Below the pieces are notes generated by a model, which did no database searches, was not told the origin of the DNA, and saw nothing but the letters and a program-made list of their open reading frames with translations. Of a DNA stretch of 64,000 bases, positions 1 to 64,000 are shown one piece after another. Origin of the DNA: Anaeropeptidivorans aminofermentans (lineage in GTDB: Bacteria; Bacillota; Clostridia; Lachnospirales; UBA5962); NCBI RefSeq assembly GCF_940670685.1, contig NZ_OW711693.1, positions 2,976,001 through 3,040,000 on the forward strand, in the 5' to 3' direction. Position 1 is the stretch's first letter, and each line of letters starts with the position of its first letter. The position numbers and the translations under genes were made by a program.

Positions 1-512
1 ATGTGCTTTACCTGCTTTCCGCAGGAAGGGCAAAACCCAAAACCCTTTGTGTCCGAGCCGCAAAACTCACAAGGAATTTCTTTAAACGAAACGCTCGTTT
101 CAAAAAGCCCTTTATTTTTTGCTTCCTCATAGCCTTTTACTGGGGCGTCGAGGCCTTTAGATTCCTGTTTAAGACAACTGTTTTCAATGGAAGCAAGAAG
201 CATCTCGCCCTTCTCGCTTCTGTAAGGGCTTACTTCTATTTCTTTATAAAGAATATGCTCCATCATTTCATCTGTGGATTTAATTATTTCCGCGGCTTCG
301 TTCAGAAGCTCAAAATCCTTGCTTTTTATTTTCACGTAATGCATTTTTTCATGAGTAACGCCCTTTCTTGTTACTCCCGTAATGCCTGCGCCGTTAAGCC
401 TTTTCATATCCAAAGTTCTAAAAAGCTTTTCAAAACACTCCCAAGGCTCAAGCGCTCCGTTAAAAATAAGCTTAAGCATATATACACTGCCTTTATTATA
501 AGATGGGGCCAA
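1..512 (-). CDS. Zinc-ribbon protein of unknown function (5' part, runs off left edge)
   Basis: An open frame on the minus strand reads without a stop from a TTG at 512 to the window edge, giving at least 170 residues. A strong GGGAGG lies 7 bases before this TTG and decides the start; the next in-frame ATG (479) has no such site. The part seen is a mostly charged alpha/beta stretch, followed near residues 150-167 by CEFC and CPSCG, a pair of cysteine knuckles like a zinc ribbon. The C-terminus lies outside the window. I do not recognise the family. It is divergent from the gerM-like gene. The long plus-strand ORF over the same region is a shadow. Confidence 0.7.
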   Translation of the reverse strand, partial: MAPSYNKGSVYMLKLIFNGALEPWECFEKLFRTLDMKRLNGAGITGVTRKGVTHEKMHYVKIKSKDFELLNEAAEIIKSTDEMMEHILYKEIEVSPYRSEKGEMLLASIENSCLKQESKGLDAPVKGYEEAKNKGLFETSVSFKEIPCEFCGSDTKGFGFCPSCGKQVKH

Positions 513-708
513 ATTGATACCTCCCTGCACATATTTTCCGTTAAATTCCCATATGCTTAATTATATACAAGAAAAGCAATAATACCAAGAGAAATAAAAA
601 AATTTGCCTGATTCTGTCTTATGGAAAAAATTATGTAATTATATGTTGGACAATTTTTCTTGTGAAGAGTTTATTAAATGGAATAAAATGGAATCAAGGA
701 GGTCTGCC

Positions 709-1209
709 ATGAATATACCCAAAATTATAATTATAATTCTTATATTGCTGCTTTTTATATTTCCTCAAAGGGTCTATGCAAAAGAGCTGAATGCCTTTTA
801 CATTGCCTACGACGAAGAAAATGAGGCCTACTTTTATAGAGAAAGCCTTGAACTAAAAGATGAAATCACAGAAAAAAGCATCTGCCTTATTTTCAACATG
901 CTTTTTAAAGGCACGGAAAATGCCAACCTATATAAGTTTCCTGAAGGGACAAGAGCCTTGAACGCTGATATAAAAGATGATTTGCTCACCCTTACGGTAT
1001 CTTCTGAAATACTCAATTACGGCGGCGGAAGCTTTTATGAAACTATCCTCAGGGATCAAATCGTAAAAACAGCCCTTGACATAGAAGGGGTAGGCAAAGT
1101 AACCTTATTAATAGACAATCAGACAAACGCTCTTGTCGAAGGGCTTATTATTAAGGAGGCAGACCAATGCGTTCTGACAACAGAAGAAACGACGAACTTA
1201 GAAAAATAA
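709..1209 (+). CDS. gerM: GerMN-domain sporulation/germination protein (GerM-like)
   Basis: A 166-residue protein with a hydrophobic N-terminal signal or anchor (residues 3-21, rich in I and L) followed by one GerMN domain. The typical block is visible: an FYETILRDQIVKTAL stretch, then a glycine-valine turn and a V-x-L-L-I-D strand. In Bacillus, GerM is a larger two-domain lipoprotein needed for septal peptidoglycan work and germination; this copy has one domain and no clear lipobox. The start at 709 follows AAGGAGG at good spacing; a longer in-frame reading from 604 lacks such a site. Its end overlaps the start of rph by about 40 bases, and the gerM-rph pairing is conserved in Bacillus, which supports the call. 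Confidence 0.75.
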   Translation: MNIPKIIIIILILLLFIFPQRVYAKELNAFYIAYDEENEAYFYRESLELKDEITEKSICLIFNMLFKGTENANLYKFPEGTRALNADIKDDLLTLTVSSEILNYGGGSFYETILRDQIVKTALDIEGVGKVTLLIDNQTNALVEGLIIKEADQCVLTTEETTNLEK

Positions 1210-1886
1210 ATATTACAAGAAATTATTTGCTCTATCCCGAAGGCTCGGTATTGATAGAATGGGGAAATACAAAAATTATATGTACCGCAACAGTTGAAGA
1301 AAAAGTTCCGCCTTTTCTCATAGGAAAGGAGCAAGGCTGGATAAGCGCGGAATATTCCATGCTTCCCGGGGCTACCGCCACAAGAAACCAGCGGGACATT
1401 GCAAAGCTTAAAAAAAGCCCCCGCTCCGTTGAAATCCAAAGACTCATAGCCCGCTCTTTAAGGGCCGGTGCCGATTTAAGCAAATTAAAAGATATTTCCA
1501 TCATCATAGACTGCGACGTTATCCAGGCAGACGGCGGAACAAGATGTGCTTCCATAACGGGAGGCTTTGTGGCCCTTTATGATGCCTGTATAAAGCTTAT
1601 GGATAAGGGAATCCTTCTGGAAAACCCCATAAAGCAGTTTGTTTCTGCCGTAAGCATCGGCATCGTCAATAAAGTTCCCATGCTTGATTTATGCTATGAA
1701 GAGGATTCTTCTGCCGATGTGGATTTTAACGCTATTATGACAGAAGACGGGCGCTTTGCGGAGATTCAGGGAACGGGAGAAAACAATACCTTTTCCATGG
1801 AGGAGCTTCATGAAATATTAAAGCTTGCCAAAATAGGAAACGATGAAATTATCCAAATACAGAAAAAATCTCTTGAAATCCTATAG
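1167..1886 (+). CDS. rph: Ribonuclease PH
   Basis: A 239-residue phosphorolytic 3'-5' exoribonuclease that trims the 3' ends of tRNA precursors. Family blocks seen in order are an N-terminal R-x-D-x-R (residues 2-6), SAEYSMLPGAT (about 62-72), the R-S-x-E-I-Q-R-L-I-x-R-S-L-R helix (about 87-100) and DCDVIQADGGTR with a following ITGG (about 113-130). The length is close to the usual 240-245. The ATG overlaps the end of the gerM-like gene and has its own AAGGAGG, so translation is likely coupled. In Bacillus the next gene is a nucleotide pyrophosphatase; here it is replaced by intergenic repeats. Confidence 0.95.
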   Translation: MRSDNRRNDELRKINITRNYLLYPEGSVLIEWGNTKIICTATVEEKVPPFLIGKEQGWISAEYSMLPGATATRNQRDIAKLKKSPRSVEIQRLIARSLRAGADLSKLKDISIIIDCDVIQADGGTRCASITGGFVALYDACIKLMDKGILLENPIKQFVSAVSIGIVNKVPMLDLCYEEDSSADVDFNAIMTEDGRFAEIQGTGENNTFSMEELHEILKLAKIGNDEIIQIQKKSLEIL

Positions 1887-1929
1887 CTTTTTCTTTAGTA
1901 ATTTTACGGAAACCTGTTTTCGGGAAGCA

Positions 1930-2068
1930 TATAGTAAATTTCTCATAAATAAAGTAACAAAACCTATTTACTTCAGACTCAAAAAATATAGATTTCCTTT
2001 AGAAACGCTACATTTTGAGCCTATGTAAATATATGATTTTGCTCCCGTTTAATTTTAAATTTACTATA
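1930..2068. repeat. Family A palindromic interspersed repeat, copy 1
   Basis: A 139-bp imperfect palindrome bounded by TATAGTAAATTT and its inverse AAATTTACTATA. The interior holds the family motif (AAGTAACAAAACC, an arm ending in a hairpin around a TTTCC...GGAAAC-like centre, and a TTTTG...TTAC-like return arm). It lies just downstream of rph. The same unit recurs at 7744, 7971, 29327, 36021 and 58779. Confidence 0.85.
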
Positions 2069-2156
2069 AATGTTTTCTTACATGTGTACTATATTTAATG
2101 CCCTTTAGCTATTGCTAAGGGGCATTAAATATTATAAACTTGTAAGTAGATTATAT

Positions 2157-2460
2157 TAGGCATTGTTTGTAAATAGAGAAACCGACAAAAATAATAAATA
2201 AATGAAAGTCTATTTATTATTTTACAGCAGAAATACATTTTTCAGCTGTAAAGCTGAAAAAGTATTGTTTGCAAAAAAGTGTGAATTCGAGGAGAAAACC
2301 GCAGAGATAGCATGCCATACACTTTTAGCATAATGCTAAAAGTGCAGCTTCAGGTTTACCCTGGGTAAACCTGTACGGCATATCTTGAGGATTTTCAACG
2401 AAGAAGGCATACCTTTTAGGCAAAATAAACTAGAGTTTTGATTTTACAAACAAGCCCTAA
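2157..2460. repeat. Family F MITE-like element, copy 1
   Basis: About 300 bp bounded by AGGCATTGTTTGTAAA and an inverted TTTACAAACAAGCCCT, so the ends form a 15-bp imperfect inverted repeat. Inside are several hairpins, including a TAATAAATAAA/TTTATTTATTA arm pair, a CTTTTAGCAT/ATGCTAAAAG palindrome and a CAGGTTTACC/GGTAAACCTG palindrome. The first 130 bp match, in reverse orientation, 56930-57080. No coding sequence. It lies directly upstream of the S9 peptidase gene. Confidence 0.65.
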
Positions 2461-2481
2461 TTAAAAGAAGGGAGTATTTTT

Positions 2482-4464
2482 ATGGAAAAGGTTTTAATTG
2501 ATGACATGAAGCTTTTTAAGTATTTGTCTCGGCTTAAATATTCTCCATCAGGCAAAAGCTACGCTTTTATAGTAAAATCCGCTTCTAAGGAAAATTCATA
2601 TCACTCTGCAGTATATTTATGCAACAGCCAAAAGGAAATCATCCCCTTAACAGAACCAAAAGGCAACGTAGGCTTTTTTGAATGGCTTGACGATGAAAAT
2701 ATAATTTTTTCAGAAATAAGAGATGAAAAAATAAAAAACCGGATAAAAGAAGGAGAGGAGATCAGTTCCTTTTATAAAATATCTGTAAAAGGCGGAGAAG
2801 CCGCTCATTTATTTGATGTCAATTTAAAGGCAGCGGATATCCTTCCTTTAGGTGATGAAAAATATCTTATCTCGGCTGTTTTTAATAATGCCTATCCCGA
2901 TCTTTCAGGAAAAGATGATTTTGAAAAATCTAAGCTCCTGAAAGAGTTTAAAAAAGAGCAGGATTATAAAGTGGTAGATGAGCTTCCTTTCTATTTTAAC
3001 GGAAAAGGCTTCATTAATAAGATGCGGTCAAGGCTTTACATATATGAAAAGGGTAATTTAACCCCTATTACAGGCAATTTATATAATACAAATAAATTTG
3101 CCCTCTCTCCCTGCAAAAAATATATTCTTCATACAGGCTTGGAATATGAAGATATTATGGACCAAAGAAGCGAAATTAATTTATATGATATCGAGAAGAA
3201 AGAAACGCTAAACCTTGTAGGGCTTAAATATTATATCAGCGCCATTGATTTTATAAAGGATAAAATCGTATTTGCCGCAAGCGAAAGAAAGCTTTTCGGT
3301 ACTGTGGAAGACCCGGATTTCTACTGCGTGGATATAAATAAAAATGTAGAGCTGCTGTCAAAATTCGGGAAATCCGTAGGCTCCCTTCCAGGCTCTGACT
3401 GCCGCTTAGGAGGCGGAAACTCCTTTAAGGAGTATAACGGAGCGCTTTATTTTATATCTCTTGATAATCACTATACAGATTTATATAAGCTTGATTTGGA
3501 GCAAAAATCCATTGAAAAAATAACAGATTTTAAAGGCAGCATCGACTTTTTCGACATTTCCCATGAGGGCATTGCTTTGGCAGGCTTCTTTAAGGATCAT
3601 CTTCAGGAAATTTATGAAATTAAGCAGAATGACCTTGAAAAAATAAGTAAATTCAATGCATGGGTTAAGGAAGAACGGTATTATTCAAAGCCTGTCCACC
3701 ATGTATTTACCGATAAGGACGGTTATGAAATCGACGGCTGGGCTCTGCTCCCCAAAGATTATGATGAAAACAAAAAATATCCCTGTATTTTAAATATCCA
3801 CGGCGGACCCAAGGCGGCTTACGGCGATATTTACTTCCATGAAATGCAGTATTGGGCAAGCGAAGGCTATTTCGTTATATTCTCCAATCCAAGGGGAAGC
3901 GACGGTAAGGGCAATGATTTTGCCAATATCAGAGGCATTTACGGCACCGTAGATTACGAAGACATTATGCTTTTCACCGATGAAATGCTTAAAAAATATC
4001 CTGCCATCGACGAAAACCGCCTTGGCGTTACCGGCGGTTCCTACGGAGGCTATATGACAAACTGGATTATCGGCCACACCCATAGATTTAAGGCCGCCGC
4101 AAGCCAGAGAAGCATTGCCAGCTGGATGAGCCTTACCTATACAAGCGATATCGGCTATTATTTTGATACGGATCAAGCGAGGGCTGACGCTTGGAACAAT
4201 CCAAAACAGGTATGGGATATGTCTCCTTTGAAATTCGCCGAAAATGTGAAAACGCCCCTTCTCCTTCTCCATTCCGACGAGGATTTCCGCTGCGGCATAT
4301 GGGAAGCCTATCAGATGTTTACCGCCGTAAAATTAAGAGGCGTAGAAAGCAAAATATTTATCTTCCACGGAGAAAACCATGAGCTTTCCCGTTCAGGAAA
4401 GCCGGACCACAGAGAGAGAAGGCTTCTTGAATTAACCTCATGGATGGATAAGCATTTAAAATAA
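2482..4464 (+). CDS. S9 family serine peptidase (prolyl oligopeptidase / acylaminoacyl peptidase type)
   Basis: 660 residues: an N-terminal beta-propeller-like half (about 1-390) and a C-terminal alpha/beta-hydrolase half. The catalytic triad can be placed at Ser520 in GGSYGGYM, Asp601 in the SDEDFRC stretch and His633 in GENHELS. An oxyanion-hole region HGGPKAAYG precedes them. There is no signal peptide, so a cytosolic oligopeptidase acting on short or N-acylated peptides is likely. The start has GAAGGGAG upstream. Its TAA is followed with no gap by the ATG of the next gene, so the two are made from one message. Confidence 0.92.
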   Translation: MEKVLIDDMKLFKYLSRLKYSPSGKSYAFIVKSASKENSYHSAVYLCNSQKEIIPLTEPKGNVGFFEWLDDENIIFSEIRDEKIKNRIKEGEEISSFYKISVKGGEAAHLFDVNLKAADILPLGDEKYLISAVFNNAYPDLSGKDDFEKSKLLKEFKKEQDYKVVDELPFYFNGKGFINKMRSRLYIYEKGNLTPITGNLYNTNKFALSPCKKYILHTGLEYEDIMDQRSEINLYDIEKKETLNLVGLKYYISAIDFIKDKIVFAASERKLFGTVEDPDFYCVDINKNVELLSKFGKSVGSLPGSDCRLGGGNSFKEYNGALYFISLDNHYTDLYKLDLEQKSIEKITDFKGSIDFFDISHEGIALAGFFKDHLQEIYEIKQNDLEKISKFNAWVKEERYYSKPVHHVFTDKDGYEIDGWALLPKDYDENKKYPCILNIHGGPKAAYGDIYFHEMQYWASEGYFVIFSNPRGSDGKGNDFANIRGIYGTVDYEDIMLFTDEMLKKYPAIDENRLGVTGGSYGGYMTNWIIGHTHRFKAAASQRSIASWMSLTYTSDIGYYFDTDQARADAWNNPKQVWDMSPLKFAENVKTPLLLLHSDEDFRCGIWEAYQMFTAVKLRGVESKIFIFHGENHELSRSGKPDHRERRLLELTSWMDKHLK

Positions 4465-5466
4465 ATGAGTAAAATTAGGACGGAAGCCGATTTATATGAA
4501 CCGGTGAAAAATCATTTTGCTTCCATGGGATATAAAGTAAGAGGAGAAGTAAAAGACTGCGACATTGCCGCCATCAAAGATGACGAACTGATTGTGATTG
4601 AACTTAAGAAGGGGTTCAATACAAAACTTTTATTTCAGCTTATAGACCGGCAGAAAATGGCGGATAAGGTCTATATGGCCCTTCCCTCTTTGAAATGGAA
4701 CAGGAAAGACTTCGGCAGGATCCTCTATATAGCCAAGAAGCTTAATATCGGCTTTATAACGGTGAAATCCCGGACCAATGAACTTATTGTCCACCATGAG
4801 CCGGAAGCTCTGCCAAGGCCTAAAAACGCAGTTAAAACAAAGGCTGTAAAAAATGAACTGAGCAAAAGGCTTTCGGATATGAATAAAGGCGGCGTAAGCA
4901 ATACAAAGCTTATGACAGCTTACCGGGAAAAGTGCATTTACGCCGCCGTCATCATAAACGAAGAAGGAGAAACAAGCCCTAAACGTTTAAGGGAATTCGG
5001 CTTTACTCAAGCGGAAACTTCCAATATGTTTTATAAAAACTTTTACGGCTGGTTTGAAAAAAAGAAAACGGGGATTTATCTTCTTACGGAAGAAGGCCGA
5101 AATGAAATTCTCTCTTCCTATAAGGAAGCCTATAATATTTATAGGGATTTATATTTTGAGAAATCAAAGGAATTTTTAAATGCTTCATCTTCCTTAAAAT
5201 CAGATGAAAAAGAGACAAATGAGGATTTGCTCGGAAACATTGATAAAGTACATACAACAGAATTAGGCTGTGAGCGGATAAGGAAAAATTTAAAGCTGGA
5301 GAACCAAGATATTATAGAATGGTGCAGGCAAAAAATCCAATTTGCAGATAATATCACCCGAAAGGGGAAGAATTGGTATATCTCTATCGATGATTTTGTT
5401 TTAACCGTAAACGCCCATAGCTTCACAGTAATTACCGCCCATAAGAAAAAAGGGGTTAGAAAATAA
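4465..5466 (+). CDS. DUF2161-like PD-(D/E)XK nuclease-fold protein
   Basis: 333 residues. The N-terminal third resembles the DUF2161 family: a helix with EADLYEPVKNHF, then D-C-D-I-A-A-I and I-V-I-E-L-K-K (residues about 31-50), which fits the D...ExK core of the PD-(D/E)XK nuclease fold. Several HTH-like and Lys-rich stretches follow; the rest is not recognised. It starts directly at the stop of the S9 peptidase gene, with no intergenic base and no strong site of its own, suggesting coupled translation. A bidirectional terminator follows. The link to DNA repair or defence is inference only; substrate unknown. Confidence 0.7.
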   Translation: MSKIRTEADLYEPVKNHFASMGYKVRGEVKDCDIAAIKDDELIVIELKKGFNTKLLFQLIDRQKMADKVYMALPSLKWNRKDFGRILYIAKKLNIGFITVKSRTNELIVHHEPEALPRPKNAVKTKAVKNELSKRLSDMNKGGVSNTKLMTAYREKCIYAAVIINEEGETSPKRLREFGFTQAETSNMFYKNFYGWFEKKKTGIYLLTEEGRNEILSSYKEAYNIYRDLYFEKSKEFLNASSSLKSDEKETNEDLLGNIDKVHTTELGCERIRKNLKLENQDIIEWCRQKIQFADNITRKGKNWYISIDDFVLTVNAHSFTVITAHKKKGVRK

Positions 5467-5470
5467 GTAC

Positions 5471-5505
5471 AAAAAAAGGGAGACAAATTTGTCTCCCTTT
5501 TTTAT
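5471..5505. terminator. Bidirectional terminator
   Basis: AAAAAAAGGGAGACAAAT and its inverse form a tight hairpin with A/T tails on both sides. It separates the plus-strand peptidase/nuclease pair from the convergent aldolase gene. Confidence 0.9.
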
Positions 5506-5511
5506 ATATTC

Positions 5512-6459
5512 TTAGTTCATAGAATCCGTAGAGCCTAAAACATCTTTGATTTTTCCTTCAACAAGCTCCTGAAGATAAGTTCTTGCGTCACCTAAATATC
5601 CTCTTGGGTCGAAGCCCTTTGGATTTTCAGCTAAGTATCTTCTAACGGCGGCGGTCATGCCAAGACGAAGGTCTGTATCCATGTTGATTTTGCATACGGC
5701 CATAGAGCATGCTTTTCTTAACATATCATTTGGAACGCCCTTTGCGCCGTCAATTTGTGCGCCGTATTGATTGCAGATTTCTACGCTTTTAGCGTCAACT
5801 GCGGAAGCGCCGTGAAGTACGATAGGATAATTTCTAAAGCCTTCGGCTTCAAGCTTCTCTGTGATTTTTGCAAGCCTGTCGAAATCAAGCCTTGCTTCAC
5901 CTTTAAACTTATATGCGCCGTGGCTTGTACCGATGGCAACAGCAAGAGAATCTACCCCTGTTCTCTTAACGAAATCTACCGCCTGATCAGGGTCTGTAAA
6001 GGTAGCGTTTTCATGGGCAACATTAACATCGTCCTCTATGCCTGCAAGCTGTCCAAGCTCTGCTTCAACAACTACGCCTCTTGCATGGGCATAATCCACA
6101 ACCTCTTTTGTTTTTGCAACATTTGTTTCATAATCAAAATGAGAGCCGTCGAACATAACGGAAGTAAATCCTGCTTCAATACATTCTTTAACTGTTTCAA
6201 GATCTGGGCCGTGGTCAAGGTGAAGCGCTATATCAATACCTGTTTCAGCTACTGCCGCGTCTACCATGCCCTTTAAATATCCCGGGCCTGCAAACTTAAG
6301 CGCAGATTTTGAAACCTGAAGGATAACAGCTGAATTCTGAGCTTTTGCAGCTCTCGTAATTGCCTGTATAATCTCCATATTATTGATATTGAATGCGCCG
6401 ATAGCATATTTTCCCTCAAATGCCTTTTCAAACATTTTAGACGTTGTTACTAATGCCAT
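5512..6459 (-). CDS. fba: Class II fructose-1,6-bisphosphate aldolase
   Basis: 315 residues. It splits fructose 1,6-bisphosphate into dihydroxyacetone phosphate and glyceraldehyde 3-phosphate in glycolysis, and runs in reverse in gluconeogenesis. Zinc-aldolase motifs are clear: GAFNINNMEII near the start, LHLDHG (metal His, about residue 80), VMFDGSHFDYETN, GTSHGAYK (metal His), IVLHGAS (metal His) and NMDTDLRLG (phosphate binding). The start has GAAAGGAGC. It stands alone on the minus strand, convergent with the upstream nuclease-like gene and sharing its terminator. A -35-like TTGTCA lies 5' of the gene. Confidence 0.96.
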   Translation of the reverse strand: MALVTTSKMFEKAFEGKYAIGAFNINNMEIIQAITRAAKAQNSAVILQVSKSALKFAGPGYLKGMVDAAVAETGIDIALHLDHGPDLETVKECIEAGFTSVMFDGSHFDYETNVAKTKEVVDYAHARGVVVEAELGQLAGIEDDVNVAHENATFTDPDQAVDFVKRTGVDSLAVAIGTSHGAYKFKGEARLDFDRLAKITEKLEAEGFRNYPIVLHGASAVDAKSVEICNQYGAQIDGAKGVPNDMLRKACSMAVCKINMDTDLRLGMTAAVRRYLAENPKGFDPRGYLGDARTYLQELVEGKIKDVLGSTDSMN

Positions 6460-6791
6460 AGTGTTGCTCCTTTCAGATAAATAATTATTATGTTGAATTA
6501 ATTGATGACAAATGTTCTTATCCTTTTATATACTGTGGTTGAAGTATATAATCAGATTGCCTGCACAGATAAATATATTTTGTTAAAAATTTATTTAGAC
6601 GGCAAAAATGAAAAACTAGATAAATATAAGCTTTTAAACCATTTTTACCTCAAGCTTTATTATTAGTTAGCAAAAAAGCTTTAATCTTTGTTAACTATAC
6701 TATAATTATAATATTTCAAAATTTTTTTTACAACCATAACTTGTATTTTCGTCCTTTTTTAAATACAATTAAGTATAAGGGGGTTTTTTAC
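6460..6791. other. Divergent promoter region between fba and lspA
   Basis: An AT-rich 330-bp stretch with no ORF. On the minus strand a TTGTCA followed by an ATAATT-like box could serve fba. On the plus strand several TATAAT-like boxes precede lspA. I see no riboswitch or repeat here. Confidence 0.4.
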
Positions 6792-7238
6792 ATGATATTT
6801 CTATTGATTTTGGCAATAATATTCGTTCTTGATATGCTAAGTAAGCATATTATCTCCAAACGCATCAAGGAAGGGCAGCAAATTGAGGTAATTAAAAACA
6901 AATTTTACATTACCCATATAAAGAATAAAGGGGCTGCCTACGGAATGCTTTCTGAAAACAGAGGCCTGCTGCTCTTATCTTCCATAGGCTCTTTAGTGAT
7001 TCTTTCCAAGCTGTTTTTTGATGCCTTAAAAAACGGAAAAAGCAGCCTTACGAAGGCTTCTTTAGCAATGGTCCTTGGCGGCGGCCTTGGGAATATATAC
7101 GACAGGATTTTTAAAAAAGAAGTTACTGATTTTCTTTACGTTAAATACAAAAAGGCCCCTATATTTAATATAGCAGACGTATTCGTAGCCCTTGGCATTA
7201 CTCTTCTATTTGTTAAAGAGCTTTTCAGTAAAGATTAA
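6792..7238 (+). CDS. lspA: Lipoprotein signal peptidase (signal peptidase II)
   Basis: 148 residues, four hydrophobic segments. It removes signal peptides from prolipoproteins after lipid attachment in the membrane. Family motifs are present: V-L-D-x-x-S-K in TM1, N-K-G-A-A-Y-G, the GGGLGNIYDRI block with the first catalytic Asp, V-T-D-F-L, and FNIADVF with the second Asp. The start at 792 of this kilobase (ATG 6792) follows AAGGGGG; the longer in-frame reading from 6741 has no site. It stands alone. A likely client, the SpoIID-family lipoprotein, is encoded nearby. Confidence 0.93.
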   Translation: MIFLLILAIIFVLDMLSKHIISKRIKEGQQIEVIKNKFYITHIKNKGAAYGMLSENRGLLLLSSIGSLVILSKLFFDALKNGKSSLTKASLAMVLGGGLGNIYDRIFKKEVTDFLYVKYKKAPIFNIADVFVALGITLLFVKELFSKD

Positions 7239-7475
7239 TTTTTTAATTTTATAAAAATAATTTTTAATATAATTTGAAATACGTATATTTATATAAATAT
7301 ATTACCGTAAATCCAGGCTTTGCCGATACATTTATTCATAGTTTAGCCTGTTTTTATGTCCATATTCTCTAAATATTCAAATTTTTTCTTCTTTATGTTA
7401 TGTAAGAACCGGCCTAAAAATGTACTTTTTGATACTTGTTACCTGTATTTGCCACGTTTTATGGAAGAGCTGTAC

Positions 7476-7504
7476 TTGTAATACGCAAAAAAATATATTA
7501 TAAT
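7476..7504 (+). promoter_or_regulatory. Promoter of the 6S-like RNA
   Basis: TTGTAA (7476-7481), 17 bases, TATAAT (7499-7504). Transcription would begin near 7511, exactly at the 5' edge of the structured RNA. Confidence 0.7.
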
Positions 7505-7510
7505 ATATTC

Positions 7511-7735
7511 TACTCCTGAGGTGTGCGATAACCTATTATTTTGAACCTACAGTTCTCATAAGGGAGCCTTACCATTGACTATCCTACGACAGGCCGCAAG
7601 ATAATTCCCTTTGGGCAGCGGAAGCCGGAAAATAGTTTGCGGGCGCCCACCTAGCGTTTGCTAGGTGTCAAAATTATAGGACCGGCACCTTGGGTATAAA
7701 AAACCTTATGCGTAAAGCTAAGGCTTTTTTATTTT
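7511..7735 (+). ncRNA. ssrS: 6S RNA (RNA polymerase-binding regulatory RNA)
   Basis: A roughly 200-nt stretch with no ORF, a sigma-A-type promoter in front and a terminator behind. The 5' end (CCTATTATTTTGA, 7532-7544) pairs with the 3' end (TCAAAATTATAGG, 7668-7680), and AGGTG near 7520 pairs with CACCT near 7686. This gives a long closing stem around a large open region and an inner arm with GGGAGCC, GCGACAGG-like and GGCAGCGG blocks. One long rod with a central bubble is the 6S architecture, mimicking an open promoter to hold sigma-A polymerase in stationary phase. The identity rests on layout and my recall of clostridial 6S sequences, so it needs a covariance search to be sure. Confidence 0.7.
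7697..7735 (+). terminator. Terminator of the 6S-like RNA
   Basis: CCTTA...TAAGG stem flanked by A-run and T-run (AAAAAACC to GGCTTTTTTATTTTT). Confidence 0.75.
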
Positions 7736-7743
7736 TACAGGGT

Positions 7744-7888
7744 TTATACTAAAGCAAATTTCTTATAAAGAAGTAACCAAAACCTATTCACTACGGATTC
7801 AAAAATACGGATTTCCTTTGGAAACGGTACATTTTTGAATCTTTGCGAATATACGGTTTTGTTACTGTTTAACTTCAAATTTACTATA
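7744..7888. repeat. Family A palindromic repeat, copy 2
   Basis: Same unit as 1930-2068. The left end is slightly eroded (TATACTAAAGCAAATTT); the right end is intact (AAATTTACTATA). It follows the 6S terminator. A family B-like end (AAAGCAAATTGACTGTAT) lies at 7911-7928 between this and the next copy. Confidence 0.8.
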
Positions 7889-7970
7889 TATTCTGTTTTT
7901 AAACATCTCAAAAGCAAATTGACTGTATTAGTATTTCATGTGAATTAAAGTATGGCTCTTAATTTTCATT

Positions 7971-8109
7971 TATAGTAAATTTCATATAAAGAAGCAGCAA
8001 AAACCTATTCCCATCAGGCCCAAAAACACGGATTTCCTTCGGAAACGGTACATTTTTAAGCCTGTGTGCATATACGGCTTTGCTGCTGTTTAACTTTAAA
8101 TTTACTATA
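7971..8109. repeat. Family A palindromic repeat, copy 3
   Basis: 139 bp with both ends intact (TATAGTAAATTT and AAATTTACTATA), in the same orientation as copy 2 and 80 bp from it. It ends 120 bp before the SpoIID-family gene. Confidence 0.85.
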
Positions 8110-8230
8110 GTATAGAATATATCCTTTTCTTTTCTCATATACTTTCTTGTACAGGCTTACATATACAATTAATCCAATTTTTTAAAACATTGTGAAAAAG
8201 CGTCAACCTTTTACAAACAGGAGGTTTAAG

Positions 8231-10693
8231 ATGAAAAAGCTAAAGCTTTATATTTTTATTATTTTATTTATTTTTCTGTTTACCGGCTGCAAATCTGCAG
8301 AAAAAGAAGCTTTACCCACCGAGACGGAGAAAAATCAAGAGTCCCAGCCTAATAATACGCCTGCGGGAGAAAATGAATATGACAATGATTTAGCTATAGG
8401 AGACGCTATGCCAGTCTCCAGGGGGCTTGCGGCAAAAATGGCTGTATTTATGTTTAATGACCTTAACGAAATAAAAACTGCCGACAGGGAAATAAAGGCC
8501 GCCGACACTTCACCGTCTTATTGGTATGATAAATATATGAATCTTTCTGTTATAGAAGGATTTATTCCTGAGGATGAGGTTGGCCTTCGCCCCGAAGATT
8601 CCCTTACTATAACGGAAGCACAAAATCTTTTGGACAAAATAAATCCCCAGAACAATATAAAAATAAAAATAGATGAAGAAAATAAGGACAAAGCCATCTC
8701 CTATGCTCTGTGGTGCAGGCTTTATGAAGAGACATTAAAAGCTATGGCAGGAGAAGAAAGCCTCATGAGCTTTTTTGAAATACAGGAGGAATTTATTATC
8801 CCCCTTGTAACAAGCGGAAGTAATTCTATCCTTCCCGAAGGATATGTAATCACAGATAAAGGGCCGTTCTCCTGTGACGGCATAGTCCTTGATACCTTTA
8901 TCGATAAGAAAATAAGGGTTCTTATAAAGGATAATGAAATTATTGCCGCTTCTGCTATATCCGAAGAAACACCGGTAATAAAAAACGCCTATATCGTAAG
9001 CGCATCTTCCGACAGTTTGCTTATATTCTGCGGAGGAGCAGAAAGAGAATACAATTATAAAAACTCGCTGAAAGAACCTGCCGGAAAAATATGCAATATA
9101 AAAGTATCAGGAAACACGATTCTTGATTTTGAACTTATTGAAGAAAAAATAGAAGGAACAATAAAATCCGTATCCTCTGAAGAGCTTTATCTTTCAGAAA
9201 AAGGAAGGCTTAAATTAAGCGACGATTTTAAAGTATATTCCCTAACCGACGGCCCTGTAAAGTGGAAGAAAATAAAGGACCTTACAGTAGGTACGGACCT
9301 TGCAGGATTTTTCTTAAAAAACGGCTTTGTTGAAGCCGCCGTTATCAATAAAATCCCAGAGCCTTTAAGCATAAGGGTTGCAATAAAAACAAGCGATTTT
9401 TCCTCTTTTTATCATAAAGACGTAGTTCTGTCAGGTACAAAAGGCCTTTCAGTCACCTTAAACGGCGAGAAAAAAGAATACGGTCCCAATGAAAAGTTCA
9501 CTTTATCCCCTTCCGACGCCTTTAAGGCAATCGCCTATGCAGAGCCTGTGGAAGACGGACGTATTTCCTTGGAAAGCATAAGCCGTTCCGGCTCCATTCC
9601 TGTATATAGAGGAAAGATGGAAGTTTCACCTTATGAAAACGGCCTTGTCATCATCAATGAGCTTCCTTTGGAAGAATATTTATATTCTGTTGTTCCAAGT
9701 GAAATGCCCAATTCCTATGGCCTCGAAGCTCTTAAGGTTCAGGCTGTTACGGCAAGAAGCTATGCCTATAATCAGTTTTACGCCAATCACTTCCACGAAT
9801 ACGGCGCAAACGTATGCGATTCGGTTATAAGCCAGGTATATAATAATGTAGCTGAAACACCCCTTTCCATTCAGGCTGTAAAGGAAACGGAAGGGCAGGT
9901 TCTGAAATATCAAAACGCAGTCATCAGCGCCAATTTCTTCTCCACCAGCAGCGGCATAACAGCAAATAACGGAGAAGTATGGATGAATTCTGTTACAAAG
10001 GAATTCCCCTCTGATACAACACCCTATTTAGCCTCTGTAAAGCAATATACCCAAGGAGATTACGGGGATTTATCCAAGGAAGAAAATGCCGCAAAGTTTT
10101 TCAAATCAACAGATGTTAAAGCCCACGACTCCTTTTCCGACTGGTTCAGATGGAAGGTTACTATGACAAGAGAAGAAATAGAGGCTTCCATCAATGCAAA
10201 TCTCTCACAAATCTATGCGGATAAGCCGAAGCTTGTAAAAACCCTGCAGCCGGACGGAAGCTATAAAAGCAGGCCTGTTGAAACCATCGGCAAGCTTCTG
10301 AATATCGAAGTTACTGAAAGAGGCCAAAGTGGAAATATCATGACCATGAAGTTTACAGGAGACAAAAATACCATTCTCGTAAGCACTGAATATAATATAA
10401 GAAGCCTTATCCGTCCAAAGCAATATATCGAAGGAGAAAAAAGCATCATTATAGAAAGGCATAACAATACCCAAATAGCCGATTATTCCCTTATGCCAAG
10501 TGCCTTTTTCACCATGGAAAGAATGACCCTCGAAGACGGCACCATAAAATACGTTAATTTCTACGGCGGCGGAAACGGCCACGGCGTAGGCATGAGCCAA
10601 ACAGGGGTAAAGGGCATGGTAGACGAAGGATATGCCTTTAATGACATCCTATCCCATTTCTATAACGGAACTACTGTGGAAAAGATTTATTAA
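8231..10693 (+). CDS. SpoIID/LytB-domain lipoprotein
   Basis: 820 residues. Residues 1-17 form a lipoprotein signal ending in the lipobox LFTGC, so the protein is likely anchored outside the membrane. Residues about 60-140 look like a half-conserved S-layer-homology region (P-V-S-R-G-L-A-A-K-M and a second L-T-I-T-E-A-Q block). The C-terminal third is a SpoIID domain: L-P-L-E-E-Y-L-Y-S-V-V-P-S-E-M-P, the LKVQAVTARSYA helix and a closing GHGVGMSQTG block. SpoIID proteins are peptidoglycan lytic transglycosylases; this one is much longer than SpoIID (about 340) and may act in the vegetative wall. The start follows AGGAGG. Confidence 0.85.
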   Translation: MKKLKLYIFIILFIFLFTGCKSAEKEALPTETEKNQESQPNNTPAGENEYDNDLAIGDAMPVSRGLAAKMAVFMFNDLNEIKTADREIKAADTSPSYWYDKYMNLSVIEGFIPEDEVGLRPEDSLTITEAQNLLDKINPQNNIKIKIDEENKDKAISYALWCRLYEETLKAMAGEESLMSFFEIQEEFIIPLVTSGSNSILPEGYVITDKGPFSCDGIVLDTFIDKKIRVLIKDNEIIAASAISEETPVIKNAYIVSASSDSLLIFCGGAEREYNYKNSLKEPAGKICNIKVSGNTILDFELIEEKIEGTIKSVSSEELYLSEKGRLKLSDDFKVYSLTDGPVKWKKIKDLTVGTDLAGFFLKNGFVEAAVINKIPEPLSIRVAIKTSDFSSFYHKDVVLSGTKGLSVTLNGEKKEYGPNEKFTLSPSDAFKAIAYAEPVEDGRISLESISRSGSIPVYRGKMEVSPYENGLVIINELPLEEYLYSVVPSEMPNSYGLEALKVQAVTARSYAYNQFYANHFHEYGANVCDSVISQVYNNVAETPLSIQAVKETEGQVLKYQNAVISANFFSTSSGITANNGEVWMNSVTKEFPSDTTPYLASVKQYTQGDYGDLSKEENAAKFFKSTDVKAHDSFSDWFRWKVTMTREEIEASINANLSQIYADKPKLVKTLQPDGSYKSRPVETIGKLLNIEVTERGQSGNIMTMKFTGDKNTILVSTEYNIRSLIRPKQYIEGEKSIIIERHNNTQIADYSLMPSAFFTMERMTLEDGTIKYVNFYGGGNGHGVGMSQTGVKGMVDEGYAFNDILSHFYNGTTVEKIY

Positions 10694-10869
10694 AATAGAA
10701 AGGCTTTTGAGTAATCTAATTAAGTCCAAACTTTTACAGCAATTTGTAAAAACAGCCGATAATTTGATATTTCCTTATTCAAGCAAATTGCTGTAATATA
10801 TGGAACCCTTCTGCTAAAAATCTCATCAAGTTAATTTTCGTATATTTAGCAGAGGCATTAAAAAAGACT

Positions 10870-10947
10870 CTTGTCAATTTACTTTTGCTTTGTTTCATGC
10901 ATTTCGGGCTGCGGTAATAGAGCCGGAATAAAAGTAAATTGACTATA
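10870..10947. repeat. Family B palindromic repeat, copy 1
   Basis: 78 bp. GTCAATTTACTTTTGC at the left is inverted as AAAAGTAAATTGACTATA at the right. Related copies lie at 41735, 54633 and 60437. Confidence 0.7.
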
Positions 10948-11010
10948 TAATCTCCTGCAATTAAATTTTTAGTATTAAGATTATAAATCTGTAAAATAAA
11001 GAATATGAAT

Positions 11011-11039
11011 TTGATTTTTGTAGTCTTTTAGCGTATAAT
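11011..11039 (+). promoter_or_regulatory. Promoter of the antitoxin RNA
   Basis: TTGATT (11011-11016), 17 bases, TATAAT (11034-11039). A transcript would begin near 11046 and run against the 3' half of the toxin mRNA. Confidence 0.65.
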
Positions 11040-11054
11040 AAACATAGAATAAGA

Positions 11055-11093
11055 TAAAAATAAAAGAGTACCAATGCGGGAACATTGATACTC
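11055..11093 (-). terminator. Terminator of the toxin mRNA
   Basis: GAGTATCAATG...CATTGGTACTC hairpin on the minus strand followed by TTTTATTTTT. It sets the toxin message at about 240 nt. Confidence 0.7.
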
Positions 11094-11140
11094 AGTGCAA
11101 CCCTAAGCGGTTGGCTCAATTATCTTAGTGTTACTTTAAA

Positions 11141-11178
11141 ATAACCGGACCTTAGCTAAGTGGGGCGGTTATTTTTTT
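11141..11178 (+). terminator. Terminator of the antitoxin RNA
   Basis: ATAACCG/CGGTTAT outer stem with CTTAGCTAAG inside, followed by a seven-T run. Confidence 0.75.
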
Positions 11179-11246
11179 GTATTTATTACATGAATCACTA
11201 GAACAGCAAACGCTATCATTAACGTTAACGTTTCATAGATTGTCAT
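11169..11246 (-). CDS. Holin-like type I toxin peptide (25 residues)
   Basis: A 25-residue ORF, MTIYETLTLMIAFAVLVIHV plus INTKK. It has the hallmark of the Hol_Tox / TxpA-BsrG class: a short polar start with Y-E-x-L, a single hydrophobic helix of about 15 residues and a lysine tail. Such peptides insert in the host membrane when the antisense RNA is lost. The Shine-Dalgarno AAAGGGGGTGAG is unusually strong, 9 bases before the ATG. A promoter with TTGCTA, 17 bases and TATAAT lies at 11303-11331 on the minus strand. It is too short to appear in normal gene calls. Not part of a prophage that I can see. Confidence 0.75.
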   Translation of the reverse strand: MTIYETLTLMIAFAVLVIHVINTKK

Positions 11247-11302
11247 ATAATTGCTCACCCCCTTTCACAAGGGTAAGCCAACCGCCCGTAGGTTGCTTCA
11301 TA

Positions 11303-11331
11303 ATTATAACATTAGGTGCAATTCCTAGCAA
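11303..11331 (-). promoter_or_regulatory. Promoter of the toxin mRNA
   Basis: On the minus strand TTGCTA (11331-11326), 17 bases, TATAAT (11308-11303) preceded by TG, an extended -10. The start would be near 11296, giving a 50-nt leader. Confidence 0.65.
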
Positions 11332-11450
11332 TGTCTCCTTTGTTTCTATAAGTTTATAAAGATAAAAAGATATTTATAAACTATAAGAAGAAGCGAAGAT
11401 AAAAAACCGCTAAGAACCTTACGCTTGTGTAATTTTCATCTTGCTTTGTA

Positions 11451-11793
11451 TATAATAAATTTAAAGTTAACCAGCAGCAAGGCCATATATTTCTGCAGGC
11501 TCAAAAATATGTTTTAAAAGAAATAGAATAAATGGCCTTTTATGAAACTGCCTTTATTTGATTTTATATATGAAAACCCTGTATCTATTGCAGTATAAAG
11601 GCAATTTAACTGTATTTCCGAAGAAAATCCGTGTTTTTATACGAAGTAAACTTGGAAAAAAGTACAGACATAAGCCTGTATCCCTTTCTTAAGTCAGGAT
11701 TTTCTTAGCTTTATCAAACTTGTTTTTGTTTGATAACGACAAGCCTGCCGGATAGACTTTTGCTGCTTTTTCATAGTTAATTTACTATAAATA
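11451..11793. repeat. Broken family A repeat with inserted sequence
   Basis: The left part (11451-11513) matches the inverted form of family A (AAATTTAAAGTTAA, then CAGCAGCAA and a CTCAAAAATA-like block). The pattern then breaks. About 110 bp later GAAAATCCGTGTTTTT resumes the family A pattern, and AATTTACTATA closes it near 11790. The inserted part ends in a family B-like TAAAGGCAATTTAACTGTAT, so one repeat may have landed in another. The remainder of the gap up to the lpd terminator is AT-rich with no ORF. Confidence 0.45.
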
Positions 11794-11835
11794 AAACATT
11801 CTAAAACTATGTAATACAAATAAATAGCTTTGCAT

Positions 11836-11868
11836 GAAAAAAGAGCTTCTTATAGAAGCTCTTTTTTA
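11836..11868. terminator. Terminator of the glycine cleavage operon
   Basis: AAAAAAGAGCTTC, TTATA loop, GAAGCTCTTTTTT. It lies right at the lpd stop and is symmetrical. Confidence 0.9.
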
Positions 11869-11869
11869 T

Positions 11870-13273
11870 TTATTTCCGCTTCGGCATCATATGCACGGCA
11901 AGGCCGAAAATATCTTCTACGGCTTCTGTAACACCTTCTGTAAATGTAGGGTGCGGGTGAATCACAGAGGCAATTTCTTCTGCCGTAAGCTTATTGACAA
12001 TGGCTACGGAAAGTTCGCTGATTAAATCAGTGGCTCTTGAGCACATAAGCTGGGCGCCTAAAATAACTTCTGTTTCGGCATCAAAAACAAGCTTAATAAA
12101 GCTTCTGTCTTCGTTTGCAATCATAGTCCTGCCGTTATTTGTCATAACGTATTTTCCTACTTTTACTTCGATGCCCTTTTCTTTCGCTTCGTCGGCAGTC
12201 ATACCCACCTGAGCGATTTCAGGATCTCCGTATACACAGGACTGAATAGCGTTTAAGTCCATAGGAGGTTCTTCTCCTACAATGTGGCTAACGGCATTAA
12301 TTCCCTGTGCGGAAGCCGCATGAGCAAGGAATGTTCCGTCGGTGCAGTCGCCAATGGCGTAGATATTTTCAAAATTTGTCTGAAGATTTTCGTTTATCTT
12401 AACAAAGCCGTTTTCAAGCTCTACGGAGAAGCCATCTTCAAAAAGACCTTCTGTAACGGGCTTTCTGCCTACACAAACGAGAACGCCGTCACATCTTATT
12501 TCTTCTATAGCGTCCTTATAGGATACTTTACAGATTAATTCATCGTTTTCTTCAAGGATTTCCTGAACTCTTGCAGGGGTGAATACTTTTATGCCCCTCT
12601 TTTTGAAAATCATGGCAGTGTTCTGGGAAATCTCCCTGTCAAGCCTTCTGAGAAGCTGTGGACGGGAACCGATAATGCTTACTTCACAGCCAAGGGCATT
12701 ATAGATAGAAGCAAATTCAACACCAATTACGCCGCCGCCTACAATAACGATACGCTTATATATCTTGCCTTTTTCTGCAAGGGCTTCGTCGCTGTCGAAT
12801 ACGTTTTTATGGTTCATCATTGTGCCGGGAAGAGGCGTAGGCTTTGAGCCTGTTGCGATGATAATATATTTTGTGTTAAGGGTTTCTTCTTCCCCGTCTC
12901 CTCTTACGATAACGGTGTTTTTATCCTTTATCGAGGCCTTTTTCTTATAATGGTCTATTTTATGGGCCTTAAAAAGCTGCTCAACGCCGTTTCTAAGGCT
13001 TTCTACGATGCCGTTTTTCCTGTCATATATTTTATCTATATCATAGCCTACGTTTGAAGCTAGGATGCCATATTCTTCACTGTTTAAAATCTCTTTATAT
13101 AAATGAGACGAATGCATAATGCTTTTCGTAGGGATACAGCCCCTGTTTAAGCACGTTCCGCCTGTTTTATCATATTCGATAACGGCTACCTTAAGGCCCT
13201 TCTGAGCGCCTCTGATGGCCGCCACATAACCCCCAGGTCCTGCCCCAATAACAACTAAATCATAATCCTTCAT
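11870..13273 (-). CDS. lpd: Dihydrolipoyl dehydrogenase (glycine cleavage L protein)
   Basis: 467 residues. An FAD and NAD flavoenzyme that reoxidises the dihydrolipoyl arm of GcvH. Seen are the FAD dinucleotide fold VVIGAGPGGYVAAI (residues 7-20), the redox disulfide Cys41 and Cys46 in GGTCLNRGCIPTKS, the NAD-binding IVVGGGVIGVEFASI (about 170-185), the second FAD motif IYAIGDC and the active-site HPHPTFTE near the C-terminus. The length is standard, with no N-terminal lipoyl domain. It is the last gene of the gcv operon, 10 bases after lplA, so it probably serves glycine cleavage mainly, though it could also supply other 2-oxoacid complexes. Confidence 0.95.
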   Translation of the reverse strand: MKDYDLVVIGAGPGGYVAAIRGAQKGLKVAVIEYDKTGGTCLNRGCIPTKSIMHSSHLYKEILNSEEYGILASNVGYDIDKIYDRKNGIVESLRNGVEQLFKAHKIDHYKKKASIKDKNTVIVRGDGEEETLNTKYIIIATGSKPTPLPGTMMNHKNVFDSDEALAEKGKIYKRIVIVGGGVIGVEFASIYNALGCEVSIIGSRPQLLRRLDREISQNTAMIFKKRGIKVFTPARVQEILEENDELICKVSYKDAIEEIRCDGVLVCVGRKPVTEGLFEDGFSVELENGFVKINENLQTNFENIYAIGDCTDGTFLAHAASAQGINAVSHIVGEEPPMDLNAIQSCVYGDPEIAQVGMTADEAKEKGIEVKVGKYVMTNNGRTMIANEDRSFIKLVFDAETEVILGAQLMCSRATDLISELSVAIVNKLTAEEIASVIHPHPTFTEGVTEAVEDIFGLAVHMMPKRK

Positions 13274-13283
13274 GTTTGCCCCC

Positions 13284-14276
13284 TTAAATATCCTGCTGGG
13301 AAATTAATTCATGCAAATCCTCGTAAATTTCGGAATTAAGACTTTCCTTTATGCCTTCAAGGCTTTTTATAAGCTCTTTTTTTGAAAAGCCTATATTCTT
13401 AAAGGCTTCTTCAAGCTCATCTTTAAAATCCCATTCCATGGAATCGGAATATATCATAACGTCCTCTATTTTGTCGCCTGAAATCTTAAAGCAAAGGTCT
13501 ATTCCGCCCCATTTGAACCTGTTCTTTATCTCATAGTCTGCTTTCATATTTCTGCCGAAAATAAATTCTTCAGAAGAAAATTTATCTGTAAGCGCCTGTA
13601 TGATTGTTTCATCTACTTGGCTTTTTTCTATTTTTTCAGGCGTAAGGCCGTATTCTTCTCCAAAGGCTTCAACAAGGGCTTCTGTAATATTTTCTACGTT
13701 AACCTCATCGTTAAGCTCTTTCAAGTTGATTACCCTGCTTTTAACGGAGCTTACACTGTTTGCTTTAAGCTTGTCCTGAGATACGTTGAGATATTTACTC
13801 ATATTCTGCATATCGGCATTGATAAGTATGGTGCCGTGGTGATAGCAGTGGTCCCCTCTTTTATAGAAGGCATTTCCGGAAAACTTACGTCCGTCTATGC
13901 ATATATCGTTTCTTCCTGATTTCTCGGCATTAAGCCCAAATTTTCTCACAGCTCTCTGAATAACTGAAAGCTGCCTCGAAACATCATAATGCCTGTCCCT
14001 AATCAGAAATGTAAAATTTAAATTGCCTAAATCGTGGAATACGCTTCCGCCGCCGCTTAATCTGCGTACAAGAAAACCCCCGTCACCTCTGAGGGCCTCT
14101 ACCCTGCACTCCTTATAGGCATTTTGATTTTTTCCTATAACGACCGTGTGCCTGTTCTGCCAAAGATACAAAATACACTGGTTTTCTTCGACGCTGTCCA
14201 GCAAGTACTCCTCCATGGCAAGATTCTTATATGGCATGGTATTATCGGCTATATAGTATTTTATATTGTCTATCAT
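13284..14276 (-). CDS. lplA: Lipoate-protein ligase A
   Basis: 330 residues. It activates free lipoate with ATP and attaches it to the acceptor lysine, here presumably Lys64 of the GcvH encoded upstream. Motifs are R-R-L-S-G-G-G-S-V-F-H-D (about residues 70-82), the N-L-N-F-T-F-L strand, G-R-N-D-I-C-I-D-G-R-K-F-S-G-N-A and H-H-G-T-I-L-I. The C-terminal accessory domain (about 245-330) is present, so it should work without a partner. The ATG follows GGGGGG. It lies inside the gcv operon, which suggests that the cell scavenges lipoate to charge GcvH. Confidence 0.93.
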   Translation of the reverse strand: MIDNIKYYIADNTMPYKNLAMEEYLLDSVEENQCILYLWQNRHTVVIGKNQNAYKECRVEALRGDGGFLVRRLSGGGSVFHDLGNLNFTFLIRDRHYDVSRQLSVIQRAVRKFGLNAEKSGRNDICIDGRKFSGNAFYKRGDHCYHHGTILINADMQNMSKYLNVSQDKLKANSVSSVKSRVINLKELNDEVNVENITEALVEAFGEEYGLTPEKIEKSQVDETIIQALTDKFSSEEFIFGRNMKADYEIKNRFKWGGIDLCFKISGDKIEDVMIYSDSMEWDFKDELEEAFKNIGFSKKELIKSLEGIKESLNSEIYEDLHELISQQDI

Positions 14277-14303
14277 ATCCTGCCCCCCGAAGGTTTGCTT
14301 AAA

Positions 14304-14354
14304 CTTTCCGGCAGGGCTTTGAGCATAAAAGCTATGCTCCGGCCTGCCGGAAAA
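14304..14354 (-). promoter_or_regulatory. Intra-operon hairpin between gcvPB and lplA
   Basis: An 11-bp perfect stem TTTCCGGCAGG/CCTGCCGGAAA with an inner GAGCAT/ATGCTC stem, in the 100-base gap. No U-run follows on the minus strand, so a processing or mRNA-stabilising element is likelier than a terminator. Confidence 0.55.
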
Positions 14355-14375
14355 GAATAAGCTATTTATCTGATA

Positions 14376-15815
14376 TTACGCTTCAAAATCATATTTTAAT
14401 ATGGGATTTCTAGCAGCTGTAACCTCATCAAGCCTTCTTACCTGCGTATGAAGGGGTGCTTCGTGAAGAGATTCTGCGTCTGTGCGGGCTCTTTCATGAA
14501 GCTCTCTGTAAACCTTGATAACAGTATCAAGGGTTTCTTTGGACTCGGTTTCAGTAGGCTCAACCATTAATGCCTCGTGAACATTAATCGGGAAGTACAT
14601 TGTAGGCGGATGCATGCCATAATCAAGGATTCCCTTGGAAATATCCATAGCGGAAACGCCTGTTTCCTTTTTAAGTCTTTCAAGACTTAAAACAAATTCA
14701 TGCATGCAGGTTCCTGGATAAGCAACATCGTAAATGTCTTCAAGGTTTCTCATAAGGTAATTTGCGTTTAATACTGCGTTCTGAGCAGAGGACCTGATGC
14801 CGTCGCTTCCTAATGTGATAGCATAGGTTAACGCTCTCATAACAATAAGGAAATGACCGTAGAACTCTTTAACGCTACCCATAGATTCAGGGAAATCGTA
14901 GCTAAGTTCAAGAAGGCCGTCTTTTTCAACTACCTTAGGAACAGGAAGGAATTCGGAAAGGAACGCCTTGCAGCCGATAGGTCCGCTTCCGGGGCCGCCG
15001 CCGCCGTGAGGAGTTGAGAAAGTCTTATGAAGGTTCAGATGAACGATATCAAAGCCCATGTCGCCGGGGCGTGCCACACCCATAATGGGGTTCAGGTTTG
15101 CTCCGTCGTAGTAAACGAGGCCGCCTGCTTCATGAACAAGCCTTTCCATCTCAAGGATATTCTTTTCAAAAATACCAAGGGTATTGGGATTTGTAAGCAT
15201 AAGGCCTGCTGTATCTTCGCCTATAGCTGCCTTTAAGGCCTCCATATCCACAGTGCCGTCTTCTGATGAAGGAATGCTTACGGCTTTAAATCCGGCCATG
15301 GTAACGCTGGCCGGGTTTGTGCCGTGGGCAGTGTCTGGAACTAATATTTTAGTTCTCTTATGGTCATTGTTTTTATCGTGGTATCTCTTGATTAAGAGAA
15401 GGCCTGCAAATTCACCGTGAGCGCCTGCGGCAGGCTGGAAAGTCATATTGTCCATACCTGTTATTTCGCAGAAGTATTGCTCGGCTAAATTGATTGCTTT
15501 AAGGCAGCCCTGAACCGTATGGGCAGGCTGTAACGGATGAATATCCGCAAAATTAGGAAGAGAAGCGATGTCCTCGTTGATTTTGGGATTATATTTCATG
15601 GTACAGGAGCCGAGAGGATAAAATCCGCTGTTTACACCGAAGGTATTCTTTTCAAGTTCTGTATAATGTCTTGAAAGCTCTCCTTCAGTAAGTTCAGGAA
15701 GATTAAGCTTAATTTTCCTTTGGGTGTCCTCTGCAAACTCATGGTAAGGCACTTCGCAAGGAGGGATAATGCAGCAGCTTTTTCCGTTCTTGCTTCTTTC
15801 AAATATAAGCTTCAT
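14376..15815 (-). CDS. gcvPB: Glycine dehydrogenase (decarboxylating) subunit 2, P-protein beta
   Basis: 479 residues. Together with GcvPA it forms the two-chain P-protein that decarboxylates glycine and hands the aminomethyl group to lipoyl-GcvH. The pyridoxal phosphate lysine is Lys264 in LNLHKTFSTPHGGGGPG, a textbook match. G-F-Y-P-L-G-S-C-T-M-K-Y-N and the C-terminal P-P-T-M-Y-F-P block are also clear. The length is normal for the bacterial beta chain. The ATG follows GGAGGGGG and lies 2 bases after the gcvPA stop. Confidence 0.96.
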   Translation of the reverse strand: MKLIFERSKNGKSCCIIPPCEVPYHEFAEDTQRKIKLNLPELTEGELSRHYTELEKNTFGVNSGFYPLGSCTMKYNPKINEDIASLPNFADIHPLQPAHTVQGCLKAINLAEQYFCEITGMDNMTFQPAAGAHGEFAGLLLIKRYHDKNNDHKRTKILVPDTAHGTNPASVTMAGFKAVSIPSSEDGTVDMEALKAAIGEDTAGLMLTNPNTLGIFEKNILEMERLVHEAGGLVYYDGANLNPIMGVARPGDMGFDIVHLNLHKTFSTPHGGGGPGSGPIGCKAFLSEFLPVPKVVEKDGLLELSYDFPESMGSVKEFYGHFLIVMRALTYAITLGSDGIRSSAQNAVLNANYLMRNLEDIYDVAYPGTCMHEFVLSLERLKKETGVSAMDISKGILDYGMHPPTMYFPINVHEALMVEPTETESKETLDTVIKVYRELHERARTDAESLHEAPLHTQVRRLDEVTAARNPILKYDFEA

Positions 15816-15817
15816 AA

Positions 15818-17143
15818 CTATACCCCCTCCTTTAATATTGCTACAAGGCTGTCAATTTCAGCCTTGGTGTTCATTTCTGTAAAGCACCATAAGAGACGGC
15901 GCTCATCGGCGTTATCAAGAGCTAATCCGCCGAGCATACCCTTTTCTTCAAGCTTCTTGGAAAGCTTATCTCTGCAAACAGGGCATTTCGTAACGAACTC
16001 ATGGAAGAATTCTCCGTCGTATACTAATTCATAGCCTGGGATTGCGGAAATTTCCTTCGCTGCATAATGGGCTAACGCGGCAGACTGTCCCGCAACTTCT
16101 TTAATGCCTTCAGGACCCATAGCGCTTAAATAAACGCTTGCTGTAAGGGCGCAAAGAGCTTGGTTTGAGCATACGTTTGAAGACGCTTTTTCTCTTCTGA
16201 TATGCTGTTCTCTTGCCTGAAGTGTAAGAACAAAGGCTCTTTTTCCGTCAATATCTGTAGTCTGGCCTGCGATACGGCCGGGAAGCTTTCTGATCATATC
16301 CTTAACGCATGTCATAAAGCCAAGGTAAGGTCCGCCGAAGCCAAGGCTTAAACCAAGGGGCTGGCCTTCTCCAACGGCTATGTCTGCACCGTATTCTCTG
16401 GGAGTTTTTAAAAGAGCTGCAAATATGGGGTTTACACCCATAATATATTTAGCTCCGGCTGCATGGGTAACTTCTCCTATTTCAGCGGCATCTTCTATGA
16501 TTCCGTAGAAGTTTGGCTGCTGAATATATACGCATGCGCTTTCAGCGTTTAAATTGTTCTTTAAGAATTCCATATCCGTCTTTCCGTCTTTTTCGGGAAC
16601 AATTACAACTTCCCTGTTGGCGGCATAGCTGTAAGTTTTGATTGTACGGATATAGTCCGGGTGAGAAGTTGCGGATACGTAAGCAACCGTTTTCTTTCTT
16701 TCAATACACATACTGATGGCCTCGGCGGCGGCGCTTGCGCCGTCATAAACGGAAGCATTGGCTCCGTCCATACCCATAAGCTCGCTGATCATGGTCTGGA
16801 ATTCAAAGATAGACTGTAAGATACCTTGGCTTATTTCAGGCTGGTAAGGTGTATATGCTGTAACAAATTTTTCTTTGGAAGCTACGCTTTTTACGATGGC
16901 AGGGATATAATGCCTGTAAGCGCCGGCTCCTCTGAATATTGTTTTAAATCTAACGTTTTCGTTGGCAAGTGACTCCATCTGCCTTCTTACGGAAAGCTCG
17001 CATTTTGATTCAGGTAAATTAAGCGGCTTTTTAAGCTTAACCTCTTCAGGCAGATGGGAGTATAAATCCTCTAAAGAACCAAGGCCTAAAAAGTCAAGAA
17101 TAGCCTGTTGTTCTTCAAGAGAATTGGGAACGTAAGTACCCAT
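15818..17143 (-). CDS. gcvPA: Glycine dehydrogenase (decarboxylating) subunit 1, P-protein alpha
   Basis: 441 residues, the partner of GcvPB. It has the fold-type I aminotransferase frame but lacks the PLP lysine, as expected for this subunit. Family blocks include F-x-G-A-G-A-Y-R-H-Y-I-P, the A-Y-T-P-Y-Q-P-E-I-S-Q-G stretch (about residues 95-106), Y-D-G-A-S-A-A-A-E-A and G-F-G-G-P-Y-L-G-F. It starts 1 base after the gcvH stop, behind GAGGAGGAAT, and runs on to gcvPB. Confidence 0.96.
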   Translation of the reverse strand: MGTYVPNSLEEQQAILDFLGLGSLEDLYSHLPEEVKLKKPLNLPESKCELSVRRQMESLANENVRFKTIFRGAGAYRHYIPAIVKSVASKEKFVTAYTPYQPEISQGILQSIFEFQTMISELMGMDGANASVYDGASAAAEAISMCIERKKTVAYVSATSHPDYIRTIKTYSYAANREVVIVPEKDGKTDMEFLKNNLNAESACVYIQQPNFYGIIEDAAEIGEVTHAAGAKYIMGVNPIFAALLKTPREYGADIAVGEGQPLGLSLGFGGPYLGFMTCVKDMIRKLPGRIAGQTTDIDGKRAFVLTLQAREQHIRREKASSNVCSNQALCALTASVYLSAMGPEGIKEVAGQSAALAHYAAKEISAIPGYELVYDGEFFHEFVTKCPVCRDKLSKKLEEKGMLGGLALDNADERRLLWCFTEMNTKAEIDSLVAILKEGV

Positions 17144-17144
17144 A

Positions 17145-17525
17145 TTATTCCTCCTCTTTGCAGAAATTATCGTACTCCTCAGCCGACATTAACTCTACTT
17201 TATCACTAATATCTGTAATCTTTACAAGCCATGAGCCGTATGGATCTTCGTTCACTTTCTGAGGAGCATCGAGAACCTCTTCATTAACTTCTGAAACAAC
17301 GCCTGTAACAGGGCTATATATGTCGGAAACAGCCTTAACTGATTCTATATCCGCGCAGGACTCTTTTACTGCAACTTCGTCGCCTTCTTGAGGAAGATTG
17401 ATGAAAACCAGGTCTCCGAGAGAATTCTGTGCAAAGTCTGTAAGTCCTATTGTAGCTTCATTATCGCTTAAAAAATTAACCCATTCGTGTGATTTTGTAA
17501 ATTTGTATGTGCTTGGTGTTGACAT
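17145..17525 (-). CDS. gcvH: Glycine cleavage system H protein
   Basis: 126 residues, the small carrier whose lipoyl arm moves the aminomethyl group between P, T and L proteins. The lipoylated lysine is Lys64 in A-D-I-E-S-V-K-A-V-S-D-I-Y-S-P. H-E-W-V (about 13-16), a strand with G-L-T-D-F-A-Q and the C-terminal S-W-L-V-K-I motif are standard. The start follows TAGGAGGAAT. It sits between gcvT and gcvPA. Confidence 0.97.
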   Translation of the reverse strand: MSTPSTYKFTKSHEWVNFLSDNEATIGLTDFAQNSLGDLVFINLPQEGDEVAVKESCADIESVKAVSDIYSPVTGVVSEVNEEVLDAPQKVNEDPYGSWLVKITDISDKVELMSAEEYDNFCKEEE

Positions 17526-17557
17526 AATTCATTCCTCCTAATTAGATAGTATTTTTA

Positions 17558-18649
17558 TTATTTGCTTCTTTTATAAAAAGGCATTTTAATGACTTCTGCT
17601 TCAACGTCTCTGCCTCTTACGCTGATGATAACTTTCGTTCCTTCTTCGGCGTATTCTTTATCTAAATAAGCCATGGCGATAGGATAGCCTAAGAAAGGTG
17701 CATGGGTTCCGGAAGTGGTTTCGCCCACTTTCTTTCCGTCTACTAAAATGTCGTTATGCTCTCTTGCAATACCCTTGCCTGTGATTTTAAGGCCTACGAG
17801 CTTCTGTGTAAATTCAGGTGCTGCTAAAATAGCCTGTTTGCCTACGAAGTCTTCTTCTTTATTTAATTTTACTGCCCATTTAAGGCCAGCAAGTATGGGA
17901 GATATATCGTCACTCATTTCATGGCCGTAAAGAGGCATAGAAGCTTCAAGGCGAAGGGTGTCTCTTGCGCCAAGGCCGCAGGGCATAATGCCGTATTCTT
18001 CACCGGCTTCCATAAGCGCTTCCCAAAGTTTCGTAGCGTTTTCAGCCTTAATATAAATCTCATAGCCCATTTCTCCTGTGTATCCTGTCTGGCTAACGAT
18101 ACATTCCATACCGGCTACGTCCACTTTCTCAACGAAAGTATAGTATTTGGCAGGAATATCTTCTTCTTTCATAAGCTTTTTAAGAACATCGGTTGAAGCA
18201 GGGCCTTGAAGGGCAACCTGAGCATATTCATCGGAATCATCATGGATATTAACATCTCCAAATTCCTTGGATTTAATCCATTGGAAGTCCTTATGCCTGT
18301 TTGCTCCGTTTCCTACGATAAGGTATTTGTCATCGGCAAATTTATAGATAATCATATCATCTACGATTCCGCCGTTGTCGTTAAGCATCGGAGTATATTT
18401 AATCTGTCCTACTACAGCACTGCTGTAATCGTTTGGGAATATCATCTGGATATTTTTAAGAGCGTCTTTGCCTTCAACAAAAATTTCAGACATATGGGAA
18501 ACATCAAAAAGACCGCATTTTGTCCTTACATTGTTATGCTCTTTAATGAGACCTTCTTTGTACTGGACCGGAAGAAGATAACCTGCAAAAGGTACAATCT
18601 TTCCGCCGTACTTTACATGACAATCATATAAAGGTGTTTTCAATTCCAT
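17558..18649 (-). CDS. gcvT: Glycine cleavage system T protein (aminomethyltransferase)
   Basis: 363 residues. It releases ammonia from aminomethyl-GcvH and passes the one-carbon unit to tetrahydrofolate. Seen are the N-terminal TPLYDCHVKYGGKIVPFAGY, the F-D-V-S-H-M-S-E block, folate-contact residues in Y-T-G-E-M-G-Y-E-I-Y, and G-L-G-A-R-D-T-L-R-L-E-A. It is the first gene of the operon, with GAGGAGGATAT before its ATG. A tandem glycine riboswitch lies 600 bases upstream, so the operon should be turned on by glycine. Confidence 0.96.
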   Translation of the reverse strand: MELKTPLYDCHVKYGGKIVPFAGYLLPVQYKEGLIKEHNNVRTKCGLFDVSHMSEIFVEGKDALKNIQMIFPNDYSSAVVGQIKYTPMLNDNGGIVDDMIIYKFADDKYLIVGNGANRHKDFQWIKSKEFGDVNIHDDSDEYAQVALQGPASTDVLKKLMKEEDIPAKYYTFVEKVDVAGMECIVSQTGYTGEMGYEIYIKAENATKLWEALMEAGEEYGIMPCGLGARDTLRLEASMPLYGHEMSDDISPILAGLKWAVKLNKEEDFVGKQAILAAPEFTQKLVGLKITGKGIAREHNDILVDGKKVGETTSGTHAPFLGYPIAMAYLDKEYAEEGTKVIISVRGRDVEAEVIKMPFYKRSK

Positions 18650-18785
18650 AAATATATCCTCCTCATTAATATAATAAATATAAACATGAAACCCTGGCCT
18701 AATGGTAAGGCAAAACTTAAGCTTTGGAAAACTTATAAGAATTTACGGGTTTGTACCTTAATATAAAGCCCTATTGAAATATGAT

Positions 18786-18890
18786 TATAGTAAATAAACT
18801 TGAAAAGAAATCAGGTTGATTTACTATATACTGAAGGAAAACTTATTAAACTTAAAAGCAAAAAGACTATTTTCAAGTTTAAGTAAGCAG
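18786..18890. repeat. Family D/E palindromic repeat pair in the gcv leader
   Basis: TATAGTAAATAAACTTG...GATTTACTATA (18786-18828) followed by a second hairpin, ACTTATTAAACTTAAAA with the return arm TTTTCAAGTTTAAGTAAG (18841-18888). The two units are also adjacent at 25593-25694. They lie between the riboswitch and gcvT. Confidence 0.6.
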
Positions 18891-19095
18891 ATAAGGAAAG
18901 GACAATTTTATCCGTCCTTGATGCGGAAAATATGCCGGCTAAATTTCAGGGGCTATTCCCGCCTTAAAAAATAAGCGGCTTAAGGCATATGTAAAACAAA
19001 ATCAATCAATGCATAGTCCCATTTAGTTTTATTCAGCATGATACAGCATGAAATAAAGTAAGTCTAAATTAACAAAGGACTTTTCAAGAGGCTCC

Positions 19096-19175
19096 TACTG
19101 TAACAAAAATAGTATATTTCGAATGGCTTTAATGAATTTATTTAAGCCGTTCATAAAATTTTTGTTACTGCATTA
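19096..19175. repeat. Family C palindromic repeat in the gcv leader
   Basis: CTGTAACAAAAAT at the left is inverted as ATTTTTGTTACTG at the right (19157-19170), with GAATGGCTTTAA/TTTAAGCCGTTC inside. Related copies lie at 36353, 41950, 56724 and 60502. Confidence 0.65.
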
Positions 19176-19265
19176 ATATTGTTTTGCTAAAAATGAATGT
19201 CAATAAATTAGCTAAAATCTTTTAGATTACAGCCTTAAGGGTAAAATTAAAGCCCAAGTAGCTAT

Positions 19266-19462
19266 TAAAAAAAGACGCGATGCTATAGCAACACGCCTCC
19301 GTCTTTTGACCTGAAAGATTCTTCCCCAGAGGGAATTGCTTCTTCGGTGCCGCTACTGGGCTCTCCAGAGTATCATCTGGCAACGGTCCTTTTGCCTGAG
19401 AGTTTGCTGCGCTTGTCCCCCTTTGGCTCTCCTTTTTATGAATAGGAGCATCTCCCGAAACC
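19266..19462 (-). promoter_or_regulatory. Tandem glycine riboswitch with terminator
   Basis: Read on the minus strand, two glycine aptamers follow each other. The first (about 19458-19385) holds GGAGAGCC, AAGGGGGACAAGC and AACTCTCAGGCAAAAGGAC. The second (about 19384-19302) holds CTCTGGAGAGCCC, CACCGAAGAAGCAA and TCTTTCAGGTCAAAAGACGG. The AAAAGACG at the end of the second aptamer can instead pair with CGTCTTTTTTT (19266-19276), forming a terminator over 19266-19308. Glycine binding should hold that strand in the aptamer and let transcription go on into gcvT, the usual ON design for this class. Confidence 0.93.
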
Positions 19463-19465
19463 TTC

Positions 19466-19792
19466 ATCTGATTATCACTTATTTTTATACTTATTATAAA
19501 TTCTGGAAGCTATAATGTCAACTCACTATATTCACTAAAACATATATAAGCGTTAATTTGTTAACAATTTCATTGAAATAATACAGTATACATGAACTTT
19601 TCCTTATCTAATTTAATTTATGCTTTTATAAAAAGATTATGCCTGTTCATTCTATTTATATTATGAAAAATTCCCCTATAACAACAGCTGATATAATAAA
19701 ATTTTATTGAACTCTAGATTAATTATCAGTCATGATTATTTATGTATTCTGTATTTTATATCCATATTTTCGTCATATCTGATATTAATAAT
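19466..19792. other. Intergenic region with the gcv operon promoter
   Basis: AT-rich, 330 bp, no ORF on either strand. The promoter for the gcv riboswitch transcript must lie here, upstream of 19462 on the minus strand, but I cannot pick one box pair with confidence. The 3' end of the GNAT gene follows. Confidence 0.4.
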
Positions 19793-20329
19793 CTAAATAT
19801 TCTGCTTTATTGCCGTATCTATCCAAAACCTTAATATTCTCTCTCCTTCATACTCCATCTCATTTTCAAGCACTCCCCCGCTTCCTATTATCACATTTCT
19901 GCTTCCCGCATTATCCTTGCTGCAGGTTATGAGAGCTTTTTCTATGCCGATTTTCCTTGCTTTCTCAAGGCCAAGAAAAAGCATTTTAGTTCCGAGGCCC
20001 TTTCGTCTTTCAGAAGGCCTTACCCCATATCCGATATGGCCCCCTCTTATGAGAAGCCCTTCATTCAGATAATGCCTTATGTCTAAACTGCCTAAAATTC
20101 TTTTTTCCCCCTTGTTGACCAAAAAATAACAAGTTGATGGAACCTTTCCCTCAGGAATAACTCTCTCCTTCTGGCCGAGGAGCATATCAAATGCCTTATT
20201 ATAATCCTCTATGCCGCAGTAAAGCGCATAGGGAATAATCTTTTTATCGATTTCCAACACTTCTTTAATATACGCTAAATAGTCTTTCCTGAATTCTTCT
20301 TCGGGAATAACAAGCTCTAAGTTTTCCAT
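19793..20329 (-). CDS. GNAT family N-acetyltransferase
   Basis: 178 residues. The acetyl-CoA binding core is clear: I-G-Y-G-V-R-P-S-E-R-R-K-G-L-G-T (about residues 98-113), then a helix with L-G-L-E-K-A-R-K and a strand A-L-I-T-C, followed by N-A-G-S-R-N-V-I (motif B). It resembles the general ribosomal/small-molecule acetyltransferase subset; the substrate cannot be told from sequence. Its ATG follows the adaptor-gene TAA with no gap, and GGAGG inside the upstream gene serves as its site, so it is the last gene of the exporter operon. Acetylation of an exported compound is a guess. Confidence 0.85.
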   Translation of the reverse strand: MENLELVIPEEEFRKDYLAYIKEVLEIDKKIIPYALYCGIEDYNKAFDMLLGQKERVIPEGKVPSTCYFLVNKGEKRILGSLDIRHYLNEGLLIRGGHIGYGVRPSERRKGLGTKMLFLGLEKARKIGIEKALITCSKDNAGSRNVIIGSGGVLENEMEYEGERILRFWIDTAIKQNI

Positions 20330-21694
20330 TTATGCTACCTCCGAGGGTCTTAATATAATTTCGGCCCCTTCTGATATGCCTGAAATAATTTCAACATATT
20401 TATCTCCGTAAAGGCCTACTTGAACTTCTTTTTTAACGGGAATATTATCTTCCAGTTGGTAAACAAAATATCCTTCTTCCTCCTGCATAACAGCCTGTAT
20501 AGGAACCATGAGAACATTTACCGCTTCTTTTACAAATATATCGATGTCAACGGAATATCCTATTTTAAGCTTATCATCTATGTTCTCTATTTCTATTTCA
20601 ATAGGAACAATAATTTCATCGTCTGAGGACTCTTTTTCAACAGCGGCTTCCCATATAAAGCTTACTTTCCCCTGATAAATTTTATCGGGAATTCCGCTGG
20701 TGGAAAGCTCTGCTCTCTGATTTAATTCTATTAAAGGGGCATCATATTCCGATACGTCAAGCTTTCCTATTACGCCGGAAGTGTCTGAAATATAAGCGAT
20801 GACCGTATTGTTATGTACAGCTGCGCCTTCTTTTACATCTACGGAAGAGATTATGCCGTCGGCAGGGGCAATTTCCTTCTCCTTAAGCTTACTGCGGTCA
20901 TTTTTAAGCTTTTCAATGGCTATTTCACTTAAGGCAATATTATTTTGCTGCATTTCATATTTGATGACATTGGTTTCGTCTAAAAGCCTGTCTTTTGAAT
21001 TGTCAAGCTTTTTCTGAGAAAAAGCAAGCTGGTCTTGCCTTACCAGCAATGTCTTTTCTTTAAGGGCCTTCTGATTTTCCAAGTCCTTAAGGCTTTCTGC
21101 GGCTATATTATAATTATTTAAGGAATCATCATATTCCCTTTGGGCAATTGCTCCCCCGGATAAAAGTTTTTCATTTTTATCGAGGATTTCTTTTAAATCC
21201 TTTACCTTTATTTCCTGCTGGCTTATTTTTATAACGATGCTTTCTATTTCCGACTTAACGTCTTCTATATTTTTTTCGGCGCTTAAAACCTCAGATTCGT
21301 ATTGAATCAGCTCGTTTCCTTCTGCCGGCTGAACGATGCTTTTTAAATTAAGGCGGGCATTTTGAAGCTTAAGCTCTGCTTCCCTTATTTCCCGTTCAAG
21401 GTCCGCTCTGTCCTTTTCCAAATCGTATTCTATAAGAACATCACCTTTTTTGATGCTTTCCCCTTCCTTTGCTATTACAAGCTTTACGGTTTGGTCGGCT
21501 TCGGCAAATACAGGAACTTTATCCTTCACCTCTATTTTTCCGCTTCCGGAGACTTTCATATTGACGTCTCCTTTTTGGGCAATTACCGTATCATATACCT
21601 TTACTTCTTCTTTTCTGTACTCATAGACGAAATATCCTCCTGCTGCAACTATAATTAAAAATATTAGCAGAAGCGCTATTTTCCTGCCTTTCAT
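20330..21694 (-). CDS. HlyD/MacA-type membrane-fusion adaptor
   Basis: 454 residues. One N-terminal membrane segment (about 5-25) then an extracytoplasmic chain: a lipoyl-like half (60-90), a long coiled coil (about 95-270, E/K/L rich with several S-A-E-K and L-K-E-K heptads), the second lipoyl half, a beta-barrel domain (about 300-400) and a C-terminal domain closing with P-V-K-K-E-V-Q-V-G. In Gram-positives such adaptors work with an ABC ATPase and an FtsX-like permease, exactly the genes next to it, exporting peptides, antibiotics or lipids. The ATG follows AAGGGAGAACGC. Confidence 0.9.
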   Translation of the reverse strand: MKGRKIALLLIFLIIVAAGGYFVYEYRKEEVKVYDTVIAQKGDVNMKVSGSGKIEVKDKVPVFAEADQTVKLVIAKEGESIKKGDVLIEYDLEKDRADLEREIREAELKLQNARLNLKSIVQPAEGNELIQYESEVLSAEKNIEDVKSEIESIVIKISQQEIKVKDLKEILDKNEKLLSGGAIAQREYDDSLNNYNIAAESLKDLENQKALKEKTLLVRQDQLAFSQKKLDNSKDRLLDETNVIKYEMQQNNIALSEIAIEKLKNDRSKLKEKEIAPADGIISSVDVKEGAAVHNNTVIAYISDTSGVIGKLDVSEYDAPLIELNQRAELSTSGIPDKIYQGKVSFIWEAAVEKESSDDEIIVPIEIEIENIDDKLKIGYSVDIDIFVKEAVNVLMVPIQAVMQEEEGYFVYQLEDNIPVKKEVQVGLYGDKYVEIISGISEGAEIILRPSEVA

Positions 21695-21715
21695 AAGCGT
21701 TCTCCCTTCAAGAAA

Positions 21716-24700
21716 TTATTCTATGCTCTTTAATGCTTCAACCATATTAATTTTTCTAAGGCTCCTGCTTGTAATAATATTGACCCCAAAGGAAAATACC
21801 ATAGTAAGCACCGCCGCATATAAATAAGAAATTGTATGAATATCTCTTCCGAACATAATAAGCCTTGATTCTACAGTAGTCATTACGTATACATGCAGAA
21901 GCTTTCCTAAAACAAAGCCCAAAAGAATTCCGAAAGCCATAAGAATCATATTTTCCCTGTAGATGTAGCTGTCTACCTCTTTATCCTTAAAGCCCAAAAC
22001 CTCTAATGTGGCAATTTCTCTTATTCTTTCCTGTATATTTATATTTGTAAGATTATAAAGAACAACGAAAGCCAAAAGCCCTGCGGATATGATAATGACA
22101 AATATAACAATATCAAGAGAGCTCATAACGTCTTTGAACTGCTCTTCCATAGAGCTTATAAAGGAAACTCCCGTTACGGTTTTCTTATCGAGAATGTCAT
22201 TAGCCAAAGCATCTCTTTTGGAATCTTCCGTATCCTTTGCAAGGCTTGCGTAAATACTGTTATATTCCAAATCCTCCTTAAATATTTCCTCATAATAACT
22301 TTTGCTTAAATAAAGATAGTGGAAATAATAATTTTCACAGATTCCTGTTACTCTTGCCCTGGCATTTTTCTGCTTTCCATCGGAAATATTAATTTCGTCC
22401 CCTTCTTTTACATTTAAGAGAATCGAAAGCTTCTCGGTTATAATGATTCCGTCATCTCTTATTTCAAGCTCTTTTCCGGTATCTTTATCTTTTAATTTTA
22501 TAAGTTCCTGAAGGCCCTTAATATCCTCCGCCGCTATTAAAATACCGTTTTCTTTATTGCTGTCAAAGGCAGATATATCAAAAGAATTCTCCCTTACGGC
22601 AATGCTTTGAGGAACAATCCCCCTTAAATTCATAAGGCTCTTGATGTCTGAAATATCCTTATCCTTTGCTTCGTCTTTAAGGCTTATTTTCATATGATAC
22701 TTTACGATATCTTTAAACTGTATATTGGTAATATCCCCTACGGAATCTCTTATGCCAAATCCCGCAAGGAGAAGAGCTGTACAGCCGCTGATGCCGATTA
22801 CAGTCATAATAAACCGCTTCTTATAGCGGAAGGTATTTCTTATGGAAATCTTATATAAAAAGCTAAGACGCTTCCAGATGGCATCTATTTGTTCTATGAT
22901 GGTCTTTCTTCCGATTTTGGGAGCCTTGGGCCGCATTAAATTGCTGGGGCTTTCTTTAAGCTCTGCCCAGCAGGAATAGAATGTAGCACCTAAAGCAGAT
23001 ATCAGGCCGAAAGCGATTCCCGTATACCATGAAGCCCTGTTTGTAACGGCAGAAACAGTATTCATCGTATAAAGGCTCCTGTAGGCATTTATGATAATGG
23101 CTGGAAATAACCTTATGCCCACAAAGCCGCCTGCCCAGCCCCCGATTAAAGTAGGAATTGCGGCATATATAAGGTATTTTGAGAGTATTTTGAAATTACC
23201 GTAGCCCAAGGATTTAAGGGTGCCTATTTCTATACGCTTTTCCTCCACAAGCCTCGTCATTGTGGTAAGACTTACAAGGGCCGCCACAAGATAAAAGAAC
23301 AAAGGGAACACCTGCCCGATAGCCTGTATCTTATCCGAATCCTCCTTATAGCTTAAAACCCCCAAATTAGACTCCCTGTCTAAAATATACCATTCTACAT
23401 CTGTAATATCCTTTAGTTCTTTTCTCGCTTCCTCAAGGCTCTTTTGCAAAGATTCTATTTCTTTCTCAGCCGAGGTTTTTGCAGGGCCTATGGAATTGAA
23501 CCCTTTGTTTATATCTTGCATGCCCTTTATGATATCTTCCTTTTGGGCTTCTAAATTTTTTATGTTTTCTTCTATTTCTTTTTTAGAAGCGCTTATATCG
23601 CCAAGGCTTTTTTCTATAAGGTCTTTTTGAAGCGCAAGCTCCTTTTCAGAATCCTTTAAAGCAGAAATTGAAATCTCCGTTTGAAGCTTGTTTTCCCATA
23701 ATTCAGATTCTTTATTTGAAAGGTCCTTGCTTAGAGGATATATTTTTAAAGCTTCGTCAATTTCTTTCATGCCGCTTTCTATATCTAAAAGGCCCTTTTC
23801 TGCTTCCCCAAGGCCCATGGCAATATCCGTTGCTCCTATTTCTATGTCTCTTAGGGAAATATTTAAGCTGCTTTCTTTTTCTTCAAGCTCTTTATAGGCT
23901 TTATTTAGGGCATCTATATTTTCATCTATAATTTTTTCAGAAGCGTCCAAATTCTTTTTCTGAGCCCTTAAGTATTCCTCATTCTTAGATATATCGGAAA
24001 GAGCCGCTGTCTTCGTATTTTCAAGCTCCAAAAGAGCGGACGATATATTTTTAAGGGCGGCTTCCGTAAGCTCTGCCTTTCTTTCAGGGGCTCTTTTAAT
24101 TTCCGTCTCCTGAAGATTATCCACCACATCATCAATAAGGTTTTCATAAGCCTTTGAAAAGGAATCCAGCTTATGGCTTTCTTGAACTCTCACAAATGCT
24201 TCACTGTAAAGGCTCATATTGAAGCTTTCTTCCGGCACAAGGATGAAATAATCAACGGCTCCGTTTCCTATGGCGCCTGTTCCTCTTTCGACAGATATGT
24301 AATAGGGGCTTCTTACTACCCCTGTAATTTTAAAGCTGTTGGTTCTAAGGCTTTTTCTGATATCTTCCTTTTTGCCGCTTTTAAGGTTTATGTAATCGCC
24401 TATTTCCAAATTTGTTTCTTTAATCATATCTTCTTCCACCAATATTTCATTGGCTTTTTCAGGAAGCCTTCCGCTTACAATATAGGGCTTATTAAGCTGG
24501 GCATAATACTTTTCCCCTATGGAAATGGAATGCAGTTTTAAAACATAAGAACTGCCGTTATTTTCAAGAAGGGCATCCATATTGTAGGCAGGGTATACCT
24601 CTGCCACCCCTTCCGTTTCTTCTATGGCTTTCAAATCCTTTTTGCTTATGCCGTAATTGGTCATGACGCGGATATCCATAAGCCTCTGGTCGTCAAGGTA

Positions 24701-24847
24701 TTGATCCATTATGCTTTTCATGGAAGTCCCCGTGGACCCAAGGCCTGCATAAAAAGAAACCCCCAAGAAAATAATGGCAAAAATGCCCATAAAGCGGTTT
24801 AAGGTATAAAAAATTTCTCTGTAAATATCCTTGTTAAAGGGTTTCAT
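21716..24847 (-). CDS. ABC transporter permease, FtsX/MacB type, with long coiled coil
   Basis: 1043 residues. One membrane segment (about 20-40), an extracellular MacB-like domain, a long Glu/Lys-rich coiled coil (about 275-500), three membrane segments (FtsX domain, about 530-640), a further segment near 700, a second extracellular domain and three closing segments (about 930-1030). Two FtsX domains in one chain fit the duplicated-permease class. The ATG at 24847 overlaps the ATPase stop (TAATG), which supports it over the GTG at 24853. The adaptor gene follows 21 bases on. Substrate unknown. Confidence 0.88.
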   Translation of the reverse strand: MKPFNKDIYREIFYTLNRFMGIFAIIFLGVSFYAGLGSTGTSMKSIMDQYLDDQRLMDIRVMTNYGISKKDLKAIEETEGVAEVYPAYNMDALLENNGSSYVLKLHSISIGEKYYAQLNKPYIVSGRLPEKANEILVEEDMIKETNLEIGDYINLKSGKKEDIRKSLRTNSFKITGVVRSPYYISVERGTGAIGNGAVDYFILVPEESFNMSLYSEAFVRVQESHKLDSFSKAYENLIDDVVDNLQETEIKRAPERKAELTEAALKNISSALLELENTKTAALSDISKNEEYLRAQKKNLDASEKIIDENIDALNKAYKELEEKESSLNISLRDIEIGATDIAMGLGEAEKGLLDIESGMKEIDEALKIYPLSKDLSNKESELWENKLQTEISISALKDSEKELALQKDLIEKSLGDISASKKEIEENIKNLEAQKEDIIKGMQDINKGFNSIGPAKTSAEKEIESLQKSLEEARKELKDITDVEWYILDRESNLGVLSYKEDSDKIQAIGQVFPLFFYLVAALVSLTTMTRLVEEKRIEIGTLKSLGYGNFKILSKYLIYAAIPTLIGGWAGGFVGIRLFPAIIINAYRSLYTMNTVSAVTNRASWYTGIAFGLISALGATFYSCWAELKESPSNLMRPKAPKIGRKTIIEQIDAIWKRLSFLYKISIRNTFRYKKRFIMTVIGISGCTALLLAGFGIRDSVGDITNIQFKDIVKYHMKISLKDEAKDKDISDIKSLMNLRGIVPQSIAVRENSFDISAFDSNKENGILIAAEDIKGLQELIKLKDKDTGKELEIRDDGIIITEKLSILLNVKEGDEINISDGKQKNARARVTGICENYYFHYLYLSKSYYEEIFKEDLEYNSIYASLAKDTEDSKRDALANDILDKKTVTGVSFISSMEEQFKDVMSSLDIVIFVIIISAGLLAFVVLYNLTNINIQERIREIATLEVLGFKDKEVDSYIYRENMILMAFGILLGFVLGKLLHVYVMTTVESRLIMFGRDIHTISYLYAAVLTMVFSFGVNIITSRSLRKINMVEALKSIE

Positions 24848-25551
24848 TACCACTCAATCTCCGTAACCGGCAGTATTTTATCGTTCAGATAAGATTCCGA
24901 CACCTTGCCGTTTTTTATTTTTATGATTCTGTCTGCCATGGGAGTAATGGCCGTATTATGGGTAATAACAATAACAGTCATGTTTTCCTTTCGGCAGGTA
25001 TCCTGCAAAAGCTTTAATATTTCTTTTCCCGTAATATAATCAAGGGCCCCTGTAGGCTCATCGCATAAAAGAAGCTTGGGCCTTTTGGCAAGGGCTCTTG
25101 CAATGCTTACTCTCTGCTGCTCTCCTCCCGAAAGCTGTGAAGGAAAGTTATCCTTTCTTTCGTATAAACCGACCTTTTTAAGGACTTCTTCCGCTTCCAT
25201 GGCTCTTTCGCTAATCTGGCTTGCAAGCTCTACGTTTTCAAGGGCTGTCAAATTCTGCATCAAATTATAAAACTGAAATACAAAGCCGATATCGTTTCGC
25301 CTGTATAAAATAAGCTCTTTTCTGCTAAATTGATCTACCCTTTTCCCATCTACTTTTATTTCTCCTTTATCGCTTGTATCCATTCCGCCGAGAATATTTA
25401 AAACCGTGGACTTTCCAGCTCCCGAAGGACCTACAATGATGACAAATTCCCCTTTTTTAATTTCAAAGCTGATTCCGTCGGCGGCGTTTACTTCCGTGTC
25501 ACCCATTTTATATATTTTATATACGTCTTTAAACTCTATAAACTCTTCCAT
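24847..25551 (-). CDS. ABC transporter ATP-binding protein (LolD/MacB-type)
   Basis: 234 residues. It powers the permease encoded next to it. All ATPase motifs are present: Walker [10 protein letters not shown] (about 39-47), the Q-loop F-V-F-Q-F-Y-N-L-M (about 90), signature L-S-G-G-E-Q-Q-R, Walker [13 protein letters not shown] and the switch His in V-I-T-H-N. The pattern fits the export class with FtsX-type permeases. The ArsR gene lies upstream, separated by a palindrome and a repeat. Confidence 0.95.
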
Positions 25552-25592
25552 TGTATCATCCTTAAACTATACTTAATAACCATAGAATTTTG

Positions 25593-25694
25593 CATATTAA
25601 ACTTAAAAACAGTCTTTTTGTTTTTAAGTTTAATATGTTTTCTTTCATTCTTGCAGTAAATAAACTTGGCCTTTTTTAGATTTATTTACTATAG
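25593..25694. repeat. Family E/D palindromic repeat pair
   Basis: An 18-bp perfect inverted repeat CATATTAAACTTAAAAAC (25593-25610) and GTTTTTAAGTTTAATATG (25620-25637) with a 9-base loop, followed by a D unit GCAGTAAATAAACTTG...TTATTTACTATAG (25653-25694). It lies between the ArsR gene and the ABC ATPase gene and could affect read-through. Confidence 0.65.
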
Positions 25695-25774
25695 ATGCTT
25701 TTTTCATTATTATTTTAATATGAATCCAAGTATAAAATTAAATAAATACAGTATGCTAAGGTCTCTTCCTAAAA

Positions 25775-26110
25775 TTATCCAACATTACTGCCCTCGATAG
25801 CCTCAAGAATGCTCTGACATAAAAGAAGCATATTGGATATCGTAACCTTATCCGAATTCAAATAATAAAAGTTCATTGTACCTTTTTTATACATGTAAAC
25901 AATCCCTGCTTCACGCAGTACTTTAAGATGATGAGAAACAGCAGGGCGGGAAAGATTGGTTTTTTCAGTAAGGGCTCCTACACGCATTCCAGCCGCCCCT
26001 CCTTCCATGAGCGCTATAACAATAGATTGCCGCGTTTCATCTCCCACAGCTGCTATTACTTTTGAACACTTAGAAAATAACTCCCTAAGTTTTGTCAAAT
26101 CTTGTGACAT
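25775..26110 (-). CDS. ArsR-family winged-helix regulator
   Basis: 111 residues. A small winged helix: G-D-E-T-R-Q-S-I-V-I-A-L, L-S-R-P-A-V-S-H-H-L-K-V-L-R-E-A-G-I-V (recognition helix), then the wing K-K-G-T-M-N-F-Y-Y-L. No obvious cysteine metal-site pair is seen, so the signal may not be metal. The start at 26110 follows GGAGCGG at good spacing; the upstream reading from 26149 begins inside the likely operator. It precedes the ABC exporter cluster and probably controls it; that link is inference. Confidence 0.87.
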   Translation of the reverse strand: MSQDLTKLRELFSKCSKVIAAVGDETRQSIVIALMEGGAAGMRVGALTEKTNLSRPAVSHHLKVLREAGIVYMYKKGTMNFYYLNSDKVTISNMLLLCQSILEAIEGSNVG

Positions 26111-26126
26111 AACAACCGCTCCATTC

Positions 26127-26150
26127 AATGGTTTAATTATATCAACCATT
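26127..26150. promoter_or_regulatory. Likely operator of the ArsR gene
   Basis: An inverted repeat AATGGTT, 10 bases, AACCATT, lying beside TATAAT-like boxes on the minus strand just upstream of the ArsR start. Autoregulation is typical for the family. Confidence 0.45.
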
Positions 26151-26263
26151 ATAAAATATTAGTAATCCTTTTTCAACATTGGTAAAGAAAATCGAGATGA
26201 CTCATCGATACTTAAGTTTCTTTTTAATAACTTATAGTATCAGATAAAATTACCGCTACAAAC

Positions 26264-26292
26264 TTGACATAACCCCTAATAAATAATACCCT
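26264..26292 (+). promoter_or_regulatory. Possible promoter of the amidohydrolase pair
   Basis: TTGACA (26264-26269), 17 bases, TACCCT (26287-26292). The -35 is perfect, the -10 weak. A family E-like hairpin follows between it and the gene. Confidence 0.4.
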
Positions 26293-26304
26293 TATATTGG
26301 AAAG

Positions 26305-26351
26305 TACCTTATTAAATTTAAAAGTAGACATTTTTTTAATTTAACAAGGTA
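26305..26351. repeat. Family E-like palindrome in the amidohydrolase leader
   Basis: TACCTTATTAAATTTAAAA with return arm TTTTTTTAATTTAACAAGGT, a 19-bp imperfect hairpin. Confidence 0.5.
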
Positions 26352-26397
26352 TATCATCATTGTCTTTTTTAGGGCAAAATTTTAAAGGGGTGAACGT

Positions 26398-27570
26398 ATG
26401 CTATTGCTTAAAAACTGCCTCCTTTCCAATATGGCGGACATATGGGAAGAAGAGACCGCCATTCTCATTGAGAATGGCAAAATCAAAGAAATAGGCAAAA
26501 ACTTAAATGCTCCCGATGCAGAAGTAATAGATGCTAAAGGACGCATAGTTACACCGGGGCTTATCGACAGTCACTGTCATACAGGAACCGAGGATACGGG
26601 AACAGATGCCGCAGGCGATGTAAACGAAACAACGAACCCTGCCCTTGCCGGCCTTCGTATCATAGATGCACTTCATTTTTACGACAAATCTTTTGAAACA
26701 GCCCTTAGAACAGGGGTTACAACCGTTGTTACAGGCCCGGGAAGCGCCAATATCATAGGCGGAACCTTTGCCGCAATAAAAACCTATTACGGAGATCTCA
26801 ACCAAAGGGTAATTAATCCTGAAATATGCATGAAAATGGCATTGGGAGAAAACCCAAAATTAAACTACGGAAAGCGCTCAAAGGCCCCGTCTACAAGAAT
26901 GATGAATGCAGCCATTATGAGAGAACAGCTTTTTCTTGCAAAGCAGTACAGAGAAAAATGGCTTGAATATAACGAAAAAATAGAAAAGGGAGAAAATCCC
27001 CCTGAATTTAAGTTTGATATACATAAGCATTCCTTAATGCGTGTTTTTGACGGTATGCTTGTTAAAATACACTGCCATCAATCAGACGATATTATTACGG
27101 CCATGAGAATCGCATCGGAATTTAATTTAAGATATACCCTTGACCACTGCACAGAGGGCTATCTGATTACAGATGAGCTTAAACAGTATAATCCCATGTG
27201 CATCTTAGGCCCTGTTTTCGGCGGTAAAAGCAAGCTTGAGCTTAGAAGTAAATCCTTTAAAGGGGCCGGCATATTAGAAGAAAACGGTATTTTCTTCTCC
27301 ATAGCAACAGACCACCCTGTAATCCCCCACGATACTCTTTTAATTCAGGCGGCTCTTATGGTTAAAAACGGCCTTTCAAGAAAAGCGGCTCTGAAAGCCC
27401 TTACTGTAAACGCAGCTATCAGTACGGACATTGCCGACAGAGTAGGAACCATAGAACCGGGCAAAGACGCAGACATCGTAATATGGCAGGAAGACCCTAT
27501 TTTATCCGTAGGAGATCCTGAAATGGTTATCATAGACGGTGAGATACGCTATCAAAGGGGGGAACAATAA
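26398..27570 (+). CDS. Amidohydrolase (metal ligands intact)
   Basis: 390 residues of the amidohydrolase superfamily, closest in layout to imidazolonepropionase/dihydroorotase-like enzymes. The metal site is complete: His59 and His61 in TPGLIDSHCHTG, a histidine in KIHCHQSDD, another in TLDHCTEG and the Asp in SIATDHPVI. A C-terminal G-T-I-E-P-G-K-D-A-D-I-V-I-W block is the composite beta domain. The start has AAAGGGGTGA. It overlaps the next gene by one base. The reaction (likely a cyclic amide or deacylation) cannot be fixed from sequence. Confidence 0.88.
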   Translation: MLLLKNCLLSNMADIWEEETAILIENGKIKEIGKNLNAPDAEVIDAKGRIVTPGLIDSHCHTGTEDTGTDAAGDVNETTNPALAGLRIIDALHFYDKSFETALRTGVTTVVTGPGSANIIGGTFAAIKTYYGDLNQRVINPEICMKMALGENPKLNYGKRSKAPSTRMMNAAIMREQLFLAKQYREKWLEYNEKIEKGENPPEFKFDIHKHSLMRVFDGMLVKIHCHQSDDIITAMRIASEFNLRYTLDHCTEGYLITDELKQYNPMCILGPVFGGKSKLELRSKSFKGAGILEENGIFFSIATDHPVIPHDTLLIQAALMVKNGLSRKAALKALTVNAAISTDIADRVGTIEPGKDADIVIWQEDPILSVGDPEMVIIDGEIRYQRGEQ

Positions 27571-28712
27571 TGAAGCTCATTAAAAACTGCCGATTAATCG
27601 ATATGGCAGGCACCTATATGGAAAAAAGAGATATGCTCATAGAAGACGGGAAAATAAAAGACATTCAGCCTGAAATTTCAAAAGAAGGCATAAGCCCTGA
27701 AAATATATACGACGCAGAAAATAACGTAGCTGTTCCGGGATTTATTGATATCCACTGCCAGGCAGGGGTAACAAGCCAGATTTACCGTTTTGAAGGAGAC
27801 GACGCCAACGAGGTATCCGGCCCGATGCTCCCCCATTTAAGGGCAATAGACGCCATAGATATCCATGACGAAGGCTTTAACATGGCCCTTTTAGGCGGCG
27901 TTACAACAGTAATTGCAAGCCCGGGAACGAAGAATGTTCTTGGCGGAACCTGTACTGCGTTTAAAACCTCTGGAAAAAGCTTTAAAGAAAGAACCCTCAT
28001 CGAAGAAATCGCCTTTTTTGCAGACCTTACAAGCGCCCCCAGAAATGTATACGGTAAAAAGGATATTGCGCCTAAGACCCGTATGGCCTCCGCTTCTATT
28101 TTAAGAGAAGCCCTTTTTAACGCAAAGGAATACCACAGGGCTAAAAATACCGGAAGCTTATCTAATTTCGATATGAAAATGGAGTCTCTCCAAAGAGTAT
28201 TTGACGGCATGCTTCTTAAAATCCACGCAGAGCATTCTACGGATATTATAACTGCCGCAAGACTTTTAGAAGAATTTAATTTAAACGGAATCATCGTCGG
28301 AGCAAGCGATATTTTAGAGGCCCTTCCCCATCTCAATAAAGAAAATACAAAGCTTGCTATAGGCCCTGTCCTTGTAAGCATAGATGGTTACGAAAGCAGA
28401 AACAAAAGCCCTGAAACCGGCGCAAGGCTTCAAGATGAAAATATTAATTTTGCGGTTATTACAGCCCATCCATCCTATAATATTGAATATACCAACGTAC
28501 AGCTTGGCTATATGAAGAAAAGGGGTATGAAGAATCCTCTTGAAGCTTCTACCATAATCCCCGCCAAAATGCTTGGTATTGACAATAGAGTAGGAAGCCT
28601 TGAAATAGGCAAAGATGCAGATATTGTATTATGGGATAAAGAACCCCTTGATTTTTATGCTTCCGTAAAAGAGATATTTATTAACGGGGAAATTGTAAAT
28701 ATTATTCATTAA
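27570..28712 (+). CDS. Amidohydrolase-like paralogue with lost metal ligands
   Basis: 380 residues, clearly a paralogue of the upstream protein (same blocks in the same order, such as PGFIDIHCQAG, GGVTTVIASPGTKN, KIHAEHSTDIITAARL and S-L-E-I-G-K-D-A-D-I-V-L-W). Yet the HxH pair is His62-x-Gln64, the third histidine region reads I-I-V-G-A-S-D with no His, and the Asp strand reads A-V-I-T-A-H-P. Three or more metal ligands are therefore missing. It starts within the upstream stop (TAATG), so the two are translated together. A non-catalytic partner subunit is a sensible inference; no decay (stops, shifts) is seen. Confidence 0.8.
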   Translation: MKLIKNCRLIDMAGTYMEKRDMLIEDGKIKDIQPEISKEGISPENIYDAENNVAVPGFIDIHCQAGVTSQIYRFEGDDANEVSGPMLPHLRAIDAIDIHDEGFNMALLGGVTTVIASPGTKNVLGGTCTAFKTSGKSFKERTLIEEIAFFADLTSAPRNVYGKKDIAPKTRMASASILREALFNAKEYHRAKNTGSLSNFDMKMESLQRVFDGMLLKIHAEHSTDIITAARLLEEFNLNGIIVGASDILEALPHLNKENTKLAIGPVLVSIDGYESRNKSPETGARLQDENINFAVITAHPSYNIEYTNVQLGYMKKRGMKNPLEASTIIPAKMLGIDNRVGSLEIGKDADIVLWDKEPLDFYASVKEIFINGEIVNIIH

Positions 28713-28994
28713 TTTTTATTAGATTAGAAAAACAGACCTTTCGAATTTGTGCTTGGATTATTGAACCATAATCTTTCTTGCCCCGTAAAGGAATTCCTGC
28801 GTAAGAACAGCAGCAAAAATTTGCATAGTATCGGCTGTACTTGTGAAAAGTCTATCATCGAATTACCTTCATATTTTATTTTCAGGCATAAGAAAGCCGC
28901 ATTTCCGGCGGTATAGACTTCGGACCAAATTGAAGCTGTTGACAAAGTTCACATACTAAAAACTAATCAATACTGATGAATATTTATGCAAAAC
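28713..28994. other. Intergenic stretch, nothing recognised
   Basis: About 280 bp with only short shadow frames. Some short inverted words are seen, but no promoter, terminator or known RNA that I can support. Confidence 0.3.
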
Positions 28995-29237
28995 AAAGGG
29001 GCTATTGCAAAATTGACACTTATAACTTCAATATAGTCAGCGTCCCAAGGAGTGCGTAGTGTGCTAAATTAATTCCGCAAATGGGGCTTTGCCTCATTGA
29101 GAAAAATAGCGTATTTCGAGCTTTTCTTACGAAAAGCGAATAACTATTTATTTCTATAGGATTTCGCTTAAAGCTTTCTTGAGCTCTAAACAAAAAGGGG
29201 TTACCGCAAAATTCATTTTGCTGCAACCCCTTTATTT
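28995..29237. repeat. MITE-like element with AAAGGGG ends
   Basis: AAAGGGGCTATTGCAAAATT at the left and, inverted, AAAGGGGTTGCAGCAAAAT at the right, about 240 bp apart. The right part adds a GGGGTTACCGC/GCTGCAACCCC hairpin. The interior has no intact ORF. Confidence 0.5.
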
Positions 29238-29326
29238 AACAGATTAATATTATGTGGATAATGCATTGGTAAATGAAATCTCAGAGGGCCGCATTAATAA
29301 ATACTGGAAACGCAGGAAAACAACAC

Positions 29327-29466
29327 TATAGTAAATTTCTTATAAAGAAGTAACAAAAACCTATTCATCAGAGACTCAAAAATACGGATTTCCTTCGGAA
29401 ACGGTACATTTTTGAGTCTCCATGCATATACGGTTTTGTTACTGTTTAATGCTAAATTCACACTAT
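29327..29466. repeat. Family A palindromic repeat, copy 4
   Basis: 140 bp, left end TATAGTAAATTT intact, right end AAATTCACACTAT slightly eroded. Strongly conserved core (GGATTTCCTTCGGAAACGG). Confidence 0.85.
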
Positions 29467-29572
29467 CAGCAGTTGACCTTATTAAGACCTAATTCAAATG
29501 TTTATTAGGTATGACACATTGTCTGTCATAAATTTAAAACTGCCGTACAGATAGGTTTAAATGTTTCACTGG

Positions 29573-30064
29573 TTAAAAAATGCCCCCATTTTCCATGTCA
29601 GTCTTATTCACAAAATCCATATGGTATAATTTTTCCCAATGGTTAATGTTTAATGTTCCCTTAGTGAGACGGATTGCTAAAATGCAACAATTTTCATCCT
29701 TTTCATTATTTGCCATATCGTACCACTCGGCAAAAGCTGTACGGAGTTTATTTCTTATTTCGGCATTATTTGGATCAAGCACCCAGCCAAGATTTTCACC
29801 TACTCCATTAGCGGTAAACATCTCTAAGCAACCTGCAACCGAAACCTCCGAGTTTTGCGCGATTTGCTGCATTTTGTTTGATTTTCCGTATGTAACAACA
29901 TAAAATGTGCCGTTTTCATAATAGGCGTCCACACTGCGGACAACCGGGCGAGGCATTCCGTTAGCGCCCGGCTCCCGCGCAATCGTAGCAAGGGAAATAA
30001 CATTGTCTTTGCCGTTGCCGAACATTTCTTCAATTAATTTTAACCCTTCTTCGTAATTGCTCAT
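29573..30064 (-). CDS. Pyridoxamine 5'-phosphate oxidase-like flavin protein
   Basis: 163 residues of the split-barrel flavin-binding class. Blocks: V-I-S-L-A-T-I-A-R-E, an R-P-V-V-R-S-V-D-A-Y-Y strand, F-Y-V-V-T-Y-G-K-S-N-K-M-Q-Q-I and V-S-V-A-G-C. It probably binds FMN or a related cofactor; the substrate is unknown. The start at 30064 has GGAGGG 8 bases before it; the longer reading from 30082 overlaps that site. It lies 25 bases after the AraC regulator stop, so the two form an operon and the regulator may control it. Confidence 0.8.
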   Translation of the reverse strand: MSNYEEGLKLIEEMFGNGKDNVISLATIAREPGANGMPRPVVRSVDAYYENGTFYVVTYGKSNKMQQIAQNSEVSVAGCLEMFTANGVGENLGWVLDPNNAEIRNKLRTAFAEWYDMANNEKDENCCILAIRLTKGTLNINHWEKLYHMDFVNKTDMENGGIF

Positions 30065-30089
30065 TTGTTTTCCCTCCAGCATTAATTAT

Positions 30090-30998
30090 TTATTTTTCTC
30101 GTTTCTTAAAAGGAATCCACAACTCTACATAAGTGATGTCAGACGTACTTTTACTGTACATCTCAGGGAAAAATCCATCGGCAATCAGATTATGCTTTTT
30201 AAGCCAAAACCGAGTGTATTTCATTGCCTTACCCAAACCAATTATCATCTGTTCATGATTTTCCGATTCAAAGCCGCAGACGACATATTCTCGTGCAGGC
30301 AGCTGCCAATTTGTAAAGCCGCGGCTTTTCTCGTCTTTTTTGATTTCCGCACCAACAAAATAACTCGAATAACCGTCTGGCGCATCGCCGTGATAAGAAA
30401 CACCAATCCAGCGCCCCTCAGAGATATGCGGGATATTCGGAAGCTCCCTAAAAAACCTGTCCCAAATCTCACCAACCGCATCGACGCCGGTTCTTTCGCC
30501 GAACATCTTACCATATTTGAATGGATAATATCCTGTAACACCAAGAAAATTCATTGGTTCTTCAAGAAATTTACGGTTCATTTCCAAAACCAATCCGTCG
30601 CTAATCAGCGGTACGCCCTCATCAACCACAATATAACCAAGCAATAAATCGGGTTTGTCAAAATTCTGTAAGCCAACAGGCTTATCTCGGTACTGTGACG
30701 GGGTAATCCCATAGGTTTCTTTAAAGGCTCGCGTAAAAGTTATATGACTGCCAAAACCGTATTCCATTGCAATGTCGATAATGCGGTTTTCTTTATCACG
30801 CAGCATAGTGATAGACTTTGCCAATCGGCGCAATTTAATATACTCCCGAACCGATGTTTTTACCAATCGGGTGAATAATCTCTGATAATAAAACAGTGAC
30901 AGTACAGCGATTTCTGCCAGTTCTTCGATTTGAATTTCTTCACCGAGATGTTCTTCGATGTGGTTCAGCGTTTTTTGTATGGCTTCCCATGCGTGCAT
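30090..30998 (-). CDS. AraC-family regulator with GyrI-like effector domain
   Basis: 302 residues. The N-terminal 110 residues hold two helix-turn-helix units (E-E-L-A-E-I-A-V-L-S-L-F-Y-Y-Q-R-L-F, then I-D-I-A-M-E-Y-G-F-G-S-H-I-T-F-T-R-A-F-K). The rest is a GyrI/AraC_E_bind domain with W-I-G-V-S-Y-H-G and a closing Y-V-E-L-W-I-P. Such proteins sense small drugs or metabolites. Base use here looks richer in C and G than in its neighbours, as in the next two genes, hinting at acquisition. Confidence 0.9.
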   Translation of the reverse strand: MHAWEAIQKTLNHIEEHLGEEIQIEELAEIAVLSLFYYQRLFTRLVKTSVREYIKLRRLAKSITMLRDKENRIIDIAMEYGFGSHITFTRAFKETYGITPSQYRDKPVGLQNFDKPDLLLGYIVVDEGVPLISDGLVLEMNRKFLEEPMNFLGVTGYYPFKYGKMFGERTGVDAVGEIWDRFFRELPNIPHISEGRWIGVSYHGDAPDGYSSYFVGAEIKKDEKSRGFTNWQLPAREYVVCGFESENHEQMIIGLGKAMKYTRFWLKKHNLIADGFFPEMYSKSTSDITYVELWIPFKKREK

Positions 30999-31256
30999 AT
31001 AGATTCCTCTCTCTAAAACAATATATCACAGACGAGAAACAAATGCTTAACCGTGTCTGCTCTTTTTGACCTAATGTATGAAGTGTAAAATACTGTATAC
31101 CTGTTCATACTGAACTCTGCTGCAGGTTATAACCATATATCTATTGCAAATAATATATCAGGATTTATGAGTTTTGGGAATAATAATTATAAAGCTTCTG
31201 ATTTATAATTTCTTCATCCGACGGGGACCCCCTGCTAATTTTAATCGAAGCCTTTG

Positions 31257-32095
31257 CTATTTTTCCAGAAGGATTGCAATGGTTGGACTACTTTCCACAT
31301 AAGGCTTGCCCGTAACATCGCTAAATAATTCAATGTTCTTAAATCCTGCTGCATGCGCTTCTTTTATCAAAGTTTCAGGGGTGAAGCAGCAATTCCATAT
31401 ATCATATTCCCTAATCTCTTTATCTGTAATTATCGTGGTCTGTTCTAAAGTCACAGTATCGGAATATCGATAGTGTCCATGCAATGAAAGGTATTTTTCT
31501 GCACTCCAGAAACCGCCTTCTTCATGAACTTCCCAAGTTTTTAATTCTTGAAACTCCTTGTACTTCACCATAGAAAATACATCTAATAAAAGCTTTCCGC
31601 CGCTTTTTAGGCTCTGATATATTTTTCTTAGTATCACCACCCTATTTTCGGTTGACAGCGCGCCATAATCACAGTAAATAAACGTGGCTAAATGAAATTT
31701 ATCCTTATAATCCATTTCCAGATAATTTTGATAAACATACGTGATTTCTAAGGTTTGCTTGTCAGCAGAACTTTTTGCATAGGCTATTGACCGCTTTGAA
31801 AAGTCAATTCCTGTTACCTCATAAAAAGCTTTACTGAACCTTTCAGCATATAGCCCCGGCCCGCAGCCGACGTCTAGTAATTTGGGATATTCGAAAGACG
31901 GCATGATTTCTTGAATCCATTTTACAGACTGTTCAATAAAGCTTAATTTGCGGCTTGCTCCTTCGCTCCTTCGCAATCCGGATCAAGATGGGCCTTGAGC
32001 ATATGCTTTGAAATATGTTCGTCATTCCAGAAGTTAACCTGGCTTTGCTGATAGGGAGCCGGACGCTTCAAATGCATAAGAATATTGTTGTACAT
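31257..32095 (-). pseudogene. Class I SAM-dependent methyltransferase split by an 8-bp tandem duplication
   Basis: The C-terminal frame (31257-31976) has a full Rossmann methyltransferase: motif I L-L-D-V-G-C-G-P-G-L-Y-A-E-R-F, then a G-I-D-F-S-K-R-S-I strand and L-L-L-D-V-F. It begins at a TTG with no good ribosome site. The true start is an ATG at 32095 with AAAGGAG; its frame reads 50 codons, ends D-P-D-C-E-G-A-K-E-Q-A-A-N and stops at 31943. Between them GCGAAGGA occurs twice in a row (31974-31967 and 31966-31959). Removing one copy restores D-P-D-C-E-G-A-S-R-K-L-S-F-I and joins the two frames. So the gene is broken or switchable by slippage. Confidence 0.8.
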
Positions 32096-32498
32096 AAAAA
32101 CACTCCTTTAAATTAGTCAAATAAAAAAGCCGTAGATTTTACTCTCAAACTTATCTTCTTAAGGCGAAGATAAGTTTGAGAGTAAGATAAAACCAAACAG
32201 TAGGTACAAAAACAAAACTGCTGAACAGTTGTTTTTTACCTATTGAATTGATTTTATTTACCCTTTTCCAGCCGCATCTACACCACCGATTTTGTGGTAT
32301 CCGACACGCCGGATATTCATCACCTTTTTATTAAATTATGTTTTTATTTTATATTGTGCTGATTTGCCTGTTAATGGAGAGATTATCATGGGCTGTCATA
32401 AATAGCATTCATTTAGCTATCTTATTATTTTAGTATTAAGCAATTGCTTTCTTATGTACCCAGTCGTTCCTGCAAGACTTGTTTTTATTTATGAATTT
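32096..32498. other. Intergenic stretch with a strong hairpin and a short remnant
   Basis: Contains the 20-bp hairpin at 32139-32185. On the minus strand a 20-codon frame (32258-32320, ending G-G-V-D-A-A-G-K-G) has no good ribosome site and may be debris of an acquired gene. No known RNA family is recognised. Confidence 0.4.
32139..32185. repeat. Perfect 20-bp inverted repeat
   Basis: TTACTCTCAAACTTATCTTC, a 7-base loop TTAAGGC, and its exact inverse. No T-run follows on either side, so it is not a classical terminator. Confidence 0.7.
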
Positions 32499-33611
32499 TT
32501 ATTTTGTTCCCACTTCTATAATTTCAGGAACAGGCTCTGTAATGATAACCCTGTCAACAGCTGTTTTTTCGCTTTCTATGCCGTTTATTCTGATAATATG
32601 CTCCGTTACCTCAGCTTCACCGTCGCTTCCGTACTGCACGGATTTTCTGTAGCTTTTGGGCTGATTAGGATTATTTAAAGTCTGAACCGGCTTCGGCTCT
32701 ACTTCTTTATATTTATTTTCTTCCACTGTGCGAACGGATACAATGGGCTTATCGATGGTTAAAACCATTTCCTCGCCTATTCTAAGGGAGCTGTTTATAT
32801 TATAGCCGGGATTTACCTTCAGAAGCTCCTCCATCGTCATGCCGGCCTTTTGCGCTATTTTTGTAAGGGTGTCATTTGCAACTATAGTGTAAGTTTCTGC
32901 CGCTTCAGAGGTCGTAGTCAATATCTGAAGAGCCTTTTCCACAGTAATAATTTCATCTGAGGAAACATATACGTTTTCTGTTTTTACATCTTCTACAAAG
33001 CCCTCTTCGATAATATTCGTGCCTTCTCTGCGGTAAGGCTCCATCAAGGAATCAAGCACCTTGTCGGCTTCGCCTTTATTTTTTAAAATAGCCATATCCG
33101 TTTGGCCCACAACAATCTTGCAGGCTTCAACCTTATATGTAAGGCTATTGGATACTTTCATTATGGCTTCGTCAGGAGAGCTTATCTCCTTTTTTGATGC
33201 ATGGACGGGCACGAAAGAAATCTTTTCGTTTACCAGTATATCTGTTCCGAGGCTATTTTTTATTTTAAGTACGGCCTGGGATTCAATTTCCTTTACATCA
33301 AGCTTTCCGGTCTTCTTTACGGTAGCGACCTTGTTTCCGTCGATTTCTATTGCATAAGCATTTTTATTTGTCGACGCATAAATTAAACCGCCTGTTAAGG
33401 CTATTACGATAAATATTCCAAGGAAAATAAAGGCATTCCCTCTGAGCCTTTTTGCGAGCTTTATTAAATTAATGGATTTCGTAGCCATGCTTTCAGCAGG
33501 AGTGCGCTTGCCAACCCGGTTTTCTATCCCTTTTACGGTACCCCGCTGTCTTTTCGCAGGCTCGGCATTAGGCTTACTTTGAGGCCTTCTCTTTTTTGCA
33601 GACATATACAT
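32499..33611 (-). CDS. Membrane-anchored LysM and G5 domain protein
   Basis: 370 residues. A basic cytoplasmic start (K/R-rich, 1-55), one membrane segment (about 58-80), then an extracytoplasmic chain. About residues 240-285 form a LysM domain (Y-T-I-V-A-N-D-T-L-T-K-I-A-Q-K-A-G-M and N-P-G-Y-N), a peptidoglycan binder. The last 85 residues look like a G5 domain (S-V-Q-Y-G-S-D-G-E-A-E-V-T-E-H-I). Clostridial proteins of this build usually end in an M23 peptidase; here the chain stops before one. It may be a wall-binding scaffold. It lies downstream of the SLH protein gene, same strand. Confidence 0.8.
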   Translation of the reverse strand: MYMSAKKRRPQSKPNAEPAKRQRGTVKGIENRVGKRTPAESMATKSINLIKLAKRLRGNAFIFLGIFIVIALTGGLIYASTNKNAYAIEIDGNKVATVKKTGKLDVKEIESQAVLKIKNSLGTDILVNEKISFVPVHASKKEISSPDEAIMKVSNSLTYKVEACKIVVGQTDMAILKNKGEADKVLDSLMEPYRREGTNIIEEGFVEDVKTENVYVSSDEIITVEKALQILTTTSEAAETYTIVANDTLTKIAQKAGMTMEELLKVNPGYNINSSLRIGEEMVLTIDKPIVSVRTVEENKYKEVEPKPVQTLNNPNQPKSYRKSVQYGSDGEAEVTEHIIRINGIESEKTAVDRVIITEPVPEIIEVGTK

Positions 33612-33752
33612 CCATCCGATCCTTTGTGACTTATCTATTCCAACAAAGTTTAGACTGCAAGTGAATCCAAACCGTCACGCTCTAAGTTCACAGAGCATCT
33701 TACCAGCGCTGCCCTGTTCTCTGAGTTCGTGTCTTTTTGTAAGTATTAAGAG

Positions 33753-35801
33753 CTATTTAGAAAGAATAGTTATTGTTCTTGCATTATTTTCCGAATCGGA
33801 AAATGTTACATAAACCTTCATGTTATTATAAAGGCTTCCTACTGAAACGGTATCCCCTGCAATAGAGTCGGTAACGATGGTATTGCTGTCGTAATAAACC
33901 TTTATAGTGTCGCTGGTGTTTCCATAGGTTGACCTAAGTATAAAATATCTTGTGCTTATGCTGCTGATATAGCCTGTATAATAATTGGCCTTTGCTTCCT
34001 GTAAAATACTTACGGCTTCTACTTCCTTGGAATCAAGCTTAAGCCTTACTCTGGAATTTACCCTAAGGGTATATACATCAAAGGCGCCCTCGATAACATA
34101 ATATTTTTCAGTCTTTCCCGTATCGTCCATAAGCATGATATAAGTTCCGCCGCTTGTAATGTGAAGCTCTTTGATGATGCCTTCGGAATAGCCTTTGCTT
34201 CCGTAGGCATAGGCTTCTACGATATTAGCGTATTCCGATATAAGGTCAATGGTATCGCCTATTCTTATATCGCCGAATTTAACCTCGCCCATTTCCTTTC
34301 TTCTAAGGACCGTATCGTTATTTACCACAAACTCATATACATTGCCGGACTTGTCCTCTACCTGATAATACTGAGTACCAAGAACGCTTTCCGTACGCTT
34401 GTCAACAACTGTTCCTGTAAGCTGCCTGCTTTTTTCTTCAAGCTCAAGATAATACACCTTGTTTCCATATACCTTGGCTTTTACAATGTCATTTTTAGCT
34501 ACTGTGGAAAAGTCCGTATCCTTATACCCTCTTGTTATTTTAGTGCCTGAGGTTACGGTGTAGTTCTGGCCCTCAGAGATGATGCCTCCTGTAGGGCTTA
34601 TAATTTTAACTTCTATGGTAATCAATTTATTTCCGCCGGTTAAGGATTTAGCATCGACAATTGTTCCCGCAACAGTCCTAAGCTCCATTTCTGATATGCC
34701 GTCGTTTTTCATCTCTTGGTCAACAGTAGTTTTTGATGTCTGAGAGCTGTTATTCTGAGATGTATTGTTATTTTCATTTGTTCCTGTCTGGGTCTCGCTT
34801 CCTGAGCTTGGACTGGAAGAAGACGTCGCTTTTACTTCTATTAATGTTCCGTTTTTAGAAAGGGCTTCAAGCTTCATGCCTTCCTTAAGCTCTAATATGC
34901 TCTTCGCCGCTCCGTCAACAGTTACCTTTGCCGTATTATCGATTTTATGTATCTTTATGTCGCCGCCGGAATATTTTACCTGAATGGCACTTAAAGAAGT
35001 ATGCACTCTTTCAATGGTTCCTGTTATGGTTTCTACCTGAATGCTTTCTGAATCTGTATTGGAGGAATTGCTTGTATTGTTATTGGCAGAATCTGGGTTT
35101 TCTTTAATACTTAATGTTTTATCAAGCATAACCGCCATGGCAGCCCTGGTAACAGCACTGTTGGGGTTAAAGCTGTTGGTTGTATCCCCTGCCAATACGC
35201 CCTTATTTTTTAAATAATATACATAAGGCTTTACAGACTGGCTTATTTTGCCGTCGTCTGAAAATGTATCGCTATAGTTTGCGCTTAAAGCTTCATTGGT
35301 CTTTCCTATGAGCCTTACGAGAAATACTGCTGCTTCCTGTCTTGAAAGAGCCCTTAAATTTTCCCTATTGTCATTTTTAATCACAAATTGAGCAAGGTCA
35401 CTTTCTGTATATATGCCTTTTTCAAGAAGATAGGCTATTTCCTTGTCGGCTGAGGAATTCCACTTTGTAAAGGATGCCTTATAGCTATTGAAAATCCCTT
35501 TGTTTTTCTCATAGGCATTGTTATATTCGGCTTTTTCCGCATCGGTAAGATTCGTATATTTATATCCTGCCGCAACGGCAAGTATCCTTGAAGTATCAAA
35601 TTTATCAATAGGATTATTGGGCTTATACTCTCCCGATGTTCCACCTACCATGATTCCTTTGTCTGCAATTTTTATAATAGAGCTGTAAGCCCAATGGCTT
35701 TCAGGAACGTCACTGAACCTCGAGGCACCGAAAACCATCGTATTCCCCGTTAATATAAGCGCAAGAGACACAGCAAAAGCCTGCCTGATCATTTTTTTCA
35801 T
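33753..35801 (-). CDS. S-layer homology (SLH) domain surface protein
   Basis: 682 residues. A signal peptide (MKKMIRQAF to V-F-G-A, about 26 residues) is followed by SLH repeats: F-S-D-V-P-E-S-H-W-A-Y-S-S-I (28-41), a second around 120-190 with L-S-R-Q-E-A-A-V-F-L-V-R-L, and a third with S-V-K-P-Y-V-Y-Y-L-K and P-N-S-A-V-T-R-A-A-M-A-V (about 200-225). These bind pyruvylated wall polymer. A Ser/Asn/Thr-rich linker follows (about 240-360), then beta-rich repeats of unknown type. Its start follows GGGAGGGT. Confidence 0.88.
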   Translation of the reverse strand: MKKMIRQAFAVSLALILTGNTMVFGASRFSDVPESHWAYSSIIKIADKGIMVGGTSGEYKPNNPIDKFDTSRILAVAAGYKYTNLTDAEKAEYNNAYEKNKGIFNSYKASFTKWNSSADKEIAYLLEKGIYTESDLAQFVIKNDNRENLRALSRQEAAVFLVRLIGKTNEALSANYSDTFSDDGKISQSVKPYVYYLKNKGVLAGDTTNSFNPNSAVTRAAMAVMLDKTLSIKENPDSANNNTSNSSNTDSESIQVETITGTIERVHTSLSAIQVKYSGGDIKIHKIDNTAKVTVDGAAKSILELKEGMKLEALSKNGTLIEVKATSSSSPSSGSETQTGTNENNNTSQNNSSQTSKTTVDQEMKNDGISEMELRTVAGTIVDAKSLTGGNKLITIEVKIISPTGGIISEGQNYTVTSGTKITRGYKDTDFSTVAKNDIVKAKVYGNKVYYLELEEKSRQLTGTVVDKRTESVLGTQYYQVEDKSGNVYEFVVNNDTVLRRKEMGEVKFGDIRIGDTIDLISEYANIVEAYAYGSKGYSEGIIKELHITSGGTYIMLMDDTGKTEKYYVIEGAFDVYTLRVNSRVRLKLDSKEVEAVSILQEAKANYYTGYISSISTRYFILRSTYGNTSDTIKVYYDSNTIVTDSIAGDTVSVGSLYNNMKVYVTFSDSENNARTITILSK

Positions 35802-36020
35802 AACATACCCTCCCGGTGGTTGGCTAATAAAGCCGATTTTATCATTTATAATAAATTATTCTTGCATGTCCCATTTTTGTATAATTAAGTATATTTTATA
35901 AAAAATTGAAGGATATTGCAAGCAAATATAAGCATGCCTTCAAAATGTAAGAAAAATGAAAAAAACTAAGGATTTTATTTATACGAAGCAAAGGTAAAAA
36001 ATCATGCAAAAGCAAACTTG

Positions 36021-36160
36021 TATAGTAAATTTAAAGTTAAATAGTAGCAAAAACCGTATATTCGCGAGGATTCAAAAATGTACCGTTTCCTAAGAAAAGC
36101 CGTGTTTTTGAATCCATAGCGAATAGGTTTTTGTTACTTCTTTATAAAAAATTTACTATT
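36021..36160. repeat. Family A palindromic repeat, copy 5 (inverted)
   Basis: 140 bp in reverse orientation to copies 1-4, TATAGTAAATTT at left and AAATTTACTATT at right. Confidence 0.85.
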
Positions 36161-36352
36161 AACCATTTTTTAAAAGAGCATCTTCTTATCATCAGCAAAT
36201 ATCTTTTTATCTTTGTTAAGGATAAAGTTATAGATAATGATTCATTGTGATTCCTATTTTCACTATACCGCTCCTGTGATATACTGATTAAAAATCAACT
36301 TTTGTTGTTTCGTTTGATTTTAAAATCAGAGCAGAAAATATTTATTAAGGTT

Positions 36353-36531
36353 AAACAAGATTAATGTAGTAATAAAAACCCTATATTTAAGCCATTCATA
36401 GGCAACAAAGATGAAAAGAAGCTTATTGACTATAAGGAAATGTTCACCTAACTTCACTGTAAGTGTTTTTAGGGTCATCAAGTATCAGATATACAGGTTT
36501 TTATTACTGTAATTAATTTGTTTCACTATAG
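36353..36531. repeat. Family C palindromic repeat with inner module
   Basis: AAACAAGATTAATGTAGTAA at left is inverted as TTACTGTAATTAATTTGTTT at right. The inner module (GACTATAAGGAAATGTTCAC, then TTCACTGTAAGTGTTTTTA) recurs inverted in the copy at 41950. It ends 18 bp before the next gene. Confidence 0.65.
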
Positions 36532-36549
36532 ATTACAGGAGTTGTTAAA

Positions 36550-37299
36550 ATGCACAATGAATTTGAAACCGAAAAGAAGCAAATAGGCATGGGAAAACAG
36601 GCAGCAGTTTATCTTTACGATGGCTTTGCATATAAAGTCTATAAGCCGCCTTATCCGGTAACATGGATTGAATATGAAATTGAAAATCAACAAAAATTAT
36701 GCAAAACCAATCTGCCGGTCGTCAATTATTTTAAAACGGAAGACCCTTATGTTATTAAGATGGATTATATTGACGGAATCTCCTTGGGAGAAAGGATAAA
36801 AAGTCAAGGCTATAAGCAAGGCGTAGAAGATTTAATCCGCCTTCAAAAAGAGATTCATTTAATTCAAAATATTGACTTACCTAAAATAACCGAAAGATTT
36901 TTTAGTCAGCTTGAAAAAATAGATTATGAGAATAAATATAAAACCCTCGGATTGAAGCTGCTTAAGGAAATAGAAGATAAAGACAGCCTTTGCCACCTTG
37001 ATTTTCATTTTAATAATGTCATGTTTTCAAATGACCGATATTTTATCATAGACTGGGTTAATATAGGCGTCTGCAATCCTATTTTCGATTTTGCAAGAAC
37101 CTACGTAATTTTATATGAATACGTCAACAGAATGAGCCAGAAGTATCTTTCCTTATTAAAAAAAGATAAATCAATAGAAACAAAAGACCTGTATAAAGCA
37201 ATCTATATCATGGCTTTGCTTAGAACAGCCGAAGGCGCAGGACCCCGGGTATACGACTTAATTGAGAAAACCTATGATATGGTTTTGCAGAATGAATAG
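36550..37299 (+). CDS. Aminoglycoside phosphotransferase-like kinase-fold protein
   Basis: 249 residues of the APH/choline-kinase fold. A glycine-rich start (I-G-M-G-K-Q-A-A-V-Y, residues 12-21), the V-Y-K-P lysine, then the catalytic loop C-H-L-D-F-H-F-N-N-V (about 153-162) and the metal-binding I-I-D-W-V-N. All key residues are there, so it is probably an active small-molecule kinase. The target is unknown; it is not enough to claim antibiotic resistance. The start has CAGGAG. It stands alone. Confidence 0.8.
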   Translation: MHNEFETEKKQIGMGKQAAVYLYDGFAYKVYKPPYPVTWIEYEIENQQKLCKTNLPVVNYFKTEDPYVIKMDYIDGISLGERIKSQGYKQGVEDLIRLQKEIHLIQNIDLPKITERFFSQLEKIDYENKYKTLGLKLLKEIEDKDSLCHLDFHFNNVMFSNDRYFIIDWVNIGVCNPIFDFARTYVILYEYVNRMSQKYLSLLKKDKSIETKDLYKAIYIMALLRTAEGAGPRVYDLIEKTYDMVLQNE

Positions 37300-37474
37300 T
37301 CTTGTGAACTTAGATGTACCGGGCCAGGATTTATGCAAATAAAGGTATATTTGTAAAACAAATCTCACTTTGTTCTTTAGGAAATCGGTTTTAGTTCCTT
37401 CTTTATGAAGAGCTTATTTTATTCCTTAATGCTATATAAATTTACTGTATTTCCTTATTTTATAAGCTCAAAAC

Positions 37475-37504
37475 AAAAAAGCATGACAGAGTCATGCTTT
37501 TTTT
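37475..37504. terminator. Terminator of the GntR-ispE unit
   Basis: AAAAAAGCATGAC, AGA loop, GTCATGCTTTTTTT. Confidence 0.88.
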
Positions 37505-37517
37505 GAACTTTATATAA

Positions 37518-38183
37518 TTACATCATAAGAGAATTCGTAATTGCCTTCTGTTGATTGTTTATATGGTCCATTGAAGATTTTTCAGCTCCGTCAACGTTCT
37601 TATTGACGATTGCGCTATATATTTCCACATGTTCTTTAACAATGTTTTCAAGATATTTTTTATCGTAGAGATAGGTTATTCTGTATCTGTATATTTGCTC
37701 TCTAAGATTATTTATTATTTGCATAAGTCTTTCATTTTTAGTTGCATTAAATATAATGTCGTGGAATTCCACGTCCTTTTGAGCCATAAGGTCCACATTG
37801 TTTGAGCGAACGGCATTTTCAAATTCCTCTTTGGCCTTTAAAAGCTGAGCCTTTTCGTTTTCTGTGATTTTTAAGCAGGCGCTTTTTGCCGCAAGGGCCT
37901 CAAGAACGCTTCTTATTTCCAATACGTCTTTTATTTCTTTGCTTGTAACCTGCTTAACGATTGCGCCTTTCCTCGGAATGATTTCTATGAAGCCTTCAAG
38001 CTCCAGCTTTCTTAAAGCTTCCCTAACAGGAGTACGGCTTACGCCCAGCCTGTCGGCAAGCTCCTTTTCCATAAGCCTTTCATTGGGCTTAAGAGAGCCG
38101 CTTAATATTGCATCTCTTATATTTTTAAAAACAACATCTCTTAAGGGCAGATACTCATTTATATTTATTTCCATATTGCTCAT
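37518..38183 (-). CDS. GntR-family regulator with FCD effector domain
   Basis: 221 residues. The winged helix (about residues 10-75) has L-A-D-R-L-G-V-S-R-T-P-V-R-E-A-L-R-K-L-E (recognition helix) and a wing. The C-terminal all-helical FCD domain carries D-x-x-F-H and H-x-x-I-x-x-A-I-like metal or ligand positions. It follows ispE on the same strand with an 88-base gap, a pairing seen in clostridia. Regulated genes unknown. Confidence 0.9.
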   Translation of the reverse strand: MSNMEININEYLPLRDVVFKNIRDAILSGSLKPNERLMEKELADRLGVSRTPVREALRKLELEGFIEIIPRKGAIVKQVTSKEIKDVLEIRSVLEALAAKSACLKITENEKAQLLKAKEEFENAVRSNNVDLMAQKDVEFHDIIFNATKNERLMQIINNLREQIYRYRITYLYDKKYLENIVKEHVEIYSAIVNKNVDGAEKSSMDHINNQQKAITNSLMM

Positions 38184-38271
38184 GCCTTTAACAACTCCTC
38201 CGTTTTAATATTAGAGCGCATCCGAAAAGCCAAAACCCGGTTTATATATTTAATATTATAAATTATATGTC

Positions 38272-39132
38272 CTAGGATATTCCTGAAACGAATATTTCTC
38301 TAAGCCTGAATTCCGATTTTATTTGCTTTAATGCTTCCCACGCATTTTCTTTATTTTCAAAATATCCGAATACCGTAGGACCGCTGCCGCTCATTAAAGC
38401 AGATAGGGCGCCAAGCTCTGTCATTCTTCTTTTTATATGCTCTATCATGGGATATTCTTTTATAGTGACTGTTTCCAAAACGTTACTGAGGTTTTCAGCT
38501 ATTGCCTTTAAGTCTTTTCTGTTTATGGCGGATATGACGGCCTCCATATCCGGTCTTCTTTTAATGTCTTCAATAACAAGGTTTGAAAAAACCTTCGCCG
38601 TTGAAACGCTTACATTGGGTTTTGCAAGCAGAATATATACTGGAGGATGGTCTGTAAGCCTTGTAAGCCTATCACCGATGCCTTCGGCAAGCATGGTTCC
38701 CTTTTCCATACAGAAAGGAACGTCTGCCCCGAGGGTCTTTCCAATATCCAAAAGCTCATTATAGGATACAGGAAACTTCAAAAGCTCCTTAACCCCTATA
38801 AGGGTAGCGGCGCAATCTGCGCTTCCTCCCCCTAACCCCGCAGACACAGGTATATTCTTATCTATTTCTATATATACCCCAAAATCGGGATTATACTTAT
38901 CAAAAAGCGCCTTGCAGGCTTTATGGCAAAGATTTCTTTCATCTGTAGGTAAAAACCGCACATTGGATACTATTTTTATTTTAGGGGTAAATATTTTTCT
39001 TATATAGATATTGTCCTTTAAGTCTATCGTCTGCATAACCGACCTTAAATCATGGTAACCGTCAGGCCGCTTGCCTAAAACATCAAGAGCAATATTAATC
39101 TTAGCATTTGCCGATACGTTTATATAATCCAT
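38272..39132 (-). CDS. ispE: 4-diphosphocytidyl-2-C-methyl-D-erythritol kinase
   Basis: 286 residues. It phosphorylates CDP-methylerythritol in the MEP route to isoprenoids. The GHMP-kinase features are plain: A-N-A-K-I-N-I-A-L-D-V-L at the start, R-P-D-G-Y-H-D-L, the ATP loop P-V-S-A-G-L-G-G-G-S-A-D (about residues 88-99) and M-S-G-S-G-P-T-V-F near the end. The start at 39132 has GGAGC 6 bases upstream; the longer reading from 39147 overlaps it. Confidence 0.95.
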   Translation of the reverse strand: MDYINVSANAKINIALDVLGKRPDGYHDLRSVMQTIDLKDNIYIRKIFTPKIKIVSNVRFLPTDERNLCHKACKALFDKYNPDFGVYIEIDKNIPVSAGLGGGSADCAATLIGVKELLKFPVSYNELLDIGKTLGADVPFCMEKGTMLAEGIGDRLTRLTDHPPVYILLAKPNVSVSTAKVFSNLVIEDIKRRPDMEAVISAINRKDLKAIAENLSNVLETVTIKEYPMIEHIKRRMTELGALSALMSGSGPTVFGYFENKENAWEALKQIKSEFRLREIFVSGIS

Positions 39133-39682
39133 CCATAGCTCCATCAAAATAATTTAACTATATTACTGCATATTTAACTGTCTTAGCTAAATATTATAAA
39201 TCCTTGACCTATTAAAATCAACATATAGAGGTATATTTAAAATATTAATGGGAAATTAATTCATATAGCATACAGCTCTATAAATAAAAATCTTTGAAAT
39301 TACTGCCCTAAAAGCTTTATTAAAAGCAAAAAAAATTTTAAAATTTAATATAATAAATAGACTTAAAAAGGCCGGGTTTATTTACAATAGACTTAAGGAA
39401 AACTTATAAACGGCAGTCCATCTAAAAGATTTTTCACAAGGAATCCTTATTATTATGGCAAAATATACTAGAGCCTTGGCCGCTTAAACCTATTGCAGCG
39501 AAATAACCGCTAATGCCCTTAATTCATATGCTTAATTTTATTGTCGGTTCTAAATAATACAGGAAAATAGCCTTAATTATACGAATATATTTACTATGTA
39601 CTTTTTATTTTTCCAGTGATATAATTTCTCTGCTATACTCGATTACTTTTTTGTTAAGATTAATTACTTCGGAGGTCTTCAT
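39133..39682. other. Intergenic region with a D-type repeat
   Basis: About 550 bp, AT-rich. A family D unit lies near 39352-39390 (AATAAATAGACTTA...GTTTATTTACAATAG). A TATAAT near 39620 could serve the yitT-like gene. No ORF or RNA recognised. Confidence 0.4.
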
Positions 39683-40561
39683 ATGATTTTCAAAAAAATT
39701 ATGTCTGCTATGGGAATTGACAGCTTTAAAGATTTTTTAATAATAAACTTCGGAATTATCATTATTTCCGTAGGGCTGCACTTTTTCAGAAACCCGAATA
39801 AATTTGCCCTTGGCGGCATAAACGGTGTTTCAATCGTCCTTAATTATTTTTATCCGAATCTTCCCGTAGGCTCTTTAATGTTTCTTTTAAATATTATTTT
39901 CCTGTTTCTCGGCTTTATCTTTTTAGGGAAAACCTTTGTTATGAAAACGCTGTATGTTTCTAATGCCATAACCTTTATGGTTATGGGCCTTGAACATTTC
40001 ATGCCTGTAGTTACGCCTCTTACAAATCAGAAGCTTCTGGAACTTGTTTACAGCGTATTCCTCCCAGGGATAGGCGTAGCCTTTATCTATAATTACGGCG
40101 CCGCAACCGGAGGCACAGATATCATCGCTCAAATCATAAGCAAGCTTTTTAAAATACGCTTAAGCATAAGCCTTTTAATATGCGATTTTTTCATAGCGCT
40201 TTCAGCAGGATATATATACGGCATGGAAATATGCCTTTTGATTCTTACAGGCCTTATGATGAATTCCTTTGTGGTTGACAGCTTCCTTGAAAATCTTAAT
40301 TTGAGAAAAATCGTCGTTATCATAAGCAATAAAAATCAGGAGATTGAGCAGTTCATCTGCAATGAAATAAAAAGGGGCGCAACCGTACATAAGGCAAGGG
40401 GCGCCATAAACCGTGAAGAAAGAGACGTTATAACAACCGTCCTTAACAGGAGCCAGGCAAAACGCCTTCAAGACTATATAAAGGGAATAGACCCGGAAGC
40501 CTTCATAACCATATCAAATTCATCTAAAATTATAGGTCTTGGCTTCGGAAGCTTTGAATAA
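39683..40561 (+). CDS. YitT-family membrane protein (DUF161/DUF2179)
   Basis: 292 residues. Five or six membrane segments over residues 20-190 (including G-A-A-T-G-G-T-D-I-I-A and L-P-V-G-S-L-M-F-L-L-N), then a soluble C-terminal DUF2179 domain with R-G-A-T-V-H-K-A-R-G (about 235-245). The YitT family is widespread in Firmicutes with unclear substrate; some members are tied to transport. The start has GGAGGTCTTC. A strong terminator follows. Confidence 0.9.
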   Translation: MIFKKIMSAMGIDSFKDFLIINFGIIIISVGLHFFRNPNKFALGGINGVSIVLNYFYPNLPVGSLMFLLNIIFLFLGFIFLGKTFVMKTLYVSNAITFMVMGLEHFMPVVTPLTNQKLLELVYSVFLPGIGVAFIYNYGAATGGTDIIAQIISKLFKIRLSISLLICDFFIALSAGYIYGMEICLLILTGLMMNSFVVDSFLENLNLRKIVVIISNKNQEIEQFICNEIKRGATVHKARGAINREERDVITTVLNRSQAKRLQDYIKGIDPEAFITISNSSKIIGLGFGSFE

Positions 40562-40602
40562 ATTCGGTAACTTTATAATTCATAAAAAGTAATGCTTTTA
40601 AA

Positions 40603-40645
40603 ACAAAAACCGCCGCTTTCCCTATGGAAAGCGGCGGCATTTTTG
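40603..40645. terminator. Bidirectional terminator
   Basis: AAAAACCGCCGCTTTCC...GGAAAGCGGCGGCATTTTT. It separates the yitT-like gene from the convergent nucleosidase gene. Confidence 0.9.
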
Positions 40646-40755
40646 CTTATGAAAGGTACGGATTTAAAGAACAAAATAACCCTACTTTGAAGGCTGATTA
40701 TGAACTTAGAAAATACCGGTTTTAATTGGAACAGCAATCCAAATTTCATTAGTTG

Positions 40756-41457
40756 TTAAATTTCTGCAATCATCTTTTCTACTATTTCAGCACATACCTT
40801 CGCTACAAAATCCTTGTTCTTTTCGTATGATGCCGCTGCCCCGTCTTCGGAGGAATCACTCATTGCCCTTATAACAATAAAGGGGATTTTATTAAGGTAA
40901 GCCGTCTGAGCAATGGCCGCCCCTTCCATTTCCACGCAAAGAGGTTTAAATCTGGATATTATCTTTTCTTTTTGCTCATTGCTCGATATAAACTGATCGC
41001 CTGAGGCGATGCGGCCTGTATAGGCCTTGGAATTAGGCGCCGCCTCTGCGGAAGCTTTCAAAGCAATTTCAATAAGGTCTTCATCAGCTTCAAAAAACAC
41101 CTTATTCAGCCTCGGTATTTCCCCCGGCTCATATCCTCCGAAGGCTGTTGAATCAAAATCGTGATGAACAAGGTCTTTAGATATTACAATATCGCCTACG
41201 GAAATTCCCTTCCCTAAGGCTCCGGCAACTCCTGTATTTATTATATAATCCACTCCATACATATCAACAAGAACCTGAGCGCAGATTGCGGCGTTAACCT
41301 TGCCGATTCCGCTTCTTACGATGACTACGCTCTTTGAAGCCATTTTTCCTATGGCAAAATCCATGCCCAGGATATTCTTTACACTGACCATCTCAAGAAG
41401 TGACTTTAAATAAGAAACCTCTTCATCCATAGCGCCAATAATACCTATGGTCTTCAT
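40756..41457 (-). CDS. mtnN: 5'-methylthioadenosine/S-adenosylhomocysteine nucleosidase
   Basis: 233 residues. It cleaves adenine from methylthioadenosine and S-adenosylhomocysteine, supporting methionine salvage and recycling of methyl-cycle by-products. Features: G-I-I-G-A-M-D-E-E-V at the start (catalytic Glu region), S-G-I-G-K-V-N-A-A, N-T-G-V-A-G-A-L and the late C-V-E-M-E-G-A-A-I-A-Q and A-M-S-D-S blocks. The start at 41457 has GGAGGATAAC; the upstream reading from 41490 does not. Stands alone. Confidence 0.95.
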   Translation of the reverse strand: MKTIGIIGAMDEEVSYLKSLLEMVSVKNILGMDFAIGKMASKSVVIVRSGIGKVNAAICAQVLVDMYGVDYIINTGVAGALGKGISVGDIVISKDLVHHDFDSTAFGGYEPGEIPRLNKVFFEADEDLIEIALKASAEAAPNSKAYTGRIASGDQFISSNEQKEKIISRFKPLCVEMEGAAIAQTAYLNKIPFIVIRAMSDSSEDGAAASYEKNKDFVAKVCAEIVEKMIAEI

Positions 41458-41734
41458 CAAGTTATCCTCCTTAATCTGTGTCTCAAGCATAGACTGCTTG
41501 TTGAAACACTATCCAATGCAGCTTAAAACAATTCATATATCTTCCCGATTTTTAAGCAATTTATCAAAATATAAACCATACATAAAAACATTTTAACCTA
41601 AAACCTTATTTATTTCAAATATATAATTTTCAAAACAGAGATTGCATTTTTACTAAATCTATGGAGGCTATTTTGTAAATATAAGAGACAGATTCATAAA
41701 GGCTTATTTTAAAAATTCTTCACCGCTTTTTATG

Positions 41735-41811
41735 TATAGTCAATTTACTTTTATTCTGCCATAAGTATAAGGTCACAGAAGGCTTAGAATAAAGTAAAAG
41801 TAAATTAATAA
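41735..41811. repeat. Family B palindromic repeat, copy 2
   Basis: TATAGTCAATTTACTTTTAT at left, AGTAAAAGTAAATTAATA at right, about 77 bp. Confidence 0.65.
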
Positions 41812-41835
41812 GGTATTTTATCATAAATATAAGTT

Positions 41836-41925
41836 CTGCTCATACATTTCACTTTGTGAAATATATTCGTGGATAAAACTAAGCTTTGCTTAGTTTTATC
41901 CATATTATATCATCGTAATCCGACT
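41836..41925. repeat. Family G repeat with 14-bp hairpin
   Basis: GCTCATACATTTC...ATATTCGT then GGATAAAACTAAGC, TTT, GCTTAGTTTTATCC (41871-41901) and ATATTATATCAT. Diverged copies lie at 50985 and 51842. Confidence 0.5.
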
Positions 41926-41949
41926 ATAAACCTTTTAAATCAATTTACC

Positions 41950-42172
41950 ATAGTAAAACAAATTAATAACAGTAACAAAAAACCGTATATTTAATACTTA
42001 GCTTAGTGAATCCAAAAATACTTACAGTGAAGCTCAGTGAGCGTTCCCTTATAGTCAACAAAGACTTTTCTTTGCTGACTATGAATAGCTTAAATATATA
42101 AATATTTTATATATTTAAGCCGTTCATGAAAATAGATTTTTGTCATTACCTTAATCTTGTTTTGCTTTATAT
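41950..42172. repeat. Family C palindromic repeat with inner module, copy 2
   Basis: ATAGTAAAACAAATTAA at left; the inverted end is near 42150-42172. The inner part shares the module of 36353-36531 in reverse (ACTTACAGTGAA, CTTATAGTCAAC) and adds a 13-bp hairpin TAGTCAACAAAGA/TCTTTGCTGACTA. Confidence 0.6.
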
Positions 42173-42314
42173 ATATTCTATAATAAAGTTCCCTATGCAA
42201 AAGTCAAGCGCCATATTTTAGGTGTTTTTTATATAGGCAGCTTAAAGGGAGATTCTAGGCCCAAATCCCTTTCTTTATTCATAAAAATTTTTTTATAATT
42301 TTTTAATTTTACTC

Positions 42315-42342
42315 TGTACAAATAAATTTTTTATGGTATAAT
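42315..42342 (+). promoter_or_regulatory. Possible promoter of a candidate ncRNA
   Basis: TGTACA, 16 bases, extended -10 TGGTATAAT ending 42342. Confidence 0.4.
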
Positions 42343-42347
42343 ATTAG

Positions 42348-42668
42348 TTAGCTAGAGCAAACAAGCTAGCTTGCTTTAGATAAAGCCTTGTATTTCAAAG
42401 CTTGATTGATATACAGGCTGTGTTTTCCAATTTATCTCTTTCCTTGTAATAAATTAACCAAGAGCATTGCCGGATAAATCAGGCTATTTTATTATTCAAG
42501 CTTCCCCCTGTAATAATATGGCCGCTCCACTCCAAACATAGTAACACCCTTTTGACGCTTGTCGTGTGCGTCATCTCCCTTTAATTAGATTGATTATTTC
42601 AGAACTCCCCCATTAATCTGAATACTATCTCTAAAAGGGTAAGCCCCCAATATTGGGGGCTTTTTTTA
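42348..42668 (+). ncRNA. Candidate noncoding RNA upstream of a terminator
   Basis: A promoter-like sequence, about 320 bp without a credible ORF, then GCCCCCAATATTGGGGGC and seven T (42643-42668). Inside are possible hairpins: AGCTAG/CTAGCT near 42350, CCTTGTAT/ATACAGG near 42400 and TGACGC/GCGTCA near 42553. It does not look like RNase P, tmRNA or SRP RNA to me. The terminator could also act weakly for the convergent BTAD gene, so the RNA is tentative. Confidence 0.35.
42643..42668 (+). terminator. Terminator before the BTAD gene
   Basis: GCCCCCAATATTGGGGGC followed by seven T on the plus strand; A-run on the other side. Confidence 0.85.
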
Positions 42669-42682
42669 ATCCAAATCAGAAG

Positions 42683-43825
42683 CTATAGTATATTGGTTAC
42701 GGGCCATATTTCTACTTCGACAGTCATTTCATCAGGAGAATAATTTCTGCTAATATAGCTTATGATTCTCTGTTTTATTGTGTTAAAATGCTCCTCTTTC
42801 AATTCATAAAGTAACGCCATAGCCGATTTTGAACTTATGATCGTATACATATCATTTTTTCTTAGGGAGTTTTTAAGCATTATTTCAATTATGCTGCCGT
42901 CAATGTTTTTATCTTTCTTCGTTTTTAATGTAATCTGGGCGAAGGAATATACCACCTGAGCATCTCTCAATCTTTCGCTTATAAGGTTACTGATCATGGA
43001 TTTCATTTGGTCTTCAGGGTCCAACTTTTCTTCAGAAGCTTTAAAATCAACATTTCCGCAATCCTTTATGATTGCCGTAAGCTCCGCCGGCATCGGTATG
43101 CCGTATGTAGTTTTCATTTTGTCTTCAAGATAGCTGTAATGGCGCACAGCATAATTTATCTGCTGGGTTTTAATAAGAGTGCTTAAAAATATCGTATTAA
43201 TAAGATTATCAAGCTCCTCAAGCTTAAAAAAGCTCTCGCAGATGGATATGATGTCGTCATACTTTTCCATATCCCTCAGTTTTTCCAATATATTGGCTAT
43301 AGCACCGCAGTAAATTTGAAGATAGTAATTTCTCTGGCGGATAGCCATTTTTTCCTGGGGACAATCCTGAAGAAAATGACCGTCATACACTGCTCCAAGT
43401 CTCTTTGTCATGTTTATAAGCTCTTGATAATCTTCAATGCCTTCCGTTTCCTTCGCAAGCTCCACAAGAATATCCGTATCAAATACGATGTCGTCTGACA
43501 CATTAAAAATATAATTTCCTTTAGAGTTTATTATGGATATCTTGTCAGAAAAATCCATATTAAAGGCATTGTCCTTTGAAAAAGCGTTCCGGAGTCTATG
43601 AACATAGGTCTGTAAGACCTTTTTTCTTTCGTTATATTCATTGTCCGGCCATATATCCTCAATAATTTTATCCGGCTTGCAAACATTTGAATGATTAATA
43701 AGAAAATATTGGAGCAGGGACTTTAACTTGGCGGTAAGCTGTTTTTCCTTAAAAATGCTTTTCCCCTCATACATTATGTCCACGTTGTTGAATAATTTGA
43801 CACTTAAGCTACCGTCGTTTTTCAT
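42683..43825 (-). CDS. BTAD/SARP-like transcriptional regulator
   Basis: 380 residues. The first 100 form an OmpR-type winged helix (L-T-A-K-L-K-S-L-L-Q-Y-F-L-I-N, D-I-W-P-D and the V-L-Q-T-Y-V-H-R-L-R recognition helix). A bacterial transcriptional activator domain follows (about 110-260, helical, TPR-like, with Y-D-G-H-F-L). The last 110 residues are not recognised. There is no ATPase domain. The start at 43825 has GGGAGG; the longer reading from 43858 covers it. It is divergent from the small gene at 44061. Confidence 0.8.
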   Translation of the reverse strand: MKNDGSLSVKLFNNVDIMYEGKSIFKEKQLTAKLKSLLQYFLINHSNVCKPDKIIEDIWPDNEYNERKKVLQTYVHRLRNAFSKDNAFNMDFSDKISIINSKGNYIFNVSDDIVFDTDILVELAKETEGIEDYQELINMTKRLGAVYDGHFLQDCPQEKMAIRQRNYYLQIYCGAIANILEKLRDMEKYDDIISICESFFKLEELDNLINTIFLSTLIKTQQINYAVRHYSYLEDKMKTTYGIPMPAELTAIIKDCGNVDFKASEEKLDPEDQMKSMISNLISERLRDAQVVYSFAQITLKTKKDKNIDGSIIEIMLKNSLRKNDMYTIISSKSAMALLYELKEEHFNTIKQRIISYISRNYSPDEMTVEVEIWPVTNIL

Positions 43826-44060
43826 AAGGCGGAATCCTCCCATATTCTTAAAATGCAATCATCAATTTATATATTATAAATCATTTGAAAAGGATTTTAA
43901 ACCGATAAGTTTTAAAATATTCAAATTATTGCCTGATTTCCTTCATTGACATTATTTTCAACAAAATTTGTACTATTTATTGTAAACAATCCACGAAGTA
44001 TTAATATACTAAAAGTACAAGCATTTATTTTTTATGTTCAATAGAAACGAGGTGTAATTT

Positions 44061-44396
44061 ATGAACGAAAAGGACTTGGACCAATATTTTTTTATTGTAA
44101 AGGAAATAAAAACTTTAAATAATGATATAAATGAATTGCTTAAAGAGGAAAGGCCTGAAAGCAAGGAAAATATTGATAGAATAGTAAAGCTTTTAAATGA
44201 TAGACTGGAAGTTATGGTAGATTTAAGAGAAAAAATCGAGAATTACATAAATTCCATTGAGGACGGAGACATCCGCCTTATTATGCGCCTGAGACATATT
44301 TCAAAAATGACTTGGGAAGAAATAGGCGATGAAATTTATATGAGCTCTTCCGGGGTTTTTAAAAAATATAAAAAATTCTTGAAAAAAACTTCTTAA
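44061..44396 (+). CDS. Small sigma-70-region-4-like protein (DUF1492/phage-type)
   Basis: 111 residues. A helical N-terminal part (Lys/Glu-rich, likely coiled) then a helix-turn-helix near 85-108: M-T-W-E-E-I-G-D-E-I-Y-M-S-S-S-G-V-F-K. This matches the phage late-gene regulator class (DUF1492/RinA-like). No other phage genes are nearby, so it may be a leftover or a domesticated regulator. The start has GAGGTGTAA. An AT-rich palindrome follows its stop. Confidence 0.6.
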   Translation: MNEKDLDQYFFIVKEIKTLNNDINELLKEERPESKENIDRIVKLLNDRLEVMVDLREKIENYINSIEDGDIRLIMRLRHISKMTWEEIGDEIYMSSSGVFKKYKKFLKKTS

Positions 44397-44831
44397 AATA
44401 TAATCCTAAAATTTAAAAATTTTTAAATTTTACTTACAGCCAAATGAATAAAACATCCATATATTTCTTTAAACTGCTGAAAATTATAGCATTAAAATTA
44501 TTTATACATAAGACCTAAAGTAATTAGCAAGAAGAATTCTAAAAAACCGGGCTTATCACAAACTAAAAGACCAAGAAGCGGTGACCTATTTAATCTTTCA
44601 AAGAAAAGGAAGAACTAATTCTATTTTAATTTCTATAAAGGCTGTCTTGCTTATGTATAAAATTTAATTAGCTGTACATGCTTGGTTCAGTTTGGACTAG
44701 CAGAAATATTAGAAATTGATGATTAATCCTTTGATTTCGCTTGTAATCCAAGGCTTACGACAAATATATTTATATTTCTAGTAAAGACCTGGAAATATCA
44801 TCATAATTTTCATGCCTTTTCTTATATACAT
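44397..44831. other. Intergenic stretch with one palindrome
   Basis: AAAATTTAAAAA/TTTTTAAATTTT (44408-44431) after the small regulator could act as a weak terminator. The other 400 bp are AT-rich with no feature I can support. Confidence 0.4.
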
Positions 44832-44865
44832 TAAAAAAAGAGCCGCTTTGCGGCTCTTTTTTAAT
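44832..44865. terminator. Terminator of the SleB-family gene
   Basis: TTAAAAAAAGAGCCGC, TTT, GCGGCTCTTTTTTAA. Confidence 0.88.
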
Positions 44866-45703
44866 AATAAAAGTCATGATTTTTAAGTGTAAATGCAAAT
44901 TTTCTGTTGCGGCTTACCCATGTGGACTGGGCGTACCGGGGATTTATGAAAAATAGAGCTCCATCGGCATTCCGTTTTCCTTCAAGAACTTCCACCGCCG
45001 CAAGGAAGCTTGCTGTTGAAGGTTCGTTATAGATGCTTCCGTTTGCCGTAGGTGAAAATTGTATGCCGTTTTTCCTGTCGAATATAACGTTTTTAACCGT
45101 ATCGGGATAAGCCGGTGAAGCTTTTCTGTTTAAGATGACGTTTCCTACGGCTATTTTGGCCTCGTAAGGCTCTCCGTTTGCTTCTGCGTGTATAATCTTT
45201 GCCATCCAGTTAAGGTCCTCTTTGGTATATCCTGAATACTTAGGCAGTATGCCTTTTATTTCCTCAGGGGAAAGCCATGCATTTTTTTCTCTTGAAATGC
45301 TTACAATATTAAATTCATCATTAAAAGAAGAATTAAGGCCTAGAAATGTCTTTATATCCCAAAGATTTATCATTGCTGTAGAGCCGCTTAAATAATAATT
45401 AGGATTGTATTCCTTTGCATTATATACTATTTTTACGCCGTCTGTTTTACTCCAGCGAACCTCGGCTCCGTAATATTCTGCCACATATCTTAAAGGAACA
45501 AAGTATGAACTGCCCTTTTTTTCATATTTTATACTTGTAAGCTTTCTATCAAGAATAATTTTATACTCCGGTCTTGTTAAATCGTCAGCGTATACACTGC
45601 CGCAGAAAACAACGCCGATTAAGGCAATAGATATAATGGCGGATTTTAAATATTTAATATTAATAATATTCATCTCCTTAGATAAAATTTCTATACCTAG
45701 CAT
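44861..45703 (-). CDS. SleB/CwlJ-family cell-wall hydrolase with Cu-amine-oxidase-like N-domain
   Basis: 280 residues. A signal peptide (hydrophobic run I-I-S-I-A-L-I-G-V-V-F, cleaved after V-Y-A), then a copper-amine-oxidase N-like domain (F-V-P-L-R-Y-V-A-E-Y-Y-G-A, about 70-82) and a Hydrolase_2 domain: M-A-K-I-I-H-A-E-A-N-G-E-P-Y (catalytic Glu), V-G-N-V-I-L-N-R and W-V-S-R-N-R-K-F-A. SleB-type enzymes open spore cortex during germination. The start is unsure: ATG 45703 has AGGGGAT, ATG 45673 has a site with no spacing, and an ATT at 45667 has AAGGAG at ideal spacing. Confidence 0.85.
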   Translation of the reverse strand: MLGIEILSKEMNIINIKYLKSAIISIALIGVVFCGSVYADDLTRPEYKIILDRKLTSIKYEKKGSSYFVPLRYVAEYYGAEVRWSKTDGVKIVYNAKEYNPNYYLSGSTAMINLWDIKTFLGLNSSFNDEFNIVSISREKNAWLSPEEIKGILPKYSGYTKEDLNWMAKIIHAEANGEPYEAKIAVGNVILNRKASPAYPDTVKNVIFDRKNGIQFSPTANGSIYNEPSTASFLAAVEVLEGKRNADGALFFINPRYAQSTWVSRNRKFAFTLKNHDFYY

Positions 45704-45785
45704 TTATCCCCTATATAATTGCCTCAGTTCATAATTTTTATACATTTTCTTAACATTTATATGAAAAAAATGGAAATTATTAAAA

Positions 45786-45825
45786 TACAAAAGCCCGAAT
45801 ACCTAGATATTCGGGCTTTTGTATT
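45786..45825. terminator. Terminator of the tmk-rsmI operon
   Basis: ACAAAAGCCCGAATA, loop, TATTCGGGCTTTTGT. Confidence 0.9.
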
Positions 45826-45832
45826 AAATATA

Positions 45833-46678
45833 TTATTTTTTCATAATCCTATTATATATTTCGCTTTTGCTTACCCCTCTGTCTTTTGCCACAAGCTTCA
45901 TGGCTTCTTTTTTATCTATGCCTTGAGCCATGTATTTTTCCATATGCTCTTCTATGGTCATGCTTTCGGCTTCTTCTATTTTCAGGCTGTCAAGGCCTTC
46001 TAAGCCGATGCCTTCCACAATAAGAACAAATTCTCCTCTAGGCTCATTATGGGAAAAATATTCTATAGCCTCATGAATTTTAAGACATAGGATTTCCTCA
46101 TGAAGCTTTGTAAGCTCTCTTACGGTGCTTATTCTTCTATCGTCTCCGATATATTCCCTGAAGAGCTTAAGGGTCTTTAAAAGCCTATGCGGGGCTTCAT
46201 AAAAAACGCTTGTCATATATTCCGTGGCAAGTCTTTCTAAAATCATTTTCTGTTCCTTTTTATCCTTAGGAAGAAAGCCGTAAAATACATATTTGGAAGA
46301 GTCAAGGCCGGAAAGAACCAAAGCCGTTATGACAGCCGTCGGCCCTGGGGCGGCGGTTACCTTAATACCTTCTTCGTGGCAGAGCCTTATTAAATCGCCC
46401 CCGGGGTCGGAAATCCCCGGCATGCCTGCATCAGTTACAAGGGCAATGTTATTGCCTTCTTTCAAAAGCCCTATAAGCTCAGGGCCCTTTTGCTTTATAT
46501 TATGCTCATGATAGCTTATAAGCCTGTTTTTGATGTCGTAATGGTTTAGAAGCTTCAGGGTCTGTCTTGTATCCTCACAGGCGATGAAATCGGCCTCTTT
46601 CAGGGTTTCAAGCTGTCTGAAAGTAATGTCTTTTAAATTTCCTATGGGGGTGCCGCATATATATAAAGTACCGCTCAT
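45833..46678 (-). CDS. rsmI: 16S rRNA (cytidine1402-2'-O)-methyltransferase
   Basis: 281 residues. It adds a 2'-O-methyl group at C1402 of 16S rRNA in the decoding site. Signature blocks: L-Y-I-C-G-T-P-I-G-N-L-K-D-I-T at the start, A-C-E-D-T-R-Q-T, the G-M-P-G-I-S-D-P-G loop, A-A-P-G-P-T-A-V-I and R-E-L-T-K-L-H-E-E. It is the last gene of the tmk block, with GAGGT before the ATG. In Bacillus the same gene is yabC, at the same spot. Confidence 0.96.
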   Translation of the reverse strand: MSGTLYICGTPIGNLKDITFRQLETLKEADFIACEDTRQTLKLLNHYDIKNRLISYHEHNIKQKGPELIGLLKEGNNIALVTDAGMPGISDPGGDLIRLCHEEGIKVTAAPGPTAVITALVLSGLDSSKYVFYGFLPKDKKEQKMILERLATEYMTSVFYEAPHRLLKTLKLFREYIGDDRRISTVRELTKLHEEILCLKIHEAIEYFSHNEPRGEFVLIVEGIGLEGLDSLKIEEAESMTIEEHMEKYMAQGIDKKEAMKLVAKDRGVSKSEIYNRIMKK

Positions 46679-46690
46679 TTTCTACCTCTG

Positions 46691-47437
46691 CTATTCATAG
46701 TATATTTTAATAAGCTCCTCTGTATAGCTTCCGTCCTGATTGTAAATAATTAAAGGCTCTTTTACCTTTACCATAGAGCCGCCGCCTTTTACGGCTTCTA
46801 TCAAGACCATATTCGGCTCTTTATCCTTATAGGGCTGAACAAATTGGATTGTCTTCGGCTCAAGCTTATATACCCTTAAATAATACAGTATATCCGTAAG
46901 CCGGTGGGGCCTATGGACCATAAAAAGCCGGCCTTTAAACTTAAGCACTCTTCCAGAGCCTTTAATAATATCTTCTAAAGTGCATAATATTTCATGGCGG
47001 GCTATGGCTTTGGGGGAAGTATCGTTTATGATTCCGCCTCCGCCGTTCATATAAGGGGGATTTACGGTTACTGCGTCAAAGGAGCCGGCTTTAAAGAGGC
47101 TGTCCATATCCTTAATATCTCCATGGATTACATCTATTTTTTCCGTAAGATTGTTATAGAGAACACTTCTTTTTGCCATGGAAATGCTTTCTTCCTGTAT
47201 TTCAAGGGCGGTAAAATGCTCTGCCTTGGTCTTTGCAGAAAGAAGAATGGGAATGACTCCTGTGCCTGTTCCTAAATCGAGAACCTTGTCTCCTTCATAT
47301 ATCTTAGCAAAACCCGTAAGCAAAACTGCGTCCATGCCAAAACAGAACCGCTTAGGGTTCTGTATGAGCATATATCCGCTTCTGTGAAGATCATCTAATC
47401 TCTCATCTTCGTATAATTCGACTTTGTTTTCATTCAT
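46691..47437 (-). CDS. trmN6: tRNA1(Val) (adenine37-N6)-methyltransferase-like protein (YabB)
   Basis: 248 residues. A Rossmann methyltransferase with motif I V-L-D-L-G-T-G-T-G-V-I-P and the N6-adenine motif N-P-P-Y (V-T-V-N-P-P-Y). N-terminal L-H-R-S-G-Y-M-L-I-Q-N-P-K-R-F-C-F and later H-R-P-H-R-L-T-D-I are typical of YabB/TrmN6. The ATG overlaps the ricT stop (TGATG), so translation is coupled and the start at 47437 is preferred. Confidence 0.9.
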   Translation of the reverse strand: MNENKVELYEDERLDDLHRSGYMLIQNPKRFCFGMDAVLLTGFAKIYEGDKVLDLGTGTGVIPILLSAKTKAEHFTALEIQEESISMAKRSVLYNNLTEKIDVIHGDIKDMDSLFKAGSFDAVTVNPPYMNGGGGIINDTSPKAIARHEILCTLEDIIKGSGRVLKFKGRLFMVHRPHRLTDILYYLRVYKLEPKTIQFVQPYKDKEPNMVLIEAVKGGGSMVKVKEPLIIYNQDGSYTEELIKIYYE

Positions 47438-48309
47438 CAATCTGTCATATCCTCAAGCTCCGGCGGTATGGGTTTATCGTCCTTTTTGGCCTTGTGGCTT
47501 ATTATTTTAATTTCGTCGGCATGATAGAAATTAATCAAGGGAACGTCTTGATCCTTTTTTCTTACGGCGGCCTTTATAATGCCCCTTAATATGGATACGG
47601 CAAGAACCTCGCCTTTTCCGTCGGGGGTATCAATAATATCCCCTTCATTGGGAAGAAGCCTGTTGAGATGCTCATAGGTATCTTCTTCATATTTCAGGCA
47701 GCACATAAGCCTTCCGCAGATGCCGGATATTTTTGTAGGGTTCAAGGACAAATTCTGTTCCTTCGCCATTTTAATTGAAACCGGCTGGAAATCCCCTAAA
47801 AACGTAGCACAGCAAAGGGGCCTTCCGCAGATGCCGATGCCGTTTAGCATTTTTGATTCGTCTCTTACGCCTATTTGCCGAAGCTCTATTCTCATACGGA
47901 ATATAGCGGCAAGGTCCTTCACAAGATCTCTGAAATCCACTCTGCCTTCTGACGTAAAATAAAATATGATTTTATTGCAGTCAAATGTAAGCTCCGTATC
48001 GATAAGCTTCATATCGAGGCCATGTTCCTTTATTTTTTCGGCGCAGATGCCGAAGGCCTCTTTTTCTCTTTCTTTATTCTTTTTATCTTTAAGGGCGTCT
48101 TCTCCTGTGGCTATACGCATAACCTTCTTAAGGGGCGGAACAATATCCTCATCAGGAACAAGCCTGTTTGGTATTTCCACCTTCCCGAATTCGACGCCTC
48201 GTGATGTTTCAACAATTACCTTTGTATCTTTTTCTATATTAAGTCCATCGGGGTCGAAATAATAGATTTTTCCTACCCGTTTGAATCTTATTCCTACTAC
48301 CTCTACCAT
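47437..48309 (-). CDS. ricT: RicT/YaaT (PSP1 domain) regulatory complex protein
   Basis: 290 residues of the PSP1 family. In Bacillus, RicT joins RicA and RicF in an Fe-S complex that aids RNase Y processing and sporulation onset. The cysteine motifs needed for cluster binding are here: I-C-G-R-P-L-C-C-A-T-F-L and G-I-C-G-R-L-M-C-C-L-K-Y (about residues 157-205). It lies between holB and the methyltransferase gene as in Bacillus. The start has AGGGAG. Confidence 0.93.
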   Translation of the reverse strand: MVEVVGIRFKRVGKIYYFDPDGLNIEKDTKVIVETSRGVEFGKVEIPNRLVPDEDIVPPLKKVMRIATGEDALKDKKNKEREKEAFGICAEKIKEHGLDMKLIDTELTFDCNKIIFYFTSEGRVDFRDLVKDLAAIFRMRIELRQIGVRDESKMLNGIGICGRPLCCATFLGDFQPVSIKMAKEQNLSLNPTKISGICGRLMCCLKYEEDTYEHLNRLLPNEGDIIDTPDGKGEVLAVSILRGIIKAAVRKKDQDVPLINFYHADEIKIISHKAKKDDKPIPPELEDMTD

Positions 48310-48354
48310 ATATATCTCCCTCTAGTCACTTAAAGAGGTTCCAAAGCCTTTGGC

Positions 48355-49341
48355 CTACAGGCCTGCAAGCTTCATAAACATGACCTCAATAGTCATCGTA
48401 AAATTAGAATTGTATTTTGTATAAGTTTTTGCCTCTGAAACTGCTTCTATACCGGATAAAAGCATGTTAAGGCTTTTATTTTTGCTGAATCCTGCAATAT
48501 CTTTAAGCTTGTCGGCTTCAAATAGGAAGCCCTCTTTTAATGTTGATTTATATATTAAAGCGTCTCTATACCATAAATACAATATATTAAACGCCTCGTC
48601 TATATTTTCTTTATATTTTTCAAAGGCTTTGGCGCTTTTAAATACGCTTTTGACGCTTTTTTCCTCTAAATTCATTAATATATCAATGATGTCTCTTCTA
48701 AAGCCGTTAAACTCATCGTCTTTTGCAAGCTTCAGAGCTTGTCCTACGGAGCCTGCGCTGTAAGAAGCGCAGACACCTGCAATATTTTTATCTACGCCGT
48801 TTTTTACTAAATAATCTTCAATTTTTTTTCTTCCAATAGGTTTCAGTTTGAAAACAACGCATCTTGAAAGTATGGTTTCAAGGAAGCTTCCCAAATTACT
48901 GGAAATAAGAAAAAAAACACCGTATTCCGGAGGTTCCTCTATGGTTTTAAGCAAAGCGTTCTGTGCCTGAATCGTCATTTTATCCGCTTTATCTATTATA
49001 TATATTTTATATCTATATTTATAGGGTTTTACGGCAATGGTTGAAATTACCTGTTCCCTGATATCGTCAACGCCTATGGAACTTGATTTTACAGGACGGA
49101 CAAAGCACACGTCCGGATTGTTAAAGGCTTCAAAACTTCTGCAGGATATGCAATGTCCGCAGGCGGTCTCTCCCTTTTCTTCACATAAAAGGGTCTTTGC
49201 AAAGCTCATGGCCAAAAGCTTTTTTCCGCTTAAGGCAGGGCCGTCAAAAATATACGAATGGGATATTTTATTAAACTGAATAGATTTTTTTATGCTATTT
49301 TTAATAAAGTCATTTCCTTCAATTTGCTCAAAAGAATACAT
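48355..49341 (-). CDS. holB: DNA polymerase III delta' subunit
   Basis: 328 residues, a clamp-loader subunit. AAA+ features: S-Y-I-F-D-G-P-A-L-S-G-K-K-L-L-A (P-loop-like, degenerate as usual for delta'), the zinc cysteines C-E-E...A-C-G-H-C-I-S-C-R-S-F, and Q-N-A-L-L-K-T-I-E-E-P-P. The C-terminal half is helical. It sits between yaaR and ricT. The start has TAGGAGC. Confidence 0.94.
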   Translation of the reverse strand: MYSFEQIEGNDFIKNSIKKSIQFNKISHSYIFDGPALSGKKLLAMSFAKTLLCEEKGETACGHCISCRSFEAFNNPDVCFVRPVKSSSIGVDDIREQVISTIAVKPYKYRYKIYIIDKADKMTIQAQNALLKTIEEPPEYGVFFLISSNLGSFLETILSRCVVFKLKPIGRKKIEDYLVKNGVDKNIAGVCASYSAGSVGQALKLAKDDEFNGFRRDIIDILMNLEEKSVKSVFKSAKAFEKYKENIDEAFNILYLWYRDALIYKSTLKEGFLFEADKLKDIAGFSKNKSLNMLLSGIEAVSEAKTYTKYNSNFTMTIEVMFMKLAGL

Positions 49342-49350
49342 CGAATGCTC

Positions 49351-49791
49351 CTAAACCATAATATCAAGAAGAAGTCCTTTGATTTGGCCTACCTTATCTA
49401 AAATAGCCAAATGGTCCTTCTCGCTTTTCAAAAGCTCCTGAGCAAGCTCATCAACTTCCTTGTTAATCACGCGAACAATACCAAAAACCCTGTGTCTTCC
49501 CCTTCTGTCGAGATAATTCTCCCGGGAAAACTCATGGCTGTTGGTGACTACTTCATTAATAAAATCCTTTATCAGGCTTCTATACTGCTTCATGTCGTTA
49601 AAGTCCATATGCTTCGATATTTTTTCGCCTTGAAGGCTGATATCGTCAATTAAAGAGGAGAGCCTTGCTGCAAGGCCCTCCTCTCCAAGCTTACTTAAGG
49701 TAAAGCTGAATTCCTCATGAGGAGGCTTTTTCACTTTGCTCTGGACTTCATTTAAATTATTGGCAAGTATTTCCGAAACTCGAAGATCCAT
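49351..49791 (-). CDS. yaaR: YaaR-family protein (DUF327)
   Basis: 146 residues, all-helical, with F-S-F-T-L-S-K-L-G-E-E-G-L, Y-R-S-L-I-K-D-F-I-N-E-V and a closing V-G-Q-I-K-G-L-L-L-D. The role is unknown; the gene is always between darA and holB in Firmicutes. The start at 49791 is favoured: GAGG lies 9 bases upstream, while the longer GTG reading from 49806 starts at that site. Confidence 0.9.
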   Translation of the reverse strand: MDLRVSEILANNLNEVQSKVKKPPHEEFSFTLSKLGEEGLAARLSSLIDDISLQGEKISKHMDFNDMKQYRSLIKDFINEVVTNSHEFSRENYLDRRGRHRVFGIVRVINKEVDELAQELLKSEKDHLAILDKVGQIKGLLLDIMV

Positions 49792-49809
49792 AAGATCATG
49801 CCTCACCTA

Positions 49810-50139
49810 TTAAACTTTTTTAAATTCTTCTACATTCAATACGAAGATTGTAGCTCCCCCTACTGTAACTTCAACAGGGTATGGAACATAGCTTTCCGTA
49901 GCGCTCATATTTGAGGAATTTATAGAGGTTATCTGGCGTCTGCCCTTGCATTTTTTCTCAATAATAGAAACAAGGTCGTCTACCTTCTCATCTTCAACTC
50001 CGCAAATGAGCGTAGTGTTTCCTGCTCTTAAAAAACCGCCTGTACTTGCAAGCTTTGTAACACTGTAGCCTTTTTCATTTAAAATATCCATGATGTGGAA
50101 GGCATCCTCATCGTGAATAATTGCCATAATGAGTTTCAT
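49810..50139 (-). CDS. darA: Cyclic di-AMP receptor DarA (PstA/YaaQ)
   Basis: 109 residues, a PII-like trimeric protein that binds c-di-AMP. Seen: M-K-L-I-M-A-I-I-H-D-E-D, K-L-A-S-T-G-G-F-L-R-A-G-N-T-T-L (the ligand-binding T-loop region) and the closing V-G-G-A-T-I-F-V-L. The length matches the family. It follows tmk on the same strand, with GGAGGAAT before its ATG. Confidence 0.95.
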   Translation of the reverse strand: MKLIMAIIHDEDAFHIMDILNEKGYSVTKLASTGGFLRAGNTTLICGVEDEKVDDLVSIIEKKCKGRRQITSINSSNMSATESYVPYPVEVTVGGATIFVLNVEEFKKV

Positions 50140-50225
50140 AGTAATTCCTCCTTTTTAAGCACCTGGCTTTTGTATTAGAAATAGTGAAAGCTTAGATATA
50201 AATTAAGCTGGGCCTAATTTATTTA

Positions 50226-50852
50226 TCATTTAATTGGCTTTATAAGCTGATTCACTATATCAATGATTGTTTCATGAATTTCTCTTTCCGATGCATCGGC
50301 ATTTATGGGGCGAAACCGCTCTTTATATATATCGGCTGCTTTTTCAAAACCCTCAAACACAAGGCGATGGAATTCAGAATTTTCCTTTTCCAATCTGTCG
50401 AAAACAGTGCCCTTTTTCCTTCTAAAGCCAATTTCCGGAGAAAGCCTCATATAAAAGGTAATATCCGGCCAAAGGCCGCCTATGGCGTAGGAATTGATTT
50501 TTTCGATTGCGTCAAGGCCAAGGCCCCTGCCAAAGGCTTGATAGGCAAAGCTTGAGTCTATATATCTGTCGCATATGACGATTTTACCTTCTGAAAGGGC
50601 AGGCTTTATTACTTGTGAAACAAGCTGAGCCCTTGCCGCCGCATATAAAAGTGCCTCTGTCACGGAAAGCATTTCAGAATTTTCAGGGTCTATGATAATA
50701 GAGCGTATTTTTTCGCCTATGGGCGTTCCCCCCGGCTCTCTCAAAAGCAAAACCGGTATTTCGGATTTAAGTAAATATTCATAAAGAAGCTTTGACTGGG
50801 TGCTTTTACCTGCGCCTTCTCCGCCTTCAAAGGTGATAAATAAGCCTTTCAT
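50226..50852 (-). CDS. tmk: Thymidylate kinase
   Basis: 208 residues. It turns dTMP into dTDP for DNA synthesis. P-loop F-E-G-G-E-G-A-G-K-S-T-Q-S (about residues 7-19), the L-R-E-P-G-G-T dTMP-site block, and D-R-Y-I-D-S-S-x-A-Y-Q. First gene of the conserved block. The start has AAAGAGGG. Confidence 0.96.
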   Translation of the reverse strand: MKGLFITFEGGEGAGKSTQSKLLYEYLLKSEIPVLLLREPGGTPIGEKIRSIIIDPENSEMLSVTEALLYAAARAQLVSQVIKPALSEGKIVICDRYIDSSFAYQAFGRGLGLDAIEKINSYAIGGLWPDITFYMRLSPEIGFRRKKGTVFDRLEKENSEFHRLVFEGFEKAADIYKERFRPINADASEREIHETIIDIVNQLIKPIK

Positions 50853-51194
50853 AATAACCCTCTTTTTATTTATTAAAAAAATGTAATATTATAGCATTCT
50901 ACAATATTACATTTCTATAATTATATTATAACATACGGGTACATATCTGCAAACCTTTATTTGCACGATTATATTATAAGCATCGATTTAGCTCATACAT
51001 TTTTCTTCAAGCAGCGCTTCGTTTTATCCATATTGTATTTAGAAAATTTAAAGCAGGGGCGCTCTTGAACTATCTTATAGCTAACAAGATAGAAACTTAT
51101 TTATTAACTATAGAGAATGCCTATTACAAGCTGACTTTTATATTATTTTTCAAGTTCACTTCATATAAAATATTAATATGCAAAAATCAATATA
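50853..51194. other. Intergenic region with a family G remnant
   Basis: A poorly kept family G copy lies at 50985-51040 (GCTCATACATTT then GTTTTATCCATATT). The promoter for tmk must be here but I cannot fix it. Otherwise AT-rich. Confidence 0.4.
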
Positions 51195-51743
51195 TCATTT
51201 ATTAAAATAATTATTACAGAATCCAATCCATTCCTTCTCATATTTATCAGGCGGCAGCTCTTGCAAATTCCTTATGCTGTAAATATTTCTTTTCATTGCC
51301 TCTTTAACAAAATCATGAATATAAGACGGCCTTTCAATAGTATAAAAAAAGGCCTCTTCGATTCCTTTTTTTATGGCAGCATAAAGCCTGGTATGCCCGT
51401 CGATAACGATAAAGGAGCCTTCTGATTTTACCGCTGGGATTATTACCTGCTCTTTTGACAGAAGCCATTGATTAATGGCATTTAGTTTTTCCGTATTTAC
51501 AAAAAATTGGCTGGGCTGAAGTTTTTCAATTGGTATCAAAGCTAAGGATATGGCTTCAAATGATTGAATCATGCGATTTTCTTCGTCTATAAATTTAGTA
51601 ATATGCCCGGCGAATTCTCTAAATTCATCTATTATTTTATCAAGGCTTCCTTGCCACAAAGTCGAAATCCGTGCAGTATCCATATTTATAATTTCAAAGC
51701 TGCAAGGGGTCTCGTCAATTAAAAATGCACCGTGCTGGTTCAA
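51195..51743 (-). CDS. ParB/Srx-like nuclease-domain protein
   Basis: 182 residues from the TTG at 51743. The middle carries the ParB/sulfiredoxin-type motif I-D-G-H-T-R-L (about residues 113-119) after I-P-I-E-K-L-Q-P-S. The reading frame stays open upstream and continues in a sensible sequence (K-I-R-R-I-N-G-Y-E-H-I-G-F), where only an ATA (51797) lies at good spacing from AGGAAAGAGG. The true protein may therefore be about 200 residues with a rare start. Function unknown; not next to parA or oriC genes. Confidence 0.65.
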   Translation of the reverse strand: MNQHGAFLIDETPCSFEIINMDTARISTLWQGSLDKIIDEFREFAGHITKFIDEENRMIQSFEAISLALIPIEKLQPSQFFVNTEKLNAINQWLLSKEQVIIPAVKSEGSFIVIDGHTRLYAAIKKGIEEAFFYTIERPSYIHDFVKEAMKRNIYSIRNLQELPPDKYEKEWIGFCNNYFNK

Positions 51744-51841
51744 AACATTTTGATTAAAACCGATATGCTCATAGCCGTTAATCCTTCGAATCTTTATTTT
51801 AATCGCCTCTTTCCTTGGAGCTTATTTACAGTATAGACGAG

Positions 51842-51930
51842 ACTCTGCCCATGCATTTCCCTTCATAAAATGGATTGTGCATAAAATTAAGCTGAGTTTG
51901 ATTTTATACAAATTATATCATAAGCACAGG
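51842..51930. repeat. Family G repeat, diverged copy
   Basis: GACTCTGCCCATGCATTTC and GTGCATAAAATTAAG, ending ATTATATCATAA, as in 41836-41925. It lies close to the IS200-type element. Confidence 0.4.
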
Positions 51931-52123
51931 GTTTACTCATCCTTTTCCCACACAAAATATATGAGTGAATAAACTTTAATTAAGCCCTAATCATGACCAC
52001 CCGTGACAACGGGTGGCATGAACAAACCCTGTAAGGGTATGATACTGGCAGAGCCTAAAGGCTCATTGAAGGATTTGCCAACCGCATATTTTTCTCAGGC
52101 TGCCCCTAAAGGGGCGGCCTTAT

Positions 52124-52594
52124 TTATGCCTTGGCATTCTTGTCACCCGTAAACGGGTCAACATATTCTTTAAGCGTCATTTGGTCCCCTGCTATGTCAT
52201 CTTGCAGTTGATTACGAATATACTCTGCTATTACTTTTTTGTTGCGGCCCACTGTATCTACGTAATATCCCTTGCACCAGAACTGTCTGTTTCCATACTT
52301 ATACTTCATACTTGCATGTCGGTCGAAGATCATCAGTGAACTTTTTCCTTTGAGATATCCCATGAAACTGGATACACTTAACTTAGGCGGTATACTGACC
52401 AGCATGTGTATATGATCTGGACACGCATTTGCTTCATGTATCTCTACTCCTTTGTGACTGCACAGTTTCCTTAAGATTTCTCCTACATCTGCTTTTATCT
52501 TTCCATAGATTACCTGCCTACGATATTTGGGTGCAAACACTATGTGATACTTGCAATTCCATTTTGTATGGGCTAAACTGTTTACGTCATTCAT
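52124..52594 (-). CDS. tnpA: IS200-type Y1 transposase, copy 1
   Basis: 156 residues, the normal length for IS200/IS605 TnpA. The HUH nuclease motif is in D-H-I-H-M-L-V (about residues 60-66), and the catalytic tyrosine is in the helix A-E-Y-I-R-N-Q-L-Q (about 125-133). K-Y-H-I-V-F-A-P-K-Y-R-R-Q near the start is family-typical. The ATG at 52594 follows GAAGGAG; that site is inside a long hairpin (see findings). About two-thirds identical by eye to copy 2 at 55027. Confidence 0.95.
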   Translation of the reverse strand: MNDVNSLAHTKWNCKYHIVFAPKYRRQVIYGKIKADVGEILRKLCSHKGVEIHEANACPDHIHMLVSIPPKLSVSSFMGYLKGKSSLMIFDRHASMKYKYGNRQFWCKGYYVDTVGRNKKVIAEYIRNQLQDDIAGDQMTLKEYVDPFTGDKNAKA

Positions 52595-52623
52595 TCTTGA
52601 ATGCACTCCTTCATTTTTCTTGT

Positions 52624-52671
52624 GCGGTCGGCAAACCTGCACTTATTTTAAATGAAGGAGTTCTTTTTTTC
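52624..52671 (-). promoter_or_regulatory. tnpA 1 leader hairpin
   Basis: ACTCCTTCATTT (upstream) pairs with AAATGAAGGAGT (containing the ribosome site), with a GTGC...GCAC hairpin between. It would hide the start of tnpA, as known for Salmonella IS200. Confidence 0.6.
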
Positions 52672-52732
52672 TACTCATCGGCTTCCGCCTCTTTTGAACC
52701 ACGGGCCTAGCCCGTGGTTTTCCTTTAACAAA

Positions 52733-52770
52733 TTAAAATACCGCCACTTATTTTTAAAGCAGCGGTATTT
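52733..52770. terminator. Terminator of the SipL-like gene
   Basis: AAATACCGC...GCGGTATTT with CTTA.../TAAAG inside. Confidence 0.75.
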
Positions 52771-52781
52771 CTATTATATTT

Positions 52782-54368
52782 TTAATTTAATACCTCTTCA
52801 AGCATATTCTTTTTAAGAATAAGAAGCTTCTGTCCGGGACTGATGTCATAAGGCTCCGACATTCCGTTTACCTCGGCGATTTCATCAATGGTTGTATTAT
52901 ATCTTTTAGCAATCTTCCAGAGGCTGTCGCCTTCTTGAACGGTATATACGGTGATGCTGGGCATTTGCTCAAGAATATCCGGTTCAATAGGCCTAATTTC
53001 TATATCGGTTATTAAAGAAGCATCCATCATTTCTATTACTCTTGTATTGAAAGTAAGCATTACTCTTACTTCTATTTCGTCGCTGCTTAGCATATTAAAG
53101 CTAATATAATCTATATCTATGCCTACGTCTACGTCCATTCCCGGCTCTGAGCCTTTCGTATCTATGGTCTGCTTAAATGGAATTACCGTATTGAAGCTAT
53201 AAATAGGGCTTTCATCGCTTTCGGCGATATAAAGAATATCCAGCTCTATTGCCCCTTCAACAACTACCTTGTCTTCTAACACCCTAACATCATCTGTTAT
53301 TACTTTTCCGCTTATATTGAATATCTGCAATATATCCGGGCTGTCCTCTTCAAGTTTTACTACTTCTTTTATGGAGGCCTGATTCTTATTTCTGCTTACA
53401 AGGCGAGGATATACAATTTTATTTCTATGTATAAGCAAATCCTGATTTATAAGATAAACGTCTTCCAGTACATCTATTTCATCTATTTTGCTTACCCTTG
53501 CAAATACGGCCATGGTAGCTTCAAGGTCAATAATTCTGTCTTCGCCGTCTTCGTCTGTTCTTACCTGAGCGTGGTCATCTCTAAGGCTAAGCCGAACATC
53601 TGCAAACATATCCTCTGTAATTCCCGGTACGTCTATATGGCCGTTAAAGGGGATTTCATATTCTACAAATTCAATTACACTGTCGTCATCGTCTCCCCTG
53701 TAAAGAACCGTTACGGCAATTTCTCCCATGACATTGATTTTGTCATTAAGAACCTTGTACTCTTGATTGCTTATGGCCATATTTACCTGCAAAAGCTCTT
53801 GTATGCTGGGCTTTCCATGAGGTATTACCACTTCGTCCTTTATGGAAATACGGTCGTCTTTTCTTATAATAGGCCTGTTTAAAACAATCGGGTATTTTAC
53901 CATCTGATTTTCCGGTATGCCTTCAATGTCTACTACAACATCATGTTCCTCGTTTACGATTACATAGACAGATATTTCTATGATTGCCTTGTAATTTGCT
54001 TTTCTGTCATTTACGATTTGATAGTCGATATTTTCAATTTCTATGCCCACATCTACCCACATACTGCTGTCAATGCCGGGAATGTTTATATAGTCATCTA
54101 TAGGCGCAACATGCTCTATGCTGTATACTCTGCTGTCTGGCCCTTTAGACATATAGAGAAGTTTAATAAAGAGGCTTCCCGAAAAACTTACTCTGTCGTT
54201 TGTGGTTTCTACTCTTGTGAGAATGGCCTTTGAATAAGTTTGGAGTATGTAAGCTATATCAGGCTTCACATCAGGCACGATAATATCGCCTTCCATTAGA
54301 AGCTGGGTTTCTTCATCGGCAAAGTCCCTGCTTATTACTATTTTTCTTCTGATTAAATCTACCGCCAT
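52782..54368 (-). CDS. sipL: SipL-like spore coat assembly protein (SPOCS and LysM domains)
   Basis: 528 residues, essentially the length of C. difficile SipL (about 525). Repeated SPOCS (DUF3794) domains cover residues 1-465, each with an alternating beta pattern and D-I-x-Y-I-x-x-x-x-x-S-P-like turns. A C-terminal LysM domain (about 475-522) has Y-T-V-Q-E-G-D-S-L-W-K-I-A-K-R-Y and S-P-G-Q-K-L-L-I-L. SipL binds SpoIVA at the forespore surface and is needed for coat assembly. There is no signal peptide, as expected for a mother-cell protein. The start has GGGGGG. Confidence 0.9.
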   Translation of the reverse strand: MAVDLIRRKIVISRDFADEETQLLMEGDIIVPDVKPDIAYILQTYSKAILTRVETTNDRVSFSGSLFIKLLYMSKGPDSRVYSIEHVAPIDDYINIPGIDSSMWVDVGIEIENIDYQIVNDRKANYKAIIEISVYVIVNEEHDVVVDIEGIPENQMVKYPIVLNRPIIRKDDRISIKDEVVIPHGKPSIQELLQVNMAISNQEYKVLNDKINVMGEIAVTVLYRGDDDDSVIEFVEYEIPFNGHIDVPGITEDMFADVRLSLRDDHAQVRTDEDGEDRIIDLEATMAVFARVSKIDEIDVLEDVYLINQDLLIHRNKIVYPRLVSRNKNQASIKEVVKLEEDSPDILQIFNISGKVITDDVRVLEDKVVVEGAIELDILYIAESDESPIYSFNTVIPFKQTIDTKGSEPGMDVDVGIDIDYISFNMLSSDEIEVRVMLTFNTRVIEMMDASLITDIEIRPIEPDILEQMPSITVYTVQEGDSLWKIAKRYNTTIDEIAEVNGMSEPYDISPGQKLLILKKNMLEEVLN

Positions 54369-54632
54369 ATATTTTTACCCCCCTGCATGAAATTACTTTT
54401 CTTTTCAGAGCATAAGCCAATTCATATAAAATATCCTTTGCCCCAATAGAAAAATGATTAATATCCTTTAAGCAATCTTTATGTTCTTATGGCTTAATAA
54501 GTCCTATATTAATATATTATCTTGGCAGATGTTTTATGTGTAAAAATCAAAAATGAAAGGCTTTGGGGCCTTGTTGTATAATATAAAGGCCCAGAGGGGT
54601 GAAGAGGCGCAGGAAAGGCTTAAGGGGCGATA
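54369..54632. other. Upstream region of the SipL-like gene
   Basis: About 260 bp. I expect a mother-cell (sigma-E type) promoter here but could not fix one. Nothing else recognised. Confidence 0.3.
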
Positions 54633-54820
54633 TATAGTCAATTTGCCTTTATACAGAAGCAAACAAAACAAAAGTAAGGTAGTAAAAAACTATTTTTCAT
54701 CACAGCTTAAAATAAGAAAAAAGCAATAAGAATTTTTGCTCCATGAAATACCGTAAGATTAAAGTGCCGTAAAGGGCATTTTAATCCAGGCAGAATTTTT
54801 TCCTGTTCCTATTGACTATA
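54633..54820. repeat. Family B-type repeat, enlarged copy
   Basis: TATAGTCAATTTGCCTTTAT at left; CCTATTGACTATAATA at right near 54820. The longer interior includes a family C-like GTAGTAAAAAACTATTTTTC. Possibly one repeat in another. Confidence 0.4.
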
Positions 54821-54906
54821 ATACTATTTCATATTAAATCAAGTATGGGCTCATCTTCTGCAAATGCTTTCGTAATTTTTCGCAGAGCCTTTTCATCATA
54901 ATCATA

Positions 54907-55613
54907 ACTACCGGCTTAGCCGGTAGTTTGCTCTGCCCCTATAAGGGGCTCTTACTGGCATGCGTCTGAGGACGCATCGAAGCGGTTTGCCAACCGCATT
55001 TACTTCCCAATAACCGCTAAAGCGGTTTATTTTTTATTTCCTTTCACTGGCTCCCCCGTAAACGGGTCAATATATTCTAACAATGAAATTTGATCTGCTA
55101 CTTTATCTTCTTGTATTTGATTTCTAATGTATTCTTCTATTTTTTTCGCATTTTTACCTACTGTATCAACATAATATCCCCTACACCAGAAATGTCTATT
55201 CCCATATTTATATTTTAAATTTGCATGTCTATCGAATATTATTAAAGAACTCTTTCCTTTCAAATATCCCATTATCTCTGATACACTATATTTAGGTGGT
55301 ATTCTGACTAACATGTGTATATGGTCACTACAACATTCTGCTTCTATTATTTCTATGCCTTTTCTTTCACATAATTCTCTAAGTATCTTTCCTATATCCG
55401 CCTTTAATCTTCCATAAATTATTTGTCTTCGATACTTTGGAGCAAATACCAGATGATATTTACATTCCCAGGTTGTATGTGATAAACTATTTTTGTCCAT
55501 CGGACACACCTCCTATGATCTAATAATTGTGGTTGGCAAACCCACTTTATTTTATCACAGGGGGTATTTTTCTTGAAGCTAAAGCATTTTCCCTCCACCT
55601 GCATAGCAGGTGG
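54907..55613 (-). mobile_element. IS200-type insertion element 2
   Basis: About 700 bp bounded by hairpins ACTACCGGC, TTA, GCCGGTAGT (54907-54927) and CCACCTGC, ATA, GCAGGTGG (55595-55613). One tnpA, no tnpB. Its flanking structures match those of element 1 in place and shape but not in sequence. Confidence 0.8.
55027..55500 (-). CDS. tnpA: IS200-type Y1 transposase, copy 2
   Basis: 157 residues. HUH motif in D-H-I-H-M-L-V, catalytic Tyr in E-E-Y-I-R-N-Q-I-Q, and the K-Y-H-L-V-F-A-P-K-Y-R-R-Q block. Full length and uninterrupted. The ATG at 55500 has AGGAGG 8 bases before it. It ends with a different C-terminal tail (basic, G-E-P-V-K-G-N-K-K) from copy 1. Confidence 0.95.
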   Translation of the reverse strand: MDKNSLSHTTWECKYHLVFAPKYRRQIIYGRLKADIGKILRELCERKGIEIIEAECCSDHIHMLVRIPPKYSVSEIMGYLKGKSSLIIFDRHANLKYKYGNRHFWCRGYYVDTVGKNAKKIEEYIRNQIQEDKVADQISLLEYIDPFTGEPVKGNKK

Positions 55614-55637
55614 TTTATTGTATGAGATACAATAAAA

Positions 55638-55683
55638 AAGGTATTAAAAAGCCGCTTGCAAAACGGCCCTTTAATACCTTTAT
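55638..55683. terminator. Terminator of veg
   Basis: AAAGGTATTAAA...TTTAATACCTTT with a GCCG/CGGC inner stem. Confidence 0.8.
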
Positions 55684-55685
55684 CT

Positions 55686-55928
55686 TTATTCGCATATAGT
55701 AAGCTCTACTGATTTAGTCAATATATCCGTATAACTGCAGGAAACAGTTCTTACGGAATTATTTCCCTCATCAAGGTGTATTGTAAAAATGCTTGGGTAA
55801 ACATTCGCAATAACGCCTTCATTCACTACAGATTTATTATGCCTCTTGTTTGATTCAAGTCGTACCTTGTAGCCCACGCAACTGGCAATATGCCGTTTGA
55901 CCTGAAAAAGGTCCTTCTTTTCAATCAA
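55686..55928 (-). CDS. veg: Veg protein
   Basis: 80 residues, a small SH3-like beta protein. Blocks shared with Bacillus Veg: V-K-R-H-I-A-S-C-V-G-Y-K-V-R-L, then A-N-V-Y-P-S-I-F-T-I-H-L-D-E and a late S-Y-T-D-I-L-T-K-S-V-E-L-T. In Bacillus it is very strongly transcribed and linked to biofilm control. The start is TTG with GAGGTGA 6 bases before it; there is no nearby ATG. A near-consensus promoter precedes it. Confidence 0.93.
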   Translation of the reverse strand: MIEKKDLFQVKRHIASCVGYKVRLESNKRHNKSVVNEGVIANVYPSIFTIHLDEGNNSVRTVSCSYTDILTKSVELTICE

Positions 55929-56040
55929 TTAAATCACCTCAGTTTTTTTCTGCATAAAAAATGCAGTCGGTATTGTAAACATACCAAAACCAAGAGAAAA
56001 TACTTAAAGAAAATACATAATTTTCATACTGGTTTAATTA

Positions 56041-56069
56041 ATTATAGCACATTACCCCGCAAGCGTCAA
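56041..56069 (-). promoter_or_regulatory. Promoter of veg
   Basis: On the minus strand TTGACG (56069-56064), 17 bases, TATAAT (56046-56041). One of the best promoters in the window, giving a leader of about 105 nt with a CTGCAT/ATGCAG hairpin. Confidence 0.85.
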
Positions 56070-56106
56070 GTTAAACAAAAAATTTTATCACACAGAAAGC
56101 CTCTTG

Positions 56107-56616
56107 TCAATATATTTTTAACTTATTTATTGGAAACCACCTTAAAATTATTTTTCCTTTGAGACTTTTTTTATCTATCGCTCCAAAATACCTGCTGTCT
56201 ACGCTTTCCTGCCTGTTGTCACCCATTACGAAATACTGATTCTCCAAAAGGTCTATGGTCATGTCTTTTGACGTGTCTCCAAGAATATAGTCCTCGTTAA
56301 GCATTTCTCCGTTTATGTATACTTTGCCTTCTTTTATTTCAAGAGAATCTCCGGGAACGGCTATAATCCTTTTAACAATATTCTTAGGACCAATCTTATC
56401 TTTATTTTTGCAAATAACAAGCTCTCCTCTTTCATAGCCGCTGATAAGGCCTAAGGCCCTGCTCATAATGACTCTGTCCTTGTTGCAAAGGGAAGGCTCC
56501 ATGGATATTCCGTCTATTCTCACAGGCCAAAAGCCTATAAATAAAATGAGAAATATAATGAGGGCTTGTTTGAAGGATTTTATATACTCTTCTACTATTT
56601 CCTTTTTTATCGACAT
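56107..56616 (-). CDS. lepB: Signal peptidase I
   Basis: 169 residues. It cuts signal peptides from exported proteins. One N-terminal membrane segment (about 17-32), then Ser38 in G-I-S-M-E-P-S-L (nucleophile) and Lys82 in V-K-R-I-I-A-V-P-G-D (general base). A late M-G-D-N-R-Q-E-S-V-D-S-R block is standard. It is a short Gram-positive type. The start has AAAGGTG. It is followed by veg, which has its own promoter. Confidence 0.95.
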   Translation of the reverse strand: MSIKKEIVEEYIKSFKQALIIFLILFIGFWPVRIDGISMEPSLCNKDRVIMSRALGLISGYERGELVICKNKDKIGPKNIVKRIIAVPGDSLEIKEGKVYINGEMLNEDYILGDTSKDMTIDLLENQYFVMGDNRQESVDSRYFGAIDKKSLKGKIILRWFPINKLKIY

Positions 56617-56723
56617 ATATACACCTTTTGTAAATTAAATTTATATTCTTTTGATTAGGGCGTGTCTGTAAAGTCCAAAACCTAGTCTATTCTACCATAA
56701 AAACGTGACTTCTTCATTGAAAA

Positions 56724-56853
56724 TATAGTAAATTTCAGTAAAGGAAGTAATAAAAATCTATTTTTCATAAACGGCTTAAACATATAAAACCCCCATGTTT
56801 AAGCCATTCAAAATATACGATTTTTATTACTGTTTCATTTGAAATTTACTATA
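56724..56853. repeat. Hybrid A/C palindromic repeat
   Basis: 130 bp with family A ends (TATAGTAAATTTC, GAAATTTACTATA) but a family C core (AGTAATAAAAATC, CATAAACGGCTTAAAC/GTTTAAGCCATTCA, GATTTTTATTACTG). Confidence 0.75.
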
Positions 56854-56929
56854 CTCGAAATAGCACCGCTATTTCTTCGTTTTTCTTCTCAGAATTTTTG
56901 CTTCGCAAAAATCACGCTGCGCGTGACCG

Positions 56930-57080
56930 GACTTCTTGACCGTTCCATTCGAATTCACATTTTCATGCAAACAATACTTTTTCTGCTTTACAGCTGAAAA
57001 ATGTATTTCTGCTGTAAAATAATAAATAAACTTTCGTTTATTTATTATTCTTGTCGGCTTGACTGTTTTCAGCACTGCCT
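56930..57080. repeat. Family F element, copy 2 (inverted, partial)
   Basis: 150 bp matching 2158-2300 in reverse, including the TTTCAGCTGTAAAG word and the AATAATAAATAAA arm pair. Only one end is clear (GGCAGTGC near 57080). Confidence 0.7.
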
Positions 57081-57097
57081 AGGGGGTTTTTAAAGGA

Positions 57098-57136
57098 GCA
57101 AACGGAATAAAACCTGTAAGTTTTATTCCGTTTTTT
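57098..57136. terminator. Terminator of the PEGA protein gene
   Basis: AAACGGAATAAAAC, CTGTAA, GTTTTATTCCGTTTTTT. Confidence 0.9.
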
Positions 57137-57145
57137 AAGGTACTA

Positions 57146-58690
57146 TTACGGCGTAGGTATAATAGGAGCCGTCTCCGTGGGCGGATTTGACATATCCTCC
57201 CTTAATATAATCTGAGTGTTCTTTTCCACATCACTCATATTAAGATTAACGTTTATATAGCCGTCTTTTCTTACGGAAAGGCTTGATGCATTTTCATCTA
57301 CATTAATACTAAGAGGAGAAATGCCCATATAAGCATTATCCACATATATATCTGCTCCTGCAGGAACGGTTGTAATATTAATTTCTCTCGTCTTAACAAG
57401 CTCGTTTAAGGTTATATTAACTTCTTTCGTAGGAGCGTCAATATTTACCTTAACTTCATAAGGCTCGTATCCGTCCTTTTCCGCCTTTACAGTGTATTCA
57501 CCGTAGGGAAGATTCTGGGGCGCTTCGGCATTAATCTGCTTATCGTCCAGCATTACCTTGGCGCCTGTAACGTTTATTACGATATTTAATGTTCCTGATG
57601 TTATTACGGCGTCACTAAGGTCAAGAACTGCAATTTCTCCGCTTTTAACCTCTATTTCCTTTGTCATAGGCTCTATATTGCTTCCCTTGATAACAAGCTT
57701 TCGCTTTCCCTCCTGAACCTTTATGGGCTCTGATACGCTGCCGCCTTCCTCCATAAGGATTCTGCTGTTATTGTCTATTTCTATGATTCCGTCTTTAATA
57801 TTCTGGCCGTTTTTAACCTCTATTGTCCCTACTGCGGTATTGACCTCTACATACCAGCAGGTATCGTTCATACCCTTTAGGGTAACGACATTAAGAGGGT
57901 CTATTTTTGAAATATCATAGGCGCTTCCCTCGTAGAAGACCATGGTTTTATCCTTGTCATACTTATAAGTGTCGTTTCCTATTACGATGGACTGGTTTTC
58001 CGTATTGATTTTTACATTGGTCACAAGCTTATGCTCCCATGCCATGGAACTTATGCTTAAACCTGAAAGCTCTTTACTGTCCGATGAAAATCTTGCGTCT
58101 ACAATGTCACCTACTTTGATTTCGGCAAATACGATGGCTTCTCCGTATTTATTTTTTAATTGGGTCGTCCCTGAAATACTGAAATCAAATGTCTTTTTGT
58201 TTTCTATGTCGAATATTTCGACTTTATTGCCGGAGCTGTCAACCTTATTGATGAGACCTATGATGCTTGTTTCATCCACAGCCGCAACAGGCGATTTTTC
58301 ATCGGTATTTTTTTCCTGGGATGTCCCCGGCTCCTGCTTTGCCGGAGGGGCCTCCCCCTTAGTCACGTATTTGAAAGCCGCAAAAAACACGGCTATACAT
58401 ACAATTACCGCAACCACAAGCGTTATGATATAAAAATATACGTAATTTCCCCCCGTAGGCCTGCTTTTTTCAGGCGAAGCGCTTCTTGAGGATTTGGAAA
58501 CAGGCGGCCGCCTTTTCACAGGAGGGTGAATTCTTGTTTCGTCCATGGCAGGGTGGATTCTTGTTTTGTCCAAATCCTGCTGCCGTCTCCTGCTGCTTTT
58601 AGACGGAGTATAATAAACGCCCTCGTCCTCATAATCATGTCCGCTGCCTCTTTTGTTTTCACCGGGGCCTTTTCTACTGCTATTACTCAT
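57146..58690 (-). CDS. PEGA-domain membrane protein
   Basis: 514 residues. A charged, Ser/Arg-rich cytoplasmic start (1-85) holding a near-repeat T-R-I-H-P-A-M-D-E / T-R-I-H-P-P-V-K, one membrane segment (about 86-110) and a long outer part. The C-terminal third contains two PEGA repeats: L-P-Y-G-E-Y-T-V-K-A-E-K-D-G-Y-E (about 385-400) and V-P-A-G-A-D-I-Y-V-D-N (about 440-460). PEGA domains are surface beta modules. The TR-x-H-P motifs could be kinase targets (inference). The start has AGAGGTG. Confidence 0.85.
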   Translation of the reverse strand: MSNSSRKGPGENKRGSGHDYEDEGVYYTPSKSSRRRQQDLDKTRIHPAMDETRIHPPVKRRPPVSKSSRSASPEKSRPTGGNYVYFYIITLVVAVIVCIAVFFAAFKYVTKGEAPPAKQEPGTSQEKNTDEKSPVAAVDETSIIGLINKVDSSGNKVEIFDIENKKTFDFSISGTTQLKNKYGEAIVFAEIKVGDIVDARFSSDSKELSGLSISSMAWEHKLVTNVKINTENQSIVIGNDTYKYDKDKTMVFYEGSAYDISKIDPLNVVTLKGMNDTCWYVEVNTAVGTIEVKNGQNIKDGIIEIDNNSRILMEEGGSVSEPIKVQEGKRKLVIKGSNIEPMTKEIEVKSGEIAVLDLSDAVITSGTLNIVINVTGAKVMLDDKQINAEAPQNLPYGEYTVKAEKDGYEPYEVKVNIDAPTKEVNITLNELVKTREINITTVPAGADIYVDNAYMGISPLSINVDENASSLSVRKDGYINVNLNMSDVEKNTQIILREDMSNPPTETAPIIPTP

Positions 58691-58778
58691 ATAAACACCT
58701 CTTAAAGCCGAAATTATGCTCCGCTTGATAATGCCTTATAGTTATATAGGGCATAAGTATTCTTCTGCAAAAGCTTCT

Positions 58779-58916
58779 TATAGTAAATTTAAAGTTAAAC
58801 AGCAGCAAAACCATATATTCAAGAGGGTTCAAAAATGTACTTGTTTCCGACGGAAATCCTTGTTTGAATCCGTAGTGAATAGGTCTTTGTTACATCTTTA
58901 TAAGAAATTTACTATA
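58779..58916. repeat. Family A palindromic repeat, copy 6 (inverted)
   Basis: 138 bp, TATAGTAAATTT and AAATTTACTATA both intact. It lies upstream of the PEGA gene. Confidence 0.85.
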
Positions 58917-59372
58917 AAAGAATAGCGAAACATCTAAATCATAAGTAATATATCAAAATGGTCAACTACCTTCTGTAATTTCAAATTGCAGAAGTATCCT
59001 ACGCAGGGATTATCCCCACACAATAAAGCAAGTAACCCCAACTTTTGAAATTTAAAGCAGTCTTTAAATTTTGAAGCGAGAGGCTTGCTTCTTGAGATAA
59101 AATATTGATTTATACCGGAGGGAAGATGGAAAATAAGACAAGCATAAGCTTGTAAATTTCCTGCCATTTGCGCCCTCTTATAGTTCATAAGCTTGTTTTT
59201 AAGCTTGCTAACTATAGTAAATTATATATGGTTTGGGGCCTTTTCACAAGTATTACTTAAAAGCCGACTGCTCAGCTTACAAACATTTTAATATTTCAGA
59301 ACAAAAACTTCAAGGAAAAACCGCCTTTTACCATGCCCTAGTAAAATTGCCCTAAAACCCTTTTTATGCATT
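58917..59372. other. Intergenic stretch, nothing firm
   Basis: About 450 bp. A minus frame of 84 codons covers part of it but shows no family sign, ribosome site or codon pattern; I treat it as chance. No RNA or terminator recognised. Confidence 0.35.
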
Positions 59373-60371
59373 TTATACTGCTATAAGCCTATTTATATAT
59401 TCTTCGTATTTTCTTCTGCCTTCCGTTTCTAAAATAAGTTTTCTCTCCATAGAGCTTGGTATAAAGCTTCGCTTTTTATAATAAAAGCTTTCGCAGACAT
59501 TGACAAAGCCTTCAGGGTACAGAAGAAAGGCATATAAAATATTCATTTCTTCATCGCCTATGGGATTTACTTTGGCGTATGTATCTACTATCTGATAAAT
59601 ATCAATTCGTTTTTCCGTATTATGCTTCAAATATCTTTTTATTAAAGAGGATAAATCGAAAATACAGTAATCAAAAGATGCCTTTGAAAAATTAGAAAAG
59701 AAAATCTCTCCGTTCTTTACATATATATTTTCTTTTTTCAGAATATTATGGCATATGCTTTTATTGCCGGATTCCTGCATATAATTTTCCGTTCTCAAAA
59801 TATCCAAGGCAAGACTTATTTTCTCCATATATTCTTCATAAGTCTTAAGAAAAACAACATCAAAATCAGACATTCTTCCCGAATTTCCAATCTGCCTTTT
59901 TATTTTGCTAAGCTGATTTTTGGAATCGGAAAGACGCTTAAGCATATTTCCGCCTTTAAACGCTTCGCCGGAAAAGCGCATTTCTTTCAGTATCTTATGC
60001 ATTAAAGCCGTATCCGAAACAAGCCTTAAAAAAAGCTCCACCTTGGAAAAATCCATTTGTTCGGCCTCAGGAGCCTCTGTCATGATGTAATTTTCGTTAT
60101 TATACGTATAGTAAGGCGTATTGTTTATAGAAAGGCTGAAATGGTCTACATTTTTAAAGTTATTTTCTTTCAGGAAATTCTTTATATCATGGGAAAACAG
60201 AATATGATTTATGCTTTCATCGGTTTTTTGAAGCATACTTCTTTTCCCATGTGCATTGACTATAAAATTTCCCTTTTGCTTTAGGACATTGCCGGGCTTA
60301 AGATTAAAGCCCCTTAATACTTGATAGTTTAAAGCCTCTATAACAACACCCCCTGCATATAATAAAGCCAA
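59373..60371 (-). CDS. CotS-like spore coat pseudokinase
   Basis: 332 residues from the TTG at 60371, of the CotS/YsxE kinase-fold group. The catalytic-loop region reads I-C-H-N-I-L-K-K-E-N-I-Y, where active APH kinases have H-G-D-x-H-x-x-N, and the metal motif D-F-D is N-F-S. So it is probably not an active kinase. It most likely sits in the spore coat. AGGGGGTG lies 7 bases before an ATA at 60341, not before the TTG, so a rare start is possible (first residues then E-A-L-N-Y-Q-V-L). Confidence 0.7.
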   Translation of the reverse strand: MALLYAGGVVIEALNYQVLRGFNLKPGNVLKQKGNFIVNAHGKRSMLQKTDESINHILFSHDIKNFLKENNFKNVDHFSLSINNTPYYTYNNENYIMTEAPEAEQMDFSKVELFLRLVSDTALMHKILKEMRFSGEAFKGGNMLKRLSDSKNQLSKIKRQIGNSGRMSDFDVVFLKTYEEYMEKISLALDILRTENYMQESGNKSICHNILKKENIYVKNGEIFFSNFSKASFDYCIFDLSSLIKRYLKHNTEKRIDIYQIVDTYAKVNPIGDEEMNILYAFLLYPEGFVNVCESFYYKKRSFIPSSMERKLILETEGRRKYEEYINRLIAV

Positions 60372-60436
60372 AAGAAGACTCTATTTATGGCAATTTTTAA
60401 AATTAAATTCTCTATATGAATCCATATAAAAGAGCT

Positions 60437-60507
60437 CATTGTCAATTTATCTTTCTCTTATTTTATGCTCTTTAAAGCCAAGCACTAAAAGCAAATTAAC
60501 TCTATAC
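60437..60507. repeat. Family B palindromic repeat, copy
   Basis: CATTGTCAATTTATCTTTCT at left and AAAAGCAAATTAACTCTATA at right, about 70 bp; it abuts the next repeat. Confidence 0.55.
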
Positions 60508-60635
60508 AGTAAAATAGCCTTAGGTCAGTAATAAAAACCTGTTTTTCATAAACGGCTCAATATGACAGAAACGCTTATGTTAAGCCATTCATAATATACA
60601 ATTTTTGTTACTGTAATTAAAGTATTTTACTATAG
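60502..60635. repeat. Family C palindromic repeat
   Basis: CTATACAGTAAAATAG and the inverse TATTTTACTATAG at the ends; AGTAATAAAAACCTG and TTGTTACTG inside with GGCTCAATAT/TTAAGCCATTCA. Confidence 0.65.
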
Positions 60636-60733
60636 CCTATGGAAATATCAATAAGAGCTTACTTACTGCCCCATTAAATAAATATGTGACTTTCTCTAAA
60701 AATATGTAAATACAAAATATACCCTTAAGCATA

Positions 60734-60767
60734 TTAAAAAGAGCAGGGGAACCCCTGCTCTTTTTAA
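60734..60767. terminator. Terminator of cca
   Basis: AAAAAGAGCAGGGG, AA, CCCCTGCTCTTTTT. Confidence 0.92.
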
Positions 60768-60777
60768 TATTTGAATT

Positions 60778-61995
60778 TTATAATTCCATACTGTTTTTAT
60801 ATTTTTCTCCAAGGGAAATTAATATATCCTTTTCATTAAGCTCAGGGCTTTTCATAACGTCGTCAAGAAGCATCAGGAGAAGCGCTCCTACGGCTTTTCC
60901 TTTGATATTTAAAAGCTTTTGCATATCATTTCCGTTTATTTTTAAATCCTTTAAGCTTACAGGCTCTTTGTTATCTATAATTACCTTTGATGTACTTTCA
61001 ATATAAAAAATGTCTTCGCCTTTTATTTTCTTAAGTTCCATTAACTTTAAAAGACAAGGATAGCCGATTGAATTTATGAGTTTTTTTACTTCATATCTAT
61101 TTTGAGGCAACGGGGTAAAAAGATGCTTTCTTAAGATGGTAGCTTCCTTAAAGGTTTTATTATCCAGCTTCAGATAAGTCAAATTCCCGCAGAAATCTTC
61201 TTCCGCCATATACTGAAACAATAAGGTAAAAAGCTGAGACAAACTGCTTTCTTTAATTTTAGAAAGACGTTTTAAATCCGCAGATACAGGCCTGAGCTTC
61301 TTATAAAAATAATCTCCCGATTGAGGCAGGGCATATTTTATAAGACGATTTTCTTCAAAATAAAATATATTTTCAATATATTCTGAAGAAAAAGCCTTTA
61401 TAACTTCATCTCTGATGCGTTCAACGGATATATTTTCAATGAGCCTTGCGTTTTCTTCTATGCTTCTAAGGGTTTTTTCTTCTATTCCAAAGCCCAGCCG
61501 GCAGGAAAACCTTATGGCTCTAAGCATCCTCAAGGCGTCTTCATTAAACCTTCTGTCCGGATCACCGACGGCTCTTATGATTTTTTGCTTGATATCGTCT
61601 ATTCCTTTATAGGGGTCTACAAATCCTGTTTCCGGCCTGTAGGCAATGGCATTCATTGTAAAATCCCTCCGCATCAGGTCTTCTTCAAGATTTTTCGTAA
61701 AAAGCACATTGGAAGGCCTTCTGAAATCCACATAAGCCCCGTCGATTCTATAGGTGGTTACTTCATAGGCTTCTCCATTTATAAGCACTGTAACGGTGCC
61801 ATGCTGTATCCCTGTTTCGATGACCTTTCCGAAAATATCCTTTACTTCGTAAGGCGTTGCGGAAGTGGTTATATCCCAGTCTTTCGGAGTATTTCCTAAA
61901 ATTATATCTCTTACGCAGCCGCCGACAATAAAGGCCTCATGGCCCCTTTCACTAAGAGCATTGATTATATATTTTACTCCCTCCGGTATATTCAC
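60778..61995 (-). CDS. cca: CCA-adding tRNA nucleotidyltransferase
   Basis: 405 residues, class II. It builds or repairs the CCA end of tRNA without a template. The head domain has V-G-G-C-V-R-D (about residues 21-27), P-K-D-W-D-I-T-T with the catalytic Asp pair (about 36-43), F-T-M-N-A-I-A-Y and the amino-acid template E-D-A-L-R-M-L-R-A. The tail is helical. The start is GTG with GGGAGG. Stands alone, with its own terminator. Confidence 0.94.
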   Translation of the reverse strand: MNIPEGVKYIINALSERGHEAFIVGGCVRDIILGNTPKDWDITTSATPYEVKDIFGKVIETGIQHGTVTVLINGEAYEVTTYRIDGAYVDFRRPSNVLFTKNLEEDLMRRDFTMNAIAYRPETGFVDPYKGIDDIKQKIIRAVGDPDRRFNEDALRMLRAIRFSCRLGFGIEEKTLRSIEENARLIENISVERIRDEVIKAFSSEYIENIFYFEENRLIKYALPQSGDYFYKKLRPVSADLKRLSKIKESSLSQLFTLLFQYMAEEDFCGNLTYLKLDNKTFKEATILRKHLFTPLPQNRYEVKKLINSIGYPCLLKLMELKKIKGEDIFYIESTSKVIIDNKEPVSLKDLKINGNDMQKLLNIKGKAVGALLLMLLDDVMKSPELNEKDILISLGEKYKNSMEL

Positions 61996-62119
61996 TGTAA
62001 ACCTCCCGCCAATATGGTTAGAATTGTTAAAAATTGATTTTCTGCCAGAAAAATATATTATTAAGTCTTTGTTTTATGATATACTATGAGTATTATAAAA
62101 AAAACCGGGGGGAATTGCA

Positions 62120-63268
62120 ATGCAGTTAAGACATTTTGGAAAACTTGGCGTTAAGCCGTCCCTTATTGGCTTCGGAGCCATGCGTTTGCCTATAGTTGAT
62201 GGGGACAACAATAAAATCAACGAAGAAAAGTCCATCGAAATGATCAGATATGCAATTGATAATGGAGTAAATTATGTTGATACAGCATTTAATTATCACG
62301 GGGGAAATTCAGAAGAGCTTGTGGCAAAGGCCCTTGCCGACGGTTATAGAGAAAAGGTTTTTCTTGCGACAAAAAACCCTTCCTGGCTTTCTGAAAAACC
62401 GGGAGACTGGACGGATAACCTTAACATTCAGCTTAAAAGGCTTGATTGCGGACATATTGATTTTTATCTTCAGCATGCCCTTGACAAAGCCCGCTTTGAT
62501 AATTTAGTAAAGAATAATTTCTTTGAAGAAGCCATGAAGGCAAAGGCCGAAGGAAAGATTAAATATTTCGGCTTCAGCTTCCACGATTCCTATGAGGTTT
62601 TTGAAGAAATAATCAATGCTTATGACTGGGACTTCTGCCAGATACAGCTTAATTATCTCGACGAAGACTACCAGGCAGGCATGAAAGGCCTGAAACTTGC
62701 CGCTTCCAAAAACATGGGCGTTATCATCATGGAGCCTTTAAGAGGCGGAAAGCTTGCAGATAAAATGCCTGAGGATATTGTTTCGGAATTTGAGAAGCTT
62801 CCCGTAAAAAGAAGCAATGTGGAATGGGCTCTAAGATGGGTAGCAAATCATCCTGAGGTAAGCCTCCTCCTTTCAGGAATGCATACGATGGAGCAAGTTA
62901 AGGAAAATATCCGTATTTGCAGCCAGGAGGACATGGTTCCAGACAAGGCCTTAACCAACGAAGAACAAGAGATGATAAAATCCATTGCAGACGCTTGGAA
63001 TAAACGTATCCTTGTAAACTGCACTGCCTGCAATTACTGTATGCCATGCCCTGTAGGGGTTCAGATACCCGACTGCTTCAGCGCTTATAATGTTTACGGC
63101 TCGGCAGTGGCTTCCGCAGAAAGCAAAGCGAAGCAGCAATACGCAAGCATCGTAGAAAACGGCGGCGGAGCATCTCAATGCATCGTATGCGGTCAATGCG
63201 CAGCCGCCTGCCCGCAGAATATTTCTGTTCCCGATAGGCTTGCAGAGCTTGAAGGTATCCTGAGATAG
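62120..63268 (+). CDS. Aldo/keto reductase with C-terminal 4Fe-4S ferredoxin domain
   Basis: 382 residues. The TIM-barrel reductase has the tetrad Asp and Tyr in V-D-T-A-F-N-Y-H-G, Lys in A-T-K-N-P and His in Y-L-Q-H. The C-terminal tail adds two cysteine clusters: C-T-A-C-N-Y-C-M-P-C-P and C-I-V-C-G-Q-C-A-A-A-C-P, each fit for a [4Fe-4S] centre. Such fused proteins are frequent in anaerobes and may use ferredoxin instead of or beside NAD(P)H. The start has CGGGGGG. Substrate unknown. Confidence 0.93.
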   Translation: MQLRHFGKLGVKPSLIGFGAMRLPIVDGDNNKINEEKSIEMIRYAIDNGVNYVDTAFNYHGGNSEELVAKALADGYREKVFLATKNPSWLSEKPGDWTDNLNIQLKRLDCGHIDFYLQHALDKARFDNLVKNNFFEEAMKAKAEGKIKYFGFSFHDSYEVFEEIINAYDWDFCQIQLNYLDEDYQAGMKGLKLAASKNMGVIIMEPLRGGKLADKMPEDIVSEFEKLPVKRSNVEWALRWVANHPEVSLLLSGMHTMEQVKENIRICSQEDMVPDKALTNEEQEMIKSIADAWNKRILVNCTACNYCMPCPVGVQIPDCFSAYNVYGSAVASAESKAKQQYASIVENGGGASQCIVCGQCAAACPQNISVPDRLAELEGILR

Positions 63269-63343
63269 TATCCTATTGGTATATTCTCAAGGGCTCAAAA
63301 GATTACTTCTTTTTCATAAGAAGTTTACTTATACATAGAAATA

Positions 63344-63384
63344 TTAAAAGCCTTAGGTCAAAGACTTTGACCTGAGGCTTTTTA
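63344..63384. terminator. Bidirectional terminator
   Basis: AAAAGCCTTAGGTCA...TTGACCTGAGGCTTTTT, between the reductase gene and the convergent glycosylase gene. Confidence 0.9.
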
Positions 63385-63392
63385 GTTTAACC

Positions 63393-63959
63393 TTACAAAA
63401 GTGCTTTAAGGGCTTTTAAGTCCTCAAAATATGTTTCTTTAAGGCTTCTGTTATAAATGATGGCTGCCGGATGATATAAGGGAAAGATGTTTCCACCGTT
63501 ACCTTTAATAAGCCTTCCATGATAGGCCCCGATTAAATATTCCTTTCCCATAAGGGCATTTAAAGGCGTATTTCCCAAGGTGACTATGATTTCCGGCTTT
63601 ATTATTTCTATTTCTTCTAAAAGATAGGGGCAGAAGAAGCCTGTTTCCTTCTTGTCCGGTGTTCTGTTCACAGGGGAACCTGTTTTAGGGCTTAGTTTAA
63701 AGGGCCGTATTTTAACCACATTGGTGATATATATTTCCTCCCGGGAAAGCTCCAGCGCCTCTAAAAACTCATTGAGATTCTTTCCGGCGCTTCCTACAAA
63801 GGGCCGGCCTTCCTTTTCCTCGCTTCCCCCTGGCGCTTCTCCTATAAGCATTACGGAAGGGGAATGGGTCTTACCTTCTCCAAATACAATTTTTCTTTCA
63901 CTATATTCCGTAAAAAGCATATTTTTTTGAAGTTTATCATTCAGCTCTTTTATATTCAT
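63393..63959 (-). CDS. Uracil-DNA glycosylase superfamily protein (family 4-like, without Fe-S cysteines)
   Basis: 188 residues. It fits family 4: I-V-F-G-E-G (about 24-29), I-G-E-A-P-G-G-S (39-46), R-P-F-V-G-S-A-G-K (52-60), the I-V-T-L-G-N strand and L-Y-H-P-A-A with His163. Uracil excision from DNA is the expected role. However, only one cysteine is present (Cys110 in F-F-C-P-Y-L), whereas family 4 normally holds four that bind an iron-sulfur cluster; the N-terminal pair has become Asn and others. So either it is a cluster-free subtype or activity is changed. The start has AAAGAGGG. Confidence 0.87.
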   Translation of the reverse strand: MNIKELNDKLQKNMLFTEYSERKIVFGEGKTHSPSVMLIGEAPGGSEEKEGRPFVGSAGKNLNEFLEALELSREEIYITNVVKIRPFKLSPKTGSPVNRTPDKKETGFFCPYLLEEIEIIKPEIIVTLGNTPLNALMGKEYLIGAYHGRLIKGNGGNIFPLYHPAAIIYNRSLKETYFEDLKALKALL

Positions 63960-64000
63960 CTTAATCCCTCTTTTCAGCTTTCTTAAAGGAAAGCAATATA

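Follow-up and report, generated by a model that had tools for sequence, protein, structure and literature searches.

A coupled pair of amidohydrolase paralogues, one lacking most metal ligands, and similar tandem pairs in related bacteria

Why would a bacterium keep, directly behind an intact metal-dependent hydrolase gene, a second copy that lacks most of the metal site? The question is raised by two adjoining genes in a 64,000-nucleotide stretch of the Anaeropeptidivorans aminofermentans genome (contig NZ_OW711693.1, positions 2,976,001 to 3,040,000), called the window here; coordinates are counted from its first letter. ORF A (26398–27570, plus strand, 390 aa) carries a full set of amidohydrolase metal ligands, and ORF B (27570–28712, plus strand, 380 aa) is its paralogue with a predicted dead metal site; both assignments draw on the ORF calls, Pfam and alignment. 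Both proteins match PF01979 and PF07969 above cut-off, with PF01979 scores of 77.7 bits for A and 47.5 bits for B against a curated cut-off of 25, and the Pfam match of B runs mostly through its C-terminal part. The two are 40% identical and share the same nearest solved structure by sequence, 3ooq (E 2.5e-72 for A and 1.5e-51 for B), which we take to come from Thermotoga maritima. AlphaFold2, with an alignment limited to A and B, gave models too poor to use (pLDDT of 31 for B and 40 for A).

The two genes are joined as tightly as the first-pass annotation had claimed. The TAA stop of A (27568–27570) and the ATG start of B (27570–27572) share one base in the sequence TAATG (27568–27572), and B has a Shine-Dalgarno-like stretch of its own, aaagggggg, within the 3′ end of A (27554–27562); a similar stretch, aaaggggtg, lies 5′ of A (26384–26392). 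Both the overlap and the coupling of B to A are thus borne out. Third-position GC is 0.38 and 0.40 for the two ORFs, so that B resembles A in this respect. A scan from 26100 to the start of A gave no promoter-like site on the plus strand and was uninformative. Upstream, a gene for an ArsR-type regulator (Pfam HTH_5; 25775–26149, minus strand) is divergent from A across a gap of 248 bases and could control either side.

The alignment of A and B places the difference between them at the metal site. In A, the ligand set is complete: H59 and H61 of the β1 HxH motif (H59-C-H61, codons 26572–26580), K146 in β4 (26833–26835), H225 in β5 (27070–27072), H250 in β6 (27145–27147) and D305 in β8 (27310–27312). 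The roles of the His and Asp columns are those that we presume from general knowledge of the amidohydrolase superfamily, not from coordinates. The residues of B at the same six columns are H, Q, F, H, G and A, so that four of the six ligands are gone: H62-C-Q64 replaces HxH (27753–27761), F150 stands at the place of K146 (28017–28019), H219 keeps the β5 His (28224–28226), G244 takes the place of the β6 His (28299–28301) and A299 that of the β8 Asp (28464–28466). The features read from the letters alone, namely HxH, two later His and the Asp in A, and HxQ, no β6 His and Ala for Asp in B, all reappear in the alignment columns. A therefore has the ligands of a catalytic-type amidohydrolase and B keeps only the equivalents of H59 and H225; unlike B, 3ooq keeps the ligand motifs in its alignments to both proteins. 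Of the six assignments, K146 as a presumed bridging Lys is the weakest, because the Lys at this column is kept by 8 of 12 dead relatives (described below).

To place these losses against the background of the family, we defined 39 conserved columns, each at least 97% conserved in 83 family representatives (less than 80% mutual identity, out of 108). A retains 38 of them and B 31; the losses of B, in A numbering, are H61Q, S116T, K146F, G150T, E151S, H250G, G297N and D305A. The GEN of the GENP loop is gone as well; like the loss of the Lys and the retention of the first and β5 His, this goes beyond what the first-pass annotation mentioned. B has lost 4 of 6 ligand columns versus 4 of 33 other conserved columns (Fisher p = 0.011), and 3 of 5 versus 5 of 34 if K146 is dropped as a ligand (p = 0.049). 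In the alignment, loss in B is concentrated at the metal site beyond chance. The first His and the β5 His are retained, the latter followed directly by Glu and His (HAEH), and because the H59 and H225 equivalents persist with these residues nearby, residual metal binding by B is possible.

Is B an isolated case? We collected members of the family from related genomes, 133 at an earlier stage and 162 later. The sample is non-random, since a locus entered it through a match to A, B or a profile, A1, built from B and four dead members, some rows of which include residues upstream of the likely start. The 162 members are a part of the matches listed, the list of the phylum search having been drawn at E ≤ 1e-85; the large genome searches scored four to five first-look candidates per genome, so that members may have been missed, and the samples overlap. 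Within this collection, 144 of 162 members have all six ligands (HHKHHD) and 4 are incomplete through contig ends or a broken reading, with ligands at the sites seen except for one position of the broken one. Ligands are missing from the remaining 14, which are B and a further 13 from 11 genomes in 9 families (G428, G757, G642, G490, G620, G397, G767, G1012, G1042, G970 and G910, the last with three genes). We refer to these 14 as dead and to ligand-bearing copies as live.

Every one of the 14 dead members adjoins a live copy on the same strand. Their neighbours are complete in 12 cases and partly seen in two (G397 and G910:C69). The three dead genes of G910 (L233, L234 and L235) all have live neighbours, and one of its contigs reads live–dead–live. 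Tandem duplication need not bring a dead member, as G1070 carries a row of three directly adjoining copies, all complete (L237:7793–11327).

In the tree of collected members, rooted on a canonical member, the 13 dead relatives form a clade, 13 live neighbours form its sister clade, and no other members fall within either. These 26 pair members do not include the partner at G910:C69, which is too short, and two of the live copies, both from G910, flank one and the same dead gene. A 48-row tree supports the dead clade at 100/100 and the live clade at 98/96. Distances among dead genes correlate with those among their live partners (r = 0.866, Mantel p = 5e-5, 11 pairs), a correlation to which shared species history contributes. 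The dead and live genes of these relatives were apparently inherited together. Three comparisons of dead genes gave dN/dS values of 0.010/0.138 (0.07), 0.185/1.17 (0.16) and 0.25/2.09 (about 0.12, with dS saturated), and their live partners gave about 0.07, 0.28 (one partner being broken in the assembly) and 0.09; two further comparisons lacked a usable dS. Constraint is not clearly weaker in the dead genes than in their live partners, the values lying in the same range.

In these old pairs the order is dead gene, then live gene, and at the junctions of seven pairs the two genes overlap by up to 10 bases or lie up to 2 bases apart. Oligopeptide ABC transporter genes adjoin 9 of the 13 pair loci, of which 7 are backed by Pfam (SBP_bac_5, oligo_HPY or permease) and two, L095 and L158, by similarity alone. 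Pfam places oligopeptide-type components at L093, L094, L096, L103, L157, L216, L232 and L241; the automatic label 'OppDF' is a looser guide, as it also falls on an unrelated ABC ATPase beside the window pair. No transporter genes were seen on the contigs of G1042 and on three contigs of G910, all of them short. In three genomes a gene for an M14 zinc carboxypeptidase lies directly 5′ of the dead and live pair (L216:9016–10440, L232:6088–7494 and L158:6488–7912; identified by Pfam for two and by similarity for the third).

The relatives of B itself are more distant. The window genome (3.76 Mb, one contig) has five close family members including A and B; the other three are 40–44% identical to A and lie apart from the pair and from each other. 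Matches to B at E ≤ 1e-25 occur in 185 of 391 genomes of the class and 71 of 392 of the order. Among the matches listed there is no close orthologue of B, the best being 40% identical, and 2 of 6 genomes of the same family, other than that of the window, have a member at this level. Six exact 8-residue peptides of B, compared with one genome each of 84,980 species, a set from which the window's own genome may be absent, gave one weak match and no near relative. A plasmid search returned 7 records of at most 38.1% identity, and the viral contigs searched gave no match.

Did B arise within the old dead clade, or did it lose its ligands separately? Three trees group A with B inside the canonical set (support 91/91, 92/91 and 92/94), as does the tree of collected members, and the first tree left the positions of both unresolved; the grouping is not conclusive because the A and B branches are both long. 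Other features set the window pair apart. Its order, live then dead, is the reverse of that in the pair clade. B retains H225, D231, P272 and E281, which are lost in 12, 10, 12 and 11 of 12 dead members, respectively. No importer lies near the pair in the 20–36 kb part of the window, where the nearby transport genes are an opposite-strand ABC ATPase and a large membrane protein, exporter-like by inspection. From these sequences we propose, with moderate confidence, that the window pair represents a second, independent origin of the live and dead design. A stronger version, which we hold at somewhat less than even odds, is that an obligate two-part enzyme, one half of it metal-dead, has evolved from a tandem duplicate of this family at least twice independently. 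The ancient event would have given the co-inherited pairs that are spread over several families of the phylum and linked with the import of peptides; the other, in the window lineage, would have given a pair in the opposite order.

B may instead have branched early from the dead clade and changed less than its other members, with no independent loss of its own. In approximately unbiased (AU) tests a placement of B with the dead clade is not rejected (p = 0.29, 0.27 and 0.32), nor is one that joins both A and B to the complete pair clade (p = 0.44). Further, at 14 columns where the dead and canonical consensus differ, B has the dead-type residue at six (93, 150, 251, 312, 339 and 372) and the canonical one at three, the canonical set of this comparison still containing the live partners except for one sequence. 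Against this stand the trees that set B beside A, the four residues that B keeps and most dead members have lost, and the AU test of A with the live clade, which is disfavoured and not rejected (p = 0.116, then 0.064). We regard such a shared origin as rather unlikely and two origins as the preferred history.

What, then, does B do? The best explanation, to which we give a probability of about 0.6, is that catalytic A and non-catalytic B act as a heteromer. A and B would be co-translated products of an old duplication in an amidohydrolase family whose closest known structure is 3ooq. A would be the metal hydrolase of the pair, probably acting on a substrate of the amide or peptide type. The sequence pattern of the family is still present in B, most of the metal site and the adjacent loop being gone; B has probably lost hydrolase activity as well and would assemble with A as a non-catalytic partner, where it might stabilize A, shape or complete the pocket of A, or bind an effector in its own empty site. 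The first-pass annotation had implied a catalytic plus non-catalytic heteromer from the two genes alone and had proposed a check of whether the second protein always occurs with the first; run in the relatives, this check found all 13 other dead members beside a live copy, two of those copies being partly seen, and by analogy supports the pair. Several points weigh against a heteromer: the window pair is live then dead and has no importer beside it, the recurring pairs being dead then live and mostly importer-linked, B may still bind some metal, and the three complete copies of G1070 show a tandem array with no dead member.

A heteromer has to be weighed first against the reading, mentioned as an option in the same annotation, that B is an enzyme in its own right with changed chemistry, using another metal or none, with the kept His and new pocket residues. 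Two original His are in place and the HAEH stretch adds a Glu and a His to the second of them. Metal-free catalysis occurs within the amidohydrolase superfamily, LigI being an example. B has nevertheless lost four of six ligand columns together with the GEN of the GENP loop, and among its dead relatives the β5 His is absent from 12 of 12 and the first His from 10 of 12, a pattern that fits loss and not rebuilding. We consider a rebuilt enzyme improbable.

Less probable again is a role for B as a binding or regulatory protein apart from A, its closeness to A reflecting shared expression and no complex. In favour of this, the three other close members of the window genome stand apart from each other and from the pair. 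The pairing of every collected ligand-lacking member with a ligand-bearing one speaks against it, as does the co-divergence of the dead and live clades. A heteromer of A and B accordingly stays our working reading in comparison with both of these alternatives.

A and B differ at about 226 of 374 aligned residues, and about 141 of the amino-acid differences fall on the B branch, given the share of B in the tree path. Judged by its reading frame B is not a decaying copy, because unconstrained change would be expected to put about 6.8 stop codons on its branch, which has none (P about 0.001); the earlier impression that B showed no sign of decay thus gains a quantitative, if indirect, footing. 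Decay would account for the missing catalytic residues and the long branch, but we regard it as very improbable in view of those absent stop codons, a full-length ORF, an intact Shine-Dalgarno stretch and overlap, the 31 retained conserved columns and a third-position GC like that of A. Catalysis may have been lost late in the history of B, and B as a maintained, non-catalytic partner of A is the reading carried forward here.

Dead homologues that serve an active enzyme are known, and the comparison shows where the present pair differs. CRMP/DRP proteins have a dihydropyrimidinase-like fold, are oligomeric and are not known to be catalytic; they resemble in this the role proposed for B, but are neuronal signalling proteins and not operon partners of an active hydrolase. 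To our knowledge, the well-studied pairs of an enzyme and its dead paralogue are mainly eukaryotic. A Pseudomonas aspartate transcarbamoylase requires an inactive pseudo-dihydroorotase for activity (PMC7053772); the latter, like B, is a dead homologue of an amidohydrolase-fold enzyme, but its partner is an unrelated transcarbamoylase, whereas that of B is its own paralogue A. Two further cases are the deoxyhypusine synthase of trypanosomatids, whose activity increases 3000-fold with a dead paralogue (PMC3663545), and the AdoMetDC prozyme, a dead paralogue that activates the trypanosomatid enzyme in a complex (PMC5201418). Both combine an active enzyme with a dead paralogue, as proposed for A and B. 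They are other enzymes of eukaryotic parasites, not products of bacterial overlapping genes, and the complex of A and B is a proposal from sequence.

The suggestion that such a pair is undescribed holds in part. No description of a live and dead amidohydrolase pair of this type appears among the open-access papers listed by our searches, and the terms 'subunit' and 'heterodimer' are absent from a preprint of 2026 about bile salt hydrolases of the amidohydrolase type; pairs of a catalytic and a non-catalytic protein are, as a kind, already known. What stands out is how strictly dead members are paired with live ones in this sample, together with a design that may have arisen twice. A bacterial family in which every collected metal-dead member sits beside a live one would offer a system for asking why dead halves persist; an annotation can readily pass over such a pair as two ordinary amidohydrolases. 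Should the link to importers prove sound, these pairs may point to a step, as yet unassigned, in how peptides or cyclic amides are used.

Three observations concern members of the family outside the pairs. Near non-tandem members at 10 loci (L105, L112, L159, L161, L165, L174, L175, L187, L189 and L193) lies a tsaE gene with a TsaD/TsaB-like group, for which Pfam identified one TsaE and one TsaD; these are tRNA t6A genes. One member has an open frame of 587 aa, compared with the usual length of about 390 (L168:3996–5759). Finally, a lone paralogue in the window genome, 40% identical to A, heads a row of oligopeptide-type ABC transporter genes on the same strand (L096:1359–8411).
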